Of a stretch of DNA of 64,000 nt, positions 1 through 64,000 are shown one piece after another (position 1 is the stretch's first letter; the number at the start of each line of letters is the position of its first letter). The DNA is from Arcobacter venerupis (GTDB lineage: Bacteria > Campylobacterota > Campylobacteria > Campylobacterales > Arcobacteraceae). Made by a program: the position numbers and the translations under genes. The DNA lies in the NCBI RefSeq assembly GCF_013201665.1, contig NZ_CP053840.1:1550001-1614000 (forward strand). Direction: 5' to 3'. The notes beneath the pieces were generated by a model. It was not told the origin of the DNA, did no database searches, and saw nothing but the letters and a program-made list of their open reading frames with translations.

Positions 1-342
1 AACGATACTTCCCTCACCAATTACAGCATCATCTAAAATTGTAGCACTCATTCCAATTAGACAATTATCTTCTATTTTACAACCATGAAGCATAACTTTA
101 TGTCCAATAGTTACATTATCACCAATTATTGTTTTTGTGTTTGTATCTGTGTGAATACATGATAAATCTTGAATATTTGTATTCTTACCAATTCTAACTT
201 CATTTACATCTGATCTAATTACACAACCAAACCAAACTGAAGAATCTTCACCAATTTCAATATTACCTATCAAATCAGCACTTGGTGCAACCCAAGCACT
301 TGCATGAATATCAGGGTAAAAGTTCTTAAATTTCAAAATCAT
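1..342 (-). CDS. Gamma-carbonic-anhydrase-like hexapeptide-repeat protein (3' end outside window)
   Basis: The gene starts at 342 behind a good ribosome site (AAGGAG) and runs off the left edge of the window, so only about the first 114 residues are seen. They show the imperfect hexapeptide repeats of a left-handed beta helix (IGNIEIGEDSSVWFG, IGDNVTIGHKVMLHG) and histidines in CIHTD, IGHK and LHGC at the places of the three zinc ligands of gamma carbonic anhydrases. YrdA/PaaY-type proteins of this family are trimeric metal enzymes, often with weak or unknown activity. It lies 45 bases downstream of the M14 peptidase gene on the same strand and could be the last gene of that operon. Confidence 0.85.
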   Translation of the reverse strand, partial: MILKFKNFYPDIHASAWVAPSADLIGNIEIGEDSSVWFGCVIRSDVNEVRIGKNTNIQDLSCIHTDTNTKTIIGDNVTIGHKVMLHGCKIEDNCLIGMSATILDDAVIGEGSIV

Positions 343-387
343 AGCTTTTCTCCTTAGCTTATTTTATTTATTATAGCAAAGGATTTT

Positions 388-2973
388 CTATTTTGGAACA
401 TATTCTAAAATCACAGCTTGGGAATAATTTGGCACATCATCATAGGTGAATATTGCATAATATTTATCTATATCAGTTGCTCCAAAATCATCAAGTGTAT
501 ACTCATCAACTCCCGCATAAAGTTTTTGTCCATCTTGAGCAGATAGAGGTTTTCTAAATGGATTTTTTATTACTTTTGCACCTTTAAAATCGGGATTTTT
601 AGGATTTGTCCAAGAGATTTTTATTTTTCCATTTTCTAGAGATAATTTTGCATTTGTAACTTTTTCAACGGAAAATCTTCTTTTTGGAATATGTTCAAGG
701 ATAAGTTTTGGACACAAAGAGTTATTTGATACTTCCCACGAAACTGTTTTATTTTTTATGATTTTTACAGCTGATGTTGGTTTTAAAACAAATGAAATAT
801 CAGACTTACTTTTTAGTTTTTCATTTAAAATTATCTCAGAAAATGTATCAAACATAAAATATTGAGTTTGATTGTTTTTTAACTCTGTGGCACTCACATC
901 ATAACCGATATTTTGAATTACTTCTCTATTTGTAATATCTTCAAAATTTTTATTGATATTTTCATCTACAAACTCCAAGTGAAATCTAATATCATCTTTT
1001 ATATAGATTTTTGTAGAGTTTAACTCAAAATAGGCTTTTGTAATCATGGTGTCATTGTATGGTGGAAGAGACGATAAATTAAACTGAAAAGTTGAATATA
1101 TTTTATTTCCCTCTTCATCAAAACCAGCTGTTATAACATCATCTATAACCTCAGCTTTACTAACCGTTTTAATTGATTTTGCATAAAGAGTTGTAGTTGT
1201 TGGCTCTATTGTATAAGTTAATTCTAATCTTGGTCTATACGCTAATCCAAAACCAAATGAACCATAACCAATATCCCATTGCATCATCTGTTTTGTTCTT
1301 CCAATTCTTAGCTCTTTTGGACCTTCAACCCTTAAAACTATAGTGTCATTTTTGATTGATTTTTTTAAATCATTACACTCTAAACCTGAAAGAATCCAAT
1401 TTCTCCAAATTCCTTGGGTTAGTTGATGAGACTCAGTTGGACGTCCTACATATCTTATTATTTGCATATTATCTACATCATCAAAATTTGTAATATCTCC
1501 CATGGTTTCTTGGTTTACAAGTCCTATGTTCCATTCTCCATATTTTTCAATAGTTGTTGAGACTCTATTTATTGGATATAAATTAATTGAAGCTAGTTTT
1601 ATTATTGCATTTGCTGGAAGTGATTTTACATTTATTGAAATGACTGCGTACGAAATTCCCTTATTATCATCAACTCCTACAAATAGTGAGTTTACTCCAA
1701 AGTGACTAGGATTATTGTTTAGATTTTCTGCCACATATCCAGTTCCTTTTGCATTTGCAAAGTAAGTTCTACTATATTCATCATATTCTATTAAAGTACG
1801 GATTTTTATTTGTGGATAAAAGGGTGATTTTTGGTTTGTTTTTTTATTTACAACTCTGATATTGTAATAATAATCTTTATTTGAACTTAGATTTATATCA
1901 TTAAATTCTAAGCTTTGAGTTTTTGTGATTAAATTTGAACTATTGCAAAATTGTTTATCTTTTGTACTTCTAAAAATTTCAAAATATATATCTTCGTTTA
2001 ATTCATAATCCCATTTTAGATTTACATGATTTGAGCCAATTTCTGTTGCATTAAAAGAGTTAACCCTTCTCATAACATTGTTTTTATCGTAATTATCAAC
2101 TTCTTTTAGGGCATAAATAAGTGCTGGAATATGTTCTCTAATATTTTCATTCATATCTTCCATATAATCACTTATGTTTCTAGTTCCAACCTCAACAACA
2201 GATGAAATAATGCCATTTGAATAATAAAACTCTCTACCACTTCCTGAGATTAATTTTGCTGGTGGTTTACCTTGATGTATTCCATACTCTCGACCTGATA
2301 TTTTTCTAATCTCTTCAGCCATATTCGCACATAGAGTGTTCATATCTGTTGTATCAATGGTATCTTCATGTCTAAAATCGTGGGCTGGGAAAAATACATT
2401 TCCTTGGCTATGATAATCTAAAGCTATTGTAATATTTGAGTGAGCTAAAACAAAATCCCTAAGAGCTTGTGTTTCAGGTTCAGAAAATGGTTCAGGTCCT
2501 CCATAAACATTTGAAGTTGTAGCAGTTGATTTTACAAAACCTATAGGAAAGTTTCTATTTAAATCAACTCCGTAAGTTCCATCAGCATTTTGTCTTCTAT
2601 TTTTTCTCCAAAAAGAGAAGTGTTTTCTTGAATACTCATAACCATCAGGATTGGCACAAGGAACCATATAAACAGTACTTTCATTTAAATAGGTTTGTAA
2701 AGTAGGGTCAGTTTCAAGATTTTTTAATACATATATTGCAAACTCAATAGCTAATTCATGACCAATCCACTCTCTTGCATGAATAGTTCCTGTATAAAAC
2801 AAAGCAGGTTTTGAGTCAGCTGTTTTAATATTTTTTGAAATGGTAATTAGATTTATCTCTCTCTTTTCCCAAGTATTACCTATTGATTCAATTTTGAAAT
2901 AATTAGGATATTTAGCTTCCAATTCTTTAAAAATGTTCGTTGATTCACTATATGACCTATATAATCTTTTCAA
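388..2973 (-). CDS. M14-family zinc carboxypeptidase with C-terminal beta domains, no signal peptide
   Basis: 861 residues. Residues about 1-295 form an M14 carboxypeptidase domain: HAREWIGHE supplies zinc ligands His65 and Glu68, YHSQGN supplies His188, DLNRNFP and NPDGYEYSR are substrate-pocket motifs, and VVEVGT carries the catalytic glutamate (Glu261). Residues about 305-395 look like a fibronectin type III domain. The rest (about 400-770) resembles DNRLRE-type beta-sandwich modules, with a final FN3-like stretch. No signal peptide or lipobox is visible, so it is predicted to be cytoplasmic, which is unusual for M14 enzymes with such appendages. It follows the ATP-grasp-HhH gene by 4 bases, so it is probably cotranscribed and may trim the C-terminus of whatever peptide the ligases make. 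Substrate unknown. Confidence 0.88.
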   Translation of the reverse strand: MKRLYRSYSESTNIFKELEAKYPNYFKIESIGNTWEKREINLITISKNIKTADSKPALFYTGTIHAREWIGHELAIEFAIYVLKNLETDPTLQTYLNESTVYMVPCANPDGYEYSRKHFSFWRKNRRQNADGTYGVDLNRNFPIGFVKSTATTSNVYGGPEPFSEPETQALRDFVLAHSNITIALDYHSQGNVFFPAHDFRHEDTIDTTDMNTLCANMAEEIRKISGREYGIHQGKPPAKLISGSGREFYYSNGIISSVVEVGTRNISDYMEDMNENIREHIPALIYALKEVDNYDKNNVMRRVNSFNATEIGSNHVNLKWDYELNEDIYFEIFRSTKDKQFCNSSNLITKTQSLEFNDINLSSNKDYYYNIRVVNKKTNQKSPFYPQIKIRTLIEYDEYSRTYFANAKGTGYVAENLNNNPSHFGVNSLFVGVDDNKGISYAVISINVKSLPANAIIKLASINLYPINRVSTTIEKYGEWNIGLVNQETMGDITNFDDVDNMQIIRYVGRPTESHQLTQGIWRNWILSGLECNDLKKSIKNDTIVLRVEGPKELRIGRTKQMMQWDIGYGSFGFGLAYRPRLELTYTIEPTTTTLYAKSIKTVSKAEVIDDVITAGFDEEGNKIYSTFQFNLSSLPPYNDTMITKAYFELNSTKIYIKDDIRFHLEFVDENINKNFEDITNREVIQNIGYDVSATELKNNQTQYFMFDTFSEIILNEKLKSKSDISFVLKPTSAVKIIKNKTVSWEVSNNSLCPKLILEHIPKRRFSVEKVTNAKLSLENGKIKISWTNPKNPDFKGAKVIKNPFRKPLSAQDGQKLYAGVDEYTLDDFGATDIDKYYAIFTYDDVPNYSQAVILEYVPK

Positions 2974-2977
2974 GAAC

Positions 2978-4474
2978 TTATTCTCCTATTTTTAATCGGG
3001 ATTTTAATTGGGCAAATTTGTTTTTTCCAATTCCTTCTATATTTTTTAAATCCTCTATATCTTTAAAATATCCATGTTCTTCTCTATAATCAGAGATTAT
3101 TTTTGCTAATTTTTTACCAATACCTTTTATTTTTTTTAAATTATCTTTATCAATTCTATTTATGTCTACTCTCATATCATCAATATTTCTATCCCAAGAT
3201 TTAAGCATTTGCTCATCAATGGCTTCAAGTTCTAATAAATCAGAACTATCAGTGATTATATTGTCTTGTAGATACTCTTGAATTTGTAAAGCTAAATCCT
3301 CTTCCATTCCATAAAGAGTCATTAAATCAGTTAGTGTTGCATTATTGAAATTTATTTTATTTATTTCAAATATTTTCTCTTTTGTATAAATCTTGTTATC
3401 TTCTAATTGCATGCAATCTTCTGGTTTTTGGGGAATATCTGATTCATCTGATAAAAGTGCCAGTTCCATTTCATAGGTATCTTTTTTATCATTGATAAAA
3501 TATTCTCCATCATAACTAGCTGTATATTTACTAAAGCCAATATGTCTTAGAGTTCTTAATAAATTTGAATCAATTTTTCCTAACTCTTCCCAAGAGAATA
3601 GGGGAATATGAGGTTTGCTAAATCTTCCTTTTGAAAAATCCCACATTAAATATTGACAAATCCAATCTCTAATATATGGAAATGCTGCAAAGGCAGTTGC
3701 GCACTCTAAAATATAAGCTTTTCCAGTTTTTGCACAAATAGCAATATCACAAGCCCAATATTCAGCTTTTGCAGCTTTTGAGGCTTTTACAGCTAATTCT
3801 AGAGCATTCATTGGAACATTTTCATAAGACATTGAACCGCCTTGTGAAGTGTTTGTAATCCATTGATTTTTACCTGAATATCTCCAAAAGGCACAAATTG
3901 GTTTATGACCAATAAGCATTACTCTAATATCACCAGAATCTTTTAAATCAATAGCATTTTGAGTATATATTGGATTATATTTTTTCTCATCAAGAAGTTT
4001 TTTTGCTTCTTTGAAATTGTTTGCTTTATGCACAAAATATCCACCATAATTTGATGGTCCATAAGATCTTTTGATGATTTGTGGATAAGAGGCTTTCTCT
4101 TTTAAATATTTATAACCTTTTTCTTGGTTGTAAAATATTTTTGTTTTTGGAATTGCTAAATCAAATTTTTTACAAAATAGGGTAACATTTTCTTTAGATT
4201 TATTTGAAAATTGCGTTTCAATAGATGGAACAAATCTTACATTTGGCAACTCTTTTGATATTTCTACAAAGGTTTCATAGGCAGTTGCTGGAATATTCCC
4301 AACTAGAATTTCAATTTTTTTTCTTTTTACCTCTTCAATAAATCTTTTTTTATCATTTTTCCAATGATATGTAACAGATTCTATTTTGTCAGGCCAACCT
4401 TTGAAATTAGATTTGTTAAAGAATTGTAATACAAAATCTAAATATAAAAATCCTATTTTTGGTAATTTTTTCAT
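2978..4474 (-). CDS. RimK-like ATP-grasp ligase fused to C-terminal helix-hairpin-helix domains
   Basis: 498 residues. Residues about 90-290 resemble the RimK/ATP-grasp fold: PQIIKRSYGPSNYGG is a glycine-rich nucleotide loop, GDIRVMLIGHKPICAF and EYWACDIAIC are family-typical strands. The metal-binding end reads ILECATAF, so the Glu (257) is kept but the usual following Asn of E-x-N is absent. Residues about 370-498 hold two ComEA-like helix-hairpin-helix units (LKKIKGIGKKLAKII, LKNIEGIGKNKFAQL), which in other proteins bind DNA. Its start overlaps the end of the preceding ligase gene by 4 bases (ATGA), indicating translational coupling. A ligase joined to HhH modules is unusual; the product and acceptor are unknown. 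The divergent metal site could mean altered or lost catalysis. Confidence 0.8.
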   Translation of the reverse strand: MKKLPKIGFLYLDFVLQFFNKSNFKGWPDKIESVTYHWKNDKKRFIEEVKRKKIEILVGNIPATAYETFVEISKELPNVRFVPSIETQFSNKSKENVTLFCKKFDLAIPKTKIFYNQEKGYKYLKEKASYPQIIKRSYGPSNYGGYFVHKANNFKEAKKLLDEKKYNPIYTQNAIDLKDSGDIRVMLIGHKPICAFWRYSGKNQWITNTSQGGSMSYENVPMNALELAVKASKAAKAEYWACDIAICAKTGKAYILECATAFAAFPYIRDWICQYLMWDFSKGRFSKPHIPLFSWEELGKIDSNLLRTLRHIGFSKYTASYDGEYFINDKKDTYEMELALLSDESDIPQKPEDCMQLEDNKIYTKEKIFEINKINFNNATLTDLMTLYGMEEDLALQIQEYLQDNIITDSSDLLELEAIDEQMLKSWDRNIDDMRVDINRIDKDNLKKIKGIGKKLAKIISDYREEHGYFKDIEDLKNIEGIGKNKFAQLKSRLKIGE

Positions 4475-5400
4475 TTTTCATTTTCCTTTTTAATAGTTTT
4501 CCTATCTATTAAATCAACGATTAAATCTATTTTTTTATCGTTAAAATTTAAGCCCATTTTTTCTTGGTCTGGAGTTGCAAAAGCAGGAATTCCATTTACT
4601 TCTAAAACTATATATTCCTCTTTTTTTCTATCAAAAATAATATCAACACCAGCAATATCTAATCCTAAAGTTTTAGTAGCTTTAATTGCTAGATTAACTA
4701 TCTCATCATTTGCTTCTCTTAAAAATACACTTCCACCACTTGTTACATTTGTTTTCCAATGTCCAGTTGCTGCTTTTCTTCCATAACAGCCAACATATTG
4801 TCCATCAACAATATCTACTCTATAATCTGTGTTATCATAATCAACATATTTTTCCACGTAAAAATGCTTAAGATTTATTTGGCTTAAAAAAGGAATTAAC
4901 ATATTTAATGCTTCTTCATTCTCAATCTTTGTAACTCCAATTCCTCCCCAACCATCAACAGGTTTATATACCATTTTCTCCCATTTTTTCATGATAGTAT
5001 TTAATCTATGAGTATCATTGCTGTGGCAAAGTTTATAATCAGCTGTTCTTATTCCATGTTTTCGCAAATAAAATGAAGTTTGAAATTTGTCTTCACTTAA
5101 CTCAAAGGCTTCATAAGAGTTTATCATTGGAATGATTCTATTTAGGGCTTTGTACAAGTAGACTTGATACGGAGTTTGTTCTCCTGCATTGTAAGAAAAA
5201 AACAGATCTAATTTATCAAGTTTTACATTTTTATCTTTCATCTCATAAATAATATGACCATTTTTTGCAATAGCATTTTTTAAATTTACATTTGCAAGAA
5301 CATCAATATCTCTTTCTTTTAACAATTTAATCATTTTTTTTTGGATTTGCTCTCCACCACTATTTTGATATAACCACATACCAATATTTCTTTTTGCCAC
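4471..5400 (-). CDS. RimK-like ATP-grasp amide ligase
   Basis: 309 residues, the usual size for RimK/glutathione-synthetase-like ATP-grasp ligases, which join an amino acid or peptide to a carboxylate with ATP. The glycine-rich loop VYKPVDGWGGIGVTKI (about 143-158), the central TDYRVDIVDGQYVGCYGR and the metal-binding EVNGIPAFATPDQ near residue 275 are all intact, so this is the catalytically convincing member of the pair. It sits 12 bases after the M20 peptidase and overlaps the second ligase gene by 4 bases. Which substrates it joins cannot be read from sequence; the neighbouring glutamate-carboxypeptidase-like M20 enzyme hints at acidic amino acids (inference). Confidence 0.85.
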   Translation of the reverse strand: MAKRNIGMWLYQNSGGEQIQKKMIKLLKERDIDVLANVNLKNAIAKNGHIIYEMKDKNVKLDKLDLFFSYNAGEQTPYQVYLYKALNRIIPMINSYEAFELSEDKFQTSFYLRKHGIRTADYKLCHSNDTHRLNTIMKKWEKMVYKPVDGWGGIGVTKIENEEALNMLIPFLSQINLKHFYVEKYVDYDNTDYRVDIVDGQYVGCYGRKAATGHWKTNVTSGGSVFLREANDEIVNLAIKATKTLGLDIAGVDIIFDRKKEEYIVLEVNGIPAFATPDQEKMGLNFNDKKIDLIVDLIDRKTIKKENEK

Positions 5401-5412
5401 TTTGTCCCCTTT

Positions 5413-6507
5413 TTATGAATTTTTTTGAAAATGATTTAAGATTTTTGTCATCAGCTCTATTCTTGACTCAAAACTACTTTTTAAAGCTCTCTCTTTTATA
5501 GTGTGATCTCCATCACCAAAAGGCCCAAAACCATCAAGTGTTGTAACTCCACAACTTGCAACTATATTTGCATCACTAACACCACCTCTTTTTTCAGTTA
5601 AGATTTTAGAGTTTGTAATAGTTTCAAGTTGAGTTATGAATTCTAATTGATTTGTATTTTCTTGCATTACATCTCTTTGGATTGAGCCAGTAAGAGTTGA
5701 AATAGTTCCACTAACATAAGAAGTATTTGTGATTTTATTTAAGGCGTTTAGAACTCTTATTTTTTCGTCATTGGTGGTGTATCTGATTTCTAAAAGTAGT
5801 TCACATTTTGGAGAGATTGTATTTGCACCAATTCCACCATTTATTTTTCCAACATTAACAGTTGTTTGAAGTTCTAAATTTGTAAGTTTTACTAACTCTT
5901 GAAGTTTATAACTAGCTTCTAAATTAGCATCAATTCCTTTATCATAATGATTTCCAGCATGAGCTGCTAAGCCATCAATAGTAATTGTAAAAGTTCCAAC
6001 ACCTTTTCTTTGGGTTACAACTTCCATATTAGCTCCAGCTGCTTCAAAAACAAAACAGTAGTCATAATTTGATGCAAGTAAAGCTGTTATCTCTTTTGAG
6101 TCATCACTTCCTGTTTCTTCATCAGAAACCAATAAAAAATCTATATTATATATTTTATTATTTTCTTTAAAAATATTTCGAAGAGATTGAAGTGCAACAA
6201 TATTTCCACCTTTCATATCACAAGCACCAGGTCCATAAACCCATTTTTCATCTTGAAAAAATCCCTCAAAACTGTTTGGTGGGAAAACAGTATCATTGTG
6301 ACCTAAGAGTAAGATTTTTTTTCCAGATTTTTTAGAGGAGGAGAATAGCAGATGATTACCTATTTGCTCTTTTTCGTACGTTGTTAATTTAAAGCCTAAT
6401 TCTTCTAGCCATTTAGACATTATAGAACCAACTTCATCTACACCTTGTTTGTTTTTTGTATATGAGTTGATGTTAATGATTTTTTCTAAATCGTTTAAAT
6501 AATCCAT
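5413..6507 (-). CDS. M20-family metallopeptidase, glutamate carboxypeptidase (CPG2)-like
   Basis: 364 residues with the complete two-metal M20 site: GHNDTVFPP (His70), YGPGACDMKGG (Asp97), VSDEETGSDD (Glu130 catalytic, Glu131 ligand), a further ligand in VFEAAGA, and a late histidine in GDGDHTIKE. The dimerisation domain with the motif GGIGANTISP is present. The closest family I recognise is the CPG2/ArgE/DapE group, which remove C-terminal glutamate or deacylate amino acids. It has no signal peptide, so it is cytoplasmic. It is the first gene of the minus-strand ligase/peptidase cluster; 144 bases separate it from argG, and its own promoter should lie there. Exact substrate unknown. Confidence 0.88.
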   Translation of the reverse strand: MDYLNDLEKIININSYTKNKQGVDEVGSIMSKWLEELGFKLTTYEKEQIGNHLLFSSSKKSGKKILLLGHNDTVFPPNSFEGFFQDEKWVYGPGACDMKGGNIVALQSLRNIFKENNKIYNIDFLLVSDEETGSDDSKEITALLASNYDYCFVFEAAGANMEVVTQRKGVGTFTITIDGLAAHAGNHYDKGIDANLEASYKLQELVKLTNLELQTTVNVGKINGGIGANTISPKCELLLEIRYTTNDEKIRVLNALNKITNTSYVSGTISTLTGSIQRDVMQENTNQLEFITQLETITNSKILTEKRGGVSDANIVASCGVTTLDGFGPFGDGDHTIKERALKSSFESRIELMTKILNHFQKNS

Positions 6508-6627
6508 GATTCATCCATTAGTAAGGTGAACAATTCTATTTATTAAAGATTACATTTAAGAGACAATTACAGTTGAGTTACAATTAAATAAGAGTGAAAA
6601 TAAGGGAAGTAAAGAGGTTTTTTAATA

Positions 6628-6648
6628 TAAGGTGGAAAATCCACCTTA
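6628..6648. repeat. Hairpin downstream of argG
   Basis: A perfect 9-base inverted repeat (TAAGGTGGA / TCCACCTTA) with a 3-base loop, just past the argG stop codon. It is the right place for a transcription end, but on the argG strand it is followed by an A-run rather than a T-run, so it is not a classical intrinsic terminator; it may stabilise the mRNA 3' end. Confidence 0.5.
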
Positions 6649-6651
6649 ATA

Positions 6652-7893
6652 TTAGTTTCTGTTTTGGTTTTTACCAGCGATGATAAATCTTAAAGCATTT
6701 AATCTAATAAATCCTTCTGCATCTTTTTGGTTATAAACTTCATCTTTTTCAAAAGTTGAATAAGCATCATTGTATAAAGATTTTTTAGATTCTCTTCCAA
6801 TAACAGTTACATTTCCTTTATAAAGTTTAATTTTTACATTTCCTTCAACATGTTTTTGAGTTGCATCAATAGCAGCTTGTAACATTTCTCGCTCAGGAGA
6901 GAACCAATAACCTTGGTAGATTAACTTAGCATATCTTGGCATTAACTCATCTTTTAAGTGAGCAGCTTCTCTATCTAGTGTAATTGATTCAATTGCTCTG
7001 TGAGCTTTTAACATGATAGTTCCACCTGGAGTTTCATAACAACCACGAGCCTTCATACCAACATATCTATTTTCAACAATATCAGCTCTACCAATACCAT
7101 TTCTATTTCCATACTCATTTAATTTTGTAAGTAATGTAGCTGGTGTCATTTCAACACCATCAATAGCAACTGGGTCACCATTTTTGTATGTTATAGTTAA
7201 ATATTCAGGAACATCAGGAGCTTTTTCAGGTGCTGTTGTCCATAACCACATAGACTCTTCTGGCTCATTATTTGGATTTTCTAAATGTAAACCTTCATAA
7301 GAGATATGTAAAAGGTTAGCATCCATTGAATATGGGCTGATTTTTGGATTACCATTTTCATCAACGTGTTTTTGAGCAATTTCAATTCCATTTTTTTTAG
7401 CATACTCAAGTAAGCTTTCTCTAGAATTTAATTCCCATTCTCTCCAAGGAGCAATAACTTTAATATCAGGTCTTAATGCTAATGCACCTAATTCAAATCT
7501 AACTTGGTCATTTCCTTTTCCAGTTGCTCCGTGAGAAACAGCTTCTGCTCCTGTTTGGTTTGCAATATCAATTAATTTTTTTGCAATTAAAGGACGTGCA
7601 ATTGAAGTTCCAAGTAAATACTCACCCTCATAAATTGCATTTGCTCTAAACATAGGGAAAACATAATCTTTTACAAACTCTTCTTTAATATCTAAAATGA
7701 AAACATTTTCAGGTTTAATACCACAAGCTATTGCTTTAGTTCTAGCTGGTTCTACCTCTTCACCTTGACCTAAATCAGCTGTGAAAGTGATAACTTCAGC
7801 GTTATATTCATCTTGAAGCCATTTTAAAATAATTGAAGTATCAAGACCTCCACTATACGCTAAAACTACTTTTTTAATATCTTTTTTACTCAT
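6652..7893 (-). CDS. argG: Argininosuccinate synthase
   Basis: 413 residues, the full length for the short (class I) argininosuccinate synthase. It condenses citrulline and aspartate with ATP in arginine synthesis. The N-terminal pyrophosphatase-type loop [15 protein letters not shown] and the signature [13 protein letters not shown] are intact, followed by the C-terminal multimerisation arm. The argF product (42.7-43.6 kb in this window) supplies the citrulline. It is transcribed on its own: the divergent 8073 gene lies on one side and the ligase cluster, with its own gap, on the other. Confidence 0.97.
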
Positions 7894-8015
7894 AAATCTA
7901 TCCTATGGTTACATTATTTTTAAGGGTGCTATTCTAACTAATCTTTACTATAAATAAATTTAATCTATTAAATAGTAAATAGAGTTGGTTACTAATATGT
8001 AATTTTTGATATTTT

Positions 8016-8044
8016 TTGTTAAAAAAATCATATTGTGTTATAAT
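8016..8044 (+). promoter_or_regulatory. Sigma70 promoter for the 51-residue protein/GNAT pair
   Basis: TTGTTA (8016-8021), a 17-base spacer and a perfect TATAAT (8039-8044) lie 28 bases before the GTG start at 8073. The -35 box coincides with an alternative upstream TTG, which argues against that TTG being a start codon. Confidence 0.75.
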
Positions 8045-8055
8045 TTTCACAATAT
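8030..8055. promoter_or_regulatory. Inverted repeat bracketing the -10 box, candidate operator
   Basis: ATATTGTG (8030-8037) and its exact reverse complement CACAATAT (8048-8055) are separated by 10 bases that contain the TATAAT box. A protein dimer bound here would block the promoter. No T-run follows, so it is not a terminator. Autoregulation by a product of the downstream pair is an inference. Confidence 0.6.
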
Positions 8056-8072
8056 TAAAAAAGGAGTATCAA

Positions 8073-8228
8073 GTGTCATTTAGAATTACTGGTAAAGGTA
8101 AAGTTACAGAATCACCACTTCCTACTATAGATAAAAAGACTTTAAAAAAAATGGAAAAGAAAATAATAAATTATAATCCATTACTTGTAGGAATAAAAGA
8201 TAAAAAACTTTCAATTAAAGCTATATAA
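8073..8228 (+). CDS. Small basic protein of unknown function upstream of a GNAT-like gene
   Basis: 51 residues from a GTG start at 8073, chosen because AAGGAG sits 7 bases ahead and because the longer open frame would begin inside the promoter -35 box. The protein is lysine-rich (VSFRITGKGK at the start, KKTLKKMEKK in the middle) with no recognisable ribbon-helix-helix or helix-turn-helix. Its stop is directly followed by the TTG start of the GNAT-like gene, so the two should be translationally coupled. The arrangement resembles an antitoxin-toxin pair, but the small protein matches no antitoxin family I know. Confidence 0.65.
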   Translation: MSFRITGKGKVTESPLPTIDKKTLKKMEKKIINYNPLLVGIKDKKLSIKAI

Positions 8229-8759
8229 TTGGAACTAGAATTATCACCTTATTCCTTAGATACATTAAAAACAAATAAAAAATTTCTTTCTGCTAATCCT
8301 ATAGAGTTTTATGATAAAGATTTAAAAAGGGCAAAAAAAGAAAAATTACTTCTCCAATCGACTTTCAAACAAGCATTAAATAGAAATACAAAACTTTATA
8401 GAGTAAAAGATAAATCAAAAGAAGTAACAGATAATTTAGGATTTTTTGCAATTAGTGTAGGAAATATAGATGTAAATGGTAGTAAAATTCCATCCGCTAT
8501 TTTAGACTACTTAATTTTAAATAATAAATTTAGAAAATATCTTTGTGAACCAAATCAATATACTTTAGGAATAGAACTATTTAGAGAAATATTAGCAATT
8601 ATCAATGATTTATCTAATACTATTGGCATAAGATATATTATATTAGAGCCATTAAATCAAGAAAAAGATTTAGTTGATTTTTATACAAAATTTGGTTTTA
8701 GTTTTATTCCTCAAAAAAATTCTACTTGGATGTATTTAGATATAAAAGAGCTTAGTTGA
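8229..8759 (+). CDS. GNAT-like acetyltransferase domain protein (possible toxin)
   Basis: 176 residues from a TTG start immediately after the previous stop; no internal ATG occurs until near the end of the frame, so TTG with coupling is the only sensible start. The C-terminal half has the layout of a GNAT fold: LGFFAISVGNI strand, LGIELFREILAIIND helix in the position of the acetyl-CoA loop helix, and DLVDFYTKFGFSFIP, the late Y-x-K-x-GF signature seen in many GNATs. The canonical R/Q-x-x-G-x-G/A loop is degenerate. GNAT enzymes paired with small upstream proteins can be tRNA-acetylating toxins (TacT/AtaT); here that role is inference from organisation. Confidence 0.65.
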   Translation: MELELSPYSLDTLKTNKKFLSANPIEFYDKDLKRAKKEKLLLQSTFKQALNRNTKLYRVKDKSKEVTDNLGFFAISVGNIDVNGSKIPSAILDYLILNNKFRKYLCEPNQYTLGIELFREILAIINDLSNTIGIRYIILEPLNQEKDLVDFYTKFGFSFIPQKNSTWMYLDIKELS

Positions 8760-8793
8760 GTAATATTAAATAAATATAATTTAGAGAGTAAAA

Positions 8794-9969
8794 ATGGATA
8801 ATAATTTAGTTGAAATATATGCTACTACGCATTATAATAAATGTAATAAACATAATGATATTTATATACGTAAAAATTTACCTTGTCCATATCCTAATTG
8901 TGAAAATGGAATAAAAGAAGATAAGTTTATTGATTTTGAATATAAAATACAAGATAAAAAAGTTACGAAAGAAATTAAACATTTATATACTCGTAAGAAA
9001 TTTAAAGGTATTGAAAATGATTACAAATACATTTGGTTAAAAGAAGATGATTTATTTCCTTCTATATCAAATATAATAGTTAATGAAGTACATGTTATTA
9101 ATAAATGGAATATTATTGAATCAATTTATCATTATACTAAACTTGATAATTTATATTCAATATTAAATTCAAATGAGTTATGGCTTACTGAATATACTGC
9201 ACAGACTGATTCTATAGAAATTGTTCTTGGATTTGATTTATTTAGTAAATATGATAAAAATGATATTAATATCTCAAAAAAACTTTTTTCTAAAAATTTA
9301 AGTTTTTTTCTTACATGTTTTTCTTATGAATCCGAATGTAGAACTTTATTCAATCTATACTCAGACTATTCTCAAGGAGTCTCAATTGAATTTGATTCTA
9401 ATTTTAACATTGATAATAATTTTTGGTATAGTGATGATCAACTACTACAATTAATGCCAGTAATTTATGATGATCAAATACAAAGGAAAATTGTCGATTA
9501 TTGTATTTATCTTTTCAACGTTTCAGAAAAATGGATTGATATGAGTAAAGATACTTTTAATAATAAAAATGAGTTAATAACAAAATATAAAAGAAAAGAA
9601 GTAATAAAGATATTCTTTAAAAATAAAATGGAAGAGTTATTATCTTTTTTTAAACATTATAGTTATAAAGATGAGAGAGAAGTAAGATGGCTGTATCGAA
9701 AAGATGATGAATTTATAAATGAGTACTACGGAGAATGTTTAAATAAAAGAAGTGATGAAAGAACAAAAAAAACATATTATACTTCAACTGATATAGCAAG
9801 AAAACTTTCTCCTTCAGAAGAAAAAATCAATTTAAAATTACCGATTAAAAGTATCACTTTAGGGACAAATATTCAAGATAAAGATAAAATTATTTGTAAA
9901 ATTAAAGATTTACTTAAAAATAATTGTTATGAGAATGTTGAAATTAAAGTATCAACTTTACCTTATTAA
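8794..9969 (+). CDS. DUF2971-family protein with N-terminal Cys/His cluster
   Basis: 391 residues. The segment from about residue 110 carries the DUF2971 pattern: IYHYTKLDNLYSIL, LWLTEYTAQTDSIE, FLTCFSYESECRTLFNLY, YSQGVSIEFD and YKDEREVRWLY. DUF2971 proteins have no firmly established activity; they are scattered accessory genes, several near defence genes. The first 40 residues hold CNKH and CPYPNC, which could bind one zinc ion. It lies 34 bases after the GNAT gene on the same strand behind GAGAG, so it may share its promoter. Function not known. Confidence 0.75.
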   Translation: MDNNLVEIYATTHYNKCNKHNDIYIRKNLPCPYPNCENGIKEDKFIDFEYKIQDKKVTKEIKHLYTRKKFKGIENDYKYIWLKEDDLFPSISNIIVNEVHVINKWNIIESIYHYTKLDNLYSILNSNELWLTEYTAQTDSIEIVLGFDLFSKYDKNDINISKKLFSKNLSFFLTCFSYESECRTLFNLYSDYSQGVSIEFDSNFNIDNNFWYSDDQLLQLMPVIYDDQIQRKIVDYCIYLFNVSEKWIDMSKDTFNNKNELITKYKRKEVIKIFFKNKMEELLSFFKHYSYKDEREVRWLYRKDDEFINEYYGECLNKRSDERTKKTYYTSTDIARKLSPSEEKINLKLPIKSITLGTNIQDKDKIICKIKDLLKNNCYENVEIKVSTLPY

Positions 9970-10047
9970 TTAAGATTTTTAAATTATTTATTGAAGTATA
10001 AAATCCAATACATATAGATTTAAAACAGCTATTTATTTAATCTTAGA

Positions 10048-10053
10048 TATAAT
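10048..10053 (+). promoter_or_regulatory. -10 box very close to the S4-protein start codon
   Basis: A perfect TATAAT ends 7 bases before the ATG at 10061, and no Shine-Dalgarno sequence is present. A transcript starting 6-8 bases after this box would begin at or next to the A of the ATG, that is, it would be leaderless. The -35 region is poor, as is common in Campylobacterota promoters. Confidence 0.5.
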
Positions 10054-10060
10054 CTATGTT

Positions 10061-10309
10061 ATGAGAATAGATAAATTTTTAAATGCCGTTAATATTACAA
10101 AACGAAGAGCAGTAGCTGAGGATATGCTTGAGCACAAAGTTGTTTTTATAAATGACCAAGCTGTGAAAAAAGCAAAAGAAGTTAAGGTTGGAGACACAAT
10201 CGAGATTAGGTATTTAGAAAAAACTGAAAAATTCAAAGTATTACAAATACCAACTAATAAGTCAACTCCAAAATCAAAAATTGATGAATATGTGCAAAGG
10301 ATCGACTAA
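10061..10309 (+). CDS. S4-domain RNA-binding protein (HslR/Hsp15-like)
   Basis: 82 residues, almost entirely one S4 RNA-binding domain: MRIDKFLNAVNITKRRAVAEDM, VFINDQAVKKAKEVKVGDTIEIRY. Such small S4 proteins (Hsp15/RqcP-like) bind rRNA or stalled 50S subunits with peptidyl-tRNA. The start is fixed by the conserved MRIDKFL opening even though no ribosome site precedes it. The stop is immediately followed by the trpD ATG, giving an operon S4-trpD-tsaE-lptB. The assignment to Hsp15 versus RqcP is not settled by sequence alone. Confidence 0.88.
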   Translation: MRIDKFLNAVNITKRRAVAEDMLEHKVVFINDQAVKKAKEVKVGDTIEIRYLEKTEKFKVLQIPTNKSTPKSKIDEYVQRID

Positions 10310-11293
10310 ATGTTTAATGCATCCAAATTAAAATTTGATGATATATTTGAAAATAGATTATCTCAAGAAGAAATAAGAGAATATTTATTAGAACTTTACG
10401 AAAGAGGCGAAACAGCAGCTGAAATTGCAGGAGCTGCTAGTGCTATGAGAGATCATTATATCCCTCTTCCCATTCATGAAGATTTAAGAGAAAAAGCTAT
10501 TGATGTTGTAGGAACTGGTGGAGATAAAAGTTATAGTTTTAATATTTCAAGTACAGTTTCTATTTTGCTTGCAGCTTGTGGTTCTTATGTTGCAAAGCAT
10601 GGGAACAGAAGTGTTACAAGTAAATCAGGAAGTGCTGATATGCTTGAATCTTTAGGAATAAATCTTAATTTAGATTTACAAAGTACTGCTAAAATGCTAG
10701 AAGACACAGGTTTTGCTTTTATGTTTGCAAACAATCATCATCCAGCAATGAAATATATAACACCAGTTAGAAAAACAATTCCACATAGAACTATTATGAA
10801 TATTTTAGGCCCTTTATGTAATCCAGCAGGTGTTACAAAACAAGTAATTGGAGTATTTGATAAAGATTATATAAATAGAATTGCAGCTGCTCTTGATATG
10901 CTTGATACAAAAAGAGCGATGATTCTGTCATCAAATGATGGAATGGATGAAATCTCAGTTTCAGATATAACTTATGCAACACTTTTAATAAATGGAAAAA
11001 TTACAGATATTGAAATAAACCCTGAAAACTATGGTATTCCAATCGCTTCTAAAAATGATATTATTGGTGAAGGTCCTGAGTATAATGCAAAACTAACAAG
11101 AGATATTTTATCAAAAAAAATAGTTGGTGCAAAACTCGATATTGTTCTATTAAATACAGCAGCTGCTTTAATTATTGATGAAAAAGCAAGGGATTTTAAA
11201 GATGGTATTGATATGGCAAAAGAGGCAATAATCAGTGGTGCTGCAAAAGAAAAATTAGAACAAATTATAAAAGTTTCTAATCAATTAAGCTAG
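10310..11293 (+). CDS. trpD: Anthranilate phosphoribosyltransferase
   Basis: 327 residues. The enzyme transfers phosphoribose from PRPP to anthranilate, the second step of tryptophan synthesis. Visible signatures are DVVGTGGDKSYSFNIS (PRPP loop), AKHGNRSVTSKSGSADMLE (anthranilate/PRPP site) and RKTIPHRTIMNILGPLCNPA. It stands alone here, away from other trp genes, directly after the S4 gene with no gap, and so is translationally coupled to it. No trp attenuator is seen ahead of it. Confidence 0.96.
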   Translation: MFNASKLKFDDIFENRLSQEEIREYLLELYERGETAAEIAGAASAMRDHYIPLPIHEDLREKAIDVVGTGGDKSYSFNISSTVSILLAACGSYVAKHGNRSVTSKSGSADMLESLGINLNLDLQSTAKMLEDTGFAFMFANNHHPAMKYITPVRKTIPHRTIMNILGPLCNPAGVTKQVIGVFDKDYINRIAAALDMLDTKRAMILSSNDGMDEISVSDITYATLLINGKITDIEINPENYGIPIASKNDIIGEGPEYNAKLTRDILSKKIVGAKLDIVLLNTAAALIIDEKARDFKDGIDMAKEAIISGAAKEKLEQIIKVSNQLS

Positions 11294-11301
11294 GAATTTT
11301 T

Positions 11302-11718
11302 TTGCAAAAAGAGTTTGAATTAGGATTAAATCAACTTGATATTTTAGTAAAAGAGTTGATTAATTGTATAAATAATGAAGATAGTATAATTATTTTAAGA
11401 GGTGATTTAGCAAGTGGAAAAACTACCCTTGTTAAAAATTATGTAAAAGCTTTGGGTTTAAATGACTTAGTTACATCTCCTACTTTTTCATTACAAGCTA
11501 TTTATTCAAATGATATTTTTCATTATGATGTTTATAACAAAACATTAAGTGAATTTATCTCACTTGGTATGCTTGAAGAGTTTGAAAAAAAAGGTGTTCA
11601 CTTTGTAGAGTGGGGTGATGAAAAACTTGAAGAAATTCTTAATGATTATGGATATAAAGTGATTTTACTTGAAATAGAAAAAAAAGATAATAAAAGGCTA
11701 TATAAAATAAATGCATAA
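11302..11718 (+). CDS. tsaE: tRNA threonylcarbamoyladenosine biosynthesis ATPase TsaE
   Basis: 138 residues from a TTG start 8 bases after the trpD stop. P-loop GDLASGKTTLVKNY, switch VTSPTFSLQ, FHYDVYN and VEWGDE are the conserved TsaE motifs in order. TsaE is the ATPase partner of TsaB/TsaD in making t6A37 on ANN-decoding tRNAs. Its end overlaps the lptB start by 8 bases. The length is normal for the family. Confidence 0.95.
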   Translation: MQKEFELGLNQLDILVKELINCINNEDSIIILRGDLASGKTTLVKNYVKALGLNDLVTSPTFSLQAIYSNDIFHYDVYNKTLSEFISLGMLEEFEKKGVHFVEWGDEKLEEILNDYGYKVILLEIEKKDNKRLYKINA

Positions 11719-12433
11719 ACTACATATAAAAGATATAACAAAAACTATCAAAAAAACTCAAATACTTCATGGTATTTCACTTGAAGTGAAATCAGGGGAA
11801 ATAGTAGGATTATTAGGTCCAAATGGTGCAGGAAAAACAACTACATTTTATACTGTTTGTGGTTTAGTAAAACCAACAGCTGGAAATGTTTTTTTCGATG
11901 ATGAAGATATTACAGCATTACCTTTACATAAAAGAGCTTTAAGGGGAATTGGTTATTTACCACAAGAATCATCTATTTTTAAAGATTTATCTGTTGAAGA
12001 TAATCTAATGTTAGCGGCTCAGATTATTACAGATGATAAAGAAGAACAAATTAGAAGAGTAGAAGAGTTACTTGAACTTTTTAATATTGAGCCAATTCGT
12101 CAAAGACAAGGAGTTTCACTTTCTGGTGGAGAGAGAAGAAGAACTGAAATTGCTCGAGCATTAGTATCTCAACCAAAATTTTTACTTCTTGATGAACCAT
12201 TTGCTGGAGTTGATCCAATAGCTGTAAAAGATATTCAAGAGATAATCCATCAATTAACGAAAATAAATATTGGAGTTTTAATAACAGACCATAATGTTAG
12301 AGAAACTTTACAAATCTGTGATAGAGCATATGTTATGAAATCGGGAACTTTATTGGCTAGTGGAACAAGTGAAGAGATTAGAAATGATGTTAAAGTACGA
12401 GAGCACTATTTAGGTGAAGATTTTAACTTTTAA
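11711..12433 (+). CDS. lptB: Lipopolysaccharide export ABC transporter ATPase LptB
   Basis: 240 residues, one ABC ATPase domain: Walker A GPNGAGKTT, Q-loop GYLPQESSIFKDL (the LptB-typical Q-x-x-S-I-F), signature SLSGGERRR, Walker B FLLLDEPFAGVDP, H-loop ITDHNVRETL. LptB powers LptFG to extract lipopolysaccharide from the inner membrane for the Lpt bridge. It overlaps tsaE by 8 bases. The gene ends in a strong bidirectional terminator shared with the convergent diguanylate cyclase gene. kdsB and lpxK elsewhere in the window serve the same envelope pathway. Confidence 0.95.
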   Translation: MHKLHIKDITKTIKKTQILHGISLEVKSGEIVGLLGPNGAGKTTTFYTVCGLVKPTAGNVFFDDEDITALPLHKRALRGIGYLPQESSIFKDLSVEDNLMLAAQIITDDKEEQIRRVEELLELFNIEPIRQRQGVSLSGGERRRTEIARALVSQPKFLLLDEPFAGVDPIAVKDIQEIIHQLTKINIGVLITDHNVRETLQICDRAYVMKSGTLLASGTSEEIRNDVKVREHYLGEDFNF

Positions 12434-12437
12434 TTAT

Positions 12438-12472
12438 AAAATAAAGTAGTTTTTACGAAACTATTTTATTTT
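12438..12472. terminator. Bidirectional intrinsic terminator
   Basis: A 15-base stem (one G-T pair) with arms AAAATAAAGTAGTTT and AAACTATTTTATTTT around a 5-base loop, with A-tract before and T-tract after, sits between the convergent lptB and diguanylate cyclase genes. The right arm lies within the last codons of the minus-strand gene. Confidence 0.8.
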
Positions 12473-13769
12473 TTCCTGTTTTTTTTGCTTCATATAAAAG
12501 CTTGTCACATTTTGAAATGAATTTAGTTTCATCATCATCTTCTAAAAATTGAGAAACTCCAAAACTAGATGTTATATTTAAATTGTGACTTGTAAAGATA
12601 TATTCACTTATTGCTATTCTAATTTTTGAAGCAACTGCAATAGCACCTTCAAGATTAGTTTGAGGTAAAAGTATTAAAAACTCTTCTCCTCCCCATCTAA
12701 CATTTATATCTTGTTCTCTAACATTAGCTAATGCAACTTTTGAAAGCTCTTTTAACACTTCATCTCCAGTTTGATGTCCATAGGTATCATTTACCAATTT
12801 AAAATCATCAATATCAAACATAATTATTGATAAATCATTATTATATCTTAGTGCTCGTTTTATCTCTTTTGAATAAATTTCATCAAATCTATTTCTATTA
12901 AATAAACCTGTTAATTTATCATGGCTTGCTTGATATTCTAGTAGATTAGCTTTCTCTTTTAATTTTGTTATATCAGTTAATGAAAACACATAATAATCTT
13001 CTTTATTTTCATAATAATCAACATTAATAGCAAAGATTTTTTCTTCATTCAAAGAACTTTTTATTTTTACGATTCTATCTATTTCATGCAAATTTCTTAT
13101 ATAGTCAATCCAAGAATCTTGTTCAATAATTTTCTCTTTTGTAATAAATCCAAACTCTTCTTCAAAGAAATCAAAAATATTTTTTTCACCATTTACAAAT
13201 TTATCAAAGTCTAATATTCCGAAAAAATCAAGAAATTTTTTGTTTACATTTGTAATTCTTTCTTTGTTTGTAACAATTATAATATTATCTTGCGCATCTA
13301 ATATAGATCTTACTTTTGATATTTCTTGCTCGATTTTACTTTCTAGTGATAAATTTAATTCTATTAATTTCTTTTTTAAAATAATAGGTTCCATCGCTTT
13401 TATAATACTTTCTATTAATTGATATAAATCAATAGGTTTCATAGCATATGTACTAACACCAATTTCAATTGATTTTTTAAAAAAATTAGTATCATTGTGG
13501 GCACTTGTAATAACAAGAGGTATTTCTGTGTTTATCTTTTTTATAGCTTCACACATAGATAAACCATCCATTTTGGGCATATTTATATCTGAAACAATTA
13601 AATCAATATCGTCTTTATTTTCATTAAATATTTCAAAACCTTCAAGACCATCAGAAGCAACATAAACTTTTCTTAATAATGAACTTAATAATTTAGAAGT
13701 AAATTCTCTAACATCATTTTCATCTTCTACATATAAAACAGAGATTGTTTTTAAAATTTCTTTATTCAT
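12453..13769 (-). CDS. Response regulator diguanylate cyclase (REC-PAS-GGDEF)
   Basis: 438 residues from the ATG at 13769, preferred over the longer frame because GGAGA lies 7 bases before it. Receiver domain about 8-125 with VLYVEDENDVREF and phospho-acceptor in DLIVSDINMPKMDG, and the conserved Lys in MKPID; PAS-like segment about 150-275; GGDEF domain about 280-438 opening with HDKLTGLFNRNRF and carrying the active loop WGGEEFLILLP. It should make cyclic di-GMP when phosphorylated. Its start overlaps the end of the upstream GGDEF-EAL gene by 8 bases, so the pair is probably translated together and may set opposing cyclic-di-GMP activities. Confidence 0.92.
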   Translation of the reverse strand: MNKEILKTISVLYVEDENDVREFTSKLLSSLLRKVYVASDGLEGFEIFNENKDDIDLIVSDINMPKMDGLSMCEAIKKINTEIPLVITSAHNDTNFFKKSIEIGVSTYAMKPIDLYQLIESIIKAMEPIILKKKLIELNLSLESKIEQEISKVRSILDAQDNIIIVTNKERITNVNKKFLDFFGILDFDKFVNGEKNIFDFFEEEFGFITKEKIIEQDSWIDYIRNLHEIDRIVKIKSSLNEEKIFAINVDYYENKEDYYVFSLTDITKLKEKANLLEYQASHDKLTGLFNRNRFDEIYSKEIKRALRYNNDLSIIMFDIDDFKLVNDTYGHQTGDEVLKELSKVALANVREQDINVRWGGEEFLILLPQTNLEGAIAVASKIRIAISEYIFTSHNLNITSSFGVSQFLEDDDETKFISKCDKLLYEAKKTGKNKIVS

Positions 13770-15753
13770 GATTTTTATCTCCATTTTCATTATATTCCAT
13801 AACATTAGGTATTGACATTGGAGCAGAGAAAAAATACCCTTGGGAATAATCAGCTCCTAATTTTCTAACAATGTTAAAAATCTCTTCATTTTCAACAAAT
13901 TCTGCAATTGTTTTTAAATTTAAATTCTTTGCAAATTCTATTATGGTTTTTGTAATTTTATAAGAATTTTCATTAATTGCAATATTTTTTATTAAAGAAG
14001 CATCAATTTTTAGATAATCAATATTCATTTTTAAAAGATGCTCAAAATTAGAATATCCACTCCCAAAGTCATCAATTGCAACTTTACAGCCTAAAGATTT
14101 AACTTCATCCACAAAAGAGATTAGTAAATTGTAGTTTTTAATACTTTCATCTTCTAAAATCTCAAAAACAGCTCTGTTTTCTACATTATATTTATTTAAT
14201 AATTCTTTTATAAAATCTAAAAAATCAGGATTTTCAATATCTTCATAAGAGATATTTACAGAAAATTCAAAAGGCAAATGTTCAAATTTCTGAAAAGATT
14301 TTTCTAAAACAATTTTTGTAAGTTTTGTATATTGATTAGATTTTTTTGAAATATCTAAAAAGAAATAGGGTGCTACAACTTTTCCATCTTCATCTATTAA
14401 TCTTACTAAACACTCATATTTATCAACTTTTAGTGTTCTATTATTTACAAGTGGCTGAAAATATACTTCAATATTATCATTTATAAAAGCAGATTTTAAT
14501 TTTTTTGTCCAAAGCATATTATTTTCATATTCTTGGAATTTGTCAAGTTCATCATAAAAAACAAGATAATCTTTGTGATCTTTTTTTGCTGATTGTAGGG
14601 CAATATCCGCTGTTATTAGTTTATTATTTTTATTTGAAAAAGAGATTCCAGCTGTTATTCTAATATCAATTTCATATAACTCAAAAATAAATACTTTTTT
14701 ATAAACTGACTCAACTATATTTTTTATTAATTCTATAAAATCTTCTTGTGAATCTTTTGTATTAGTAATACAATAGTTATCAGATGGAAATTTATATAAT
14801 TTTATATGATCTCCTGATTTTTTAATCTTATCATTAATTAATTTTGCAACATCAATTAGTATTGAATCACCAACTTTATGGCCAAAAAAATCATTTACCT
14901 CTTTAAATGAATTAATATTTAAAAGACAAACAGCTTCTAAAACTAAATTATTTGTTTGTAATTCTTCAATTAATTTGGCTCTATTTGGGAATTTTGTTAA
15001 GTTATCAGTGTATAAAAGTTTATATAATTCATGTTTATGTTCGATTTCATGGCTAATATCATGTAAAATCATAATAGAAGTATTATTATGTGTAAGAAGG
15101 ATTTTCTGTAAAGAGAAATATTTTTTTGTATCATTGCTTTTTATACAAACTTTAATATTTTTATTTTCACACTCTTCAAATATCTTATTATCAAAATTAG
15201 TAATACAACCATCTTCCTTTTCAAAAATATCTGTAATATTTTTGTATTTATTGTTAATTTCTTCTAAAGAAAAACAATTCAAAAGTTTAAAAAAGTGATC
15301 ATTTGAAAAAATTACTTTTTCATTTGCCAATGAAAAAATAGGGTAATCAATATTATTTATTATAGAGTTAGAAAACTCTTCTTCTTTTTTTAATACACTG
15401 TTTGTATCGACTAAATTTGTATAATACTTTATTTTTAATATTAATTTATCTAAATCTAAAGGTTTATATAAAATATTTTCTTCTTTAATTATTGAGTATT
15501 TTTCGAGATGTAAATCATAATCAACTAAAAAAATAGTATGAATATTTCTTTCTAAGTAGAATTCTAAGGGATTAAAATAATTATGAACATTTATATCAAT
15601 TATAAGTAAATCAGTGTATTCAAGAGCATCATTAACATCTTCACACTCAAAAGAGAGTGTGATATTTATATTTTTTATTATTTTTGAAGCATATTGTTTG
15701 AAGTTTTTAAAGTGCTCTTGTTCATCACTTATTATTAGTACATCATAACGCAT
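13762..15753 (-). CDS. Receiver/PAS/GGDEF-EAL cyclic-di-GMP protein, probably a phosphodiesterase
   Basis: 663 residues. About 1-120 is receiver-like (VLIISDEQEHF, LLIIDINVH, YKPLDL); about 125-245 is PAS-like; about 250-405 is a GGDEF domain whose active loop reads FPSDNY instead of GGDEF, so cyclase activity is not expected; about 410-655 is an EAL domain. The EAL residues look complete: ECLVRL, FSVNIS, EILEDE, IDDFGSGYS, YLKIDASL, AEFVENEE and SQGYFFSAP, so phosphodiesterase activity is plausible. It shares an 8-base overlap with the downstream cyclase. The upstream gap to kdsB is about 90 bases. Confidence 0.9.
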   Translation of the reverse strand: MRYDVLIISDEQEHFKNFKQYASKIIKNINITLSFECEDVNDALEYTDLLIIDINVHNYFNPLEFYLERNIHTIFLVDYDLHLEKYSIIKEENILYKPLDLDKLILKIKYYTNLVDTNSVLKKEEEFSNSIINNIDYPIFSLANEKVIFSNDHFFKLLNCFSLEEINNKYKNITDIFEKEDGCITNFDNKIFEECENKNIKVCIKSNDTKKYFSLQKILLTHNNTSIMILHDISHEIEHKHELYKLLYTDNLTKFPNRAKLIEELQTNNLVLEAVCLLNINSFKEVNDFFGHKVGDSILIDVAKLINDKIKKSGDHIKLYKFPSDNYCITNTKDSQEDFIELIKNIVESVYKKVFIFELYEIDIRITAGISFSNKNNKLITADIALQSAKKDHKDYLVFYDELDKFQEYENNMLWTKKLKSAFINDNIEVYFQPLVNNRTLKVDKYECLVRLIDEDGKVVAPYFFLDISKKSNQYTKLTKIVLEKSFQKFEHLPFEFSVNISYEDIENPDFLDFIKELLNKYNVENRAVFEILEDESIKNYNLLISFVDEVKSLGCKVAIDDFGSGYSNFEHLLKMNIDYLKIDASLIKNIAINENSYKITKTIIEFAKNLNLKTIAEFVENEEIFNIVRKLGADYSQGYFFSAPMSIPNVMEYNENGDKNHE

Positions 15754-15840
15754 TAACGACCTTAATTTAGTATATTTTATCTCTTAGTTTTACATAAAAT
15801 TACTTTTAAATCACTTTATTCAATATTAAACATAAAAAAA

Positions 15841-16566
15841 TTATTTTCCAAAGATTTTAATTGCGTTATTTAAATCTGCTTGAGTATCAATACCAAAAGA
15901 TTTAGAAACAACTTTTACCATAGCAATTTTATGTCCATTATCTATTGCTCTTAATTGTTCAAGTTTTTCTATATTTTCTAATTTTGATGGATTTAATTTA
16001 CAAAAAGCATTTAATGATTTTTTAGTAAATCCATAAATTCCTAAATGACCGCTATAATTTGCTAATTCATGATGATCTCTGTGATATGGTACTTTTGCAC
16101 GTGAAAAGTAAATAGCATTCGAGTGTTCATCTAAAACAACTTTTACATGATTTGGATCATCAGCTAATTCTGAGCTTATCTCTTTATAACATGAAGTAAT
16201 CATAATATCTTCATTGTTTTCTTTTATTTGTTTTACTCTATTTATTACAGCTTCTACAACTTCAACTTCTATAAATGGTTCATCACCTTGAACATTTACA
16301 ATTATCTCATCTTCACTTAAATTTAATATATTTACAGCTTCATTTATTCTATCAGTTCCACTATTGTGTGAACTTGAAGTCATAACTGCATCAAAACCAT
16401 ATTGTGAAGCTAAATCAATAACTTCTTGTGAATCTGTAGCAATTACTACTTTATCCAATCTACTTACTTGTTTGGCAGTTCTAATTACCATTGGTAATCC
16501 TAAAATATCAACTAAAATTTTATTTGCAAATCTACTAGAATTTAATCTTGCAGGTATAATTATCAT
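15841..16566 (-). CDS. kdsB: 3-deoxy-manno-octulosonate cytidylyltransferase (CMP-Kdo synthetase)
   Basis: 241 residues. Activates Kdo with CTP for lipopolysaccharide inner-core synthesis. IIPARLNSSRFANK at the N-terminus, VNVQGDEPFI in the middle and ATDSQEV are the conserved nucleotide and metal motifs. The start at 16566 has AAGGAAG ahead of it. The gene is divergent from polA; the intervening 84 bases hold the polA -10 (TATAAT at 16610-16615). Confidence 0.95.
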   Translation of the reverse strand: MIIIPARLNSSRFANKILVDILGLPMVIRTAKQVSRLDKVVIATDSQEVIDLASQYGFDAVMTSSSHNSGTDRINEAVNILNLSEDEIIVNVQGDEPFIEVEVVEAVINRVKQIKENNEDIMITSCYKEISSELADDPNHVKVVLDEHSNAIYFSRAKVPYHRDHHELANYSGHLGIYGFTKKSLNAFCKLNPSKLENIEKLEQLRAIDNGHKIAMVKVVSKSFGIDTQADLNNAIKIFGK

Positions 16567-16650
16567 TTATCTTCCTTTTAAAGTAAAACCTTATTTTTAG
16601 TGACATTATTATAATATAAAATCTTTAAACAGTATATGAAAGAGAAATTT

Positions 16651-19335
16651 ATGAAAAAAACAATTACAGTAATTGATACATTTGGATTTTTATTTAGAAG
16701 TTATTTTGCCCTTCCACCACTTAGATCAAAAGAGGGTTTCCCCACAGGTTTATTAACAGGTTTTATAAATTTTATAGCAAATATTGGAAAAGATTTCCAA
16801 ACAGATTATATAGTTTTTGCATTAGATGCAAAGGGAAATACTTTTAGAAATGACCTTTATGACAATTATAAAGCTCAAAGACCTGATGTTCCAGAAGATT
16901 TATTAAAACAACTTCCAATAGCTATTTCATGGATTGAATTAATGGGATTTAAAACGGCAATTAGAACAGGTTTTGAAGCAGATGATATTGTAGCATCAAT
17001 TGCACATGATGCAAAACTAAAAGGTTTGGAAGTGAGAATCGTATCTCACGATAAAGATTTATATCAATTAATTGAAGATGATACAATTTATTTATTTGAC
17101 CCAACAAAAAGAGTTGTTATAAATGAAGCAAAATGTTTAGAAAAATATGGAGTTCATCCATCACAATTTACAGATTATCAATCACTTTTAGGGGATAGTG
17201 CTGATAATATTCCAGGAGTAAAAGGAATTGGAGCAAAAACAGCAGAAGCTTTAATTCAACAATTTGGGACTTTAGAAAATATCTATGCAAATTTAGAAAA
17301 TATTGAGAAAAAAAGATGGAAAACTTTACTTGAAGATAGTCGTGAAATGGCATTTTTATCAAAACAGCTTGTTACTTTATCAAGAGATTGCCATATAATT
17401 GATGATTTGAGTAATTTTTTATTACCTGCCGAAAATCCAATATTGAAAATAAGCGATATTTTACATCAATATGATATGGCAAAAGTTCTTGATAGAATAA
17501 ACAAAAATGGTATGTCTTTTAAAACAGAAATTCCAAAAGAGATTGAAAAAAACGATAATATTGAGTATGTTTTATTAGATGATGAAAATAAATTATCCCT
17601 AGCAATAAATACAATTCCACGAGATGCAATAGTTGCCTTTGACACTGAAACCACAGATATTGATACACAAAAAGCTCAAATTGTTGGTTTTTCATTTGCC
17701 TATGAAAAGAATAAAGCTTATTATGTTCCAATTGCCCATTTTTATTTAGGAGCACCTGAGCAAATTTCAAAAGATGCAGCACGTCAAGCAATTACTCAAT
17801 TAAATAGACACAAATTAGTATTACAAAATTTTAAATATGATTATGCAGTTATTAGACACAATTTTGATATTGAGTTGAAACTATACGCAGATACTATGAT
17901 TTTATCTTGGCTTTTAAATACAAATGAAAAAGTTGGACTTGATTATCAAGTTGATAAATATTTTAATCATAAAATGATTTCTTTTAAAGATGTTGTAAAA
18001 AAAGGTGAAAACTTCTCAAATGTTGATGTTTATAAAGCTTGTGAATACGCAGCTGAAGATGCCTTGATGACACTAAAACTATTTAATAAACAATTAGAAA
18101 TTTTCAAAGAAAAAGAAGATGCAGATTTACTAAAACTTGCCTTTGATTTAGAATTTGAGTTTATTTATGTTTTAGCTGATATGGAAAATAATGGAATAAA
18201 AGTTGATGTTAATTTACTACAAGAGTTAAAAGGTACAAACAATAAATATATTCAAGAACTTACAGCAAATATCTATAAAGTTGCAGGTGTTGAGTTTAAT
18301 ATTAACTCTCCAAAACAATTAGGAGTTGTTTTATTTGAAACATTAGGTCTTGCAACATCTAAAAAAACAAAAACTGGTTATAGCACAGATGAAGCTGTTT
18401 TAAGTGGTTTGGTAAACGAACATGACGTAATTCCTCTTTTATTAAACTATAGGGAAGCTTATAAGCTTCAATCAACTTATATTGAGCCATTGTTGGAACT
18501 TGGATTAAAAAATGCAGATAATAGAATTCATACTTCATTTTTACATACAGGAACAGCAACTGGAAGATTAAGTTCAAAAAATCCAAATTTACAAAATATT
18601 CCAGTTCGAGCAGGAAGTGGTTCAAAAATTAGAGAAGCATTTATCCCAAAAGATGGATATAAACTTGTGGGAATTGATTACTCTCAAATAGAACTAAGAT
18701 TGCTAGCTCACTTTAGTGGTGATGAAGCCTTAGTTGATGCTTTTAGAAATGATTTAGATATTCACTACCAAACTGCGGTTAAAATTTTTGGACAAGAGCA
18801 AGCAAAAGAAAAAAGAGGAATTGCGAAATCTATAAATTTTGGATTATTATATGGAATGGGAAGTAAAAAACTTGGAGATACTTTAGGAATTCCTTCAAAA
18901 GAAGCAAAACTTTATATTGATTCATATTTTGAAGCATTTAAAAGTGTAAAAGATTATTTGAAATCAATAGAAGATTTTGCTCATGTAAATGGCTTCATAA
19001 AAACATTATTAAATAGAAAACGATTGTTTGATTTCGATTCAGCAAATGCAATGATTAAAGCTGCATATTTAAGAGAAGCAGTAAATACACTGTTTCAAGG
19101 AAGTGCAGCTGATTTAATTAAATTATCTATGGTTAAAATATATGAAAAATATAAAAATAATAATAATATGAGAATGCTATTACAAATTCATGATGAACTT
19201 ATATTTGAAGTTAAGGACGAATTTGTGGAAGAAATAACTAAAGATTTAAAAGAAATAATGGAAAATGTGTATAAATTAAATATACCTTTAAAAGTATCTG
19301 TATCTATTGGAAATTCATGGCAAGAATTAAAGTAA
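16651..19335 (+). CDS. polA: DNA polymerase I
   Basis: 894 residues. An in-frame ATG five codons earlier (16636) has no ribosome site, while AAAGAGA precedes 16651, so I use the later start. Residues about 1-290 are the 5'-3' exonuclease (ADNIPGVKGIGAKTA helix-hairpin); about 310-500 the 3'-5' proofreading domain with intact FDTETTD and an intact late YAAEDALMT; the rest is the polymerase with motif A IDYSQIELRLLAH, the O-helix region RGIAKSINFGLLYGMG and motif C QIHDELIFEV. It fills Okazaki gaps and takes part in repair. Both exonuclease domains look functional. Confidence 0.96.
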   Translation: MKKTITVIDTFGFLFRSYFALPPLRSKEGFPTGLLTGFINFIANIGKDFQTDYIVFALDAKGNTFRNDLYDNYKAQRPDVPEDLLKQLPIAISWIELMGFKTAIRTGFEADDIVASIAHDAKLKGLEVRIVSHDKDLYQLIEDDTIYLFDPTKRVVINEAKCLEKYGVHPSQFTDYQSLLGDSADNIPGVKGIGAKTAEALIQQFGTLENIYANLENIEKKRWKTLLEDSREMAFLSKQLVTLSRDCHIIDDLSNFLLPAENPILKISDILHQYDMAKVLDRINKNGMSFKTEIPKEIEKNDNIEYVLLDDENKLSLAINTIPRDAIVAFDTETTDIDTQKAQIVGFSFAYEKNKAYYVPIAHFYLGAPEQISKDAARQAITQLNRHKLVLQNFKYDYAVIRHNFDIELKLYADTMILSWLLNTNEKVGLDYQVDKYFNHKMISFKDVVKKGENFSNVDVYKACEYAAEDALMTLKLFNKQLEIFKEKEDADLLKLAFDLEFEFIYVLADMENNGIKVDVNLLQELKGTNNKYIQELTANIYKVAGVEFNINSPKQLGVVLFETLGLATSKKTKTGYSTDEAVLSGLVNEHDVIPLLLNYREAYKLQSTYIEPLLELGLKNADNRIHTSFLHTGTATGRLSSKNPNLQNIPVRAGSGSKIREAFIPKDGYKLVGIDYSQIELRLLAHFSGDEALVDAFRNDLDIHYQTAVKIFGQEQAKEKRGIAKSINFGLLYGMGSKKLGDTLGIPSKEAKLYIDSYFEAFKSVKDYLKSIEDFAHVNGFIKTLLNRKRLFDFDSANAMIKAAYLREAVNTLFQGSAADLIKLSMVKIYEKYKNNNNMRMLLQIHDELIFEVKDEFVEEITKDLKEIMENVYKLNIPLKVSVSIGNSWQELK

Positions 19336-19376
19336 GTTTAAATTTATAAAAATACTTAATATTTTCAAGATATGTT

Positions 19377-19405
19377 TTGACAAATTTTAAAATTTTAGTT
19401 ATTAT
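19377..19405 (+). promoter_or_regulatory. Sigma70 promoter ahead of the response regulator
   Basis: A perfect TTGACA (19377-19382), 17-base spacer and TATTAT (19400-19405), 37 bases before the ATG at 19443. It is one of the best -35 matches in the window, suggesting a steadily expressed regulator. Confidence 0.7.
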
Positions 19406-19442
19406 TATATTTTAAACCAAAATATTATTAAAGAGAATTATT

Positions 19443-20147
19443 ATGTTAAAAACAGTAAAAAATATTAGAAAACTTTACAATGCAAAACTACTTTTTATAA
19501 GTAGTGATGAAAAAATAAATGAATCAATTGGAAATGAATTTGATGATTATTTTAAAGAATTAAAAGTTACTTCAAATTTAAAAGATGCCTTAACACTTGC
19601 GTGTTCAAATAATTATGATATGGCTATTATAGATGCAGATACAGTAGGTATCTCTTTTTCAGAACTTTGTTCAGAACTATCAGCATTAGCTCCTTCATTA
19701 CCAAAAATAGTTGTTTCAGATGCTGATAATAATGAAAACATAGTTACAGCGATTAATTCAGGTGCTTATACATTTTTGTCAAAACCTTTAAGAGCAAAAG
19801 ATTTAAAACTAGCTGTTATTATGTGTCTAAATCAAACAAAAAGAGGTGATAAAATAGAATTCGAAAATGGAATCTATTTTGATGAGTATAGAGATCAATT
19901 TTTTAAATCAGGTGGAATTTTAATTGATTTTACAAGATTAGAAAAATCTTTTTTAAAATTATTAATAACTAAACGAAATGATATTACAGATTATGATATA
20001 ATAAAAGATGTTGTATGGAAAGGTAAAGATATGTCTATTTATACTATGCGAAATATAGTTAATAAAATTAGACAAAAAACATATTATGAAATTATCAAAA
20101 ACCACTCTAACAAGGGCTATACAATAGATATTCTTAAGTCAAATTAA
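19443..20147 (+). CDS. Response regulator with atypical receiver and winged-helix output domain
   Basis: 234 residues. The first 125 form a receiver fold: AKLLFISSDEK, DMAIIDADT (Asp64 or Asp66 as acceptor) and LSKPLRAKD with the conserved lysine. The usual acidic pair at the first strand is reduced to SDE, so phosphorylation may be altered. The C-terminal 100 residues read as an OmpR-type winged helix (FTRLEKSFLKLLITKRND, MRNIVNKIRQKT, GYTI at the wing). No histidine kinase lies nearby, so it is an orphan here. The following small genes may be read from the same promoter. Confidence 0.83.
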   Translation: MLKTVKNIRKLYNAKLLFISSDEKINESIGNEFDDYFKELKVTSNLKDALTLACSNNYDMAIIDADTVGISFSELCSELSALAPSLPKIVVSDADNNENIVTAINSGAYTFLSKPLRAKDLKLAVIMCLNQTKRGDKIEFENGIYFDEYRDQFFKSGGILIDFTRLEKSFLKLLITKRNDITDYDIIKDVVWKGKDMSIYTMRNIVNKIRQKTYYEIIKNHSNKGYTIDILKSN

Positions 20148-20186
20148 TTGTGTTGATTTGCAAAATCTAAATAAAAAAGTTATAAT

Positions 20187-20381
20187 ATGGAAGAACTGAT
20201 TGTTTCCAAAGAAGAATTAATCCAATTATTTGAGAGTCAAGTTATAGAAGATACGGGACGAGCTTGGTTAATGGATGGTAAAGTTATTGAAATAATAGCT
20301 TTACATGATATTGAACCAAGATTTCTTCAGGATGTTACTAATGCTAAGTTCTATAAACTAATAATCAAAGGTAATAAATAA
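20187..20381 (+). CDS. Small conserved-looking protein of unknown function
   Basis: 64 residues, acidic, starting MEELIVSKEELIQLF; I do not recognise a domain. A TATAAT lies directly against the ATG (20181-20186), which cannot serve this start unless translation begins further in; more likely the gene is read through from the response-regulator promoter 39 bases upstream of its neighbour's end. Its stop overlaps the ATG of the zinc-finger gene by one base, which supports it being real and translated. Confidence 0.6.
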   Translation: MEELIVSKEELIQLFESQVIEDTGRAWLMDGKVIEIIALHDIEPRFLQDVTNAKFYKLIIKGNK

Positions 20382-20653
20382 TGTCGCATTGCCCTTTCTG
20401 CAAAAAAAAGATTGCTATGAGTAAGGCTTTTTGCTCTAGAAGCTGTAAAGAGAATTATTTTCAATTAATAGCAATACAAGTACCAAAACCTTTTTTAAAG
20501 AGAATTTTTGTATTTTGTACACCAGAACAAAGAGATGCTGAAATAGAGAACTTTGCAAGTAGGCATGGCTGGAGATTAGATTTATTGAGAAACAAAATTG
20601 CTGAACTTGCAGTTGATGCTGGATATACAAAAGAAATAAAAATAAGTAGTTAA
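20381..20653 (+). CDS. Small zinc-binding protein
   Basis: 90 residues. CPFCKK and CSRSCKENYF give a four-cysteine zinc knuckle at residues about 4-23, similar to the MYND/YacG type of treble-clef finger. The rest is helical. The start overlaps the previous stop by one base (TAATG), so the two are coupled. Function unknown; the YacG (gyrase inhibitor) family is a possible relative but the protein is longer. A strong palindromic terminator follows at once. Confidence 0.72.
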   Translation: MSHCPFCKKKIAMSKAFCSRSCKENYFQLIAIQVPKPFLKRIFVFCTPEQRDAEIENFASRHGWRLDLLRNKIAELAVDAGYTKEIKISS

Positions 20654-20674
20654 GCTTAACTACTTATTTTTTTA
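20641..20674. terminator. Bidirectional intrinsic terminator (28-base perfect palindrome)
   Basis: The 28 bases from 20641 to 20668 read the same on both strands (arms AATAAGTAGTTAAG and its complement) and run into T-rich DNA. It spans the end of the small zinc-protein gene and lies just before the convergent lgt stop, so it serves both. Confidence 0.82.
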
Positions 20675-21467
20675 TTTTTAAATAAACTACTATACAAATC
20701 CCAAAAACTATCAATGATTGTAAAATTCCCATTGTAAGCCAATTACTATAAATAAATCCTAATTGAATATCTGGTTGTCTGAAAAATTCTGCTATTATTC
20801 TAGCTGTTGAATATAACATTCCATACATTAAAGCTAATTGTCCATCAAAAGTTTTTCTTTTTCTTAAATAAACTAAGATTACAAAAACTATTAATCCCTC
20901 AAGAATTGCTTCATATATTTGAGAAGGATGTCTTAATACTTGTCCTACATAAATTCCCCAAGGAATATCTGTTGCTCGTCCAACTAATTCTTGATTAAAG
21001 AAGTTCCCAAATCTTCCAAAAACATAGGCTGCTGAAATACCAAGTACTGCAATATCTGTTATAAACCAAAAAGAGATTTTGTTCTTTCTGCAAAATAGAT
21101 ACGAAGCTATAATAAAACCAAAAAATGCTCCATGATAACTCATTCCTGAAATTCCTGCATAAACTCCATCAATATATGGATTGAATATTTGCCAAGGGTG
21201 AGTTAAATAGTAGCTCGTCTGAGTATCATAAAATAAAATATAACCTAATCTTGCACCTAAAATTACTCCAATTTCTGCCCACCAAATATATGAATCAAAT
21301 AATTCATTAGATATTGGTAATTTGTCATGTTTTATAAACCATTTTGCTACAAATATTGCACTAATTAAAGCAAGCGCATACATTATCCCATACCAATGAA
21401 CTGCAACTGGACCTAAATTAAAAGCAATAGGATTAAAATGTGAATATATATTTTGCCAATATTCCAT
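20664..21467 (-). CDS. lgt: Prolipoprotein diacylglyceryl transferase
   Basis: 267 residues, polytopic inner-membrane enzyme that attaches diacylglycerol from phosphatidylglycerol to the lipobox cysteine. The family signature is clear in YVFGRFGNFFNQELVGR, with YGIMYALALISA and MSYHGAFFGF further up and the late STARIIAEFFRQPD. Seven hydrophobic segments can be picked out. The ATG shares one base with the stop of the upstream Fe-S protein gene, so the two are coupled. Its substrates include the lipoprotein encoded at 22.9-23.8 kb. Confidence 0.96.
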   Translation of the reverse strand: MEYWQNIYSHFNPIAFNLGPVAVHWYGIMYALALISAIFVAKWFIKHDKLPISNELFDSYIWWAEIGVILGARLGYILFYDTQTSYYLTHPWQIFNPYIDGVYAGISGMSYHGAFFGFIIASYLFCRKNKISFWFITDIAVLGISAAYVFGRFGNFFNQELVGRATDIPWGIYVGQVLRHPSQIYEAILEGLIVFVILVYLRKRKTFDGQLALMYGMLYSTARIIAEFFRQPDIQLGFIYSNWLTMGILQSLIVFGICIVVYLKIKK

Positions 21468-22759
21468 TAGTTCTCCAATGCTTCAGCTATTAGCTCAATT
21501 GGATTTTTAAATTGAACATCAACATCTGCCAAGAATAATGAGTTTGTAATTTGCATTCTACAGGCACTACATTCAGCACTTACAATTTGAGCTTTTGTCT
21601 CTTTTATCATTGCAGCTTTTGGCGCACCTGCTGCTTTTGCAAAACTATATTTTTCTGTTTGCATAGTAACTCCACCAAATCCACAACATCTATTTGGATC
21701 ACTCATTTCAGTTAATACATAATTTTGAGATAATAAACTTCTAGGTTCTTTCCAAACACCTTGCATTTTTTTTGCATGACATGGATCATGATAAGTTACT
21801 AATTGATCGAATTTTTTACCACTGTTAGCAAGTAAATTTTTTAAATTTGTACTATTTTCTAACCATTTTGTAGCCATAAATATTTTTTCAGACAATTTAG
21901 CAGCTCTTTTTTTCCATTCTGGTTGGTTATGGAAGTAATGTTCCCAATCTTGTTTTATCATCGCACTACATGTTGCTTCTGGAATAATTACAGCATCAAC
22001 TTGATCAATCCATGTTTCAAAATATTCGATATTTTTTTTAGCAAGATAATCAACTGTATCAAAGTCTCCTGTAAAATATGCAGGTGCACCACAACAAAGT
22101 TGTTTTTTTGGAATCATAATATCAAGGTCGAGTTTTTTTAGAATTTTAACTAATGAATCTCCCGTGTTAGTGTAAGTATAATTACTCATACATCCTATGA
22201 AAATTGCAACTTTATTCTTTTTAGTTTCTTCTATTTTTTTATTAGTTGCAGGAATATTTGCAGGATATTTATTTAAAAAACTTCTTGAATCTGCAAATGG
22301 TAAAACTCTTCCTTTTTTTACTATTGGAAGAGAGAATCTTGGAAGCGCCGATTGTTTTTTATCATCAAGTTTTAAAGCACATGTTTGAAATACCCATCCT
22401 AATTTTGATAAAAAATCCATAGTTCTTCTATGTCTTAATAAAAAGAAAAACAGTCTTTTATACCATGTAATACCAAATTTCTTTGCAATATCGCTTCTTA
22501 CTTGCTCAATTATCATATCTGTTGGCAAATCATTAGGGCATACTTCAACACAGTTTGTGCATAAAAAACATGACTCAAATATATCTTTTGCTGTTTTGTC
22601 AAGTTCTAGCTCATCTCTTTCATAAGCTCCTAATAAATCAATAAATCCTCTAGGACTGGTTGCTTCATCTTGATTTATATTAAAAATAGTACAAACGGGT
22701 TTACATTTTCCACATTTTACACAGTCATCTGAAATAGCTGTGTAATTAAATTTATTCAT
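21467..22759 (-). CDS. GlcF/HdrD-like iron-sulfur oxidoreductase (CCG domains)
   Basis: 430 residues from the ATG at 22759 (AAGG 6 bases upstream; a GTG two codons earlier is less likely). N-terminal two-cluster ferredoxin: CVKCGKCKPVC and CFLCTNCVEVCPND. Then two CCG domains with CIGCMSN-like IFIGCMSNYTY, LCCGAPAYFTGD, TYHDPCHAKKMQGVW and RCCGFGGVTM, the layout of the glycolate/lactate dehydrogenase Fe-S subunit and HdrD. It passes electrons between a flavoprotein partner and the quinone pool. No FAD subunit is adjacent, so the partner and donor are unknown. Confidence 0.85.
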   Translation of the reverse strand: MNKFNYTAISDDCVKCGKCKPVCTIFNINQDEATSPRGFIDLLGAYERDELELDKTAKDIFESCFLCTNCVEVCPNDLPTDMIIEQVRSDIAKKFGITWYKRLFFFLLRHRRTMDFLSKLGWVFQTCALKLDDKKQSALPRFSLPIVKKGRVLPFADSRSFLNKYPANIPATNKKIEETKKNKVAIFIGCMSNYTYTNTGDSLVKILKKLDLDIMIPKKQLCCGAPAYFTGDFDTVDYLAKKNIEYFETWIDQVDAVIIPEATCSAMIKQDWEHYFHNQPEWKKRAAKLSEKIFMATKWLENSTNLKNLLANSGKKFDQLVTYHDPCHAKKMQGVWKEPRSLLSQNYVLTEMSDPNRCCGFGGVTMQTEKYSFAKAAGAPKAAMIKETKAQIVSAECSACRMQITNSLFLADVDVQFKNPIELIAEALEN

Positions 22760-22863
22760 TGACACCTTATCTAACCTTTTAACTTTAAAAATTTTAATAT
22801 TTATAATAAAAATTTAATATACAAAAATAATAGTTAAAAGTTGTTAAATAGCTATTTTATAAG

Positions 22864-23847
22864 CTATGGCAATTGTGATTTTGCTTTGATTTTTTCTTCT
22901 AGATTTTTACTTGTTCTGCTTATTCCAAAATTTATTAATTCTAAATATTCTGGATCTAAAGTTAATAACTTTGCTTTATTATAGAGCTGATTTGCAACTT
23001 GAAGTTGATTATATGCTTCATTTATTAATGCTAAATTGTAAATAACTTCAAAACTTTTTCCATTGAATTCATTATCAAGTTTTTCAAGTTCAATTTTTGC
23101 TAAATCGAGATTTTTTGTTAAAATTAATTCAACAACTTTTTCAAATTTTTTTTCTTGTTCTTTTGAAAAAATTAAAGTTTCTTTATTTAATTCATCAATT
23201 ATTTCAATATCATAATAGACATAATGAGGTGAAATATCGTCTAAAATATCACTTGCAATATCATTTGCTATTTGACTATTTACTCTAAACTTATCACTAG
23301 TATTTGAATAAAAAGGATAAGGATGATAATCATAACACATACTGTCAAAACTTGATTTGTCATAAGTTTTTGCATAAATTAAGTTATTTGTTATTGGTTT
23401 AATTAATTTTATATTTGTTGTGACATTATATTCTCGTTTCTCGCAAGGAATAAGTCTTGTTCTATACTCAATGCACTGTTTTGACTTACTTCTTTCATCA
23501 TATCTATAATATCTACATCTTGCATAATCAACCTCGGTTCTATAATAAACTTGAATATCTAAAGATGAATTTAAAACTTCACCTGTGAGAATAGCATCTG
23601 TTCCAAAATCATTGTTTTTTAATTCAAAAACTCTTTTATTATCAATAGTTTTATTTGCGATTTTATCTACTAAACTAGCCGTTTGATTAACATCATCCCT
23701 ATAAAATCTATCAACTCTTATTGTATATATCTTATCTTTTTCAATTTTTGAAGGATATAAAGACTTTATGGTTAATCTTTTTGTACTACAAGCACTAAAA
23801 AATAGAGTTAAAACGACAGCTAAAAATATATTAAAAACAATTCTCAT
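22864..23847 (-). CDS. Outer-membrane or periplasmic lipoprotein of unknown function
   Basis: 327 residues. A type II signal peptide is plain: basic start MRIVFNIFLAVVLTLFF and lipobox SAC with Cys at residue 20. The mature part has many tyrosines and basic residues and a C-terminal helical stretch resembling tetratricopeptide repeats (YNLALINEAYNQLQVANQLY). I do not recognise the family. It is a single gene between the Fe-S protein operon and the divergent rraA. Confidence 0.8.
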   Translation of the reverse strand: MRIVFNIFLAVVLTLFFSACSTKRLTIKSLYPSKIEKDKIYTIRVDRFYRDDVNQTASLVDKIANKTIDNKRVFELKNNDFGTDAILTGEVLNSSLDIQVYYRTEVDYARCRYYRYDERSKSKQCIEYRTRLIPCEKREYNVTTNIKLIKPITNNLIYAKTYDKSSFDSMCYDYHPYPFYSNTSDKFRVNSQIANDIASDILDDISPHYVYYDIEIIDELNKETLIFSKEQEKKFEKVVELILTKNLDLAKIELEKLDNEFNGKSFEVIYNLALINEAYNQLQVANQLYNKAKLLTLDPEYLELINFGISRTSKNLEEKIKAKSQLP

Positions 23848-23969
23848 ATCAATCCTTTAAAAGAGTATTATATCTTATTTGTATAAATAAGCCAGATAGA
23901 GTTTTTTCAAATAAGAATAAATTAATACTAAAATGAGATAATAATGTATTTTATAAAAGGAATTTGATA

Positions 23970-24449
23970 ATGGGATTTTTCACAGCAGATTTATGTGATA
24001 TATTTAGTAAAAAAACAGAAGTTCTAGGTCCTGATTTTAACTCTTATGGGGGAAGTAAGAAGTTTAAAGGAGAGGCAATAACAGTAAAACTTGATAAAAA
24101 TAATAGAGATTTAGCAACACTTTTAAAAGAGAATAATGGTCTTGGAAAAGTTGTTATTGTTGATGTTGATATGCAATATTATGCTGTTGTTGGTGATAAT
24201 TTAATGAAATTCGCATATGAAAATAAATATGAAGGAATTATTGTAAATGGTTATGTAAGAGATACTGTAACTACAAAAGAGTTTGATATAGGATTACTTG
24301 CAAAAGGTACTTGTCCTAGAAAATATATTCCTATGCAAGATGCTCAAATTAATGTTCCAGTAATCATAGATGGTGTTGAAATAAACCCAGGAGATTATGT
24401 TTACGTTGATCCTGATGGAATAGTTATTAGTAAAGAGAAATTGGTTTAA
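23970..24449 (+). CDS. rraA: RraA-family protein (ribonuclease E activity regulator A)
   Basis: 159 residues from the ATG at 23970 (AAAGGA upstream); the open frame extends two codons further to a TTG. Signatures are TADLCDIF, FKGEAITVK, VVIVDVDMQYYAVVGDN and GIIVNGYVRDT. RraA trims RNase E activity in E. coli; in bacteria without RNase E, such as most Campylobacterota, relatives may instead act as 4-hydroxy-4-methyl-2-oxoglutarate aldolases, so the enzymatic role here is open. It is followed one base later by the GGCT-like gene. Confidence 0.88.
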   Translation: MGFFTADLCDIFSKKTEVLGPDFNSYGGSKKFKGEAITVKLDKNNRDLATLLKENNGLGKVVIVDVDMQYYAVVGDNLMKFAYENKYEGIIVNGYVRDTVTTKEFDIGLLAKGTCPRKYIPMQDAQINVPVIIDGVEINPGDYVYVDPDGIVISKEKLV

Positions 24450-24450
24450 T

Positions 24451-25026
24451 ATGTATCTTTTTGGATTTGGTTCTTTAATAAACCTAACAAGTGCACAAAA
24501 ATCTTTTAAAAGAGTTTTAACTCAAGATGATTTAATACCTGTAAAAATAAAAGGTTATGAGAGAGTTTGGAATGCAATAGAATCCATACAATTTGAAGAG
24601 AAGAAAGTAAATGGAGTTTTTTTAAATATTCAAAAAAATGAAAATTCTATTTTAGATGGAGTTGTAATTGAAATTTCCCAAGAAGAGTTAGATATTTTAA
24701 AATTAAGAGAAAAAAATTATTCTTGTATAACTATACAATCAAAAGATACTCTAAACAAAGATTTTAAAAGTGATTTAATTGCTTTTATGACTACAAATGA
24801 GAAGAAATTAGCAAAAGTAGGGGATTTAAATACTTTTATTCCCGCTAAATATATTCAAATTATAAAAGAGGCTTTAAAAAATTATGACGATGATTTTGTA
24901 AAAGGATTTGAAAAATCTTTAAAAAATTATCCTTTTACTTTAAAAGAAGGCTCATATATATTCACAGATCCTATACAAAATAATGTTGCAAGAGAAGGAA
25001 TAAAAAAACAAGATGAATCAAAATAA
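24451..25026 (+). CDS. Gamma-glutamylcyclotransferase-like (GGCT fold) protein
   Basis: 191 residues. The opening YLFGFGSLINLTSA is the glycine-rich substrate loop of the GGCT/ChaC fold, and LREKNYSCITI carries the expected acidic residue of the E-x-x-Y site. GGCT enzymes release 5-oxoproline from gamma-glutamyl peptides such as glutathione; this length fits the GGCT-like rather than the ChaC family. It sits one base after rraA and its end overlaps the next gene by 14 bases. Substrate unknown. Confidence 0.75.
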   Translation: MYLFGFGSLINLTSAQKSFKRVLTQDDLIPVKIKGYERVWNAIESIQFEEKKVNGVFLNIQKNENSILDGVVIEISQEELDILKLREKNYSCITIQSKDTLNKDFKSDLIAFMTTNEKKLAKVGDLNTFIPAKYIQIIKEALKNYDDDFVKGFEKSLKNYPFTLKEGSYIFTDPIQNNVAREGIKKQDESK

Positions 25027-27238
25027 TTGCTTTATACATATTTCAAAATTATGTAATACAAAAAGAAAAACTGTTGATGAGAGTTGTGTTGTTAAGAAAA
25101 ATAATGAGTTACATATAACATATTGCGAAAATGATACTTTTGAAAAGTTTGAAAATGATTTGAATTCTTTGGCAGGAAGTTCTTCTTTATTTTATTTTTT
25201 TAAGAAGAAATTTTCAACTATTTTTATCTCTATAATTTCTGTTTTTGTTATTTTAATAGCATTTTTATCAGTATCTATTTATGAAGACTTCTTGAAGAAA
25301 ATGATTTTTGAATCGCCTTTTTCTTGGGTTTTTAATGATTATATAGCTTTTAGTTTCGTGTTTATATTTTTTCTTGGATTGTTAGTTATGCCCTCACTTT
25401 TAGATGGTGAGGGAAGTGAATTTAAGAATCTTATATCAAGTTGGTTTAATAAAGATGTTAGAAAAGTAAAGAAATTGAAATTAAGTTTATCTAATTTTGA
25501 TAAAAAAACAATTGTTCATCTTTATAACTTTGATTTAGAAGATTCAAATCATTGGCTTTGGAAAATATATGTAAATGCAGTTTTAAATAGATTTAATGAT
25601 GTTCATTTTTATGTTAGAAATGATAAAGTCCAAAACGTAGCTAAAAGATTAAAAAAGCTAAACATATTAGATATAGAAATAATTAAAGATGAAATTATTT
25701 CTAAAAAGTGTGATGTAGAAATTCTACTTTCTTCAAAAGAGCAAAAATTATATTCGTTATTACAACTTTGTTCAACTACTATATTAAAACAAAGGGATAA
25801 AAAGAATTTTATATCATTAGAACTTTTTGAATATTGTGGGAAGAATTTCATAAAAGAGGAACAAGATTCTAAAAATCAACTTATTTTTGGTTTCCAAAAT
25901 TTTATAAATAGAAGTTTTGATGACTTTAATTTTTTAGCTCAAGAAAAATCTTTACAATTATATTTCACTTCAAATGTAACTTTTAAAGATTTAAGTGAAG
26001 AAGAAAAAAGGTTGGCATATTATCTTAGAAATCATATTGAAGAGTGTGTTTCTACTTTTGAAAATCCAATATCATTTTTGATTTTATATTATTATGTAAA
26101 AGATATAGTTTTAAATCAAAGAAGAACTATAAAAATTTTAGAGAAATTTATAAGTTCTATGAAACACAAAGAACAATATGAATTAGTAAATTTTTATTGG
26201 TTTGAAATTGCAGGTTTTATGTTTGATTTTAATGATGTAAATACTTTTGAAAGTTCAAATAACTCTTATTATAGAAAATTATCTATTGAATCTTTGAATG
26301 ATTTAATCTTTTTATTTGAAAGAAATGGTCATTTTGAACAAGCAATTTTATTAACAAACTATTTATACGAAATAAATCCAAATAAATATGCTTTAAATAT
26401 CTGTTCATTATATGAAAGAATGGGGCAATTTGAACTGGCATATAACAGTTTGCCAAAAACATTAGAAATAGGAAAAAATTCAAAACCTACTGATATTGAA
26501 GTTAGATATTTTCAAAGAAAAGCAGCTTGGATTATTATTAGCCAAAGAAATGAAGAGTTAAAACATGAGGGAATTAAATCTTTAAATAAATTAGAAGAGT
26601 TACTTTTCTCTCATAGTGAAGATAATAATCCTTTATGGTTATGGCACTTTTATAATATAAAAGCTAATTTGGAAGAGTGGAATGAAAACTATGATGAAGC
26701 AATAAAATATTATAAAAAATCCCTTTCAATCCCAACACTCGGTGCTTTTGAATATGGTGGGACTTTTATAAATATGTCTATTTCTTACAGATTTAAATAT
26801 ATTCAAGAAGTTGAGAAAAATACAAAAACTATTGACAAATCTATAAAATTAGGAAGATTAGGGCTTGTTTTAAAACAATCTGTTGGAGATAGAGATGAAA
26901 TGCCAATCGTTTTACACAATTTAGCTTTAAATATTCTATATAAAATTCTATACACTTCAATGGATACAAGTTTATGTAATGAAGTTTTAGAACTTACCAA
27001 AGAGGCTTTAGAAATATTAGATAAAACAAAATCAATAAAAAGATTAGGGATGGTTTTAATAGAAAATTATATTGCAAAATCTTTATTTAAATTAAAAACT
27101 AATGATACTGTTGAAAAACTTGAAAAACATATACCACTTTTAGGTCAAAGTGAGTTGACTCAATTATTAAATATTTATCAAGAGTTTGAAAAAATAAATA
27201 AAATTAAAAAAATAGAATTTTTAGATAAATTAATTTAG
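25013..27238 (+). CDS. Large membrane-anchored TPR-like protein of unknown function
   Basis: 741 residues. Two transmembrane helices near residues 68-90 and 109-130 follow a short cysteine-containing N-terminus; the remaining about 600 residues are soluble. The part after residue 430 is helical with repeat-like units (GHFEQAILLTNYLYEINP, ERMGQFELAYNSLP, WNENYDEAIKYYKKSL) typical of tetratricopeptide repeats, a protein-binding scaffold. The 14-base overlap with the GGCT-like gene implies coupled translation. No enzyme motif is seen. About 200 non-coding bases follow. Confidence 0.7.
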   Translation: MNQNNCFIHISKLCNTKRKTVDESCVVKKNNELHITYCENDTFEKFENDLNSLAGSSSLFYFFKKKFSTIFISIISVFVILIAFLSVSIYEDFLKKMIFESPFSWVFNDYIAFSFVFIFFLGLLVMPSLLDGEGSEFKNLISSWFNKDVRKVKKLKLSLSNFDKKTIVHLYNFDLEDSNHWLWKIYVNAVLNRFNDVHFYVRNDKVQNVAKRLKKLNILDIEIIKDEIISKKCDVEILLSSKEQKLYSLLQLCSTTILKQRDKKNFISLELFEYCGKNFIKEEQDSKNQLIFGFQNFINRSFDDFNFLAQEKSLQLYFTSNVTFKDLSEEEKRLAYYLRNHIEECVSTFENPISFLILYYYVKDIVLNQRRTIKILEKFISSMKHKEQYELVNFYWFEIAGFMFDFNDVNTFESSNNSYYRKLSIESLNDLIFLFERNGHFEQAILLTNYLYEINPNKYALNICSLYERMGQFELAYNSLPKTLEIGKNSKPTDIEVRYFQRKAAWIIISQRNEELKHEGIKSLNKLEELLFSHSEDNNPLWLWHFYNIKANLEEWNENYDEAIKYYKKSLSIPTLGAFEYGGTFINMSISYRFKYIQEVEKNTKTIDKSIKLGRLGLVLKQSVGDRDEMPIVLHNLALNILYKILYTSMDTSLCNEVLELTKEALEILDKTKSIKRLGMVLIENYIAKSLFKLKTNDTVEKLEKHIPLLGQSELTQLLNIYQEFEKINKIKKIEFLDKLI

Positions 27239-27442
27239 AGTTATCGTATATGTGAGGTTTAAAAGCCTTTATTGAGATTTATTGATAAAGGATTGAATTA
27301 AAAAGATTAAATTTTAGATTTGACTAAAAAACTTTCAGATATTATAGATGTGTAATTTTATAAAAATATGAAATGACTTTAAATATGTACAAGTATATAT
27401 TAAATATAAATAAAATAACAAGAGAAAGAATTTGAGGTAAAT

Positions 27443-29533
27443 ATGAATTATAATTGGAAAACTATAGATTTAAATAACGGAACAGTAGAAGAAAAAAGAG
27501 AAGAGATAAAACAATACTTTTTACAAACTTATGAACTAGATGAAAAACTTTTTGATTTATTAAAAGATAAAAAACACATACTAGAACAACCAAATAGATT
27601 AAGACATCCTTTGATATTTTATTTTGGACATACAGCAACATTTTTTATGAATAAACTAAATATATCAAATATTACAACTAAAAGAGTAAATAATACTTTT
27701 GAAGCTTTATTTGCAATTGGTGTAGATGAAATGAGTTGGGATGATTTAAATGATGCAAATTATCAATGGCCTAGTTTCGAAGAGACTAAAGCTTATAGAG
27801 ATGAAGTAAAGGCTTTAGTATTAGAGCTTATTGATACTATTGAGTTTTCTATTCCTATTAATTGGAATTCTCCTATGTGGATTATACTTATGGGAATTGA
27901 GCATGAAAATATTCATATTGAAACATCATCTGTATTATTAAGAGAACTTGATATTAAATATTTAAATGATAAAGAACTATTTGATTACAACAATGAAAGA
28001 AGCCAAACTTATCCTCAAAATGAATTAGTTTTTGTGGAGGGTGGCGAAGTTGTTCTTGAAAAAGACCACAAAAAGCCAGAATTTTATGGTTGGGATAATG
28101 AGTTTGCTTTTCATAAGGCATTTATAAAAGATTTTAAAGCTAGTAAATATCTTGTATCAAATGGAGAGTTTTTAGAATTTGTAAAAGATGCTGGTTACAA
28201 TAAATTACATTATTTTAGTAAAGATGGATTAAAGTGGTTAGACTTTACACAAACAAAAATACCAACATTTTGGATAAAAGAGGGTGATAAATACTATTTA
28301 AGAGAAATAAATAGAGTAGTAGAATTACCACTAAATTATCCTGTTGATATAAATGTTTATGAAGCTGAAGCTTTCTGTAAATATAAAAGTGAGAAATTGG
28401 GCTTTGAAGTTAGACTTCCAAGTGAAGATGAATTTTATAGACTAAATGATTATGTAAAAGCCCAAAATTATGAATCAAATATTGGATTAAAGTACTTTAA
28501 TCAAACACCAGTTGACAAATATTCTATGGGTGATTTTTATGATGTTATTGGAAATGTTTGGCAATGGAGTATAACGCCAATGTATCCACTTGATGGCTTT
28601 GAAACCCATCCTATATATGATGATTTTACAACTCCTACTTTTGATGATAGACATGCACTTATAAAAGGTGGATCGTTTATAAGTTTAGGAAACGAGACTC
28701 TAAGAAGTGCAAGATATGCCTTTAGAAAACACTTTTTTCAACATGCAGGATTTAGATATGTTAAAAGTGATAATGAATATAGAACTAAACTAAATGATAA
28801 TGTATATGAAACAGATGAACAAATTTCTCAATATTGTGAATTTCATTATGGTGAAGAGATTTATGGAGTTAAAAATTTTCCAAAAAATTCTGTTGAAGTT
28901 TTATCGCCGTATTTAAAAGATATTAAAAAAGAAAAAGCCTTAGATTTGGGTTGTAGTGTTGGAAGAAGTTCATTTGAATTAGGAAAAATATTCAATGAAG
29001 TATTAGGAATTGATTTTAGTGCTAATTTTATTAGTGTTGGAATAAAACTTAAAAAATATGATAGTTTAACATATAAAGTAGCAACTGAGGGTGATTTATA
29101 TGAAGAAAAAACTGTTGCATTAAAAGATTTTGACCTTGAAGAAATCAAAGAAAGAGTAACTTTTATGCAAGGTGATGCTTGTAATTTAAAAGAGATGTAT
29201 ACAGCTTACGATTTAATTTTCTGCTCAAATTTAATTGATAGATTGTATTATCCTCAAAAGTTCTTAGATGATATCCCAAATAGAGTAAACAAAGATGGTC
29301 TTTTAGTAATATTAAGTCCATATACTTGGCTTGAAGCATATACTCCTAAAAAGAACTGGTTAGGTGGATTTGTAAGAGATAATAAAGAAGTAAAAACTTT
29401 AGATACTTTAAAAGAGAATTTAAAAGATAGATTTGAACTACTTGATACTATTGATGTTCCTTTTGTGATAAAAGAGACAGCTAGAAAACATCAACATACA
29501 ATTTCACAAATGAGTATTTGGAAAAAAAAATAG
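27443..29533 (+). CDS. ovoA: 5-histidylcysteine sulfoxide synthase / mercaptohistidine methyltransferase (OvoA)
   Basis: 696 residues, the full three-part OvoA layout. Residues about 40-180 are a DinB-like iron domain with HENIHIE giving His154, His158 and Glu160 (H-x3-H-x-E); about 195-450 an FGE-sulfatase domain (DVIGNVWQWSI, KGGSFISLGNE, ARYAFRKHFFQHAGFRYV); about 480-696 a SAM methyltransferase (LDLGCSVGRSSFELG). OvoA couples histidine and cysteine with oxygen and later N-methylates the thiol to make ovothiol A. A GAGG ribosome site precedes the ATG. No separate lyase gene is adjacent. A terminator overlaps its stop codon. Confidence 0.93.
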   Translation: MNYNWKTIDLNNGTVEEKREEIKQYFLQTYELDEKLFDLLKDKKHILEQPNRLRHPLIFYFGHTATFFMNKLNISNITTKRVNNTFEALFAIGVDEMSWDDLNDANYQWPSFEETKAYRDEVKALVLELIDTIEFSIPINWNSPMWIILMGIEHENIHIETSSVLLRELDIKYLNDKELFDYNNERSQTYPQNELVFVEGGEVVLEKDHKKPEFYGWDNEFAFHKAFIKDFKASKYLVSNGEFLEFVKDAGYNKLHYFSKDGLKWLDFTQTKIPTFWIKEGDKYYLREINRVVELPLNYPVDINVYEAEAFCKYKSEKLGFEVRLPSEDEFYRLNDYVKAQNYESNIGLKYFNQTPVDKYSMGDFYDVIGNVWQWSITPMYPLDGFETHPIYDDFTTPTFDDRHALIKGGSFISLGNETLRSARYAFRKHFFQHAGFRYVKSDNEYRTKLNDNVYETDEQISQYCEFHYGEEIYGVKNFPKNSVEVLSPYLKDIKKEKALDLGCSVGRSSFELGKIFNEVLGIDFSANFISVGIKLKKYDSLTYKVATEGDLYEEKTVALKDFDLEEIKERVTFMQGDACNLKEMYTAYDLIFCSNLIDRLYYPQKFLDDIPNRVNKDGLLVILSPYTWLEAYTPKKNWLGGFVRDNKEVKTLDTLKENLKDRFELLDTIDVPFVIKETARKHQHTISQMSIWKKK

Positions 29534-29553
29534 AGAATTTATTCTCTATTTTT
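29526..29553. terminator. Bidirectional intrinsic terminator
   Basis: A 12-base perfect stem (AAAAATAGAGAA / TTCTCTATTTTT) with a 4-base loop overlaps the ovoA stop codon and the end of the convergent minus-strand gene at 29546. Confidence 0.78.
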
Positions 29554-30097
29554 TAGATTGATTTAAAGTAAATAATAGTTTTAATTGTTCGCTAGTACTT
29601 GCAAGTAATAATTGATTTTCTTTTAGAATTGAACCATCTTTTATACTGTTTAAATTCCCTGTAGAATTACTATTTTTTAGCTTTGATTCCTGATTTGAAG
29701 TTAAAGAATTATTTACATCATCAAAACTTATATCTTGAACAGTTCTTCCTGTAGCTTCTTGTTGAGCTAATTTTAAATCTTGTTTAAGTTGGTTAATTTG
29801 GTTTTCAATATCTGAAAGAGAATTATTTCCAGAAGAATTATTCTTTCTTAAGGCTGCTAATTTTTTTAAGATTTCTTCAATATTTTTTAACTCTTCCTCT
29901 GTATATCCAGTTTTTAGAAGTGACATTAAATCTTTAACTAAGCTTTCCGTTGATTGTTTTTCAACTTCTATTGTATTTCCTTCTTTTTTTATTAAAGAGT
30001 CAAAAGAATCTTCTTCTGTGTTTTTAGTGTTTTTTGATGAAAAATTTTCATTTGTACTACTTAATAATGACGGTGATGTTGTTTCTAATATTTGCAT
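29546..30097 (-). CDS. Serine/asparagine-rich soluble protein of unknown function
   Basis: 183 residues, low complexity, rich in Ser, Asn, Lys and Glu with no cysteine and no signal peptide. A heptad-like stretch (YTEEELKNIEEILKKLAAL and IENQINQLKQDLKLAQQEA) predicts coiled coil at about 68-115. The composition resembles the N-terminal part of flagellar hook-length (FliK-like) proteins, but no FliK C-terminal domain is present, so I leave it unnamed. It is divergent from comEC and ends at the terminator shared with ovoA. Confidence 0.62.
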   Translation of the reverse strand: MQILETTSPSLLSSTNENFSSKNTKNTEEDSFDSLIKKEGNTIEVEKQSTESLVKDLMSLLKTGYTEEELKNIEEILKKLAALRKNNSSGNNSLSDIENQINQLKQDLKLAQQEATGRTVQDISFDDVNNSLTSNQESKLKNSNSTGNLNSIKDGSILKENQLLLASTSEQLKLLFTLNQSKK

Positions 30098-30152
30098 AAA
30101 TCTTCCTTTTATAAAAAAGAAAATTGTATCATATTTATGTATAATAATTAGT

Positions 30153-31388
30153 ATGATTATTAAGATAAAATATTATAACAAACAAGTTCTCGCAATACTT
30201 TTTTTACTTTTCATTTTTCTGATAAATCTATCCATTGAATATAATAAATATTTAGATTTGATTGATGAAGAGATTTATGAAACAAAAGTAGAAGTTTTAA
30301 ATATTTATGAAAAACCAACAAAAAAGGTTTTAAGATTAAAAAGTGCTAATTTTGATTTCTTTACAGATATAAAAAAAGATGAAGATATTGTTAAATCTGA
30401 TTTTTTAAACATAGCAATAATTTCTTTTAACATCACTTTTTTAGACTATTTAAAAGGTTTTTATACAAAAACTATTTATTTTGATTATCTAGAAAAACCT
30501 GCAAAATTTAGCGATAAAATCATAAAAAAAATAGATTCAAATCATGAAGATAAGATAATAAAAGAGTTATTTCAAGCTTTATTTTTAGCAATTCCAATTT
30601 CAAAAGAGTTAAGAGATATTTGTACAAATTACAGTATTAGCCATTTAATAGCACTTTCTGGCTTTCATTTAGTTGTTTTATCCTTTGTAATATATTGGAT
30701 GTTTTATTTTCCTTATAATTCTTTTCATCAAAAATATTTCCCTTTTCGAAACAAGAAATATGATTTACTTTTAATTTCGATATTTTTTCTCTTTTGTTAT
30801 TTGCTTTTGACAAATATAGTTCCCTCACTTTTACGAGCTTTTGTAATGTTTGTATTAATGATATTTTTACTTCGCTCAAATATAAAGATAGTTTCTTTTA
30901 TGACTTTGTTATTTACTTTTTTGATAGTTATTGCATTATTTCCAAAATTTTTATTTTCTTTAGGGTTTTGGTTTTCAATTATGGCAGTTTTTTATATATT
31001 TTTATTTGTAAAATATTTTGTAGATTTAAATAAATATTTACAAATTATATTTTTTAATATTTGGATGTTTTTGATTTTTAATCCAATTGTACATTTTTAT
31101 TTTCCACAAACCTCTTATGAACAGTTTTTATCAATAATAATTACAATATTTTTTACTTTATTTTATCCCATTGAAATTTTTGCTCATATTTTTGATTTTG
31201 CTAGTTATTTTGATGGATTTATAAAATATTTTTTATATCATGAAATGTATGTTTATGAAGTTTTTACACCTTTTTATTTTTTTATTGTTTACCTAGGGTC
31301 TTCCCTAGGTTCAATATTTTATAAAAAGGCATTTTATTTATTAAATATTTTGATGATTATATTTAATATTTATTTGTATGTTATATAA
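30153..31388 (+). CDS. comEC: ComEC/Rec2-family DNA uptake channel, short form
   Basis: 411 residues from the ATG at 30153; the longer open frame would start inside the divergent gene. About ten hydrophobic segments follow. The competence-domain signature HLIALSGFHLVVLSF is present at about residue 168, with ALFLAIPISKELRD ahead of it. The usual long ComEC has a metallo-beta-lactamase domain at the C-terminus; it is absent here, as in other Campylobacterota. The protein should carry single-stranded DNA across the inner membrane in natural transformation. Its stop overlaps the end of the convergent transporter gene by 8 bases. Confidence 0.82.
   Translation: MIIKIKYYNKQVLAILFLLFIFLINLSIEYNKYLDLIDEEIYETKVEVLNIYEKPTKKVLRLKSANFDFFTDIKKDEDIVKSDFLNIAIISFNITFLDYLKGFYTKTIYFDYLEKPAKFSDKIIKKIDSNHEDKIIKELFQALFLAIPISKELRDICTNYSISHLIALSGFHLVVLSFVIYWMFYFPYNSFHQKYFPFRNKKYDLLLISIFFLFCYLLLTNIVPSLLRAFVMFVLMIFLLRSNIKIVSFMTLLFTFLIVIALFPKFLFSLGFWFSIMAVFYIFLFVKYFVDLNKYLQIIFFNIWMFLIFNPIVHFYFPQTSYEQFLSIIITIFFTLFYPIEIFAHIFDFASYFDGFIKYFLYHEMYVYEVFTPFYFFIVYLGSSLGSIFYKKAFYLLNILMIIFNIYLYVI
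31291..31310. repeat. Perfect 8-base inverted repeat inside comEC
   Basis: ACCTAGGG, loop TCTT, then CCCTAGGT: a GC-rich hairpin in very AT-rich coding DNA. No T-run follows, so it is not a terminator. Confidence 0.5.
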
Positions 31389-32715
31389 CACCTATTTGAT
31401 TTAAAAATAGTACTATTATTGCTAAAGGAACAAAATATTTAATTAATGAATACCAAATATTAAATACTAATAAGTTTGTGTGTTTAGTAAATATTTTTTC
31501 TAATAATTTTTTATCAACAAAATATCCCAAGAAAATAGATATTATAAATGCAGCTAATGGCATCATAATTGAAGATGTTACATAATCCATCCAATCAAAG
31601 GCGTTTTTATTGAAGAATGTTAACTGCGCACCATATGAACTAGACATTGAAAGTAGTGCAACTATCCCTAAAATATAAAAAATAGATCCACACATAATTG
31701 TGGCTTTTTTTCTTGACATATGAAATCTTTCTATAAAAAACATTAATACAGGTTCTATCATAGAAACAGCAGATGTAATACCCGCAAAAATTAGTGCCAC
31801 AAAAAATGAAACTGCAATTACATTTCCTAATGTTCCCCAATGTTCAAAAATTACTGGTAAAGATATAAATACAAGTCCTGGTCCAGCTGCACTTTTTGCG
31901 CCTGCTTCAAATAAAAATGCAAAAATTATAACACCAGCAATTAATGCAACTATAGTATCAACAAGTGCCACTAAAATAGATGATTTTATGATATTAACAT
32001 CTTTTGATAATGATGCAGAATAAGTAATAATTGTTCCAATACCTAAAGAAAGTGTAAAAAATGCTTGACCAAGTGCTGCTAAAAGAGCATCGGAATTTAT
32101 CTTGCTCCAATCAGCATAAAACATAAATTCAAGTGATTTAGAAAAACTATTTAATGTTAAGGCATAAATAAATAAACCAAATAATATAATGGCTAATAAG
32201 GGCATTAAAATAAGATTTAGTTTTTCAATTCCATCTTTTATACCTTTTAATACAATCCAAATAACTGTTAATGAAACAATTGTATGAAAAAATATTTGAG
32301 AAATAATATCTTTTGAAATAAGATTGTTAAAAGTATTAGCAGCAATTTCTGAACTTGCAGGAAGATCTGAAATTGAGATAAATACATACTTTAAAATCCA
32401 GCCCAATACAACAGAATAGAATGATAAGATGATTAATCCAGCAAAAACCATAAAACTTGCATATTTCCAGTTAGGATTTTTTGATTTTGAAGTAGTTACA
32501 AAAGATGTTGCAACATTTGCTTGAGAATTTTGTCCAATTAAAGACTCCGCAATAAATACAGTTAATCCAATAAATAATATAGCTAGTAAATAGATTATTA
32601 CAAATGCACCACCACCATACTCTCCTGTAATATATGGAAATTTCCATATATTTCCTAAGCCAACTGCAGAACCAGCAGCAGCTAAAATAAAACCAATTCT
32701 TGAGAATCTATTCAA
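31381..32715 (-). CDS. Neurotransmitter:sodium symporter (NSS/SNF) family transporter
   Basis: 444 residues from a TTG start at 32715, which has AAAGGG upstream; the open frame extends 13 codons further with no ribosome site. FSRIGFILAAAGSAVGLGNIWKFPY is the hallmark first helix (the GSAVGLGNIWKFPY stretch binds sodium and substrate), and GGAFVIIYLL follows. About eleven membrane segments fit bacterial LeuT/MhsT-like proteins. It imports an amino acid or similar small molecule with sodium, which the decarboxylase pump at 57.8-61.2 kb can provide. Substrate unknown. Confidence 0.9.
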   Translation of the reverse strand: MNRFSRIGFILAAAGSAVGLGNIWKFPYITGEYGGGAFVIIYLLAILFIGLTVFIAESLIGQNSQANVATSFVTTSKSKNPNWKYASFMVFAGLIILSFYSVVLGWILKYVFISISDLPASSEIAANTFNNLISKDIISQIFFHTIVSLTVIWIVLKGIKDGIEKLNLILMPLLAIILFGLFIYALTLNSFSKSLEFMFYADWSKINSDALLAALGQAFFTLSLGIGTIITYSASLSKDVNIIKSSILVALVDTIVALIAGVIIFAFLFEAGAKSAAGPGLVFISLPVIFEHWGTLGNVIAVSFFVALIFAGITSAVSMIEPVLMFFIERFHMSRKKATIMCGSIFYILGIVALLSMSSSYGAQLTFFNKNAFDWMDYVTSSIMMPLAAFIISIFLGYFVDKKLLEKIFTKHTNLLVFNIWYSLIKYFVPLAIIVLFLNQIGVI

Positions 32716-32777
32716 CGTTACCCTTTGTATAAGAAATAAGTGCAAAGTATACAAAAAATAAAATTAATAAGTAATTG

Positions 32778-32804
32778 AGATTAAATTAATAGGTAATTTA
32801 ATCT
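32778..32804. terminator. AT-rich hairpin between SHOCT gene and transporter
   Basis: An 11-base perfect stem (AGATTAAATTA / TAATTTAATCT) with a 5-base loop right after the SHOCT-protein stop, followed on that strand by T-rich DNA some bases later. A weak terminator is plausible. Confidence 0.4.
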
Positions 32805-32815
32805 CTAATTGTTTT

Positions 32816-33598
32816 TTAAAGTCTTGATAATAGTTCAGATTTTTTAGTATTAAACTCATTATCTGTTAAAATTCCAGCTTTATGTAAAGAGGCAACTTGT
32901 TCAATTAGTTCAATAATTGCTTTTGATGATTCATTTGATACAGAAATTGAAGAATTATTTATTATAGGTTGTGTAATTGGTTCATTTATAGGTTCTATAA
33001 AGTTATTTTTAACTGGTTCAATAAAATTGTTTTGAGTAGTATTGTTCGTTTGATTTGCACCTGAAACAACAGGAAGAGTTGAAACTAAAATTGTTCCATA
33101 TTGACTAGAAAAAGTTAAAGAATCATTTCCTCCTTGTTGTTGTGAAATACCAGATATATTATTGTCTAAAGTATCATAAACAGTTACTTGCCCATTTATA
33201 TCAACTGCTAATCTATTTTGAAATATTGCATATCTTGTACTATTTTGAGCTCCACTACTAAATGGATTTCCAAGTTCTCCTGGCCACCATTGATTACTCT
33301 CTCGTGTTCCTTTTGGCGCCAGTGGAAAGATAATTGTAGTTGCTAAGGCATTTGAAATGTCATTACAAAGATTGTCAACAGTGTTTTTTAAACCATAATT
33401 AAACATGTCTCCAACCATAGTCATTCCACCTCTCATCCATTGTCCTCCACCGCCAAGTTCTGGACAATTAAATTGAGCCATTGAACCACCACCGTTATTC
33501 ACTGCTCCAATCATATAAATAATAGCATTTTGACTTAAATTGTATCTATTCGAGAGGTCATTTACTATATTTTGACCCTCTGTTGTTAGTTTTTGCAT
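32816..33598 (-). CDS. SHOCT-domain protein of unknown function
   Basis: 260 residues. The last 35 residues (IIELIEQVASLHKAGILTDNEFNTKKSELL) are a SHOCT domain, a short helical oligomerisation module. The N-terminal 170 residues have a glycine-rich patch (NNGGGSMAQF, GGGGQWMRGGM) and a repeated aromatic pattern; the middle is low-complexity with repeated NNFIEPVKNNFIEPINEP. No signal peptide. Proteins of this layout are widespread and uncharacterised. It appears to be a single-gene unit. Confidence 0.72.
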   Translation of the reverse strand: MQKLTTEGQNIVNDLSNRYNLSQNAIIYMIGAVNNGGGSMAQFNCPELGGGGQWMRGGMTMVGDMFNYGLKNTVDNLCNDISNALATTIIFPLAPKGTRESNQWWPGELGNPFSSGAQNSTRYAIFQNRLAVDINGQVTVYDTLDNNISGISQQQGGNDSLTFSSQYGTILVSTLPVVSGANQTNNTTQNNFIEPVKNNFIEPINEPITQPIINNSSISVSNESSKAIIELIEQVASLHKAGILTDNEFNTKKSELLSRL

Positions 33599-33676
33599 AT
33601 TGATTCCTTTTACAAATCTTGTAATTTATACAGTTTGTTAAAAGGTATATTTTAGAATTTTGTAGTATTTTTTGAG

Positions 33677-34414
33677 TTATTTTAAAACTTTATCAAGAGT
33701 ATATCTTAAATCTTCATCAAGTTCCATATTACTTCTCATCCAATTTAAGTATCCTGCATCTTCCCTTGCAACGACTTCAACATCTTTTCCTTTATATTTA
33801 CCAAATTTAAAAGTTTGAATAAACACAGGAGTTTTTGTTAAATCTACAAGTTTTTCTATTGGATTATAATCAGGATAGATTTCTCTACACTTTCCTACAA
33901 GTTTAGTTAAAAATAGTTTCATTACAAGCACATCACCAATAGCATCATGAGCTTTTATAGTGATATTATGTTTAGCAGCCTCAGCCTCTTCAATTTTATA
34001 AAGTTCAAGGGCGTATCTTATATATTGAAGTCTGTGGTATGGAAGTTCTGGAAATAGATGTTTTGCGCATCTTAAAGTATCAATTAATTGATATTGATTT
34101 ACAAATCCTTCTTTTTTTATCATTCCCATATCAAAAGAAATATTGTGAGCTATTAGATAATTTTCAGTTGAATTTAACTCTTCAAGTTTTTTATAAAAGT
34201 TTGTTTCAACTGCTTTTGGTTTTCCTACTAATAAATCTGGTGTAATATTGTGAACTTCCATAGCTTCAAGTTTTATTTGAACATCACTTGAACATAATTC
34301 ATCAAAAGCTTCAACTTTACCTTTTTGATCAACAATCATTGCTCCAAATTGGATAACTTTGTCATCTTCTTGGTTTCCAGTTGTTTCTGTATCAAATAGT
34401 ACATAATATGCCAT
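33677..34414 (-). CDS. DEDD-type 3'-5' exonuclease (DnaQ-like) with C-terminal DUF3820-like segment
   Basis: 245 residues. Exonuclease motifs are complete: FDTETTG (Exo I), AHNISFDMG (Exo II) and HDAIGDVLV (Exo III, DEDDh). The last 45 residues, FGKYKGKDVEVVAREDAGYLNWM, match the DUF3820/quorum-like appended module seen on other DnaQ-like exonucleases. It may be an accessory proofreading or repair nuclease rather than the replicative epsilon subunit. It follows queA by 17 bases and closes the tatB-tatC-queA operon. Confidence 0.88.
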   Translation of the reverse strand: MAYYVLFDTETTGNQEDDKVIQFGAMIVDQKGKVEAFDELCSSDVQIKLEAMEVHNITPDLLVGKPKAVETNFYKKLEELNSTENYLIAHNISFDMGMIKKEGFVNQYQLIDTLRCAKHLFPELPYHRLQYIRYALELYKIEEAEAAKHNITIKAHDAIGDVLVMKLFLTKLVGKCREIYPDYNPIEKLVDLTKTPVFIQTFKFGKYKGKDVEVVAREDAGYLNWMRSNMELDEDLRYTLDKVLK

Positions 34415-34431
34415 ATTAATTTATTCCTTTT

Positions 34432-35454
34432 TTATATAATCAACATACCATCACCATAAGAGTAGAATCTGTAGTTCTCTTTTATAGCTTCATGGTAAAT
34501 TTCAAGTGTTTTTTCTAATCCTACAAATGATGCAACAAGCATAATAAGCGTAGATTTTGGTAAATGAAAGTTTGTTAGTAAATAATCAACTTTTATTGGT
34601 TTATTTACTGGATTTAAAAATAGATCACATTCACCTTGGATTTTATTTGTTCTTGAATAGTATTCAACAGTTCTTGTAACCGTAGTTCCAACTGCTAGAA
34701 CTTTTGGTGCATTATCCAAAGCTTTTTTAGCTTCGATGCCAATTTCAAAATATTCACTGTGCATTGGATGGTTTAAAATATCATCAACATCAACTGGTTT
34801 AAAAGTTCCAGCTCCAACATGAAGTGTTAGATAATTTACTTCATATTTAGTATTTATTTTTTCTAAAAGTTCAGGTGTAAAGTGTAATGATGCAGTTGGA
34901 GCTGCTACTGCACCATAATTTTTAGCAAATAATGTTTGATAATCTTGTTCATCTTTTTTATCATCACTTCTATTCATATATGGAGGAAGTGGTAGATGAC
35001 CAATTTTATTTAAAATATCAACCAGTTCTAAAAAATCAAGTTTTTTGTCATTTTGGAAAAATTGTACAACACGACTTCCATCTTCATTTACTTCTAAAAC
35101 TTCAGCATTTAGGTTTTCATCAAAAAATAATTTTGTTCCAACTCTTACTTTTCCACCTATCATTACTAAGTATCTATCCATAAACAGTGGTTTATTAAGG
35201 AGTAGTTCTATTTTTCCACCAGTGTCTTTTGTTCCAAAAATTCTAGCTTTTATAACTTTTGTATCATTTAGAAAAATTGATAATTCATTTGGTAAAAAAT
35301 TCATTAGATTTTTAAAAGTTGTGTGAATTATTGAATTTGTGGCTCTATTGTAAACTAAAAGCCTAGCAGAGTCTGCTGGGCTTACGGGATGAGTTGCTAT
35401 TAACTCTTTTGGTAAATCATAATCATAACTTGAAGTTTTTAGTGGGTCAAGCAA
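34432..35454 (-). CDS. queA: S-adenosylmethionine:tRNA ribosyltransferase-isomerase
   Basis: 340 residues, normal length. QueA transfers and isomerises the ribosyl group of SAM onto 7-aminomethyl-7-deazaguanine in tRNA to make epoxyqueuosine. Motifs: YDLPKELIATHP, RPLLVYNRATN-like ARLLVYNRAT, HLPLPPYM, GAVAAPTASLHFT, LHVGAGTFKPV and NFHLPKSTLIMLV. It starts 3 bases after tatC, in a tatB-tatC-queA order also known from other Campylobacterota. Confidence 0.96.
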   Translation of the reverse strand: MLDPLKTSSYDYDLPKELIATHPVSPADSARLLVYNRATNSIIHTTFKNLMNFLPNELSIFLNDTKVIKARIFGTKDTGGKIELLLNKPLFMDRYLVMIGGKVRVGTKLFFDENLNAEVLEVNEDGSRVVQFFQNDKKLDFLELVDILNKIGHLPLPPYMNRSDDKKDEQDYQTLFAKNYGAVAAPTASLHFTPELLEKINTKYEVNYLTLHVGAGTFKPVDVDDILNHPMHSEYFEIGIEAKKALDNAPKVLAVGTTVTRTVEYYSRTNKIQGECDLFLNPVNKPIKVDYLLTNFHLPKSTLIMLVASFVGLEKTLEIYHEAIKENYRFYSYGDGMLII

Positions 35455-35456
35455 TT

Positions 35457-36188
35457 TTACTCTTCCTCATCTTCTTCTTTTGCAGCTGGATTAAACACTT
35501 TTGCCACATAAATAGAAACCCCATAAAGTAAAATTAATGGTCCTGCCATTAAAAATTGTGTTAAAACATCAGGTGGAGTTAGTAGTGCAGCCACAATAAA
35601 AATAATTACAACAGCATATCTAAAGAAGTCTTTTAGCATTTTATCGTCAACAAGACCGATTTTCGCAAGGAAAAAAGTAATAACAGGTAACTCAAATGCA
35701 ATTCCAAAACCAACTAATAATTTTGTAAAAAAGCCTACATACTTACCAATACTTGGTAATACTGTAACAACCGCTGAACCGAAATTTACAAGAAATTCAA
35801 AACCAAATGGAACAACAACATAATAAGCAAAAGAAGCTCCAATTAAAAACATTAATGTAGCAAAAAATACAAAAGGAACTACAAGTTTTTTTTCATGGTC
35901 ATAAAGTCCAGGAGCTAAAAATAGCCATAATTGCCAAAATATCACAGGTAAGGATACAACAAAACCTGCAAAAAATGCAACTTTTAATGCTGTAAAAAAT
36001 GTCTCTTGAATTTCAACTGCAACCATTTGAGAGTTTTTAGGTAAAACAGCCTCAATGGGAACCATCATCCAATTTAAAATAGGTTCATAAAAAGTAAAAC
36101 AAACAAAAAACATAGCAACGACAGTAAGTGTTGAAATTACTAATCTTTTTCGTAAGTCAGCTATATGGGGTTTTAAATCTTCAAACAT
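35457..36188 (-). CDS. tatC: Sec-independent protein translocase TatC
   Basis: 243 residues with six membrane helices. The conserved N-terminal FEDLKPHIADLRKRL and the second-loop LWLFLAPGLYDHEKK with F-x-x-P-[GA]-L are the signal-peptide binding elements for twin-arginine substrates. The start codon shares one base with the stop of tatB. The C-terminal tail is short and acidic. Confidence 0.97.
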   Translation of the reverse strand: MFEDLKPHIADLRKRLVISTLTVVAMFFVCFTFYEPILNWMMVPIEAVLPKNSQMVAVEIQETFFTALKVAFFAGFVVSLPVIFWQLWLFLAPGLYDHEKKLVVPFVFFATLMFLIGASFAYYVVVPFGFEFLVNFGSAVVTVLPSIGKYVGFFTKLLVGFGIAFELPVITFFLAKIGLVDDKMLKDFFRYAVVIIFIVAALLTPPDVLTQFLMAGPLILLYGVSIYVAKVFNPAAKEEDEEE

Positions 36189-36601
36189 TAAATATTATCC
36201 TCTTTTTTTTCATCTAATTTAACTTTAAACTTATCCTCTTTTTTAAAAGAAACTTTCTCTTTTGGTGTTTCTTCTTCAACTTTTTCAATTTTCTTTTCTT
36301 TAGAAGAAGTTGTATTTAAATCATCATTTATAATATCTTTTAATCCCAAATCTATTTTTGTATCCATTGATAAAGAAGTTTTTGTCTCTTCAATTTGAGA
36401 TTTAAATTTACTAGCTTCTGCTTTCATTTCAGAAATATTAAGTTCATTGTCTAAAGTTGATTTTGCATCTGCAAGACCATTTTTAAATTTGTTAATAAAT
36501 TTAGCGATTTGTACCATTGTACCGGGTAGTTTTTCAGGCCCCAAAGCGATAACTGCTACAATTGCAATCAATAAAATTTCCGTAAAACCCATTCCAAACA
36601 T
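36188..36601 (-). CDS. tatB: Sec-independent protein translocase TatB
   Basis: 137 residues: one membrane helix at about 5-22 (FTEILLIAIVAVIALG), the hinge PEKLPG, an amphipathic helix and a long charged tail, longer than TatA. The Glu after the first residues is the TatB-typical polar residue. It heads the tatB-tatC-queA-exonuclease operon. A tatA gene is not in the window. Confidence 0.93.
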   Translation of the reverse strand: MFGMGFTEILLIAIVAVIALGPEKLPGTMVQIAKFINKFKNGLADAKSTLDNELNISEMKAEASKFKSQIEETKTSLSMDTKIDLGLKDIINDDLNTTSSKEKKIEKVEEETPKEKVSFKKEDKFKVKLDEKKEDNI

Positions 36602-36772
36602 TTATGACTCCAGTATATAATTAAAGACGGAAATTTTAGCTAATTAGATTAGAAATACTACTTAAAAGGAATCTTCTTTAGAATTTCAAATATTTTAATT
36701 AAAAATGAAACTCTTAATTTTAAATTTGATAGAATCCCATAAAATTGAAACTTGTATTAAAAGGGTGTAAAA

Positions 36773-37528
36773 ATGGAATTAATAGTTTTAGTAGTTGTAG
36801 TAGTGATTTTGTTCATAATTGGGAAAAACTATAAAACAGAAGAGTTTGTAAATATAAATTTAAAAAGAAAAGATAGATTTGATGGTGATTTATTACACCA
36901 TGAAGCTGGGCTTTTAGTTGCACTTATGGCAAAAGTTTCAAAAGCAGATGGAAAAGTTAGTGAACTTGAAGCTGAAGTTTTAAAACATACTTTTACAGAT
37001 ATTTCAAGTCATTTTGAAAATAATGAGGAAATCAGAGAAAAACTTAAAACTATTTATGAAAATGAAAAAGAGAATTTTACTAATTTAATTGATATTTCAA
37101 ATAAATTATACAATTTAACAAGTAATGATTATTCTAAACGTATTAAAATTATGGAATATTTACTAAATTTAGCTTTTATTGATAAAGAGTTTTCAAATTC
37201 TGAAAAAATGATTACAGAAGATATTTCAAATGCTTTAAAAATTAAAATAGAAGATTTTAATAATTTAATTAAAACTTTTGAATCTTTTTATGCGCAACAA
37301 GCTTCGAACAAAGCAATAAGTGTAGAAAAAGCTTATGAAATTTTAGAATCAAATCCATCAGATGATGCAGCTACTTTAAAGAAAAATTATAGAACTTTAG
37401 TAAAAAAACATCATCCAGATATTATCTCAGGGCAGGGTGCTACTCAAAATATTATTGATGAAGCAACTAGAAAACTTCAAGAGATAAATGAAGCATATGA
37501 GTTAATAAAGAAAGAAAAAGGCTTATAA
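36773..37528 (+). CDS. Membrane-anchored TerB-like/DnaJ co-chaperone (DjlA-like)
   Basis: 251 residues. One N-terminal membrane helix (about 2-17), a TerB-like helical domain (about 40-165: LLVALMAKVSKADGKVSELE), and a C-terminal J domain (about 185-251) with the Hsp70-stimulating motif HHPD intact in VKKHHPDI. DjlA-type proteins stimulate DnaK at the inner membrane. It is divergent from tatB and followed after 2 bases by the BFD-like pair. Confidence 0.88.
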   Translation: MELIVLVVVVVILFIIGKNYKTEEFVNINLKRKDRFDGDLLHHEAGLLVALMAKVSKADGKVSELEAEVLKHTFTDISSHFENNEEIREKLKTIYENEKENFTNLIDISNKLYNLTSNDYSKRIKIMEYLLNLAFIDKEFSNSEKMITEDISNALKIKIEDFNNLIKTFESFYAQQASNKAISVEKAYEILESNPSDDAATLKKNYRTLVKKHHPDIISGQGATQNIIDEATRKLQEINEAYELIKKEKGL

Positions 37529-37530
37529 AA

Positions 37531-37770
37531 TTGCTAAATTTCGAGGAAAATTATGAAGTATGTAATTGTAAAAAAGTTACAATACGAGATATTACAAATG
37601 CAATAATAAATCAAAAAGCCTCAACACTTAGGGAAATTCAAGATTTTACAAGCGCGGGAACTGAATGTAGACATTGTATTCTTTCTGAGGGTGATTTTGG
37701 AAAAATGAAAAAAAAAAATTATTGCAAAGATATTTTAAATGAAGTAAAAAAAGGATTAGAGAATGGCTAG
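37531..37770 (+). CDS. BFD-like [2Fe-2S] protein, first of a tandem pair
   Basis: 79 residues from a TTG at 37531; the nearby ATG is out of frame. The four cysteines of a BFD-like cluster site are present: CNC in YEVCNCKKVT and CRHC in TECRHCILSE, spaced as in bacterioferritin-associated ferredoxins (C-x-C, about 31 residues, C-x-x-C). Such domains mobilise iron or act as electron carriers. An 11-A tract lies within the gene at about 37708-37718. It overlaps its paralogue by 8 bases. Confidence 0.78.
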   Translation: MLNFEENYEVCNCKKVTIRDITNAIINQKASTLREIQDFTSAGTECRHCILSEGDFGKMKKKNYCKDILNEVKKGLENG

Positions 37771-37996
37771 AAATTTTCCACACTCTTTTGAAGTTTGCAC
37801 TTGTAAACATGTAACATTGGGTGAAATAATTTATGCTATAAAAGAAAAAGGTGCTAAAACACTTGAAAGTTTAGGAGATTTAACAGATGCTGGAACGTGC
37901 TGTAAATCTTGTAAAAATAAAGAAAGTGATATTGGTGTAGAAAAAATGGAATTATACTTAGAAGAGATACTAAAAAAATTTAATAAAGAACAATAA
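37763..37996 (+). CDS. BFD-like [2Fe-2S] protein, second of a tandem pair
   Basis: 77 residues behind AAGGA. It repeats the pattern of its neighbour: CTC in FEVCTCKHVT and CKSC in TCCKSCKNKE. The two proteins align along their length, so the pair arose by tandem duplication (inference). The same operon continues with a small protein and nadE. No bacterioferritin gene is adjacent. Confidence 0.8.
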   Translation: MARNFPHSFEVCTCKHVTLGEIIYAIKEKGAKTLESLGDLTDAGTCCKSCKNKESDIGVEKMELYLEEILKKFNKEQ

Positions 37997-38208
37997 TGAA
38001 ACAAGAAATAATAGAAAACATTAAAAAGCTTATAAAAATAAATCCCGAAGAGACAATAGAAATAAACCCAAATTATTTAGAATATTTTGATGAAGAAGAA
38101 TTACTTGAGATACAAAAACAATTAGAATTCAAAAAACAAAATATTGCAAAAATTACTAATAATTATTTGGATGAGATTTATGAAAAAACAAAAAAAGATG
38201 AGATATAA
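37996..38208 (+). CDS. Small charged protein of unknown function
   Basis: 70 residues, rich in Glu, Lys and Ile, probably two helices; no recognised domain. The start shares one base with the stop of the second BFD-like gene, and nadE starts 22 bases later, so it is part of the same operon. Confidence 0.62.
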   Translation: MKQEIIENIKKLIKINPEETIEINPNYLEYFDEEELLEIQKQLEFKKQNIAKITNNYLDEIYEKTKKDEI

Positions 38209-38229
38209 TTACTTAATAAAGGATTAAAA

Positions 38230-38991
38230 GTGACAGAATGGGGAAAAATTAAGGAAGATTTAATTTCGTTTTTAAAAACTGAAGTTGAAAAAACTGGTCT
38301 AAATAAAGTTACTGTTGGGCTTTCAGGTGGCCTTGATTCAGCGGTTGTTGCAATTTTATGTAAAGAAGCTTTTGGAGATAATTTAAATTGTGTGTTAATG
38401 CCATCACAATTTTCTTCAAAAAGTTCAACAGAGCATGCTATAGAAGTTTGTAAGAAATTTAATATTAAATATGAAATTATTTCAATTGAACCTATGGTTA
38501 GTGGTTTCATAAAAAATATGGATGATGATAAGCTTAGAATTGGAAACTTTAGTGCCAGAATGAGAATGTCAGTTTTATATGATGTATCTTCAAGAGAAAA
38601 ATCATTAGTGGTAGGAACTTCAAATAAAAGTGAACTACTTTTAGGTTATGGAACAATTTTTGGTGATATTGCATGTGCAATTAATCCAATAGGTGAAATT
38701 TATAAAAGTGATGAGTTTGAATTTGCAAGAATCTTAGGTGTTCCAGAATCTATTTTAAATAAAGCACCAAGTGCAGATTTATGGGAAGGGCAAAGTGATG
38801 AAGAAGAACTTGGATACTCTTATAAACATATGGATGAAGTTTTAAAAGTAATGGTTGATCAAAATAAATCAAAAGAAGAGTTAATAAAATTAGGTTTTGA
38901 AGAAGATTTAATTAATAGATTAGATTACAGAATAAAAGCAAATGCTTTTAAAGGTAAATTACCAACAATAGCAAAAATAAGGTGGAACTAG
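38230..38991 (+). CDS. nadE: NAD+ synthetase, ammonia-dependent
   Basis: 253 residues from a GTG start with AAAGGA 6 bases upstream. VGLSGGLDSAVVAIL is the pyrophosphatase loop, and GTSNKSELLLGYGT with DLWEGQSDEEELGYSY the deamido-NAD/AMP regions. There is no N-terminal glutaminase domain, so ammonia is the nitrogen donor. It makes NAD from deamido-NAD and ATP. lpxK lies one gene downstream, an order recalled from Campylobacter with nadE-lpxK adjacent. Confidence 0.96.
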   Translation: MTEWGKIKEDLISFLKTEVEKTGLNKVTVGLSGGLDSAVVAILCKEAFGDNLNCVLMPSQFSSKSSTEHAIEVCKKFNIKYEIISIEPMVSGFIKNMDDDKLRIGNFSARMRMSVLYDVSSREKSLVVGTSNKSELLLGYGTIFGDIACAINPIGEIYKSDEFEFARILGVPESILNKAPSADLWEGQSDEEELGYSYKHMDEVLKVMVDQNKSKEELIKLGFEEDLINRLDYRIKANAFKGKLPTIAKIRWN

Positions 38992-38994
38992 CTT

Positions 38995-40134
38995 ATGGCT
39001 AAAAATATTGCAATATATAAAGCATCTATAGATAATGAAGAATTAAATCAAATTAGATCAGTTTTAGAATCAAAAAATGATTTGTCAAAAGTGATAGAGT
39101 TTGAAGAGAGTATGAAAAAATTTATTGGTGCAAAATATGCAATAGCAACAGCAACTTCAACTGCTGCTATTCATTTAGCATTAAGTGCGATTAAACTCAA
39201 AAGAGGTGATAAGATTTTAATGTCTGTTAACTCTTTTGTAAATTTACCTGAAGTTGTAAGACATTTTGATGCAGAGCCAATTTTTATTGATATTAATATG
39301 GAAGATATGAATATTGATATTGATAAATTTGAAGAAGCTTTAGCCGCTAATGATTCTAAAAAATTAAGAGGAGCAATAATCACCTTTATTGGTGGCCAAG
39401 CTCCTGATTTAGATAGAATTTATGATATTGTAGAAAAATATGGAATTATTTTAATTGAAGATTGTAGAGCCTCTTTAGGTGCAACTTATAAAGGCAAAAA
39501 GATTGGAAATTTAAGAGCAGATATGACTGTATTTTCAACTAATCATTCTCCTTCAAAATATGCAATTAGTCGTTCAGGAGTAATTGTTACAAATAATGAA
39601 GAGATAGCAAATCGTGCAAAACTTTTAAGAACACATGCACTTACTACTGCGTATGATAGTTATGGAAACTTAGATTATGTATATGATGTTGTTGACATCG
39701 GGCATAAATACGATTTATCTGAACTTGATGCAGCTTATTCACTAGCGCAATTAAATAAAATAGATAAATTCATAAAAAGAAGAAAAGAAATAGCAAAATA
39801 TTATGAAACTAAATTATCAAATGTAAAACATATAACAATCTTACAACACAAAGATGAGCATATTTTCACGCAATTTATCATAAAAATCTCAAGAAATAGA
39901 GATGCCTTTGCCAGAGCTTTAAAAGAAAGAGGAGTATCTACTGGACTTAACTATATTCCTTTACATCTTTTATCTTATTATAAAACAAAATATTCTATAA
40001 AAATTACTGCCTTTCCAAATGCATTAAATAACTATCAACAAATTTTATCACTTCCTATATATGCGGGACTTACTGATGAGGATGTAAATTATGTTTGTGA
40101 CCAAGTTATTGATGTCGCATCACAATGGGTTTGA
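38995..40134 (+). CDS. DegT/DnrJ/EryC1-family PLP aminotransferase
   Basis: 379 residues. The fold-type I pattern of sugar aminotransferases is seen in FIGAKYAIATATSTAAIHLAL, MSVNSFVNLPEVV, IEDCRASLGATY (Asp of the PLP nitrogen) and FSTNHSPSKYA (Schiff-base lysine). The usual glycine-rich ITTGEGG after the lysine is replaced by ISRSGVIVT. Family members add amino groups to nucleotide sugars for surface glycans. Its position between nadE and lpxK, 3 bases after nadE, fits envelope carbohydrate synthesis, but substrate is unknown. Confidence 0.85.
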   Translation: MAKNIAIYKASIDNEELNQIRSVLESKNDLSKVIEFEESMKKFIGAKYAIATATSTAAIHLALSAIKLKRGDKILMSVNSFVNLPEVVRHFDAEPIFIDINMEDMNIDIDKFEEALAANDSKKLRGAIITFIGGQAPDLDRIYDIVEKYGIILIEDCRASLGATYKGKKIGNLRADMTVFSTNHSPSKYAISRSGVIVTNNEEIANRAKLLRTHALTTAYDSYGNLDYVYDVVDIGHKYDLSELDAAYSLAQLNKIDKFIKRRKEIAKYYETKLSNVKHITILQHKDEHIFTQFIIKISRNRDAFARALKERGVSTGLNYIPLHLLSYYKTKYSIKITAFPNALNNYQQILSLPIYAGLTDEDVNYVCDQVIDVASQWV

Positions 40135-40140
40135 TTTAAC

Positions 40141-41100
40141 TTGAAACAAAAATTACACTTATGGATTGAAGATTACCTCTTCTTTCCAAATGCGCTTCAA
40201 AAAATAATCTCTTTTTTACTTCTTCCTTTAACTTTTATTTATATGTTAATTATCTTAACAAAAAGAGCAATGGCAAAACCAATTAATTTTGGAATTCCTG
40301 TTATTTCAGTTGGAAATATAATAGTTGGTGGAAGTGGAAAGACTCCAATTACAATTAAATTAGCTTCAAAATATGAAAATGCTTGCATAATTTTAAGAGG
40401 TTATGGAAGAGCTTCAAAAGGTTTATATGTAGTTTCATTAAATGGAAAAATTCTAGAAGATGTGAAAACAAGTGGAGATGAAGCTATGCTTTTGGCAAAC
40501 TCTTTACCAAAAGCCACAATAATTGTAAGTGAAAATAGAGTAAAAGCTATTTTAAAAGCAAAAGAGCTTGGATGTAAAATTATATTTTTAGATGATGGTT
40601 TTTCAAAATATCAAATATCAAAATTTAATATTCTTTTACGACCAAAAGATGAACCTACAAATATTTTTTGTCTGCCAAGTGGTGGATATAGAGAACCAAA
40701 AGGTTTTTATGCCCAAGCTGACATTGAACTACTTGAAGGAAGTGATTTTAAAAGAGTTATTTCTATCAAAAAAGATGGAGTAATTAGCGAACTTCCTGCT
40801 AAAACTCTATTAATTACAGCAATTTCAAAACCAAAAAGATTATTAGAATTTTTACCAAAAAATATTAAAATGATTAGTTTCCCTGATCATTATGATTTTA
40901 CAAAAGATGATATTAGTAAAATTGAAGAAGAGTATAAAGATTATTCTTTTATAACAACTGGGAAAGATTTTGTAAAATTAGAAAAGTTCAATCTAAAGAA
41001 TTTGTATTTAATGGATTTAGAGATACAAATTGATGAGAAAGTAAATTTTTCTTTAATGGATGAATATATAGAAAGTTTTAAAAAAGGAGCTCAAAAATGA
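40141..41100 (+). CDS. lpxK: Tetraacyldisaccharide 4'-kinase
   Basis: 319 residues from a TTG start 6 bases after the aminotransferase stop. The P-loop VGNIIVGGSGKTPITIKLA follows an N-terminal membrane-associating helix (about 20-43). ISFPDHYDFTKDD and FITTGKDFVKL are the late conserved elements. LpxK phosphorylates the lipid A precursor at the 4' position. The stop overlaps the next small membrane-protein start by 4 bases. Confidence 0.94.
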   Translation: MKQKLHLWIEDYLFFPNALQKIISFLLLPLTFIYMLIILTKRAMAKPINFGIPVISVGNIIVGGSGKTPITIKLASKYENACIILRGYGRASKGLYVVSLNGKILEDVKTSGDEAMLLANSLPKATIIVSENRVKAILKAKELGCKIIFLDDGFSKYQISKFNILLRPKDEPTNIFCLPSGGYREPKGFYAQADIELLEGSDFKRVISIKKDGVISELPAKTLLITAISKPKRLLEFLPKNIKMISFPDHYDFTKDDISKIEEEYKDYSFITTGKDFVKLEKFNLKNLYLMDLEIQIDEKVNFSLMDEYIESFKKGAQK

Positions 41101-41297
41101 TGGGTATTATAATGTCATCTTTTGTAATGGTATTTGTGATTTTTACATTTATTTTATATATCTATATTTTAATAGATATTTTAAAACACGAATTTACTGG
41201 TTACAACAAAATTATTTGGATTCTTGTTCTTATATTTTTCCCAGTTTTAGGAGCACTTTTATATCTAGTTTTTGGAAGGTCTCAAAGAATAAAGTAG
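41097..41297 (+). CDS. Small PLDc_N-like membrane protein
   Basis: 66 residues with two membrane helices (about 5-28 and 40-59) and the phospholipase-D-nuclease N-terminal-type motif WILVLIFFPVLGALLYLVFGR, but no nuclease. Such short proteins are common and of unknown role. The start overlaps lpxK by 4 bases. Confidence 0.8.
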   Translation: MMGIIMSSFVMVFVIFTFILYIYILIDILKHEFTGYNKIIWILVLIFFPVLGALLYLVFGRSQRIK

Positions 41298-41318
41298 CAT
41301 TTATAGCTACTTTATTTA
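41288..41318. terminator. Bidirectional intrinsic terminator
   Basis: An 11-base perfect stem (AATAAAGTAGC / GCTACTTTATT) with a 7-base loop between the convergent small membrane-protein gene and hemN. Confidence 0.7.
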
Positions 41319-42683
41319 GATAGTTTTAGAAAATCTTCTTTTATCTTCAGGGATTTTATTTAAATATGCATCAAAAGGCATACAAATATTTCTAATAAGC
41401 ATAGTTCCTGTTTGTGAGACTTTTATTTTTTCATCACTAACTTCTATTAGTTCTGCATCTTGGAACTCTTTAAGAGCCGCTAAGGCATCTGCAAAGTACT
41501 CTTTGAAGTTTATTTTAAACTCTTGCTCAACTCTTGTAATATTTAAAGAGAAATTACTCATTAATTCCATAATTACAAACTGTCTTAATTGGTCATCATC
41601 ACTAAGTCTATAACCTTTAAACACTGGTAAATTTCCATTATCTAAAGCATTTTCCCAAGGTTCTAATTCTTTAAAATTTTGTGCATAATAATCAACACCA
41701 TTTCCAATTGATGTAAGTCCAATTCCAATTAAATCAGCTCCACCTTTTGTTGTATAACCTTGGAAATTTCTATGTAATTCACCTTTTTCAATTGCTTTAA
41801 ATAATTCATCTTCAGGTTTTGCAAAGTGATCCATTCCTACCATTTTATAGCCATTTGATGTGAAAAAATCAATAGTATCTTTTAACATCTCAAGTTTTTC
41901 TTGGGGTGCTGGAAATGTTGATTCATCAAACTTTCTCATAGTTTTCATAAGCCAAGGAACATGGGCATAATTAAAAACTGCAAATCTATCAGTATTTAAT
42001 GTAAGCATTTTTTCTAAAGTTTTTTTGAAACTTTCCCTTGTTTGATGAGGAAGACCATAAATTAAATCCGTATTTACAGAGTGAATTCCAGCATCTCTCG
42101 CAATATTTATCACATTTTGTGTTAATTCAAATGGCTGAATTCTATGAATTGTTTTTTGAACCTCTTCATCTAAATCTTGAACTCCAAAACTTAATCGATT
42201 ACAACCACCAGCTTTTAAAACATTCATATGTTCAACTGTAAAATATCTAGGATCAACTTCACATGAAACTTCAGCATCAGATGCAAAATTTGGAAAAATT
42301 TCTTTTACTGCACTTATAACTTCTTGCAATTGTTCAGGAGTAAAATATGTTGGAGTTCCTCCACCAAAATGCATTTGAGTTACAACTCTTGAAGTATTCA
42401 AATGATTTTTTAAAATATTTAACTCTTTTTTTAGATACTCAATATATCTTGTTTTTTTATCTTCTTTTGAAGTAAAAATTGTGTTACATCCACAAAAATA
42501 ACAAGCACTTCTACAAAATGGCATGTGAATATAAAGAGATATTGCTCTATCATCACTTTGATTTTTGTAATACTCTTTTAAATCTTCTTGGGTAAATGTT
42601 TCACTAAATTCAGGAGCAGTAGGATAAGAAGTATATCGCGGACCTGGTCGTGAATACTTCTCGAATTTTTTAAAATCTATCAT
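41316..42683 (-). CDS. hemN: Oxygen-independent coproporphyrinogen III oxidase
   Basis: 455 residues. Radical-SAM cluster motif C-x3-C-x2-C in MPFCRSACYFCGCN, with the extra cysteine typical of true HemN. GGGTPTYFT and NRLSFGVQDL follow. It oxidatively decarboxylates coproporphyrinogen III without oxygen, using SAM. hemB (48.6-49.6 kb) serves the same pathway. It starts directly after argF (1 base between), so the two share a transcript. Confidence 0.96.
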   Translation of the reverse strand: MIDFKKFEKYSRPGPRYTSYPTAPEFSETFTQEDLKEYYKNQSDDRAISLYIHMPFCRSACYFCGCNTIFTSKEDKKTRYIEYLKKELNILKNHLNTSRVVTQMHFGGGTPTYFTPEQLQEVISAVKEIFPNFASDAEVSCEVDPRYFTVEHMNVLKAGGCNRLSFGVQDLDEEVQKTIHRIQPFELTQNVINIARDAGIHSVNTDLIYGLPHQTRESFKKTLEKMLTLNTDRFAVFNYAHVPWLMKTMRKFDESTFPAPQEKLEMLKDTIDFFTSNGYKMVGMDHFAKPEDELFKAIEKGELHRNFQGYTTKGGADLIGIGLTSIGNGVDYYAQNFKELEPWENALDNGNLPVFKGYRLSDDDQLRQFVIMELMSNFSLNITRVEQEFKINFKEYFADALAALKEFQDAELIEVSDEKIKVSQTGTMLIRNICMPFDAYLNKIPEDKRRFSKTI

Positions 42684-43613
42684 TTATGCTTCGTCTCTTT
42701 TTCTATCAAGCCAAACCATAACACCTTTTTGAGCATGAAGTCTATTTTCAGCTTCTTCAAAAATTAAACTTTGTTTGCTTTCCATTACTTCTTCACTTAC
42801 TTCATAACCTCTATATGCAGGTAAACAGTGTAAGAAAATTGCTTTATCTTGGGCTAATTTCATCATTTCAGCATCAACCATATATCCTGCAAAATCTTTT
42901 ACTCTTTTCTCTTTTTCAGATTCTTGTCCCATAGAAACCCAAGTATCAGTTGTTACTACAGTTGCACCTTTTACAGCCTCTTTAGGGTCATTTGTTATTG
43001 TGATTTTTGCACCACTTAATTTTGCCATTTCAAGAGATTTTGCTAAAATAGAAGCATCAACTTCGTAACCTTTTGGAGTTGCAATTCTAAGTTCAAAACC
43101 TAATTTTGCAGCTAAATTAAGCCATGAATGAGCCATGTTATTTCCATCACCAACATAAGCAGCAACTAAATCTTCCGTTAATCCTGCTTCTTGAATAGTC
43201 ATATAATCAGCCATAAGTTGCACAGGATGATATTCAGTTGTTAAACCATTTATTACAGGAACTTTTGAATATTTTGCAAACTCTTCAATTTTACTATGTT
43301 CAAAAGTTCTAATCATCACCATATCTACCATTCTAGAAATAACTCTTGAAGTATCACTCATTGGCTCACCTCGACCTAGTTGAATGTCATTTGATGAAAG
43401 AAATAAACCAATACCACCTAACTGATAAATCCCTGTTTCAAAAGATACTCTTGTTCGTGTAGAGCTTTTCTCAAAAATCATTCCTAATGTTTTTTTAGGC
43501 ATGTAATCTTTAAAGACTCTAGCTTTAGTTTCATCTTTGATTTGTTTAGCAAGTGTTAATATTTCTAAAATTTCATCTTTAGAATAATCAGCTAATGTTA
43601 AGAAATGTCTCAT
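42684..43613 (-). CDS. argF: Ornithine carbamoyltransferase
   Basis: 309 residues from the ATG at 43613 with AGAGGA upstream; the open frame extends 11 codons further without a ribosome site. Carbamoyl-phosphate motif [22 protein letters not shown] and the ornithine-site HCLPAYRG are intact. It makes citrulline for argininosuccinate synthase. The 224-base gap ahead separates it from the divergent nrdD and must contain both promoters; I see no clear regulator box there. Confidence 0.96.
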
Positions 43614-43837
43614 TTTATTTCCTCTGTAATTAATAAAAACGAACATTCTATTTAATTTAACTTTATAACTACTTAAAAGTTACAGTTTTATAATAAAAAA
43701 ACTTCTAATTTTTCTAATAAATCTAAGCAGTATATTTATAAGAAGTGCCTTTTTATGACACTTTTGTGACAAAAATACTCATTACTTATTAAGAAAATCT
43801 CTCATACAATTACAAAATGTTTAAAAAGGAAATATAA

Positions 43838-45955
43838 ATGATAGAAAATATATTAAAAAGAAATGGTACAAAACAAGAATTTGAATCTTATAAAATAGAA
43901 GATGCAATAAAAAAAGCATTTAAAAGTGTAAATATTCAATATGATATTTCTATATTTTTTAATGTTTTATTTGAAATAAAACAAAAAAGATTAGTTGCAG
44001 TTGAAGATATACAAGATATTATCGAAAAAGAGTTATTTAAAGCTAGATATTTTGATGTAATGAAATCGTTTATTTTATATAGACATTTACATAAAATTCA
44101 AAGGGAACAAATTTTACAAATTGAAAATGATACTACTTATATAAACTCAACACAAACCATTCAAGAGTATATAAATGGTAGTGATTGGAGAATAAAAGCA
44201 AATTCAAATACAGGATATTCTCACGCAGGGCTTATTAATAATAGTGCTGGAAAAGTAATTGCTAATTATTGGCTTGACAAGGTTTATTCAAAAGAAGAGG
44301 GATATGCCCATAGAAATGCTGATTATCATATACATGATTTAGATTGTTTAAGTGGATATTGTGCTGGTTGGTCTTTGAGGGTTTTACTTGATGAGGGATT
44401 TAATAAGGTGCGAGGAAGGGTGGAAAGTTCTGCACCTAATCATTTTAGAGAAGCTTTAGGGCAAATGGCAAATTTTTTGGGAATTTTGCAAAGTGAATGG
44501 GCAGGTGCTCAAGCTTTTAGTAGTTTTGATACTTATTTAGCTCCTTATGTTTTCAAAGATAATTTATCTTATAAAGAAATCAAAAAAGCTGTTAGGTCTT
44601 TTATTTACAATTTAAATGTTCCTGCACGTTGGGGACAAAGTCCTTTTACGAATATTACTATTGATTGGACAGTTCCTGCTGATTTAAAAGATCAAATTCC
44701 AACACGAAACCAAAAACATCTTTTTAAAGATTTCCACAATGATGAATTATTAGAAAAAATCAAAGAAAAAGGTTATAAATCATTTGAAGAACTTACATAC
44801 AAAGATTTCCAAAAACAGATGAATCAAATCAACAAAGCTTATTATGAAATAATGACCCAAGGTGATAAAACAGGGCAACCTTTTACTTTTCCAATTCCAA
44901 CTGTTAATATCACTGAAGATTTTGATTGGTATGGTGAAAATACAGATGTTTTATTTGAAAATACAGCAAAAATAGGAAGTTCATATTTTCAAAATTTTAT
45001 TGGAAGTCAATATGTAAAAGATGAAAATGGCAATCTAATAGAAAATGAAAAAGCTTATAAACCAGGCCATGTGCGTTCTATGTGTTGTAGATTACAACTT
45101 GATTTAAGAGAACTTCTAAAACGAGGTGGTGGTCTTTTTGGTTCAGCTGAAATGACAGGAAGTATTGGAGTTGTAACTATTAATATGGCAAGACTTGGAT
45201 ATTTATATAAAAGTAACATAAATGCCTTACTTCTTAGGATTGAAGAGTTAATGGAATTAGCAAAATCAACTCTTGAAAAGAAAAGAGTATTTGTAAAAGA
45301 TATGTATGATAGAGGGCTTTATCCTTATACAAAAAGGTATTTACCTAATTTTAATAACCATTTTTCTACTATTGGTGTAAATGGAATGAATGAAATGATT
45401 AAAAACTACTTTGGAGAAAATATTGATATTTCTTCAAGTATTGGTAATGAATTTTGTTTAGAAATTTTAGATTTTATGAGAGATAAAATGATTAAGTTTC
45501 AAGAAGAAACGGGAAATTTATATAATCTTGAAGCAACACCAGCAGAGGGTACAACTTATAGATTTGCTAAAGAAGATAAAAAAAGATACAAAGATATTAT
45601 CCAAGGTGGAGTTGGTAAAAACGTCTATTACACCAACTCTTCACAACTTCCTGTTGATTACACAGACGATCCTTTTGAGGCATTAACACTGCAAGATGAA
45701 TTACAATGTAAATATACAGGAGGAACAGTCTTGCATTTATATATGAATGAGAGAATATCATCAATAGATGCTTGTAGAAAATTTGTAAAAAATACTATCA
45801 CAAACTTTAGATTGCCATATATTACTATAACACCGCTTTTTTCAGTTTGTGAAATTCATGGTTATTTAACTGGTGAGCATGAGTATTGCCCAAAATGTGA
45901 TGAAGAAATCTTAAAAAAGGAGTTAGAAAATGATAAAAAAACAAGAATTGCTTGA
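43838..45955 (+). CDS. nrdD: Anaerobic ribonucleoside-triphosphate reductase, catalytic part without glycyl-radical segment
   Basis: 705 residues. ATP-cone at about 1-90, then the class III reductase barrel with SMCCRLQLD and GGGLFGSAEMTGSIGVVTINMARLGY. The C-terminus contains the zinc knuckle (VCEIHG, CPKC) but stops at DKKTRIA before the glycyl-radical motif that every working NrdD needs. That motif is encoded by the next, overlapping gene (45930-46097) in another frame. Reduces NTPs to dNTPs without oxygen, activated by NrdG. The ribosome site is AAAAGGAAA. Confidence 0.93.
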   Translation: MIENILKRNGTKQEFESYKIEDAIKKAFKSVNIQYDISIFFNVLFEIKQKRLVAVEDIQDIIEKELFKARYFDVMKSFILYRHLHKIQREQILQIENDTTYINSTQTIQEYINGSDWRIKANSNTGYSHAGLINNSAGKVIANYWLDKVYSKEEGYAHRNADYHIHDLDCLSGYCAGWSLRVLLDEGFNKVRGRVESSAPNHFREALGQMANFLGILQSEWAGAQAFSSFDTYLAPYVFKDNLSYKEIKKAVRSFIYNLNVPARWGQSPFTNITIDWTVPADLKDQIPTRNQKHLFKDFHNDELLEKIKEKGYKSFEELTYKDFQKQMNQINKAYYEIMTQGDKTGQPFTFPIPTVNITEDFDWYGENTDVLFENTAKIGSSYFQNFIGSQYVKDENGNLIENEKAYKPGHVRSMCCRLQLDLRELLKRGGGLFGSAEMTGSIGVVTINMARLGYLYKSNINALLLRIEELMELAKSTLEKKRVFVKDMYDRGLYPYTKRYLPNFNNHFSTIGVNGMNEMIKNYFGENIDISSSIGNEFCLEILDFMRDKMIKFQEETGNLYNLEATPAEGTTYRFAKEDKKRYKDIIQGGVGKNVYYTNSSQLPVDYTDDPFEALTLQDELQCKYTGGTVLHLYMNERISSIDACRKFVKNTITNFRLPYITITPLFSVCEIHGYLTGEHEYCPKCDEEILKKELENDKKTRIA

Positions 45956-46097
45956 AAAAAACAGTGAAAAAAGAAAAAAGTGTATGGTTTATACTAGGGT
46001 TATGGGTTACCATAGACCAGTTGAGAGTTTTAATATAGGAAAAAAAGGTGAACACAATCAAAGAATTAAATTCATTGAATCAAAAGATTGTATATGA
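45930..46097 (+). CDS. Separately encoded NrdD glycyl-radical domain
   Basis: 55 residues, too short for the usual open-frame lists. It reads from ATG at 45930 with AAAGGAG 7 bases upstream, overlaps nrdD by 26 bases in the +1 frame and overlaps nrdG by 50. The core CMVYTRVMGYHRPVESFN followed by IGKKGEH is the C-terminal glycyl-radical motif of class III reductases (R-V-x-G-Y), with Gly26 as the expected radical site. In usual NrdD proteins this follows the zinc knuckle in one chain. Either the protein works as two chains, or one extra A in the seven-A run near 45935 has broken a fused gene. The dedicated ribosome site favours the first. Confidence 0.8.
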   Translation: MIKKQELLEKNSEKRKKCMVYTRVMGYHRPVESFNIGKKGEHNQRIKFIESKDCI

Positions 46098-46752
46098 TTT
46101 AACTAAATTTACAACAACAGATTATGTAGGACAACTCTCTTGCATAATTTGGTTTGTTTCTTGTAATTTTAGATGTTTGTATTGCTATAATGATAATATA
46201 GTTTATACAAAAGAGGGAAAATACTCTCAAAATGATATTTTGGATTTTTTAAAAACAAGAGTTGGATTATTAGATTCTGTAGTTTTATCAGGTGGAGAAG
46301 CGACAGTTCATAATGTTATACCAATTTGCAAAGAGATAAAAAAACTTGGGTTTAAAATAAAACTTGATACCAATGCTACTAATCTAAAACAAATTAAAGA
46401 GCTGATTAATTTAAATTTATTAGATTACATAGCTATTGATTTTAAAGCACCAAAATACAAATTTAAAGAACTTACATGTGTAAGTATCTATGATAATAGT
46501 ATTAAGACTATACAATATTTAATAAATATAGGTTTTAATTTTGAACTCAGATCCACTATAAACTCAGCACTTTTAGATGAAAATGATATAAATGAGATGA
46601 TAAAAATTATAAAAGAGTTAAACTATAAAAATATTTACTATCTACAAAATTTTCTCGAAACACCTTCTAATATAGGGAATATTTCCAAAGCCCAAGATAT
46701 AGATAAAAGTAAAATAAATTCTTTAGATTTAATCATTCAATACAGAAATTAA
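46048..46752 (+). CDS. nrdG: Anaerobic ribonucleotide reductase activating protein (radical SAM)
   Basis: 234 residues from a GTG at 46048; the upstream ribosome site is weak and TTG at 46075 is an alternative. The radical-SAM cluster C-x3-C-x2-C is in CNFRCLYCYN, and VVLSGGEATVH is the SAM-binding GGE motif. NrdG uses SAM and an iron-sulfur cluster to place the radical on the glycine of NrdD, here on the small separate domain. It overlaps that gene, and its end overlaps the convergent response-regulator gene by 24 bases. Confidence 0.9.
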   Translation: MNTIKELNSLNQKIVYDLTKFTTTDYVGQLSCIIWFVSCNFRCLYCYNDNIVYTKEGKYSQNDILDFLKTRVGLLDSVVLSGGEATVHNVIPICKEIKKLGFKIKLDTNATNLKQIKELINLNLLDYIAIDFKAPKYKFKELTCVSIYDNSIKTIQYLINIGFNFELRSTINSALLDENDINEMIKIIKELNYKNIYYLQNFLETPSNIGNISKAQDIDKSKINSLDLIIQYRN

Positions 46753-47409
46753 ATATCCTTGAGAAGATATATTTTCTATTAAATCTTTCGAGGTTTTTAA
46801 TCTTAATCTTTTAATAAAAGTTCTTAATCTTTCATCATTTACTTCTTCATTCCATAAAGATTTTTTGATTGCAGAGCTTGAAACTATATTGTTTTTATTT
46901 TTTATTAGAAGATGGAAAAACTCTTTTTCTCTTTTCGTAAGAGTTATTAAAATCGTTTTTTTATATAAAGACATAGAGTTGTTATCAAAAATATACTCAT
47001 CTTTTAAATTAACTTTTTTTTGTTTATTTAATTTAGGAGCAATTTTATTTATGTGTTCTAGTACTTCTTCAGGATCAAAAGGCTTTATAAAATATTTACT
47101 TATACCCAAATCAATAGCTTTTAAAAGTTTTTCCTTTTCTGAGTGGGCACTTAATACTATTATTGGTATAAACTCATCCAATTCTTTTATTTTTTGCGTC
47201 ATTTGCAAACCATCACAAATGGGCATCATAATATCTGTAATTATAATATCAGGTTTAAAAATTTGAAATTTTTTTAATCCCTCATTACCATCTTTTGCAA
47301 TTACAACAGAAAAAAATGAGTCAGATATTGCATCTTTTAGTAGTTGTGCTAATCTTTTTTCATCTTCTACAATTAAAATTTTTAATGTTTTTAATAAATC
47401 TTTATTCAT
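46729..47409 (-). CDS. OmpR-family response regulator
   Basis: 226 residues. Receiver domain about 8-125 with ILIVEDEKRLAQ, phospho-acceptor in IIITDIMMPICDG and YFIKPFDPEE; winged-helix output domain about 140-226 (LTKREKEFFHLLIKNKN, RTFIKRLRLKT). It follows its kinase by 3 bases and forms a two-component pair. Its 3' end overlaps nrdG by 24 bases. The target genes are unknown; the adjacent ribonucleotide reductase genes and argF/hemN are candidates by position only. Confidence 0.92.
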   Translation of the reverse strand: MNKDLLKTLKILIVEDEKRLAQLLKDAISDSFFSVVIAKDGNEGLKKFQIFKPDIIITDIMMPICDGLQMTQKIKELDEFIPIIVLSAHSEKEKLLKAIDLGISKYFIKPFDPEEVLEHINKIAPKLNKQKKVNLKDEYIFDNNSMSLYKKTILITLTKREKEFFHLLIKNKNNIVSSSAIKKSLWNEEVNDERLRTFIKRLRLKTSKDLIENISSQGYLISVLND

Positions 47410-47412
47410 CTG

Positions 47413-48627
47413 TTAACCTAATAGTAATTTTATGCTGAAAATAGAACCATCATCACAATTTTCATGACTTAATTCACCTTCTAAACTTTTTTCTATAATC
47501 ATTTTAGACATAAAAAGTCCAAGACCTGTACCTTGACTTTTATATTTTGTTGTAAAGTAAGGATCAAATATTTTATCAATATTCTCTTTACTTATTCCAC
47601 CTGCATTATCTTTTATTTCAAGTAAGGCATATTTTTTATCTAAAATTTGCTTTTGTTTTAGTGTAATTATAATAGTTCTATTTGTTATACCATTTTGAAC
47701 AAAGGCATCTTTTGAGTTTTGAATTAGGTTTATAATCACTTGAGAAAGCTCGTTTAATACGCCAATTACTTTATAATTAATTGGAACATCTATTTGAATA
47801 TGAATATTTTCTGATTCTATTACTTTTCTTAAAATTACTAAAGCTTCATTTATGGCATCTTTTATTTCAAAACTCTTTTTCTCTTTTTGTGGTTTAAAAA
47901 AATTCGTAAAATCATCTATTGTTGAAGACATACTTAGGATTAAAGTTTTACTCTCTTTATATAATTCATCTACTTTTTTTTCATTATTATTTAGAAAAGC
48001 TTTTTTCATATTAAAAAGTGTGAGATTAAGTTCAGTTAATGGCTGTCTCCATTGATGTGCAATATTTGCTAACATTTGCCCAAGACTTGCCATTCTTGAT
48101 TGCCAAAATAGAAGTTTTTGTTTCTCTTCATTTTTTTTAATCTCTTCAATTACTCTTTTTTCTAGGGTTTTATTTAACTCTTTTAATTGTTTTGTCTGTT
48201 CTTTTACTTTTATTTCAAGATTTAAATTTAACTGCTCAAGCTCTTTCTCTTTTAATTCAAGTCTTTTTTTGAGTTCAACTTCAGAAGTTACATCATATCT
48301 AATTGCTATAAACTCAATAATATTTCCATTTAGATCTAAAATAGGGGTTATTGTTGTATTTAAATAGACAGTTTCTTTATTTTTTGTTAGATTTTTTACA
48401 GTTGCTTTATAAGATTTTTTTTCGAGAATTGTTTCCCAAAGGGTTTCAAAGTTAGAAGTTGGTACTTCTGGATGTCTTACGATGTTGTGATTTTGACCAA
48501 TCAATTCATCATAAGAGTATCCAGAGATTTTACAAAACTCATCATTTACAAAAGTAATAATTCCATTTATATCAGTTTTTGATACGATATTTGAATTTTC
48601 AATTGCTTCTTGATAAGTATTGCTCAT
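47413..48627 (-). CDS. PAS-domain sensor histidine kinase, cytoplasmic
   Basis: 404 residues, no membrane helix. A PAS domain at about 5-115 has the redox-type motif GQNHNIVRHPEVP seen in Aer-like PAS domains that bind FAD or haem; coiled coil about 120-175; H-box ANIAHQWRQPLTEL; ATPase with LIQNSKDAF, DNAGGI and GTGLGLFMSK. It probably senses redox state in the cytoplasm (inference from the PAS motif) and phosphorylates the adjacent regulator. hemB follows 3 bases upstream on the same strand. Confidence 0.92.
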   Translation of the reverse strand: MSNTYQEAIENSNIVSKTDINGIITFVNDEFCKISGYSYDELIGQNHNIVRHPEVPTSNFETLWETILEKKSYKATVKNLTKNKETVYLNTTITPILDLNGNIIEFIAIRYDVTSEVELKKRLELKEKELEQLNLNLEIKVKEQTKQLKELNKTLEKRVIEEIKKNEEKQKLLFWQSRMASLGQMLANIAHQWRQPLTELNLTLFNMKKAFLNNNEKKVDELYKESKTLILSMSSTIDDFTNFFKPQKEKKSFEIKDAINEALVILRKVIESENIHIQIDVPINYKVIGVLNELSQVIINLIQNSKDAFVQNGITNRTIIITLKQKQILDKKYALLEIKDNAGGISKENIDKIFDPYFTTKYKSQGTGLGLFMSKMIIEKSLEGELSHENCDDGSIFSIKLLLG

Positions 48628-48629
48628 TT

Positions 48630-49607
48630 TTAATATTGTTTTCTTAAAAGTTCACAAACTTCTTTTGCATGATAAGAGATGATAATATTTGCACCAGCTC
48701 TTTTAAAAGCAATCATAGTTTCCATCATAACTCTTTCATAATCAATTAATCCAGCAATTCCTGCGTGTTTAAGCATTGCATATTCACCACTTACATTATA
48801 CACACATAAAGGAAGATTAGAAGCATTTCTAATATCTCTTACAATGTCTAAAAATGCAAGAGCCGGTTTTACCATTAAAATATCTGCACCTTCTTTTTCA
48901 TCTTCAAGTGATTCTTCAATAGCTTCTAGTCTATTTGCTGGATTCATTTGATAAGTTCTTCTATCTCCAAAAGATGGAGTTGATTCTGCAACATCTCTAA
49001 ATGGTCCATAATAGCCACTTGCAAATTTTGTAGAATAAGCCATGATAGGAAGATTTCTAAATCCATTTTCATCTAAAGCATTTCTAAGCGTTGTAATAAT
49101 TCCATCCATCATTCCAGATGGTGCAATCATATCAGCTCCTGCTCTTGCGTGAACTAATGCTTGTTGTGCTGAAATTTCTAATGTTTTATCATTATCAACA
49201 CTTCCAGTTTTTGGGTCTAAAATACCACAATGTCCATGGTCTGTGTATTCACAAAAGCATAAATCAGTTACGATGAACATTTGAGGAAATTTCTCTTTAA
49301 TTGCTTTTATTGTTCGTGCAATTATGCTTTCATCACATAAACACTCACTTCCAACAGAATCTTTTACATCTGGAATTGCAAATAATATAATTGATTTTAA
49401 ATTAATACTTACGAGATATTCACACTCTTTTAAAATTTCATCAATACTCATTTGATAAACACCTGGCATTGAAGCAACTTCCGTTTTTATACCTTTACCT
49501 TCTCTTACAAATAATGGATAGATGAAATCATCAGCACTTACTGTAGTTTCTTGAACCAAATTTCTTAAAGTCTCATTTATTCTTAGTCTTCTAAATCGTT
49601 TAAACAT
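48630..49607 (-). CDS. hemB: Delta-aminolevulinic acid dehydratase (porphobilinogen synthase)
   Basis: 325 residues. Condenses two 5-aminolevulinate to porphobilinogen. [18 protein letters not shown] carries the three zinc cysteines of the zinc-dependent type. [12 protein letters not shown] and [18 protein letters not shown] hold the two active-site lysines. It starts 59 bases from the divergent ribA. In this window it is separated from argF/hemN by the nrd and two-component genes. Confidence 0.96.
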
Positions 49608-49666
49608 TCTATTTACCTCTTTTGGTTATAATCTTCGGATTTTAACAGTTTAAGGTTTAAATACAA

Positions 49667-50242
49667 ATGAATATAATACAATCAAATATAGCCAATTTAC
49701 CAACAAAATATGGAAAATTTAAAATAAAAGCTTACAAAGACGGAACTCAAGAACATTTAGCAATAATGAGTCAAAATTTTGAAAATATTGATGCTCCATA
49801 TGTTAGAATTCACTCAGAGTGCCTAACAGGCGACACACTTGGCAGTTTAAAGTGTGATTGTCAAAATCAATTAGATTTATCATTAAAATTTATTGCTCGT
49901 GAGGGTGGTTTAGTAATTTACCATAGACAAGAGGGTAGAAATATCGGTTTAGTAAATAAAGTAAATGCTTACGCACTGCAAGACCAAGGTCGAAATACAA
50001 TTCAAGCAAATTTAGAATTAGGTTTTAAGGAAGATGAAAGAGATTACTCTATTGTTGGACATATCTTTAAAGATTTAGGAGTGAAAAAGTTAAAATTAAT
50101 AACTAATAATCCTAAAAAAATAGACTATGTTGAATCTTTAGGAATAGAGATTGTTGAAAGAATTCCAGCAATTACACAATCAAATAAATATAACGAAGGC
50201 TATTTGCAAACGAAAAAAGAGCAAATGGGACATATGCTTTAA
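49667..50242 (+). CDS. ribA: GTP cyclohydrolase II
   Basis: 191 residues, a stand-alone RibA with the zinc site SECLTGDTLGSLKCDCQ and GLVIYHRQEGRNIGLVNK (catalytic Arg/Tyr region) intact. It opens GTP to start riboflavin synthesis, complementing the RibBA protein at 54.6 kb, whose cyclohydrolase half has lost this zinc site. The stop overlaps the rsmG start by one base. Confidence 0.96.
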   Translation: MNIIQSNIANLPTKYGKFKIKAYKDGTQEHLAIMSQNFENIDAPYVRIHSECLTGDTLGSLKCDCQNQLDLSLKFIAREGGLVIYHRQEGRNIGLVNKVNAYALQDQGRNTIQANLELGFKEDERDYSIVGHIFKDLGVKKLKLITNNPKKIDYVESLGIEIVERIPAITQSNKYNEGYLQTKKEQMGHML

Positions 50243-50826
50243 TGATTTTAGAACAATTATTAGAAGAAAACAATCTTCATTTTGATGATAAATTTTATAA
50301 AGATTGTGAAGTTTTTATAAAACTATTACAACAATGGGGAATGGTTCATAACCTTAGTGGAAGACTCACAAGAAGTGATATAGAAGAGAATATTTTGGAT
50401 TCTGTATATCCTTTGAAATTTATTAAGAGTTATACAAGTTTTGCAGATATTGGAACAGGTGCTGGTTATCCTGGTTTAATTTTAGCAATGGCTTTAAAAG
50501 ATGTAAAATCTTACCTAATTGAGCCTAGAATTAAAAGAGTTTCATTTTTAAATTTTGTAAAAGCAACTTTAAAATTAGATAATTTGACAGTAATTTGTAG
50601 TAGAGTAGAGCAGGTTAAAGATTTACAAGTTGAATTAATAACTTCAAGAGCTGTTACAAATACTTCATTACTTTTAGATATTACAAAAAATATCAAAAAA
50701 GAGGATAGCTCATACCTTTTTTATAAAGGCTCTGTACTTGAAAATGAAATTGAAATAGCAAACTTAAATACTTACAAAATAGTAAATAGAAAAGATAGAA
50801 ACTATCTTTATATAGAAGGTAAATAA
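50242..50826 (+). CDS. rsmG: 16S rRNA m7G527 methyltransferase
   Basis: 194 residues. FADIGTGAGYPGLILAMAL is the SAM motif I of RsmG (GidB); HNLSGRLTRSDIEENILDSV and ITSRAVTNTSLLLD follow. It methylates G527 of 16S rRNA; loss gives low-level streptomycin resistance in other bacteria. Coupled to ribA by a one-base overlap and to the next small gene in the same way. Confidence 0.94.
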   Translation: MILEQLLEENNLHFDDKFYKDCEVFIKLLQQWGMVHNLSGRLTRSDIEENILDSVYPLKFIKSYTSFADIGTGAGYPGLILAMALKDVKSYLIEPRIKRVSFLNFVKATLKLDNLTVICSRVEQVKDLQVELITSRAVTNTSLLLDITKNIKKEDSSYLFYKGSVLENEIEIANLNTYKIVNRKDRNYLYIEGK

Positions 50827-51050
50827 TGGTTTTAAAAATTATAATAGTTGCAATACTGGCTTTTTTAGCTTATATTTTACTATTTAAAAAAAGTAGAGAA
50901 AAAGAGATTTCTTCTAAAAAAAACGAAAAAATAACAGATGAAATGGTTGAATGCCCAACATGTAAAACCTATGTTTCTCAAAAAGAAGCAATTATTAGCA
51001 ATGGAAAATTTTATTGCTCGAAAGAGTGTTTAGAAAATAAAGAAGGATAA
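50826..51050 (+). CDS. PP0621-like small membrane protein with zinc ribbon
   Basis: 74 residues: one N-terminal membrane helix (about 3-20), a charged linker, and a CPTCKTYVS ... FYCSKECL four-cysteine zinc ribbon in the cytoplasm. This is the layout of PP0621-family proteins, function unknown. The start shares one base with the rsmG stop. Confidence 0.75.
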   Translation: MVLKIIIVAILAFLAYILLFKKSREKEISSKKNEKITDEMVECPTCKTYVSQKEAIISNGKFYCSKECLENKEG

Positions 51051-51054
51051 GAAA

Positions 51055-51432
51055 ATGATAATTATCGGTGATAATTTAATTCCTTTTGAAGATTTAAAAT
51101 ATATTCAAAATATTGAAAATATTCAGAATACTAAAGCAAATTCAACTGTAATGTTTAATTACAATGAAGAAGTTTTAAAATATTGTTATGAAAATGAAAT
51201 CTCTTCAGCTGTTATTGTAACTTCAATAAAAGAGGCTATTTATTGTAATAGTTTAAATGTTAAATATATAATTTCAGAAAAAGATCTGGCTACTCAAATA
51301 CAAAAAATTGCTGATAATTATATGTATGATTCAAAAAATTTAGCAATTATAGATTCAAATGAAGAGTTTGAAAAAATGGCAAATAATGAAATTGATGGTG
51401 TTATTTATAGAAAGTTGACTAAAGAAATATGA
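51055..51432 (+). CDS. Small cytoplasmic protein of unknown function
   Basis: 125 residues, acidic, alternating strands and helices (ISSAVIVTSIKEAIY, VKYIISEKDLA) like a small Rossmann fold, but no binding motif is visible. It lies 4 bases after the zinc-ribbon gene and overlaps the cytochrome gene by 4 bases, so it belongs to the same transcript. Confidence 0.65.
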   Translation: MIIIGDNLIPFEDLKYIQNIENIQNTKANSTVMFNYNEEVLKYCYENEISSAVIVTSIKEAIYCNSLNVKYIISEKDLATQIQKIADNYMYDSKNLAIIDSNEEFEKMANNEIDGVIYRKLTKEI

Positions 51433-51773
51433 TAAAAAAGATTATATTCATTCTTTCTATTTGTATTTACTCTTTTGCTTGTAGTGGGGATTGTATGGCT
51501 TGTCATCCAGTTCTTAAAGAGTCAATAAAAGAAAAACATCATCAAGTATTAACTACGTGTATTGCATGTCATACTAAAACTCCTGCAACTATGGTTGAGT
51601 GTGGAGGAGATTGTTTTGCTTGTCACTCTCAAAACAAATTAATAGAATCAAATAGAATTGAACATCAGAATCTTGCATCTTGCAAAGAATGTCATATAAA
51701 TAAAGAGGATTTATTTAAAAACTCTTCATTAAATGGTGGTTCAACTTTAATGGATTTACTAAAGAATAAGTGA
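51429..51773 (+). CDS. Small periplasmic tetraheme cytochrome c
   Basis: 114 residues. A Sec signal peptide (MIKKIIFILSICIYSFAC) is followed by four haem-binding C-x-x-C-H motifs: CMACH, CIACH, CFACH and CKECH, in about 85 residues, with extra histidines (KEKHHQ, IEHQ) as distal ligands. Small multihaem proteins of this type shuttle electrons to periplasmic reductases. The partner is not in the window. It overlaps the preceding gene by 4 bases. Confidence 0.88.
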   Translation: MIKKIIFILSICIYSFACSGDCMACHPVLKESIKEKHHQVLTTCIACHTKTPATMVECGGDCFACHSQNKLIESNRIEHQNLASCKECHINKEDLFKNSSLNGGSTLMDLLKNK

Positions 51774-51821
51774 TTTTTGGCTAAAATTCTGGCCTTTTAA
51801 TAGATAAAACTTAGGATAAAT

Positions 51822-51977
51822 GTGAAAGATATATTAGACACAATAATACTTATTATGTTCGTTATTATGGTTGCAATGTTTATAATCAACTTTAATAGAC
51901 AACAAATAAAAAAACATACAGATAAAATTGCAGAAAATGAAAATAAGAACTCTAACAAGGATAAAATAGATGAATAA
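51822..51977 (+). CDS. 51-residue single-pass membrane protein overlapping glyS
   Basis: Starts at GTG 51822 behind AGGA. Residues about 6-24 form one hydrophobic helix (LDTIILIMFVIMVAMFIINF), followed by a basic, then Lys/Asn/Glu-rich tail. The last 8 bases overlap glyS. It was not in a length-filtered list, but the ribosome site and coupling support it. Function unknown. Confidence 0.62.
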   Translation: MKDILDTIILIMFVIMVAMFIINFNRQQIKKHTDKIAENENKNSNKDKIDE

Positions 51978-53985
51978 ACCATTATTAATTGAGATTGGTG
52001 TAGAAGAATTACCAGCGATTCCATTTTTAAATGAATTACCAAATATTGAAAAAAAATGGCAGTGTCTATTAGAAAAAAATAGATTACTTTGTGAATTTGA
52101 TTTCTTTTATACACCAAGAAGATTAGTATTATGGCACAGAGAGTTTCAAGTGGCTCAAGAAGATTCAACTGTTGAACAGTTTGGTGCTCCTGTTAAAATA
52201 GCTTATAAAGATGGCGTTCCAACAGGTGCAGCTATTAGTTTTGCTGCTAAATGTGGTGTTGATGTAGCTGCTTTAGATAAAATTGATTTAGGAAAAGGTG
52301 AAGTTCTTTATTTCAAACAAGAGGTAAAAGGAAGTGAGTCTAAAACTTTATTAAATGATATGGTTAATGAATTCGTTCATTCATTAAACTTTGGAAAATC
52401 AATGAGATGGGCAAGCCGAACTGATAGTTTTATTAGACCAATTAGAAGTTTATCTATTCTTTTAGGTGAAGAAATAGTTGATGCTGAACTTTTTGGAGTT
52501 AAATCATCTAATTTTTCATTTGCTCATAGAATGGTTTCTTATGAACCATTTACTTACTCTTTTGCAGGGGATTATTTCTGCAAACTTGATAAAAGTGGAG
52601 TTATTTTATATCCAGATGAAAGAAGAGAAAGAATTCTTTTTCAAATGAAAGATATAGAACAAAGACATAATATCAAAATAGAAATTGATACTGAGCTTTT
52701 AGAAGAAGTGGTTGCAATCACAGAGTATCCAACAGCTTTAATTGGTAAATTCGATGTTGATTTCCTTGAATTACCAGAAGAAGTAATTGTAACTTCTATG
52801 AAAGAGAATCAAAGATATTTTGCAGTTTATAAAGATGGAAAATTAACAAATAATTTTATTGTTGTTTCAAATTCTAAAACTGAAGATTTTGGTTATATAA
52901 TCGCTGGAAATGAAAAAGTATTAAGACCAAGACTTGCCGATGCAATGTTCTTCTATAAAAATGACATTAAAAATGGTTTATCAAATGAGGGACTTAAAAA
53001 ACTTGTATTTGTTGAGGGTTTAGGATCAATGTATGAAAAATGCGAAAGAGAAGCAAAAATAGCTTCTTATTTAGCAGATATTTTTGATGTTAAAGAAAAA
53101 GAACTTTTACAAAAAGCTGTAATGTTATCAAAAGCAGATTTAATGTCAGAAATGGTTTATGAATTTACTGAACTTCAAGGTTTGATGGGATACTACTATG
53201 CAAAAATTGCTGGAGAAGATGAATTAGTTTATACAGCTTTAAAAGAACAATATTTACCAGATGGAGAAGATTCAGAACTTCCATCAAATGTATTCTCATC
53301 TATAGTTGCTTTATCAAATAAATTAGATAATCTAATGGGATTATTTAGTGCTGGAAAAATTCCAACTGGTTCAAAAGATCCATTTGGATTAAGACGAGCT
53401 GCTGCTGGAATTGTTAAAATCGCAATGGAACATAAATTAGCAATCGATTTATCTAAAATTATTGATACTTTATCTATGAACTATAAAAATTTAGATAAAA
53501 AGATATTAATAGAATTTTTTAATGAAAGATTATTTAAAATTTTTGAAGTAAACCCAACTGTATTAAAAGCTGTTCTTGCAAGTGGAGAAACAGATATTTA
53601 TAAAATTTCTCAAAAAATTTGTGCATTAAATCCAATAGTTCAAAGTGATAATTTTAAAGAGTATGCTGCTACTTTTAAAAGAGTTGCAAATATTATAAAA
53701 GATGTTGATGTAAATACAAAACTTGGGATTGATGAAGACTTGTTTGAAAATGATGAAGAAAAAGAGTTGTATACTAAATATAATGAAGTTAGATTTAAAT
53801 CTTATGTGACTTATGATGAAGAGTTAGAGGCATTATTTGCACTAAAACCACAATTGGATAAATTCTTTGATAATGTATTTGTAAATCATGAAAATGAGAA
53901 AATAAAAATAAATAGAAAAAATTTAATTGGATTAGTTTATCAAGGTTTTAGAAAAATTGCTGATATTAAAGAAATTACAATCTAA
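51970..53985 (+). CDS. glyS: Glycyl-tRNA synthetase beta subunit
   Basis: 671 residues, normal for the bacterial alpha2-beta2 enzyme. PLLIEIGVEELPA at the start, GKSMRWASRTDSFIRPIR, VTSMKENQRYFAV and SNKLDNLMGLFSAGKIPTGSKDPFGLRRAA are the family motifs; the last 120 residues are the anticodon-binding domain. The alpha subunit gene is not in the window. glyS is followed by an inverted repeat and then the tRNA cluster on the other strand. Confidence 0.96.
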   Translation: MNKPLLIEIGVEELPAIPFLNELPNIEKKWQCLLEKNRLLCEFDFFYTPRRLVLWHREFQVAQEDSTVEQFGAPVKIAYKDGVPTGAAISFAAKCGVDVAALDKIDLGKGEVLYFKQEVKGSESKTLLNDMVNEFVHSLNFGKSMRWASRTDSFIRPIRSLSILLGEEIVDAELFGVKSSNFSFAHRMVSYEPFTYSFAGDYFCKLDKSGVILYPDERRERILFQMKDIEQRHNIKIEIDTELLEEVVAITEYPTALIGKFDVDFLELPEEVIVTSMKENQRYFAVYKDGKLTNNFIVVSNSKTEDFGYIIAGNEKVLRPRLADAMFFYKNDIKNGLSNEGLKKLVFVEGLGSMYEKCEREAKIASYLADIFDVKEKELLQKAVMLSKADLMSEMVYEFTELQGLMGYYYAKIAGEDELVYTALKEQYLPDGEDSELPSNVFSSIVALSNKLDNLMGLFSAGKIPTGSKDPFGLRRAAAGIVKIAMEHKLAIDLSKIIDTLSMNYKNLDKKILIEFFNERLFKIFEVNPTVLKAVLASGETDIYKISQKICALNPIVQSDNFKEYAATFKRVANIIKDVDVNTKLGIDEDLFENDEEKELYTKYNEVRFKSYVTYDEELEALFALKPQLDKFFDNVFVNHENEKIKINRKNLIGLVYQGFRKIADIKEITI

Positions 53986-53990
53986 TTGAT

Positions 53991-54021
53991 TTTATTTTTC
54001 GGAAAAATTCCGAAAAATAAA
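53991..54021. repeat. Perfect 14-base inverted repeat after glyS
   Basis: TTTATTTTTCGGAA, 3-base loop, then TTCCGAAAAATAAA. It starts 5 bases past the glyS stop. The T-tract is in the first arm and the A-tract in the second, the reverse of an intrinsic terminator, and no T-run follows on either strand. Confidence 0.6.
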
Positions 54022-54102
54022 AAACAAAGCCAATGTTCGCACGCATTAATTTTATTGTAAAATTAGTATTTTTTTGTGTTGAGAAAAAAGATTGAATTTT
54101 AG

Positions 54103-54179
54103 TGGAGCTGGTGAAGGGAGTCGAACCCCCGACCTGCTGATTACAAATCAGCTGCTCTAGCCAACTGAGCTACACCAGC
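54103..54179 (-). tRNA. tRNA-Thr(TGT)
   Basis: 77 bases with CCA encoded. Acceptor GCTGGTG pairs with CACCAGC; D-stem GCTC/GAGC; anticodon loop TTTGTAA reads threonine ACA/ACG; T-arm contains TTCGACT. Third gene of the minus-strand tRNA cluster. Confidence 0.95.
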
Positions 54180-54211
54180 GCTTAAAAAAAGCATTTACAT
54201 TTGCTTTAAAA

Positions 54212-54288
54212 TGGTGTCAAGAGAGGGACTCGAACCCTCGACCTCCGGCTTATGAGACCAGCGCTCTAACCAGCTGAGCTACCTTGAC
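54212..54288 (-). tRNA. tRNA-Met(CAT), elongator
   Basis: 77 bases with CCA encoded. Acceptor GTCAAGG pairs with TCTTGAC (one G-T pair); anticodon loop CTCATAA with stem CTGGT/GCCGG. A CAT anticodon also fits lysidine-modified tRNA-Ile2; elongator Met is preferred by overall similarity and by the presence of a separate initiator next to it. Confidence 0.85.
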
Positions 54289-54328
54289 CTGAACCTAAGA
54301 CATCATTTTAAAACAAATGTTTATAATT

Positions 54329-54405
<77 letters not shown>

Positions 54406-54465
54406 ATTTTATATCAAAAAACTGTAGAATTATAATTCTTTTCTATTTGGTGATTAAGTGCCGGA

Positions 54466-54494
54466 ATTATAGTCAAATAAATACCTAATGTCAA
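54466..54494 (-). promoter_or_regulatory. Consensus sigma70 promoter of the tRNA cluster
   Basis: On the minus strand TTGACA (54494-54489), exactly 17 bases, then TATAAT (54471-54466): a perfect match at both boxes. The bases after the -10 are TCCGGC, a GC-rich discriminator as found at stringently controlled stable-RNA promoters. Confidence 0.88.
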
Positions 54495-54526
54495 GACTTT
54501 TTATAGGATATTTTTTGATTTTTTGA

Positions 54527-54532
54527 TATAAT
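54527..54532 (+). promoter_or_regulatory. -10 box for ribBA
   Basis: TATAAT about 37 bases before the ribBA start at 54569, preceded by TTTTTTGA rather than a good -35. It is divergent from the tRNA promoter. No FMN riboswitch fold is visible ahead of the gene. Confidence 0.5.
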
Positions 54533-54568
54533 AATTACATAACAAACAATTAATTATAAAGAAGAACT

Positions 54569-55600
54569 ATGAATGCAATACAAAGAGTACAAGAAGCGAT
54601 AAAAGAGATTCAAAAAGGTAATATGGTAATAATGTTGGATGATGAAGACAGAGAGAATGAGGGTGATTTAGTTTATGCAGCGCCTTTAAGTAGCGCTGAT
54701 AAAGTAAATTTCATGGCTACTCATGCAAAAGGTTTAATTTGTGTATCTGTAACAAAAGAGACTGCAAATAGATTACAACTAAATCCTATGGTTAGCTCAA
54801 ATACTTCATCTTATGAAACTGCATTTACTGTTTCTGTAGATGCAGCTAATGCAAGTACAGGAATTAGTGCAAAAGAGAGAGATGATACTATTAAAATACT
54901 TTCTAATCCTATTTCAAATGCACTTGAACTTGTTCGGCCAGGACATATCTTCCCTTTAATTGCAAAAGATGGCGGTGTATTAGTTAGAACAGGACATACA
55001 GAGGGAAGTGTTGATTTATGCAAATTAGCAGGCCTTAATGGTGAAGCTGTAATTTGTGAAATCATGAAAGAAGATGGAACCATGGCTAGAAGAGATGATT
55101 TAGATATATTTGCTGCTAAACATGATTTGAAACAAGTGTATATATCTGATTTAGTTGAATATAGATTATCTCATGAAAAATTAGTTGAAGAAATTTCAAG
55201 TATAAATAAAAAATTTTTCTCTTCGAATGTAATTCAAAAAGAGTTTAAAGATCATTTAGGAAATATTCATACTGCTATTATTTGTGGTGATATTAATGAA
55301 ATAACTCATGTGAAATTTCATACAATAACTCCAGATATTAACCTTTTTCTAAATGATGAAAAATTACATTCTATGCTTAAAACAATTAATTTTTTACAAG
55401 CAAAAAGTGGAATATTAATATTTTTAAGTGATGAAATGAGAAAAAAAGATTCACAAAAAGATTATGGAATAGGGGCTCAAATTCTAAATTCTTTAAACAT
55501 AAAAAAAATAAAGCTAATGACTAGCGGAGGAAAACACTCTTTTGTTGGATTACAGGGTTTTGGTCTTGAAATTGTTGAAGAAATTCAAATAGAGTGTTAA
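54569..55600 (+). CDS. ribB: 3,4-dihydroxy-2-butanone-4-phosphate synthase with degenerate GTP cyclohydrolase II domain
   Basis: 343 residues. Residues 1-205 are RibB with MLDDEDRENEGDLVYAA, THAKGLICVSVT and RPGHIFPLIAKDGGVLVRTGHTEGSVDLCKLAG. The C-terminal 135 residues align with GTP cyclohydrolase II in outline (YGIGAQILNSLNIKKIKLMT) but lack the zinc cysteines and catalytic residues, so that half is probably structural. True RibA is the separate gene at 49.7 kb. A terminator follows directly. Confidence 0.92.
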   Translation: MNAIQRVQEAIKEIQKGNMVIMLDDEDRENEGDLVYAAPLSSADKVNFMATHAKGLICVSVTKETANRLQLNPMVSSNTSSYETAFTVSVDAANASTGISAKERDDTIKILSNPISNALELVRPGHIFPLIAKDGGVLVRTGHTEGSVDLCKLAGLNGEAVICEIMKEDGTMARRDDLDIFAAKHDLKQVYISDLVEYRLSHEKLVEEISSINKKFFSSNVIQKEFKDHLGNIHTAIICGDINEITHVKFHTITPDINLFLNDEKLHSMLKTINFLQAKSGILIFLSDEMRKKDSQKDYGIGAQILNSLNIKKIKLMTSGGKHSFVGLQGFGLEIVEEIQIEC

Positions 55601-55612
55601 TACACTCTATTT
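55587..55612. terminator. Intrinsic terminator after ribBA
   Basis: An 11-base perfect stem (AAATAGAGTGT / ACACTCTATTT) with a 4-base loop spans the ribBA stop and reaches the end of the convergent small gene. Confidence 0.7.
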
Positions 55613-55615
55613 AAT

Positions 55616-56110
55616 TTAATAAATTCCAGCTGCTGATTTTATTACTTCCAATGTTTTTTGAGGAATTATTAAATCTTGTGATAATTTATCTTGATTTTCT
55701 TTATAGTATTTTGATTCTAATACAGTACTAATCTTATCTTCAAATTTTTGTATTACTGTCTCTTGAGTATCTTTGTCTTCAATATCTAAAAATTGTCTAG
55801 GTTCTTGGTTTACAATTCTTGCTAATCTATAATTGAATAAATAAACATTATCATATTCTTCATCAAATAGATTACACATAGTTTTATAAACATTATCTAA
55901 TTCTGTTTCATACTTTTTATAAATAATTCCTGCACTATCATTTAAGGCTTTTGTAAAATTATTATAATTTATAAATAATTCTTTTAAAATATCTTCATCA
56001 ACTGAGTCATTATTGACATCATATTTTTTTGATAATAAATGATTACAACAATAGTAGACAACTTCGTTTTGATTGTTTTTTATATTTGCTAGAAAATCCG
56101 ATAATTTCAT
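55616..56110 (-). CDS. Helical cytoplasmic protein of unknown function
   Basis: 164 residues from the ATG at 56110 with GGAG 8 bases upstream; the longer open frame has no ribosome site. Mostly helical and acidic, with YYCCNHLL near the N-terminus. No domain recognised. It is downstream of pckA on the same strand, after 76 bases. Confidence 0.68.
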   Translation of the reverse strand: MKLSDFLANIKNNQNEVVYYCCNHLLSKKYDVNNDSVDEDILKELFINYNNFTKALNDSAGIIYKKYETELDNVYKTMCNLFDEEYDNVYLFNYRLARIVNQEPRQFLDIEDKDTQETVIQKFEDKISTVLESKYYKENQDKLSQDLIIPQKTLEVIKSAAGIY

Positions 56111-56186
56111 ATATAATCTCCATAGATTTTGCAATAAAAGTACATATAATACTTTTATTGCAATTAATTTTGTAGAAAATTATATC

Positions 56187-57767
56187 TTATAAAACTGGTC
56201 CTGCAGCTGTGAAATCAAATTCACTTTCTAAAGTTAAGTATTTTTTAAAGTTTTTAATATACATTGAAGCTAATTTTCTTTTTGTTTCATCATAAGATTC
56301 TTTATCTTTCCATGTATTTCTTGGATTTAAGATTTCAGTATCAACACCTTTTAGTGTTTTTGGAATATTTAAATTAAATACTGATAAAAGTTCAAATTCT
56401 GATTCATTTATTGAACCATCTAAAATACTATTTATACAAGCTCTTGTATTTTTAATACTCATTCTCGAACCAAATCCATAAGCTCCACCTGTCCAACCTG
56501 TGTTTACAAGAAAAACATTTACTTTATGTTGATCGATTTTTCTACCTAATAATTCTGCATAAACTGTAGGATTTAAAGGTAAAAATGCTTCTCCAAAACA
56601 TGAAGAGAAAGTAGCAACTGGTTCTGTTATTCCTCTTTCTGTTCCTGCAACTTTCGCAGTATATCCACTTAAGAAATAGTACATTGCTTGTTGTTTATCA
56701 AGCTTTGCAACAGGAGGTAATACACCAAATGCATCTGCACATAGGAATATAATATTAGTTGGATGACCACCTCTCATATCTGGAGTATGGTTTGAAATAT
56801 GAGATAAAGGATAAGAAACTCTAGTATTTTCAGTTTTTGAACCATCACTATAATCAACAACACCATTTTCATCTGCAATTACATTTTCTAAAATTGCACC
56901 TTTTCTTATTGCATTAAAAATTTCAGGTTCTGAGTTTTTATCAAGATTAATAACTTTTGCATAACACCCACCTTCAAAATTAAAAATTCCTTCATCATCC
57001 CAACCATGTTCATCATCACCAATTAAAGCTCTATTTGGATCTGTTGAAAGTGTCGTTTTTCCTGTTCCTGAAAGGCCAAAAAATAGTGCAGTATCACCGT
57101 CTTTACCAATATTTGCAGAACAGTGCATTGCTAGTTTACCTTCTAATGGAAGCCAGTAATTCATCATAGAGAATACACCTTTTTTCATTTCGCCTGCATA
57201 CCAAGTCCCACCAATAATAGCAATATTATCTTCTACATTAAAAATAACATAAACTTCTGAATGTAAACCATGACTAGCATATGCCATATCAACTGTTTTA
57301 CAAGAGTTATATATAGTAAAATCAGGTTTGAAATTATCTAATTCTTCTTGTGTTTGAGGTAGTATAAACATATTTTGAATAAAATGTGCTTGCCATGCAA
57401 CCTCAGTAATAAATCTAACAGATTTTCTTGAATCAAGTGATGCTCCACAATATACATCTGTTACATAAAGATCTTTGTTACTTAATTGTTTTTTAGAAGT
57501 TTTAAATAAATCTTCATAAACATCTTTAGATACTTTTTTATTAATATCTCCCCATGCAATATACTTATTAGAAGGATCTTGATTTACAAAAAATTTATCT
57601 TTAGGACTTCTTCCTGTAAAAATACCTGTATCAATCATTAATGCACCTGAAGAAGATATTTTTGCTCCTTCATTTTCAACAGCATCTCTTATTAATGTGT
57701 CAACATCCAAATTTCTTCTAATAATTCCAACGTTTTCTAAACCTAATGAGTCTTTAATTTCAGACAT
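56187..57767 (-). CDS. pckA: Phosphoenolpyruvate carboxykinase (ATP)
   Basis: 526 residues, full length. The kinase-1a P-loop [14 protein letters not shown], kinase-2 [23 protein letters not shown] and oxaloacetate-site GRSPKDKF are intact. It converts oxaloacetate and ATP to PEP and carbon dioxide (gluconeogenesis) or the reverse. It lies 30 bases after the sodium-pump decarboxylase beta-subunit gene, so both oxaloacetate-using activities are likely co-regulated. Confidence 0.96.
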
Positions 57768-57796
57768 AATTTAACTTTCCTACTTGTTAATTTTAA

Positions 57797-59122
57797 TTAT
57801 TTAAATATCGATAAAAGGACACCAGCAGCAACCGCTGAACCAATTACTCCAGCCACATTAGGACCCATCGCATGCATTAATAAAATGTTCGATTTGTCAT
57901 AAAGTTGACCTTCTTTACTTACAACCCTTGCTGCCATTGGCACAGCTGATACTCCTGCTGCTCCAATCAAAGGATTGATCTGATTATCTTTTGAACTAAC
58001 TAAATTCATTAATTTAGCCATTATTACACCCATTGCAGTACCTGCACTAAATGCTAAAAGACCTATTGCCATAATCCCCATTGTCTCTGCAACTAAAAAT
58101 TGCTCTGATGCTAGTTTTGAACCAACACCTAATCCTAAAAATATAGTTACTATATTGATTAATGCATTTTGCATTGTATCTGAAAGTCTATCAACAACTC
58201 CTGATTCTCTTGCAAAATTTCCAAGACATAACGCTCCAATAAGTGGTGCAGCATCTGGAAGTATTAAAATTGTTAATGTTAAAACAACTAAAGGAAATAC
58301 TATTTTCTCTAATTTAGATACCTTTCTTGTTGCTGGCATCTTTATTTTTCTTTCTTTCATTGTTGTTAATACTCTCATAATTGGAGGTTGAATTAATGGT
58401 ACTAATGCCATATATGAATATGCAGCAACAGCAATGGCTCCAAGTAATTCAGGTGCTAATTTAGAAGCAACAAATATAGACGTTGGTCCATCAGCTCCTC
58501 CAATAATTGAAATAGCTGCTGCTTGTTCTAGGGTAAAATTAATTCCTGGAACATATTGTGATAACAATACAGCACCAACAAGTGAACCAAATATACCAAA
58601 TTGTGCAGCACCACCTAAAAGTGCAGTTTTTGGATTAGCTAATAATGGACCAAAATCTGTCATAGCTCCAACACCCATAAATATTAGTAATGGAAAAAAT
58701 TGATTAGTAATACCCATACTATAAATAATTCCCAACATTCCGTCATGTCCTGCCATATTAGCAATTGGAATATTTGCTAATAATCCACCAAATCCAATTG
58801 GAAGTAATAATAATGGTTCAAACCCTTTTTTAATTGCTAAATAAAATAGTAAAAAACAGATTAAAATCATAATAACTCTTCCTGCACCTTGTGCAAATAG
58901 AGTCATATCTTTTCCATGAGAATCTTTTACACCAACTTGGGGTTGAAGCAATGCTTTAATCCCAGTTGTTGCGTAAAATGATTCTACTAATTCACCCATT
59001 GTTTTTGAATGGTATGGTTGTTTCTCTTGAGTACTTACTACATCTGTTCCTGCATTTGCAAAACTAGTTGTTGTAAAAAATGCGAATAAAAGAAATAAAC
59101 CTACTAATATATTTTTTTTCAT
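57797..59122 (-). CDS. oadB: Sodium-pumping decarboxylase beta subunit
   Basis: 441 residues with an N-terminal cleavable-looking signal helix ([19 protein letters not shown]) and about nine further membrane segments. [17 protein letters not shown] is the conserved sodium/carboxybiotin site, and [16 protein letters not shown] and [19 protein letters not shown] are family motifs. It decarboxylates carboxybiotin and exports sodium. The start lies 17 bases after the alpha-type subunit gene. Confidence 0.94.
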
Positions 59123-59138
59123 TAACTACTTTACAACA

Positions 59139-60956
59139 TTAACCAATAATGGCTAATGTTTCTCCCTCATCAACAGCTTGTGTATTATTAACTAAAATTT
59201 TAGTAATAGTTCCAGCAACTGGTGCATTAATCTCTATTTCCATTTTCATAGCTTCTAAAATCATAATTTGTTGATCAGCTTCAACATAATCACCTTCTTT
59301 TACAAGAATCTTCCAAACTGCACCATTAACAGCAGCCAGAACAGGAGTTCCTCCACTTGTAGTAGCTGGAGTTGATACTGTATTATTTATTACATTAGTA
59401 TTAGTAACAGGTGTTACTTGAATATCAGCATTACCCTCAGCAATTGTTACATTAAACTTTTGACCATCTACTACAACTGTATAGTTTCCACTTGCGTTAT
59501 TCATCTTTTTCTCTCCTAGTTTACAATCTTTATTCTCTTCACAAACAGCATCAGTTTTTCTTACATTTAAAGGTGATTCACCTTTTAAGAAAGCAATTCC
59601 TTTTTCATCACAAGCAGCTGCGATAAAAATATTTTCTTCAGTTGTAGGAATACCTTCCATTTCTAATCTTTGTTTCCAAACAGAGATTTTTTTCTTTTCA
59701 TCTCTATCTGCAATATCTAAAGGATTTTCACTAGTTGGTTGAAGTTTTAATTTAAGAGCTGCAAGTGCAATAATTTCAGGATCTGCAGGAACTGGAGTTT
59801 TACCAAAGTATCCTAATACCATTTTCCCATAACCAGGAGCTATTTGTTTCCAAGGTCCAAACATTACATTAGCATATGCTTGTTGCCAATAAAATTGAGA
59901 AACAGGAGTTACAGACGTACCATATCCACCACGTTCTACAACTTCTCTCATAGCTTTAATAACTTCAGGGAATTTATCTAAAGTTCCATTATCTCTCATC
60001 ATTTGAGTATTAGCAGTTAATGCACCACCTGGCATAGGAGAAAAAGGAATTAAAGGAGAAACTTGAGTAGCTTCAGGGGGAATAAAGTAGTCTTTTAAAC
60101 AATGATTTAATGTTTCTTGGTATTTTAGAATCTTTTCAATTTCTAAACCACCTAAATCATAGTTTTTACCTTTAACAGCATGAAGCATTGTAAGAATATC
60201 AGGTTGGCTAGTTCCACCAGAAACTGGCGAAGCAGCTAAATCAATCCCATCAGCACCAGCATCTAAAGCAGCTAAATAACAAGCAACTGAAACACCAGCA
60301 GTTTCATGGGTATGAAGTCTAATATGAGTATCAGTTCCAACTAGATTTCTAGCCATTTGAATTGTTTCATAGATTTTTTGAGGAGAAGAAGTTCCCGATG
60401 CATCTTTAAAACAGATTGAATCATAAGGAAGTCCACTATCAAGAATTTGTCTTAATGTTTTTTCATAGAAAGCAACATCATGAGCACCAAAGCAACCTGG
60501 AGGTAAATCCATTAAAGTGATTACTACTTCATGGTTCAAACCATATTTTTTAATACATTCAGCAGAATATTCAAGATTTTGAACATCATTTAAAGCATCA
60601 AAATTTCTGATTGTTGTTGTTCCATGTTTTGCGAACATTTTTGCATGTAAGTCGATTAGTTCTCTTGAACCCGTATCTAGCATAACTGTATTTATACCAC
60701 GAGCCAAAGTTTGTAAGTTTGCATCTGGGCCAACGATTTGCCTAAATTTATCCATCATATCAAATGCATTTTCTTGAAGATAGAAGAATAAAGATTGGAA
60801 TCTAGCTCCTCCACCAAACTCAAAGTGAGTTATTCCGGCTTCTTTTGCAGCAGCTACTGCTGGAAAGAAATCATTCATTAGAACTCTTCCACCAAAGACA
60901 GATTGAAATCCATCTCTAAAAGTTGTGTCCATGATATCTATATATTTTTTAGACAT
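59139..60956 (-). CDS. oadA: Oxaloacetate decarboxylase alpha-type subunit (carboxyltransferase plus biotin domain), divergent N-terminus
   Basis: 605 residues. Residues about 1-450 are the carboxyltransferase barrel (DTTFRDGFQSVFGG, CFKDASGTSSPQKIYE, RLHTHETAGVSVACYLAALDAG, SPVSGGTSQPD); the last 75 form a biotinyl domain with EAMKMEIE (biotin lysine) after a Thr/Asn/Val-rich linker. The classic N-terminal DAHQS motif reads DGFQS and the ECWGGATFD region reads EFGGGARFQ, a divergent version. It transfers carbon dioxide from oxaloacetate (or a related acid) to biotin for OadB. Confidence 0.88.
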   Translation of the reverse strand: MSKKYIDIMDTTFRDGFQSVFGGRVLMNDFFPAVAAAKEAGITHFEFGGGARFQSLFFYLQENAFDMMDKFRQIVGPDANLQTLARGINTVMLDTGSRELIDLHAKMFAKHGTTTIRNFDALNDVQNLEYSAECIKKYGLNHEVVITLMDLPPGCFGAHDVAFYEKTLRQILDSGLPYDSICFKDASGTSSPQKIYETIQMARNLVGTDTHIRLHTHETAGVSVACYLAALDAGADGIDLAASPVSGGTSQPDILTMLHAVKGKNYDLGGLEIEKILKYQETLNHCLKDYFIPPEATQVSPLIPFSPMPGGALTANTQMMRDNGTLDKFPEVIKAMREVVERGGYGTSVTPVSQFYWQQAYANVMFGPWKQIAPGYGKMVLGYFGKTPVPADPEIIALAALKLKLQPTSENPLDIADRDEKKKISVWKQRLEMEGIPTTEENIFIAAACDEKGIAFLKGESPLNVRKTDAVCEENKDCKLGEKKMNNASGNYTVVVDGQKFNVTIAEGNADIQVTPVTNTNVINNTVSTPATTSGGTPVLAAVNGAVWKILVKEGDYVEADQQIMILEAMKMEIEINAPVAGTITKILVNNTQAVDEGETLAIIG

Positions 60957-60961
60957 ATATT

Positions 60962-61213
60962 TTAACCCTTTAGATTTTTATGATGTTGCACTGCTGCAAC
61001 TATTGCGGCTATCTTTGCAGTTTCTACATTTGTATTATTCGCTTTTACTGGTGTTGTTACTACACTTACAATTTTTTCTTTTTGTGGAAAAAATCTTGTT
61101 AGTATTGCTCCTTGTGCTTTTAATACAAATATCATTATTGTTAGGAATGCAAATACTACACCCATCCCTAAAAACATGAATTTTATTGACTCTGCTACTA
61201 AGTTTATTTCCAT
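60962..61213 (-). CDS. oadG: Sodium-pumping decarboxylase gamma subunit
   Basis: 83 residues from the ATG at 61213 with GGAG 8 bases upstream. One membrane helix (FMFLGMGVVFAFLTIMIFVL) and a charged C-terminus, the OadG/MmdD layout. It starts the oadG-oadA-oadB-pckA unit and is 5 bases ahead of oadA. A long frame extending upstream begins with an unlikely start. Confidence 0.9.
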   Translation of the reverse strand: MEINLVAESIKFMFLGMGVVFAFLTIMIFVLKAQGAILTRFFPQKEKIVSVVTTPVKANNTNVETAKIAAIVAAVQHHKNLKG

Positions 61214-61484
61214 AATACTCTCCATGGTTACCATCTGTAATTGTCAATGTAATAATATATAAAAGTTGCTTTAGTAATATTTATATTTTGATTTGATTTT
61301 TATTAAATTTATAAATTTTAATGAGTTTTAGTTATTATAATATTTTTTCTCCAAATTCATAAATTAAATTATCTAATTTGATTAATATTTTTATTATATT
61401 TACTTTAGTTTTTAGTAATTTTAATGACATTTTGAATCCTTAGTAATAAAATATTTCAAATATTATAATAATTGTCTAAAAAAC
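61214..61484. other. Non-coding region between oadG and the S24 repressor gene
   Basis: About 270 very AT-rich bases between divergent genes. It must contain the oadG promoter on the minus strand, but I see only weak -10-like runs there and no strong -35. A half-site resembling the repressor palindrome (TGTAATAATAT) occurs near 61248. No RNA gene or ORF with a ribosome site is evident. Confidence 0.6.
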
Positions 61485-61513
61485 TTGAAAAATATTACAT
61501 TTTGTAATATAAT
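61485..61513 (+). promoter_or_regulatory. Sigma70 promoter of the S24 repressor gene
   Basis: TTGAAA (61485-61490), exactly 17 bases, then perfect TATAAT (61508-61513), 28 bases before the ATG at 61542. Confidence 0.85.
61492..61510. promoter_or_regulatory. Palindromic operator inside the S24 repressor promoter
   Basis: ATATTACA, 3 bases (TTT), then TGTAATAT: a perfect 8-base inverted repeat filling the spacer and touching the -10 box. This is where a dimeric repressor would shut its own promoter, as LexA and CI proteins do. Autoregulation is an inference. Confidence 0.72.
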
Positions 61514-61541
61514 TAGATTAATACTAAAAAAAGGAAGACTT

Positions 61542-62198
61542 ATGTTAATAGTTGATGAAATTATTGAAAAGTTAAAAGATATTTTAAGTGCTGATGGAAG
61601 AAACGGTAAGATATTTGATAAAGATGTTGCAAATTCATTAGATTTAAGTCAAGCAAATTTTGCAACCATGAAAAATAGGGGTAAAATTCCTTTTTCAAAT
61701 ATCTTAAACTTCTGTGCAAAAAAGAAAATATCTATTAATTGGCTTTTATATGATCAAAATCCAGGATCATTAGTTGATACTACTGATAAATATTGGATAA
61801 AATATTATCCATCAGTTTCAGTTAGTGCAGGTGGTGGTGCTTATGAGGCAGAAGATAATTATGAATCACTACAATTACCACCTTATTTTGTAAGTATGTT
61901 GGGGGGAAAAGAGAATTTAAAAAATATTGATGCTATAAATGTTGTAGGGGATTCAATGGAACCTACATTAAATAGTGATAATATTATATTTATTGACAAA
62001 ACAAAAAAAGATTTAAGTAGAGATGGAATTTATGCATTTACTACAACACATGGCTTATTTGTAAAAAGAATTCAAAGAAGAGTTGATGGGAAGTTGGACA
62101 TTATTTCTGATAATAAGGATTATCCATCCCAAATTTTAAATAAAATGGAATTAGAGATATTAGGAAAAGTCATAAGCTCTTTTGGAATGGTTTACTAA
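61542..62198 (+). CDS. LexA/CI-like S24 repressor with self-cleavage site
   Basis: 218 residues from the ATG at 61542 behind AAAGGAAG; the open frame extends 19 codons upstream across the promoter, so that start is excluded. N-terminal CI-type helix-turn-helix (about 20-65: VANSLDLSQANFATMKNRG), linker, then an S24 peptidase domain: cleavage bond Ala96-Gly97 in VSAGGGAYE, catalytic Ser138 in VVGDSMEPT and Lys175 in LFVKRIQRR, with the 37-residue Ser-Lys distance equal to that of LexA. Most Campylobacterota lack LexA; the role here may be a stress or prophage-type regulator. Confidence 0.87.
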   Translation: MLIVDEIIEKLKDILSADGRNGKIFDKDVANSLDLSQANFATMKNRGKIPFSNILNFCAKKKISINWLLYDQNPGSLVDTTDKYWIKYYPSVSVSAGGGAYEAEDNYESLQLPPYFVSMLGGKENLKNIDAINVVGDSMEPTLNSDNIIFIDKTKKDLSRDGIYAFTTTHGLFVKRIQRRVDGKLDIISDNKDYPSQILNKMELEILGKVISSFGMVY

Positions 62199-62199
62199 T

Positions 62200-63198
62200 T
62201 TAAAAAAGAGTTAAACTTTTTTCACTTTTTAATAGGTATTCTTGAACTTGATTGTAGTTAAAACCCATCAAATATATGGCATTAAATTTTATTTTATTTA
62301 AAATAGGTTTTAATTCATCAAGTTCTTTTATAAGAATTTGTTCATCTTCTTTTAAATATTCAGAGTAATTAGTCGTTATAAAAATAGTTTTTGCATATTT
62401 ATATTTTATTTTCATATATAAAATTTCATTTGCAAATAAACTTTGTGTATCTTGGGAAATAATAAATCTATCACTTCTTCCAAATTCAATTAAATTTAAA
62501 TTTCTATCTATAAAAAGTGGTTTTAGATTATTAAACATTTTTAATTTTGAAAAATCAATATTTCCACCTAAAAAAATATGAATTCTTAAAAATTGAGCTA
62601 AATATAAACTAGGAATTTTTATTTTTGAAAAATATTGATTATTAAATGAAAAAGAGGTTTCAAATAATGAATGTTCTATTAAGTTTTCTATTTCTAGTTT
62701 TTTAGTAATTTTGCTAAAATCTTTATTGTGAGGGTAGATTTTACCTAATATCTCTTCGTTTAAAGAAATAATAATATCGTTTTGTTCAATCTCATCTATA
62801 TTTTTAAATAAATTTTCTAGTTTTGTTGGTATTAATTTAATAGATTTTGAAAAATGCGAAGAATAAATTTTTAATAATTGGTAAGTAATTTTATCACAAA
62901 AGTAAGCTTCTAAATTTAAAATTGAAAGTTTATATCTTATTAATTTTATAATGCAAGTGTCAATATCTTTAACTTTTATCCAAGCTATCTCATTATCAAG
63001 AATTGCTGAATTCGTATCTAAAATAATTGCAAAAGCACCATTCGTTATAGCTATATTTATATCATTCAAATCTCTAGCAATAAATAAATCACCTTCTTTT
63101 ACTTTGTTTGCATTGGTTTTAATAGAGTATATAAAAGAGATTGATGGAGAGTTTAATAAACTTCCATCAACAATATCTAAAATTGATGAGATTTGCAC
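62200..63198 (-). CDS. MurF-N-domain-like protein without ligase P-loop
   Basis: 332 residues from a GTG sharing one base with the metG stop. The opening 100 residues look like the UDP-binding N-terminal domain of MurE/MurF (KVKEGDLFIARDL, AITNGAFAIILD, IAWIKVKDID). The central domain lacks the ATP P-loop G-T-N-G-K-T found in all Mur ligases, so amide-bond synthesis is not expected. It may be a degenerate Mur-related regulator or scaffold. Coupled to metG. Confidence 0.65.
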   Translation of the reverse strand: MQISSILDIVDGSLLNSPSISFIYSIKTNANKVKEGDLFIARDLNDINIAITNGAFAIILDTNSAILDNEIAWIKVKDIDTCIIKLIRYKLSILNLEAYFCDKITYQLLKIYSSHFSKSIKLIPTKLENLFKNIDEIEQNDIIISLNEEILGKIYPHNKDFSKITKKLEIENLIEHSLFETSFSFNNQYFSKIKIPSLYLAQFLRIHIFLGGNIDFSKLKMFNNLKPLFIDRNLNLIEFGRSDRFIISQDTQSLFANEILYMKIKYKYAKTIFITTNYSEYLKEDEQILIKELDELKPILNKIKFNAIYLMGFNYNQVQEYLLKSEKSLTLF

Positions 63199-64000
63199 TA
63201 GCTTATTTTTGTTCCAGATTTTTTAGGAGTTTCAGGTTTTAGTAATGATAAACCATTTTCATCTTTAGCAGCCATTAACATTCCCTCACTTAACATTCCC
63301 ATCAATTTTGCTGGTTTTAAGTTTGCAACAACACATGCCTGAGTTCCTACAAGTTCTTCAGCAGAATAATACTCTTTAATTCCAGCAAGAATTTGTCTAT
63401 TTCTTCCTTCCCCTAAATCAACTTGGAGTTTTAATAATTTTGAAGATTTTGGAACTTCAACAGCTTCAACAATTGTTCCAATTTTTAATGTTGTTTGGAA
63501 AAATTGATCAATTGTAATTAAATTATCATCTTCTACAATTGCAACTTCTTCTTTTTTTGTTTCACATTCAGTTTTTGAAATGTCAGAAGATGCTGGTTGT
63601 TCTAATAAAACCTCTTCAATTCTTGGAAATAATTGGTCAACTTTTGTAATAATTGTATCTTCTAATAAATTTTTATTTTTAATTAAAGAGTTATAAGTTG
63701 CTGTATCAATTTTCATTCCTAATGACTCTGCTATTTTTGCAATTTTTTCAGGCATAACAGCATCTAAAAGTAGGGCAACTTTAGCCATGATATTTGTAAT
63801 TAATGCAACTAATGCCATAGCTTCATCAGCTTTTCCATCTTTCATTAAATTCCATGGTTCGTAGTCATTTATTGCTTTATTCGCAATTGTTAATACTTTC
63901 CATAAATCTTCTAAATATCTATTTATTTGCATATTAAAAATATAAGCTTCAACATTTCCTAAAATTGCATCAATTTCTGCTAATTCTTTTGCATGGAATT
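63198..64000 (-). CDS. metG: Methionyl-tRNA synthetase, C-terminal part (gene continues beyond window)
   Basis: The frame is open to the window edge; the Met at 63932 is internal (the preceding in-frame codons read FHAKELAEIDAILGNVEAY). Visible are the anticodon-binding helices (WKVLTIANKAINDYEPWNLMK), a linker, and the C-terminal Trbp111-like tRNA-binding OB domain with FQTTLKIGTIVEAVEVPKSSKLLKL and VVANLKPAKLMGMLSEGML. It ends one base into the next gene. Confidence 0.94.
   Translation of the reverse strand, partial: FHAKELAEIDAILGNVEAYIFNMQINRYLEDLWKVLTIANKAINDYEPWNLMKDGKADEAMALVALITNIMAKVALLLDAVMPEKIAKIAESLGMKIDTATYNSLIKNKNLLEDTIITKVDQLFPRIEEVLLEQPASSDISKTECETKKEEVAIVEDDNLITIDQFFQTTLKIGTIVEAVEVPKSSKLLKLQVDLGEGRNRQILAGIKEYYSAEELVGTQACVVANLKPAKLMGMLSEGMLMAAKDENGLSLLKPETPKKSGTKIS

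Follow-up and report, generated by a model that had tools for sequence, protein, structure and literature searches.

Where is the radical site of the anaerobic (class III) ribonucleotide reductase (RNR) encoded in a 64,000-nucleotide stretch of the Arcobacter venerupis genome (the window), given that its nrdD gene stops short of the glycyl-radical motif? A sequence-only reading had placed the motif on a small overlapping gene with its own start, as the only radical source, loaded by NrdG and resembling GrcA (YfiD) of pyruvate formate-lyase (PFL); it left open that an extra A in a seven-A run had broken a fused gene, or that slippage restores it. We confirm the split, and the relevant features are as follows.

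43838..45955 (+): nrdD core subunit (D), with ATP cone, catalytic barrel and zinc knuckle, ending without a glycyl-radical motif
45080..45091 (+): finger-loop M415-C416-C417-R418, of the double-cysteine (MCCR) type
45848..45898 (+): zinc knuckle, C671-x2-H674-x9-C684-x2-C687
45916..45922 (+): Shine-Dalgarno sequence AAAGGAG of the small gene, inside nrdD
45930..46097 (+): small gene S, a 55-aa glycyl-radical subunit
45930..45955 (+): 26-nt overlap of nrdD and S (+1 frame)
45996..46010 (+): R23-V-M-G26-Y radical motif, with the predicted radical Gly26 at 46005-46007
46048..46752 (+): nrdG, a radical-SAM activase of NrdG2 type, overlapping S by 50 nt from the listed GTG

D is an open frame of 705 aa ending in CEIHGYLTGEHEYCPKCDEEILKKELENDKKTRIA, with no R-V-x-G-Y. 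Profile searches match PF03477 to residues 4–86 and PF13597 (535 bits) to residues 122–689, the latter covering profile positions 2–529 of 562; NF006126 also matches. The MCCR finger loop, a class described previously (PMC9669993), and all four zinc-knuckle residues are invariant in our alignment, the role of zinc being inferred from solved NrdDs. S, starting at the ATG at 45930, carries YTRVMGYHRPVESFNIGK and matches the missing PF13597 positions 530–562 (E 4.1e-7), such that D and S occupy complementary, abutting parts of one profile. RVMGY is invariant in 35 aligned S proteins. The neighbouring nrdG matches TIGR02495 (NrdG2) at 180.7 bits, over a cut-off of 131.15. D and S each give one match in the single-contig genome.

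To address whether S is a genuine gene, we compared start signals and substitution patterns. A Shine-Dalgarno match of 5 nt or more precedes 167 of 175 distinct S starts, against 151 of 2862 in-frame internal nrdD ATGs, although the S start was chosen as the best Shine-Dalgarno candidate, which favours it. Of nucleotide differences between the window S and 171 others, 2686 of 3919 lie at third codon positions, indicating purifying selection on S. In the family, 84 of 104 genomes have a strong S match, each on an open frame of 34–76 aa. Of 397 genomes in the phylum, 185 carry the motif, with the best match on an ORF of 49–93 aa in 182 and on a fused one in 3. The system is dispensable: 20 of the 104 family genomes lack a strong S match, and 190 of the 397 phylum genomes lack any NRDD match.

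The split is found across Campylobacterota and, outside it, in plasmid and viral records only, chromosomes of other phyla not having been searched. Alpha-, beta- and gammaproteobacterial split loci occur, for example on plasmid pHG1 of Cupriavidus necator H16, where D and S are separated by a 142-nt gap and where nrdDG is reported to be essential for complete denitrification (PMC2864759). The same architecture appears in RefSeq annotation of Sulfuricurvum, Sulfuricystis, Azospira, Bradyrhizobium, Cupriavidus and Shinella plasmids. Although a homopolymer at the junction is a classic error site, this recurrence in many independent genomes, with the selection on S, leaves a sequencing error or a recently broken pseudogene extremely unlikely.

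Programmed frameshifting or slippage on the A-run, joining D and S into one chain, is likewise very unlikely. In the window and most overlapping loci S is in the +1 frame, and 21 of 72 overlapping loci have a run of 7 or more A or T; the shared +1 relation would not by itself exclude frameshifting there. Such a run occurs, however, in only 26 of all 159 distinct linked loci, in which the relative frames +1/+2/0 are distributed 69/51/39, D–S spacing runs from −59 to +1160 nt and 32 gaps exceed 50 nt. Close relatives (loci L003–L006 of our survey) keep the split with the A-run shortened or interrupted, L004 by a G. Two genes (PAC_bac and NifU_N) lie between D and S in L046, and one of them was matched in each of L061 and L044. 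In seven genomes, S sits with nrdG at least 58 kb from the only nrdD. The exclusion of frameshifting rests on these other lineages and on L004.

A third possibility is that D holds its own radical glycine, for example in the HGY of the zinc knuckle, with S only a GrcA-like repair part. The HGY glycine is invariant in D (G675); in C. necator NrdD it is residue 650, and Gly-650 appears to have been named as the radical site (Siedow 1999). However, naturally fused relatives (L130, L133, L146 and L148) have both HGY and RVMGY, so HGY belongs to the zinc knuckle, and in Thermotoga maritima and T4 NrdD the radical glycine is in a C-terminal loop after the zinc domain. We consider this reading improbable.

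The fused forms L129/L130 and L133 lie inside split clades, and an AU test rejects them as one clade (p 1.1e-4). The direction of change, split to fused or the reverse, is not proven, because rooting is uncertain and two branches (L112 and L147) are very long. Dereplication before the tree used labels in which at least five loci were wrongly scored as fused, KIHGY in the zinc knuckle having matched a loose pattern; the tree itself used corrected labels. ORFs reading RVTGF (L147) or RCMGY (L181, L216) were not counted in the locus table, which required R-V/I/T-x-G-Y.

An AlphaFold2 (AF2) model of a joined proxy has a pLDDT of 85, and its residues 81–746 align with 85–735 of 8p2s_B (Z 34.3, RMSD 2.5 Å over 555 residues, only the first and last aligned residues being reported). 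The chains are joined by an artificial step, so docking is partly imposed, and the junction (701–710) has pLDDT under 50. Although we saw no protein, radical or activity data for any split locus, the comparative evidence supports, with high confidence, a class III RNR whose catalytic enzyme is made of two chains, with its only glycyl radical on the small one. S, which carries the glycyl-radical loop and C-terminal tail, is translated from its own start, coupled to nrdD by overlap here. We infer that NrdG makes a glycyl radical on Gly26 of S, and, from solved NrdDs and the model, that S inserts its RVMGY loop into the D barrel beside the zinc knuckle, where the radical passes to a finger-loop cysteine and on to the substrate. 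We also infer that a separate S could be replaced after oxygen cleavage without remaking the large D chain.

The locus shares its core family and fold, zinc knuckle, glycyl loop and NrdG-type activase with single-chain NrdDs (Prevotella copri 8p23/8p2s, T. maritima 4coi and phage T4 1h7b/1hk8), from which it differs in having the glycyl loop and C-terminal tail as a separate 55-aa gene product. The comparison with GrcA/YfiD of Escherichia coli, which extends to Y06I of phage T4, holds as an analogy: each is a small separate protein bearing, by inference in the case of S, a glycyl radical for a larger glycyl radical enzyme (PMC8683613), yet S belongs to the NrdD family (PF13597) and not to Gly_radical PF01228, of which the window's genome has no match at E ≤ 0.01. 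S would be the only radical source of an enzyme lacking its own site, not a repair part for a damaged complete enzyme. In the split class II RNR NrdJa–NrdJb of Pseudomonas aeruginosa the C-terminal part is also a separate essential subunit (PMC4520616), but that enzyme is AdoCbl-dependent, and NrdJb mediates disulfide exchange and carries no radical; the one PF02867 gene of the window's genome lies elsewhere. Phage nrdD genes split by introns, inteins or unknown events (PMC3653736) are, as described there, gene interruptions in single phages, whereas here a domain-boundary split with its own start signals is kept across lineages. We found no description of a split class III RNR or a stand-alone NrdD radical protein in the openly licensed PMC papers searched.

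Unexpectedly, and beyond what the sequence-only reading could see, stand-alone S genes lie in Mu-like prophages and in viral records without an nrdD core (37 of 40), recalling T4 Y06I. This evidence rests on prophages and IMG/VR contigs; named, annotated phages (INPHARED) gave no match to the window S at E ≤ 0.01 and only weak matches (E 0.1–0.6) to a prophage S. Of 30 neighbour proteins tested against PHROGs, 10 had no match (both of L247, both of L260, two of L201 and one each of L253, L216, L202 and L209); the L179 neighbour tested, and those with hits in L183 and L202, matched only PHROGs of unknown function. The radical glycine, in an RxxGY-type motif, is kept in 224 of 225 distinct S-like ORFs, fused ones included, the exception being a fused one reading RVTGF. 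Eight orphan copies share 36–46 of 45–52 aligned residues with the same genome's operon S, and T4 Y06I is a phage-borne spare part for PFL (PMC8683613). That the phage proteins are instead inhibitors or neutral cargo is doubtful but possible, in the absence of functional data and with one copy reading RCMGY (L181). A bolder hypothesis, about as likely as not, is that the radical-bearing subunit is an autonomous, mobile part: bacteria of at least two phyla would run a two-chain glycyl radical enzyme, and phages would carry only the small subunit, charged by the host NrdG and inserted into the host NrdD, to restore or raise dNTP supply during infection. This would be the NrdD counterpart of Y06I and would give phrog_4132, of unknown function, a role.

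The system would be a natural two-chain glycyl radical enzyme in which the protein radical is delivered by a replaceable small subunit, separating radical loading from catalysis, so that questions long studied on single chains (how the activase reaches a buried glycine, how the loop re-enters the barrel and how oxygen damage is repaired) become testable by mixing purified parts. Spare parts have been speculated to exist for other glycyl radical enzymes, with only those of PFL validated (PMC8683613); the S proteins are candidates for class III RNR. The finding also suggests looking again at which glycine carries the radical in C. necator. Gene surveys that take the long ORF as the whole enzyme miss the radical site, and the phage copies point to a possible overlooked way of raising host DNA precursor supply.

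The locus comprises three consecutive ORFs, all on the + strand, flanked by ORFs on the opposite strand.

43838-45955, + strand: nrdD (its product, D)
45930-46097, + strand: a 55-aa ORF (S)
46048-46752, + strand: nrdG
41316-42683 and 42684-43646, - strand: upstream ORFs that look, by eye, like HemN and ornithine carbamoyltransferase
46729-47409 and 47413-48627, - strand: downstream ORFs that look, by eye, like a response regulator and a PAS histidine kinase

The nrdD product matches PF13597 at profile positions 2-529 of 562 and S matches at 530-562 (E 4.1e-7), so the two ORFs are complementary parts of one family model. NrdD also possesses an ATP cone (PF03477), and NrdG scores above cut-off for TIGR02495 (NrdG2). 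The genome, a single 3.2-Mb contig, contains one match each for S and D, one Ribonuc_red_lgC gene and no Gly_radical (PF01228) match; S is therefore the only glycyl-radical motif of these two families found in the genome.

To address the potential for artefact, raised in the sequence-only reading as one extra A in a seven-A run breaking a fused gene, we searched the same family, where 85 of 104 genomes match S at E<=0.01. Of these, 84 match at 6e-14 or better, each on an open frame of 34-76 aa, the 85th match being weak. Of 112 sequences in hand (this locus and 111 others, some redundant), 107 show nrdD stopping before a separate short ORF with the motif; three more have S further downstream, and in two no S is found before the contig ends. 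Four close relatives (loci L003-L006) have the A-run shortened or interrupted and are still split.

Across the phylum, PF13597 is found in 207 of 397 genomes and S in 185 of 397. The best match of a genome lies on an ORF over 600 aa in three cases, and on an ORF of 49-93 aa in the other 182. Of the 22 genomes with an NRDD match but no S, 17 encode a distant single-chain NrdD (loci L112-L128; 78-107 bits to that of the window), with an RITGY tail in the loci inspected; one further genome also has a distant single chain, and in another the locus is cut near a contig end. One genome (G424) has S and nrdG but no NRDD core in a 100-contig assembly, perhaps an assembly gap, and another (G317) has two nrdD-S-nrdG regions, in one of which nrdD reads in two frames.

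We next compared the anatomy of the junction. After merging rows with the same S and spacing (207 rows to 175, with nine fused rows set apart), 159 are linked to nrdD, 11 of them outside Campylobacterota. The relative frame is +1 in 69, +2 in 51 and 0 in 39; 72 overlap, 55 have gaps of 0-50 nt and 32 have gaps over 50 nt (range -59 to +1160). The chosen start is ATG in 174 of 175, and a Shine-Dalgarno match of 5 nt or more precedes 167 of 175, against 151 of 2862 internal in-frame nrdD ATGs, although the S start was picked as the best candidate, which biases this upward. Nucleotide differences between the window S and 171 others fall at codon positions 1/2/3 as 723/510/2686.

Gene order and distance also vary. 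In one locus (L046) a PAC_bac-like and a NifU_N-like ORF lie between nrdD and S, with a PAC_bac-like ORF alone in a second (L061) and a NifU_N-like ORF alone in a third (L044); in a fourth (L228) the order is nrdD, nrdG, S. In five genomes of another genus, about 1.5-1.8 kb separate the NRDD core match from S. In seven genomes of one genus, S sits directly before nrdG while the only NRDD core lies at least 58 kb away, also if the contigs are circular.

A plasmid search with NrdD found 67 records, of which we examined 18 regions. Twelve show the split: Sulfuricurvum (Campylobacterota), Sulfuricystis, Azospira, Bradyrhizobium (two), Thiothrix, Cupriavidus necator H16, C. metallidurans, Paracoccus, Cereibacter, Shinella and Aquabacterium. 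Four are fused (Acidiphilium, Acidithiobacillus, Actinomyces oris and Geoalkalibacter), and two distant NrdDs, from Cytobacillus and Methanomethylovorans, are single chains. The small ORF is labelled 'nrdD, anaerobic ribonucleoside-triphosphate reductase' in eight of the twelve records, by a like name in Bradyrhizobium NK6 and 'hypothetical protein' in Paracoccus, with no feature listed there in Cereibacter and C. metallidurans; the C. metallidurans genes have been listed as Rmet_5137 and Rmet_5139, leaving out the number between. On the Thiothrix fructosivorans plasmid, nrdD matches in two frames and is not annotated, although S and nrdG are. In H16 (plasmid pHG1) the gap is 142 nt, with AAGGAG before the S ATG; residue 650 of H16 NrdD is the glycine of the zinc-knuckle THGY, and the RVMGY motif is on the small ORF. 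RNRdb (PMC2795772) and class III reviews, structures and phylogenies do not mention a split NrdD in the parts we consulted, but the split is visible in RefSeq annotation, so curators may know it.

In a tree of 55 NrdD cores, two fused genes (L129 and L130) lie inside a nine-row clade of otherwise split genes (support 100/100), and a third (L133) is sister to two split genes (99/99). The data reject these three as one clade (p 1.1e-4) and all seven fused rows as one clade (p 1e-9, a set with two very long branches). Splitting or joining has thus happened several times; joining within split clades is the simpler reading, but the root is uncertain.

A proxy chain of D plus S residues 9-55 was modelled with AF2, giving a mean pLDDT of 85 and pTM of 0.80, with the artificial junction (701-710) below 50. 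The model aligns to P. copri NrdD (8p2s_B) over 555 residues, model 81-746 to chain 85-735 (RMSD 2.5 Å, Z 34.3); the range ends inside the glycyl-radical domain, but only the first and last aligned residues are reported. The proxy ties the chains together, so this shows compatibility, not binding.

Unexpectedly, strong extra S copies occur in nine genomes. In the nine such loci examined (2.6-7 kb each), no nrdD or nrdG match lies beside them. Neighbours include a transposase, a DNA transposition protein and Mu Gam (L215), a transposase and a DNA transposition protein (L207), a tail sheath (L216), a tail assembly chaperone (L201) and an integrase (L209); neighbours of L247 gave no hit, and those of L179 and L183 only PHROGs of unknown function. 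In IMG/VR, 53 contigs encode S-like sequence, some near-identical to each other. In 50 of 53 the S ORF stands without an NRDD core or NrdG match in the flank retrieved; two have a core and one gave no ORF. Of 40 of these 53 assessed over the whole record, 39 match PF13597, two with the core and 37 with the glycyl piece (one of which also has a weak match to positions 503-529), and one has no match; records may be fragments, so absence is not proof. Three S-like matches contain in-frame TGA codons, perhaps recoded phages or broken copies. Three contigs (L250, L253 and L281) carry tape-measure, portal and lysis genes, and five S proteins match phrog_4132, of unknown function, at E 2.2e-4 to 7.9e-12. 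Viral NrdDs are both split and fused, at least ten of the fused ones having what appears by eye to be a thioredoxin-like extension at the C terminus, after the glycyl loop. YfiD and T4 Y06I are described as spare parts for PFL and the only validated ones, with speculation about others (PMC8683613); PMC4520616 deals with the split class II RNR of Pseudomonas aeruginosa.

The sequence-only reading, that the glycyl-radical motif is encoded by its own overlapping small gene, is right, and the alternatives it offered, a broken fused gene or slippage, are excluded as far as sequence can tell. Its interpretation, a radical site on a separate chain that would be loaded by NrdG as the only radical source, is well supported at the level of genes.
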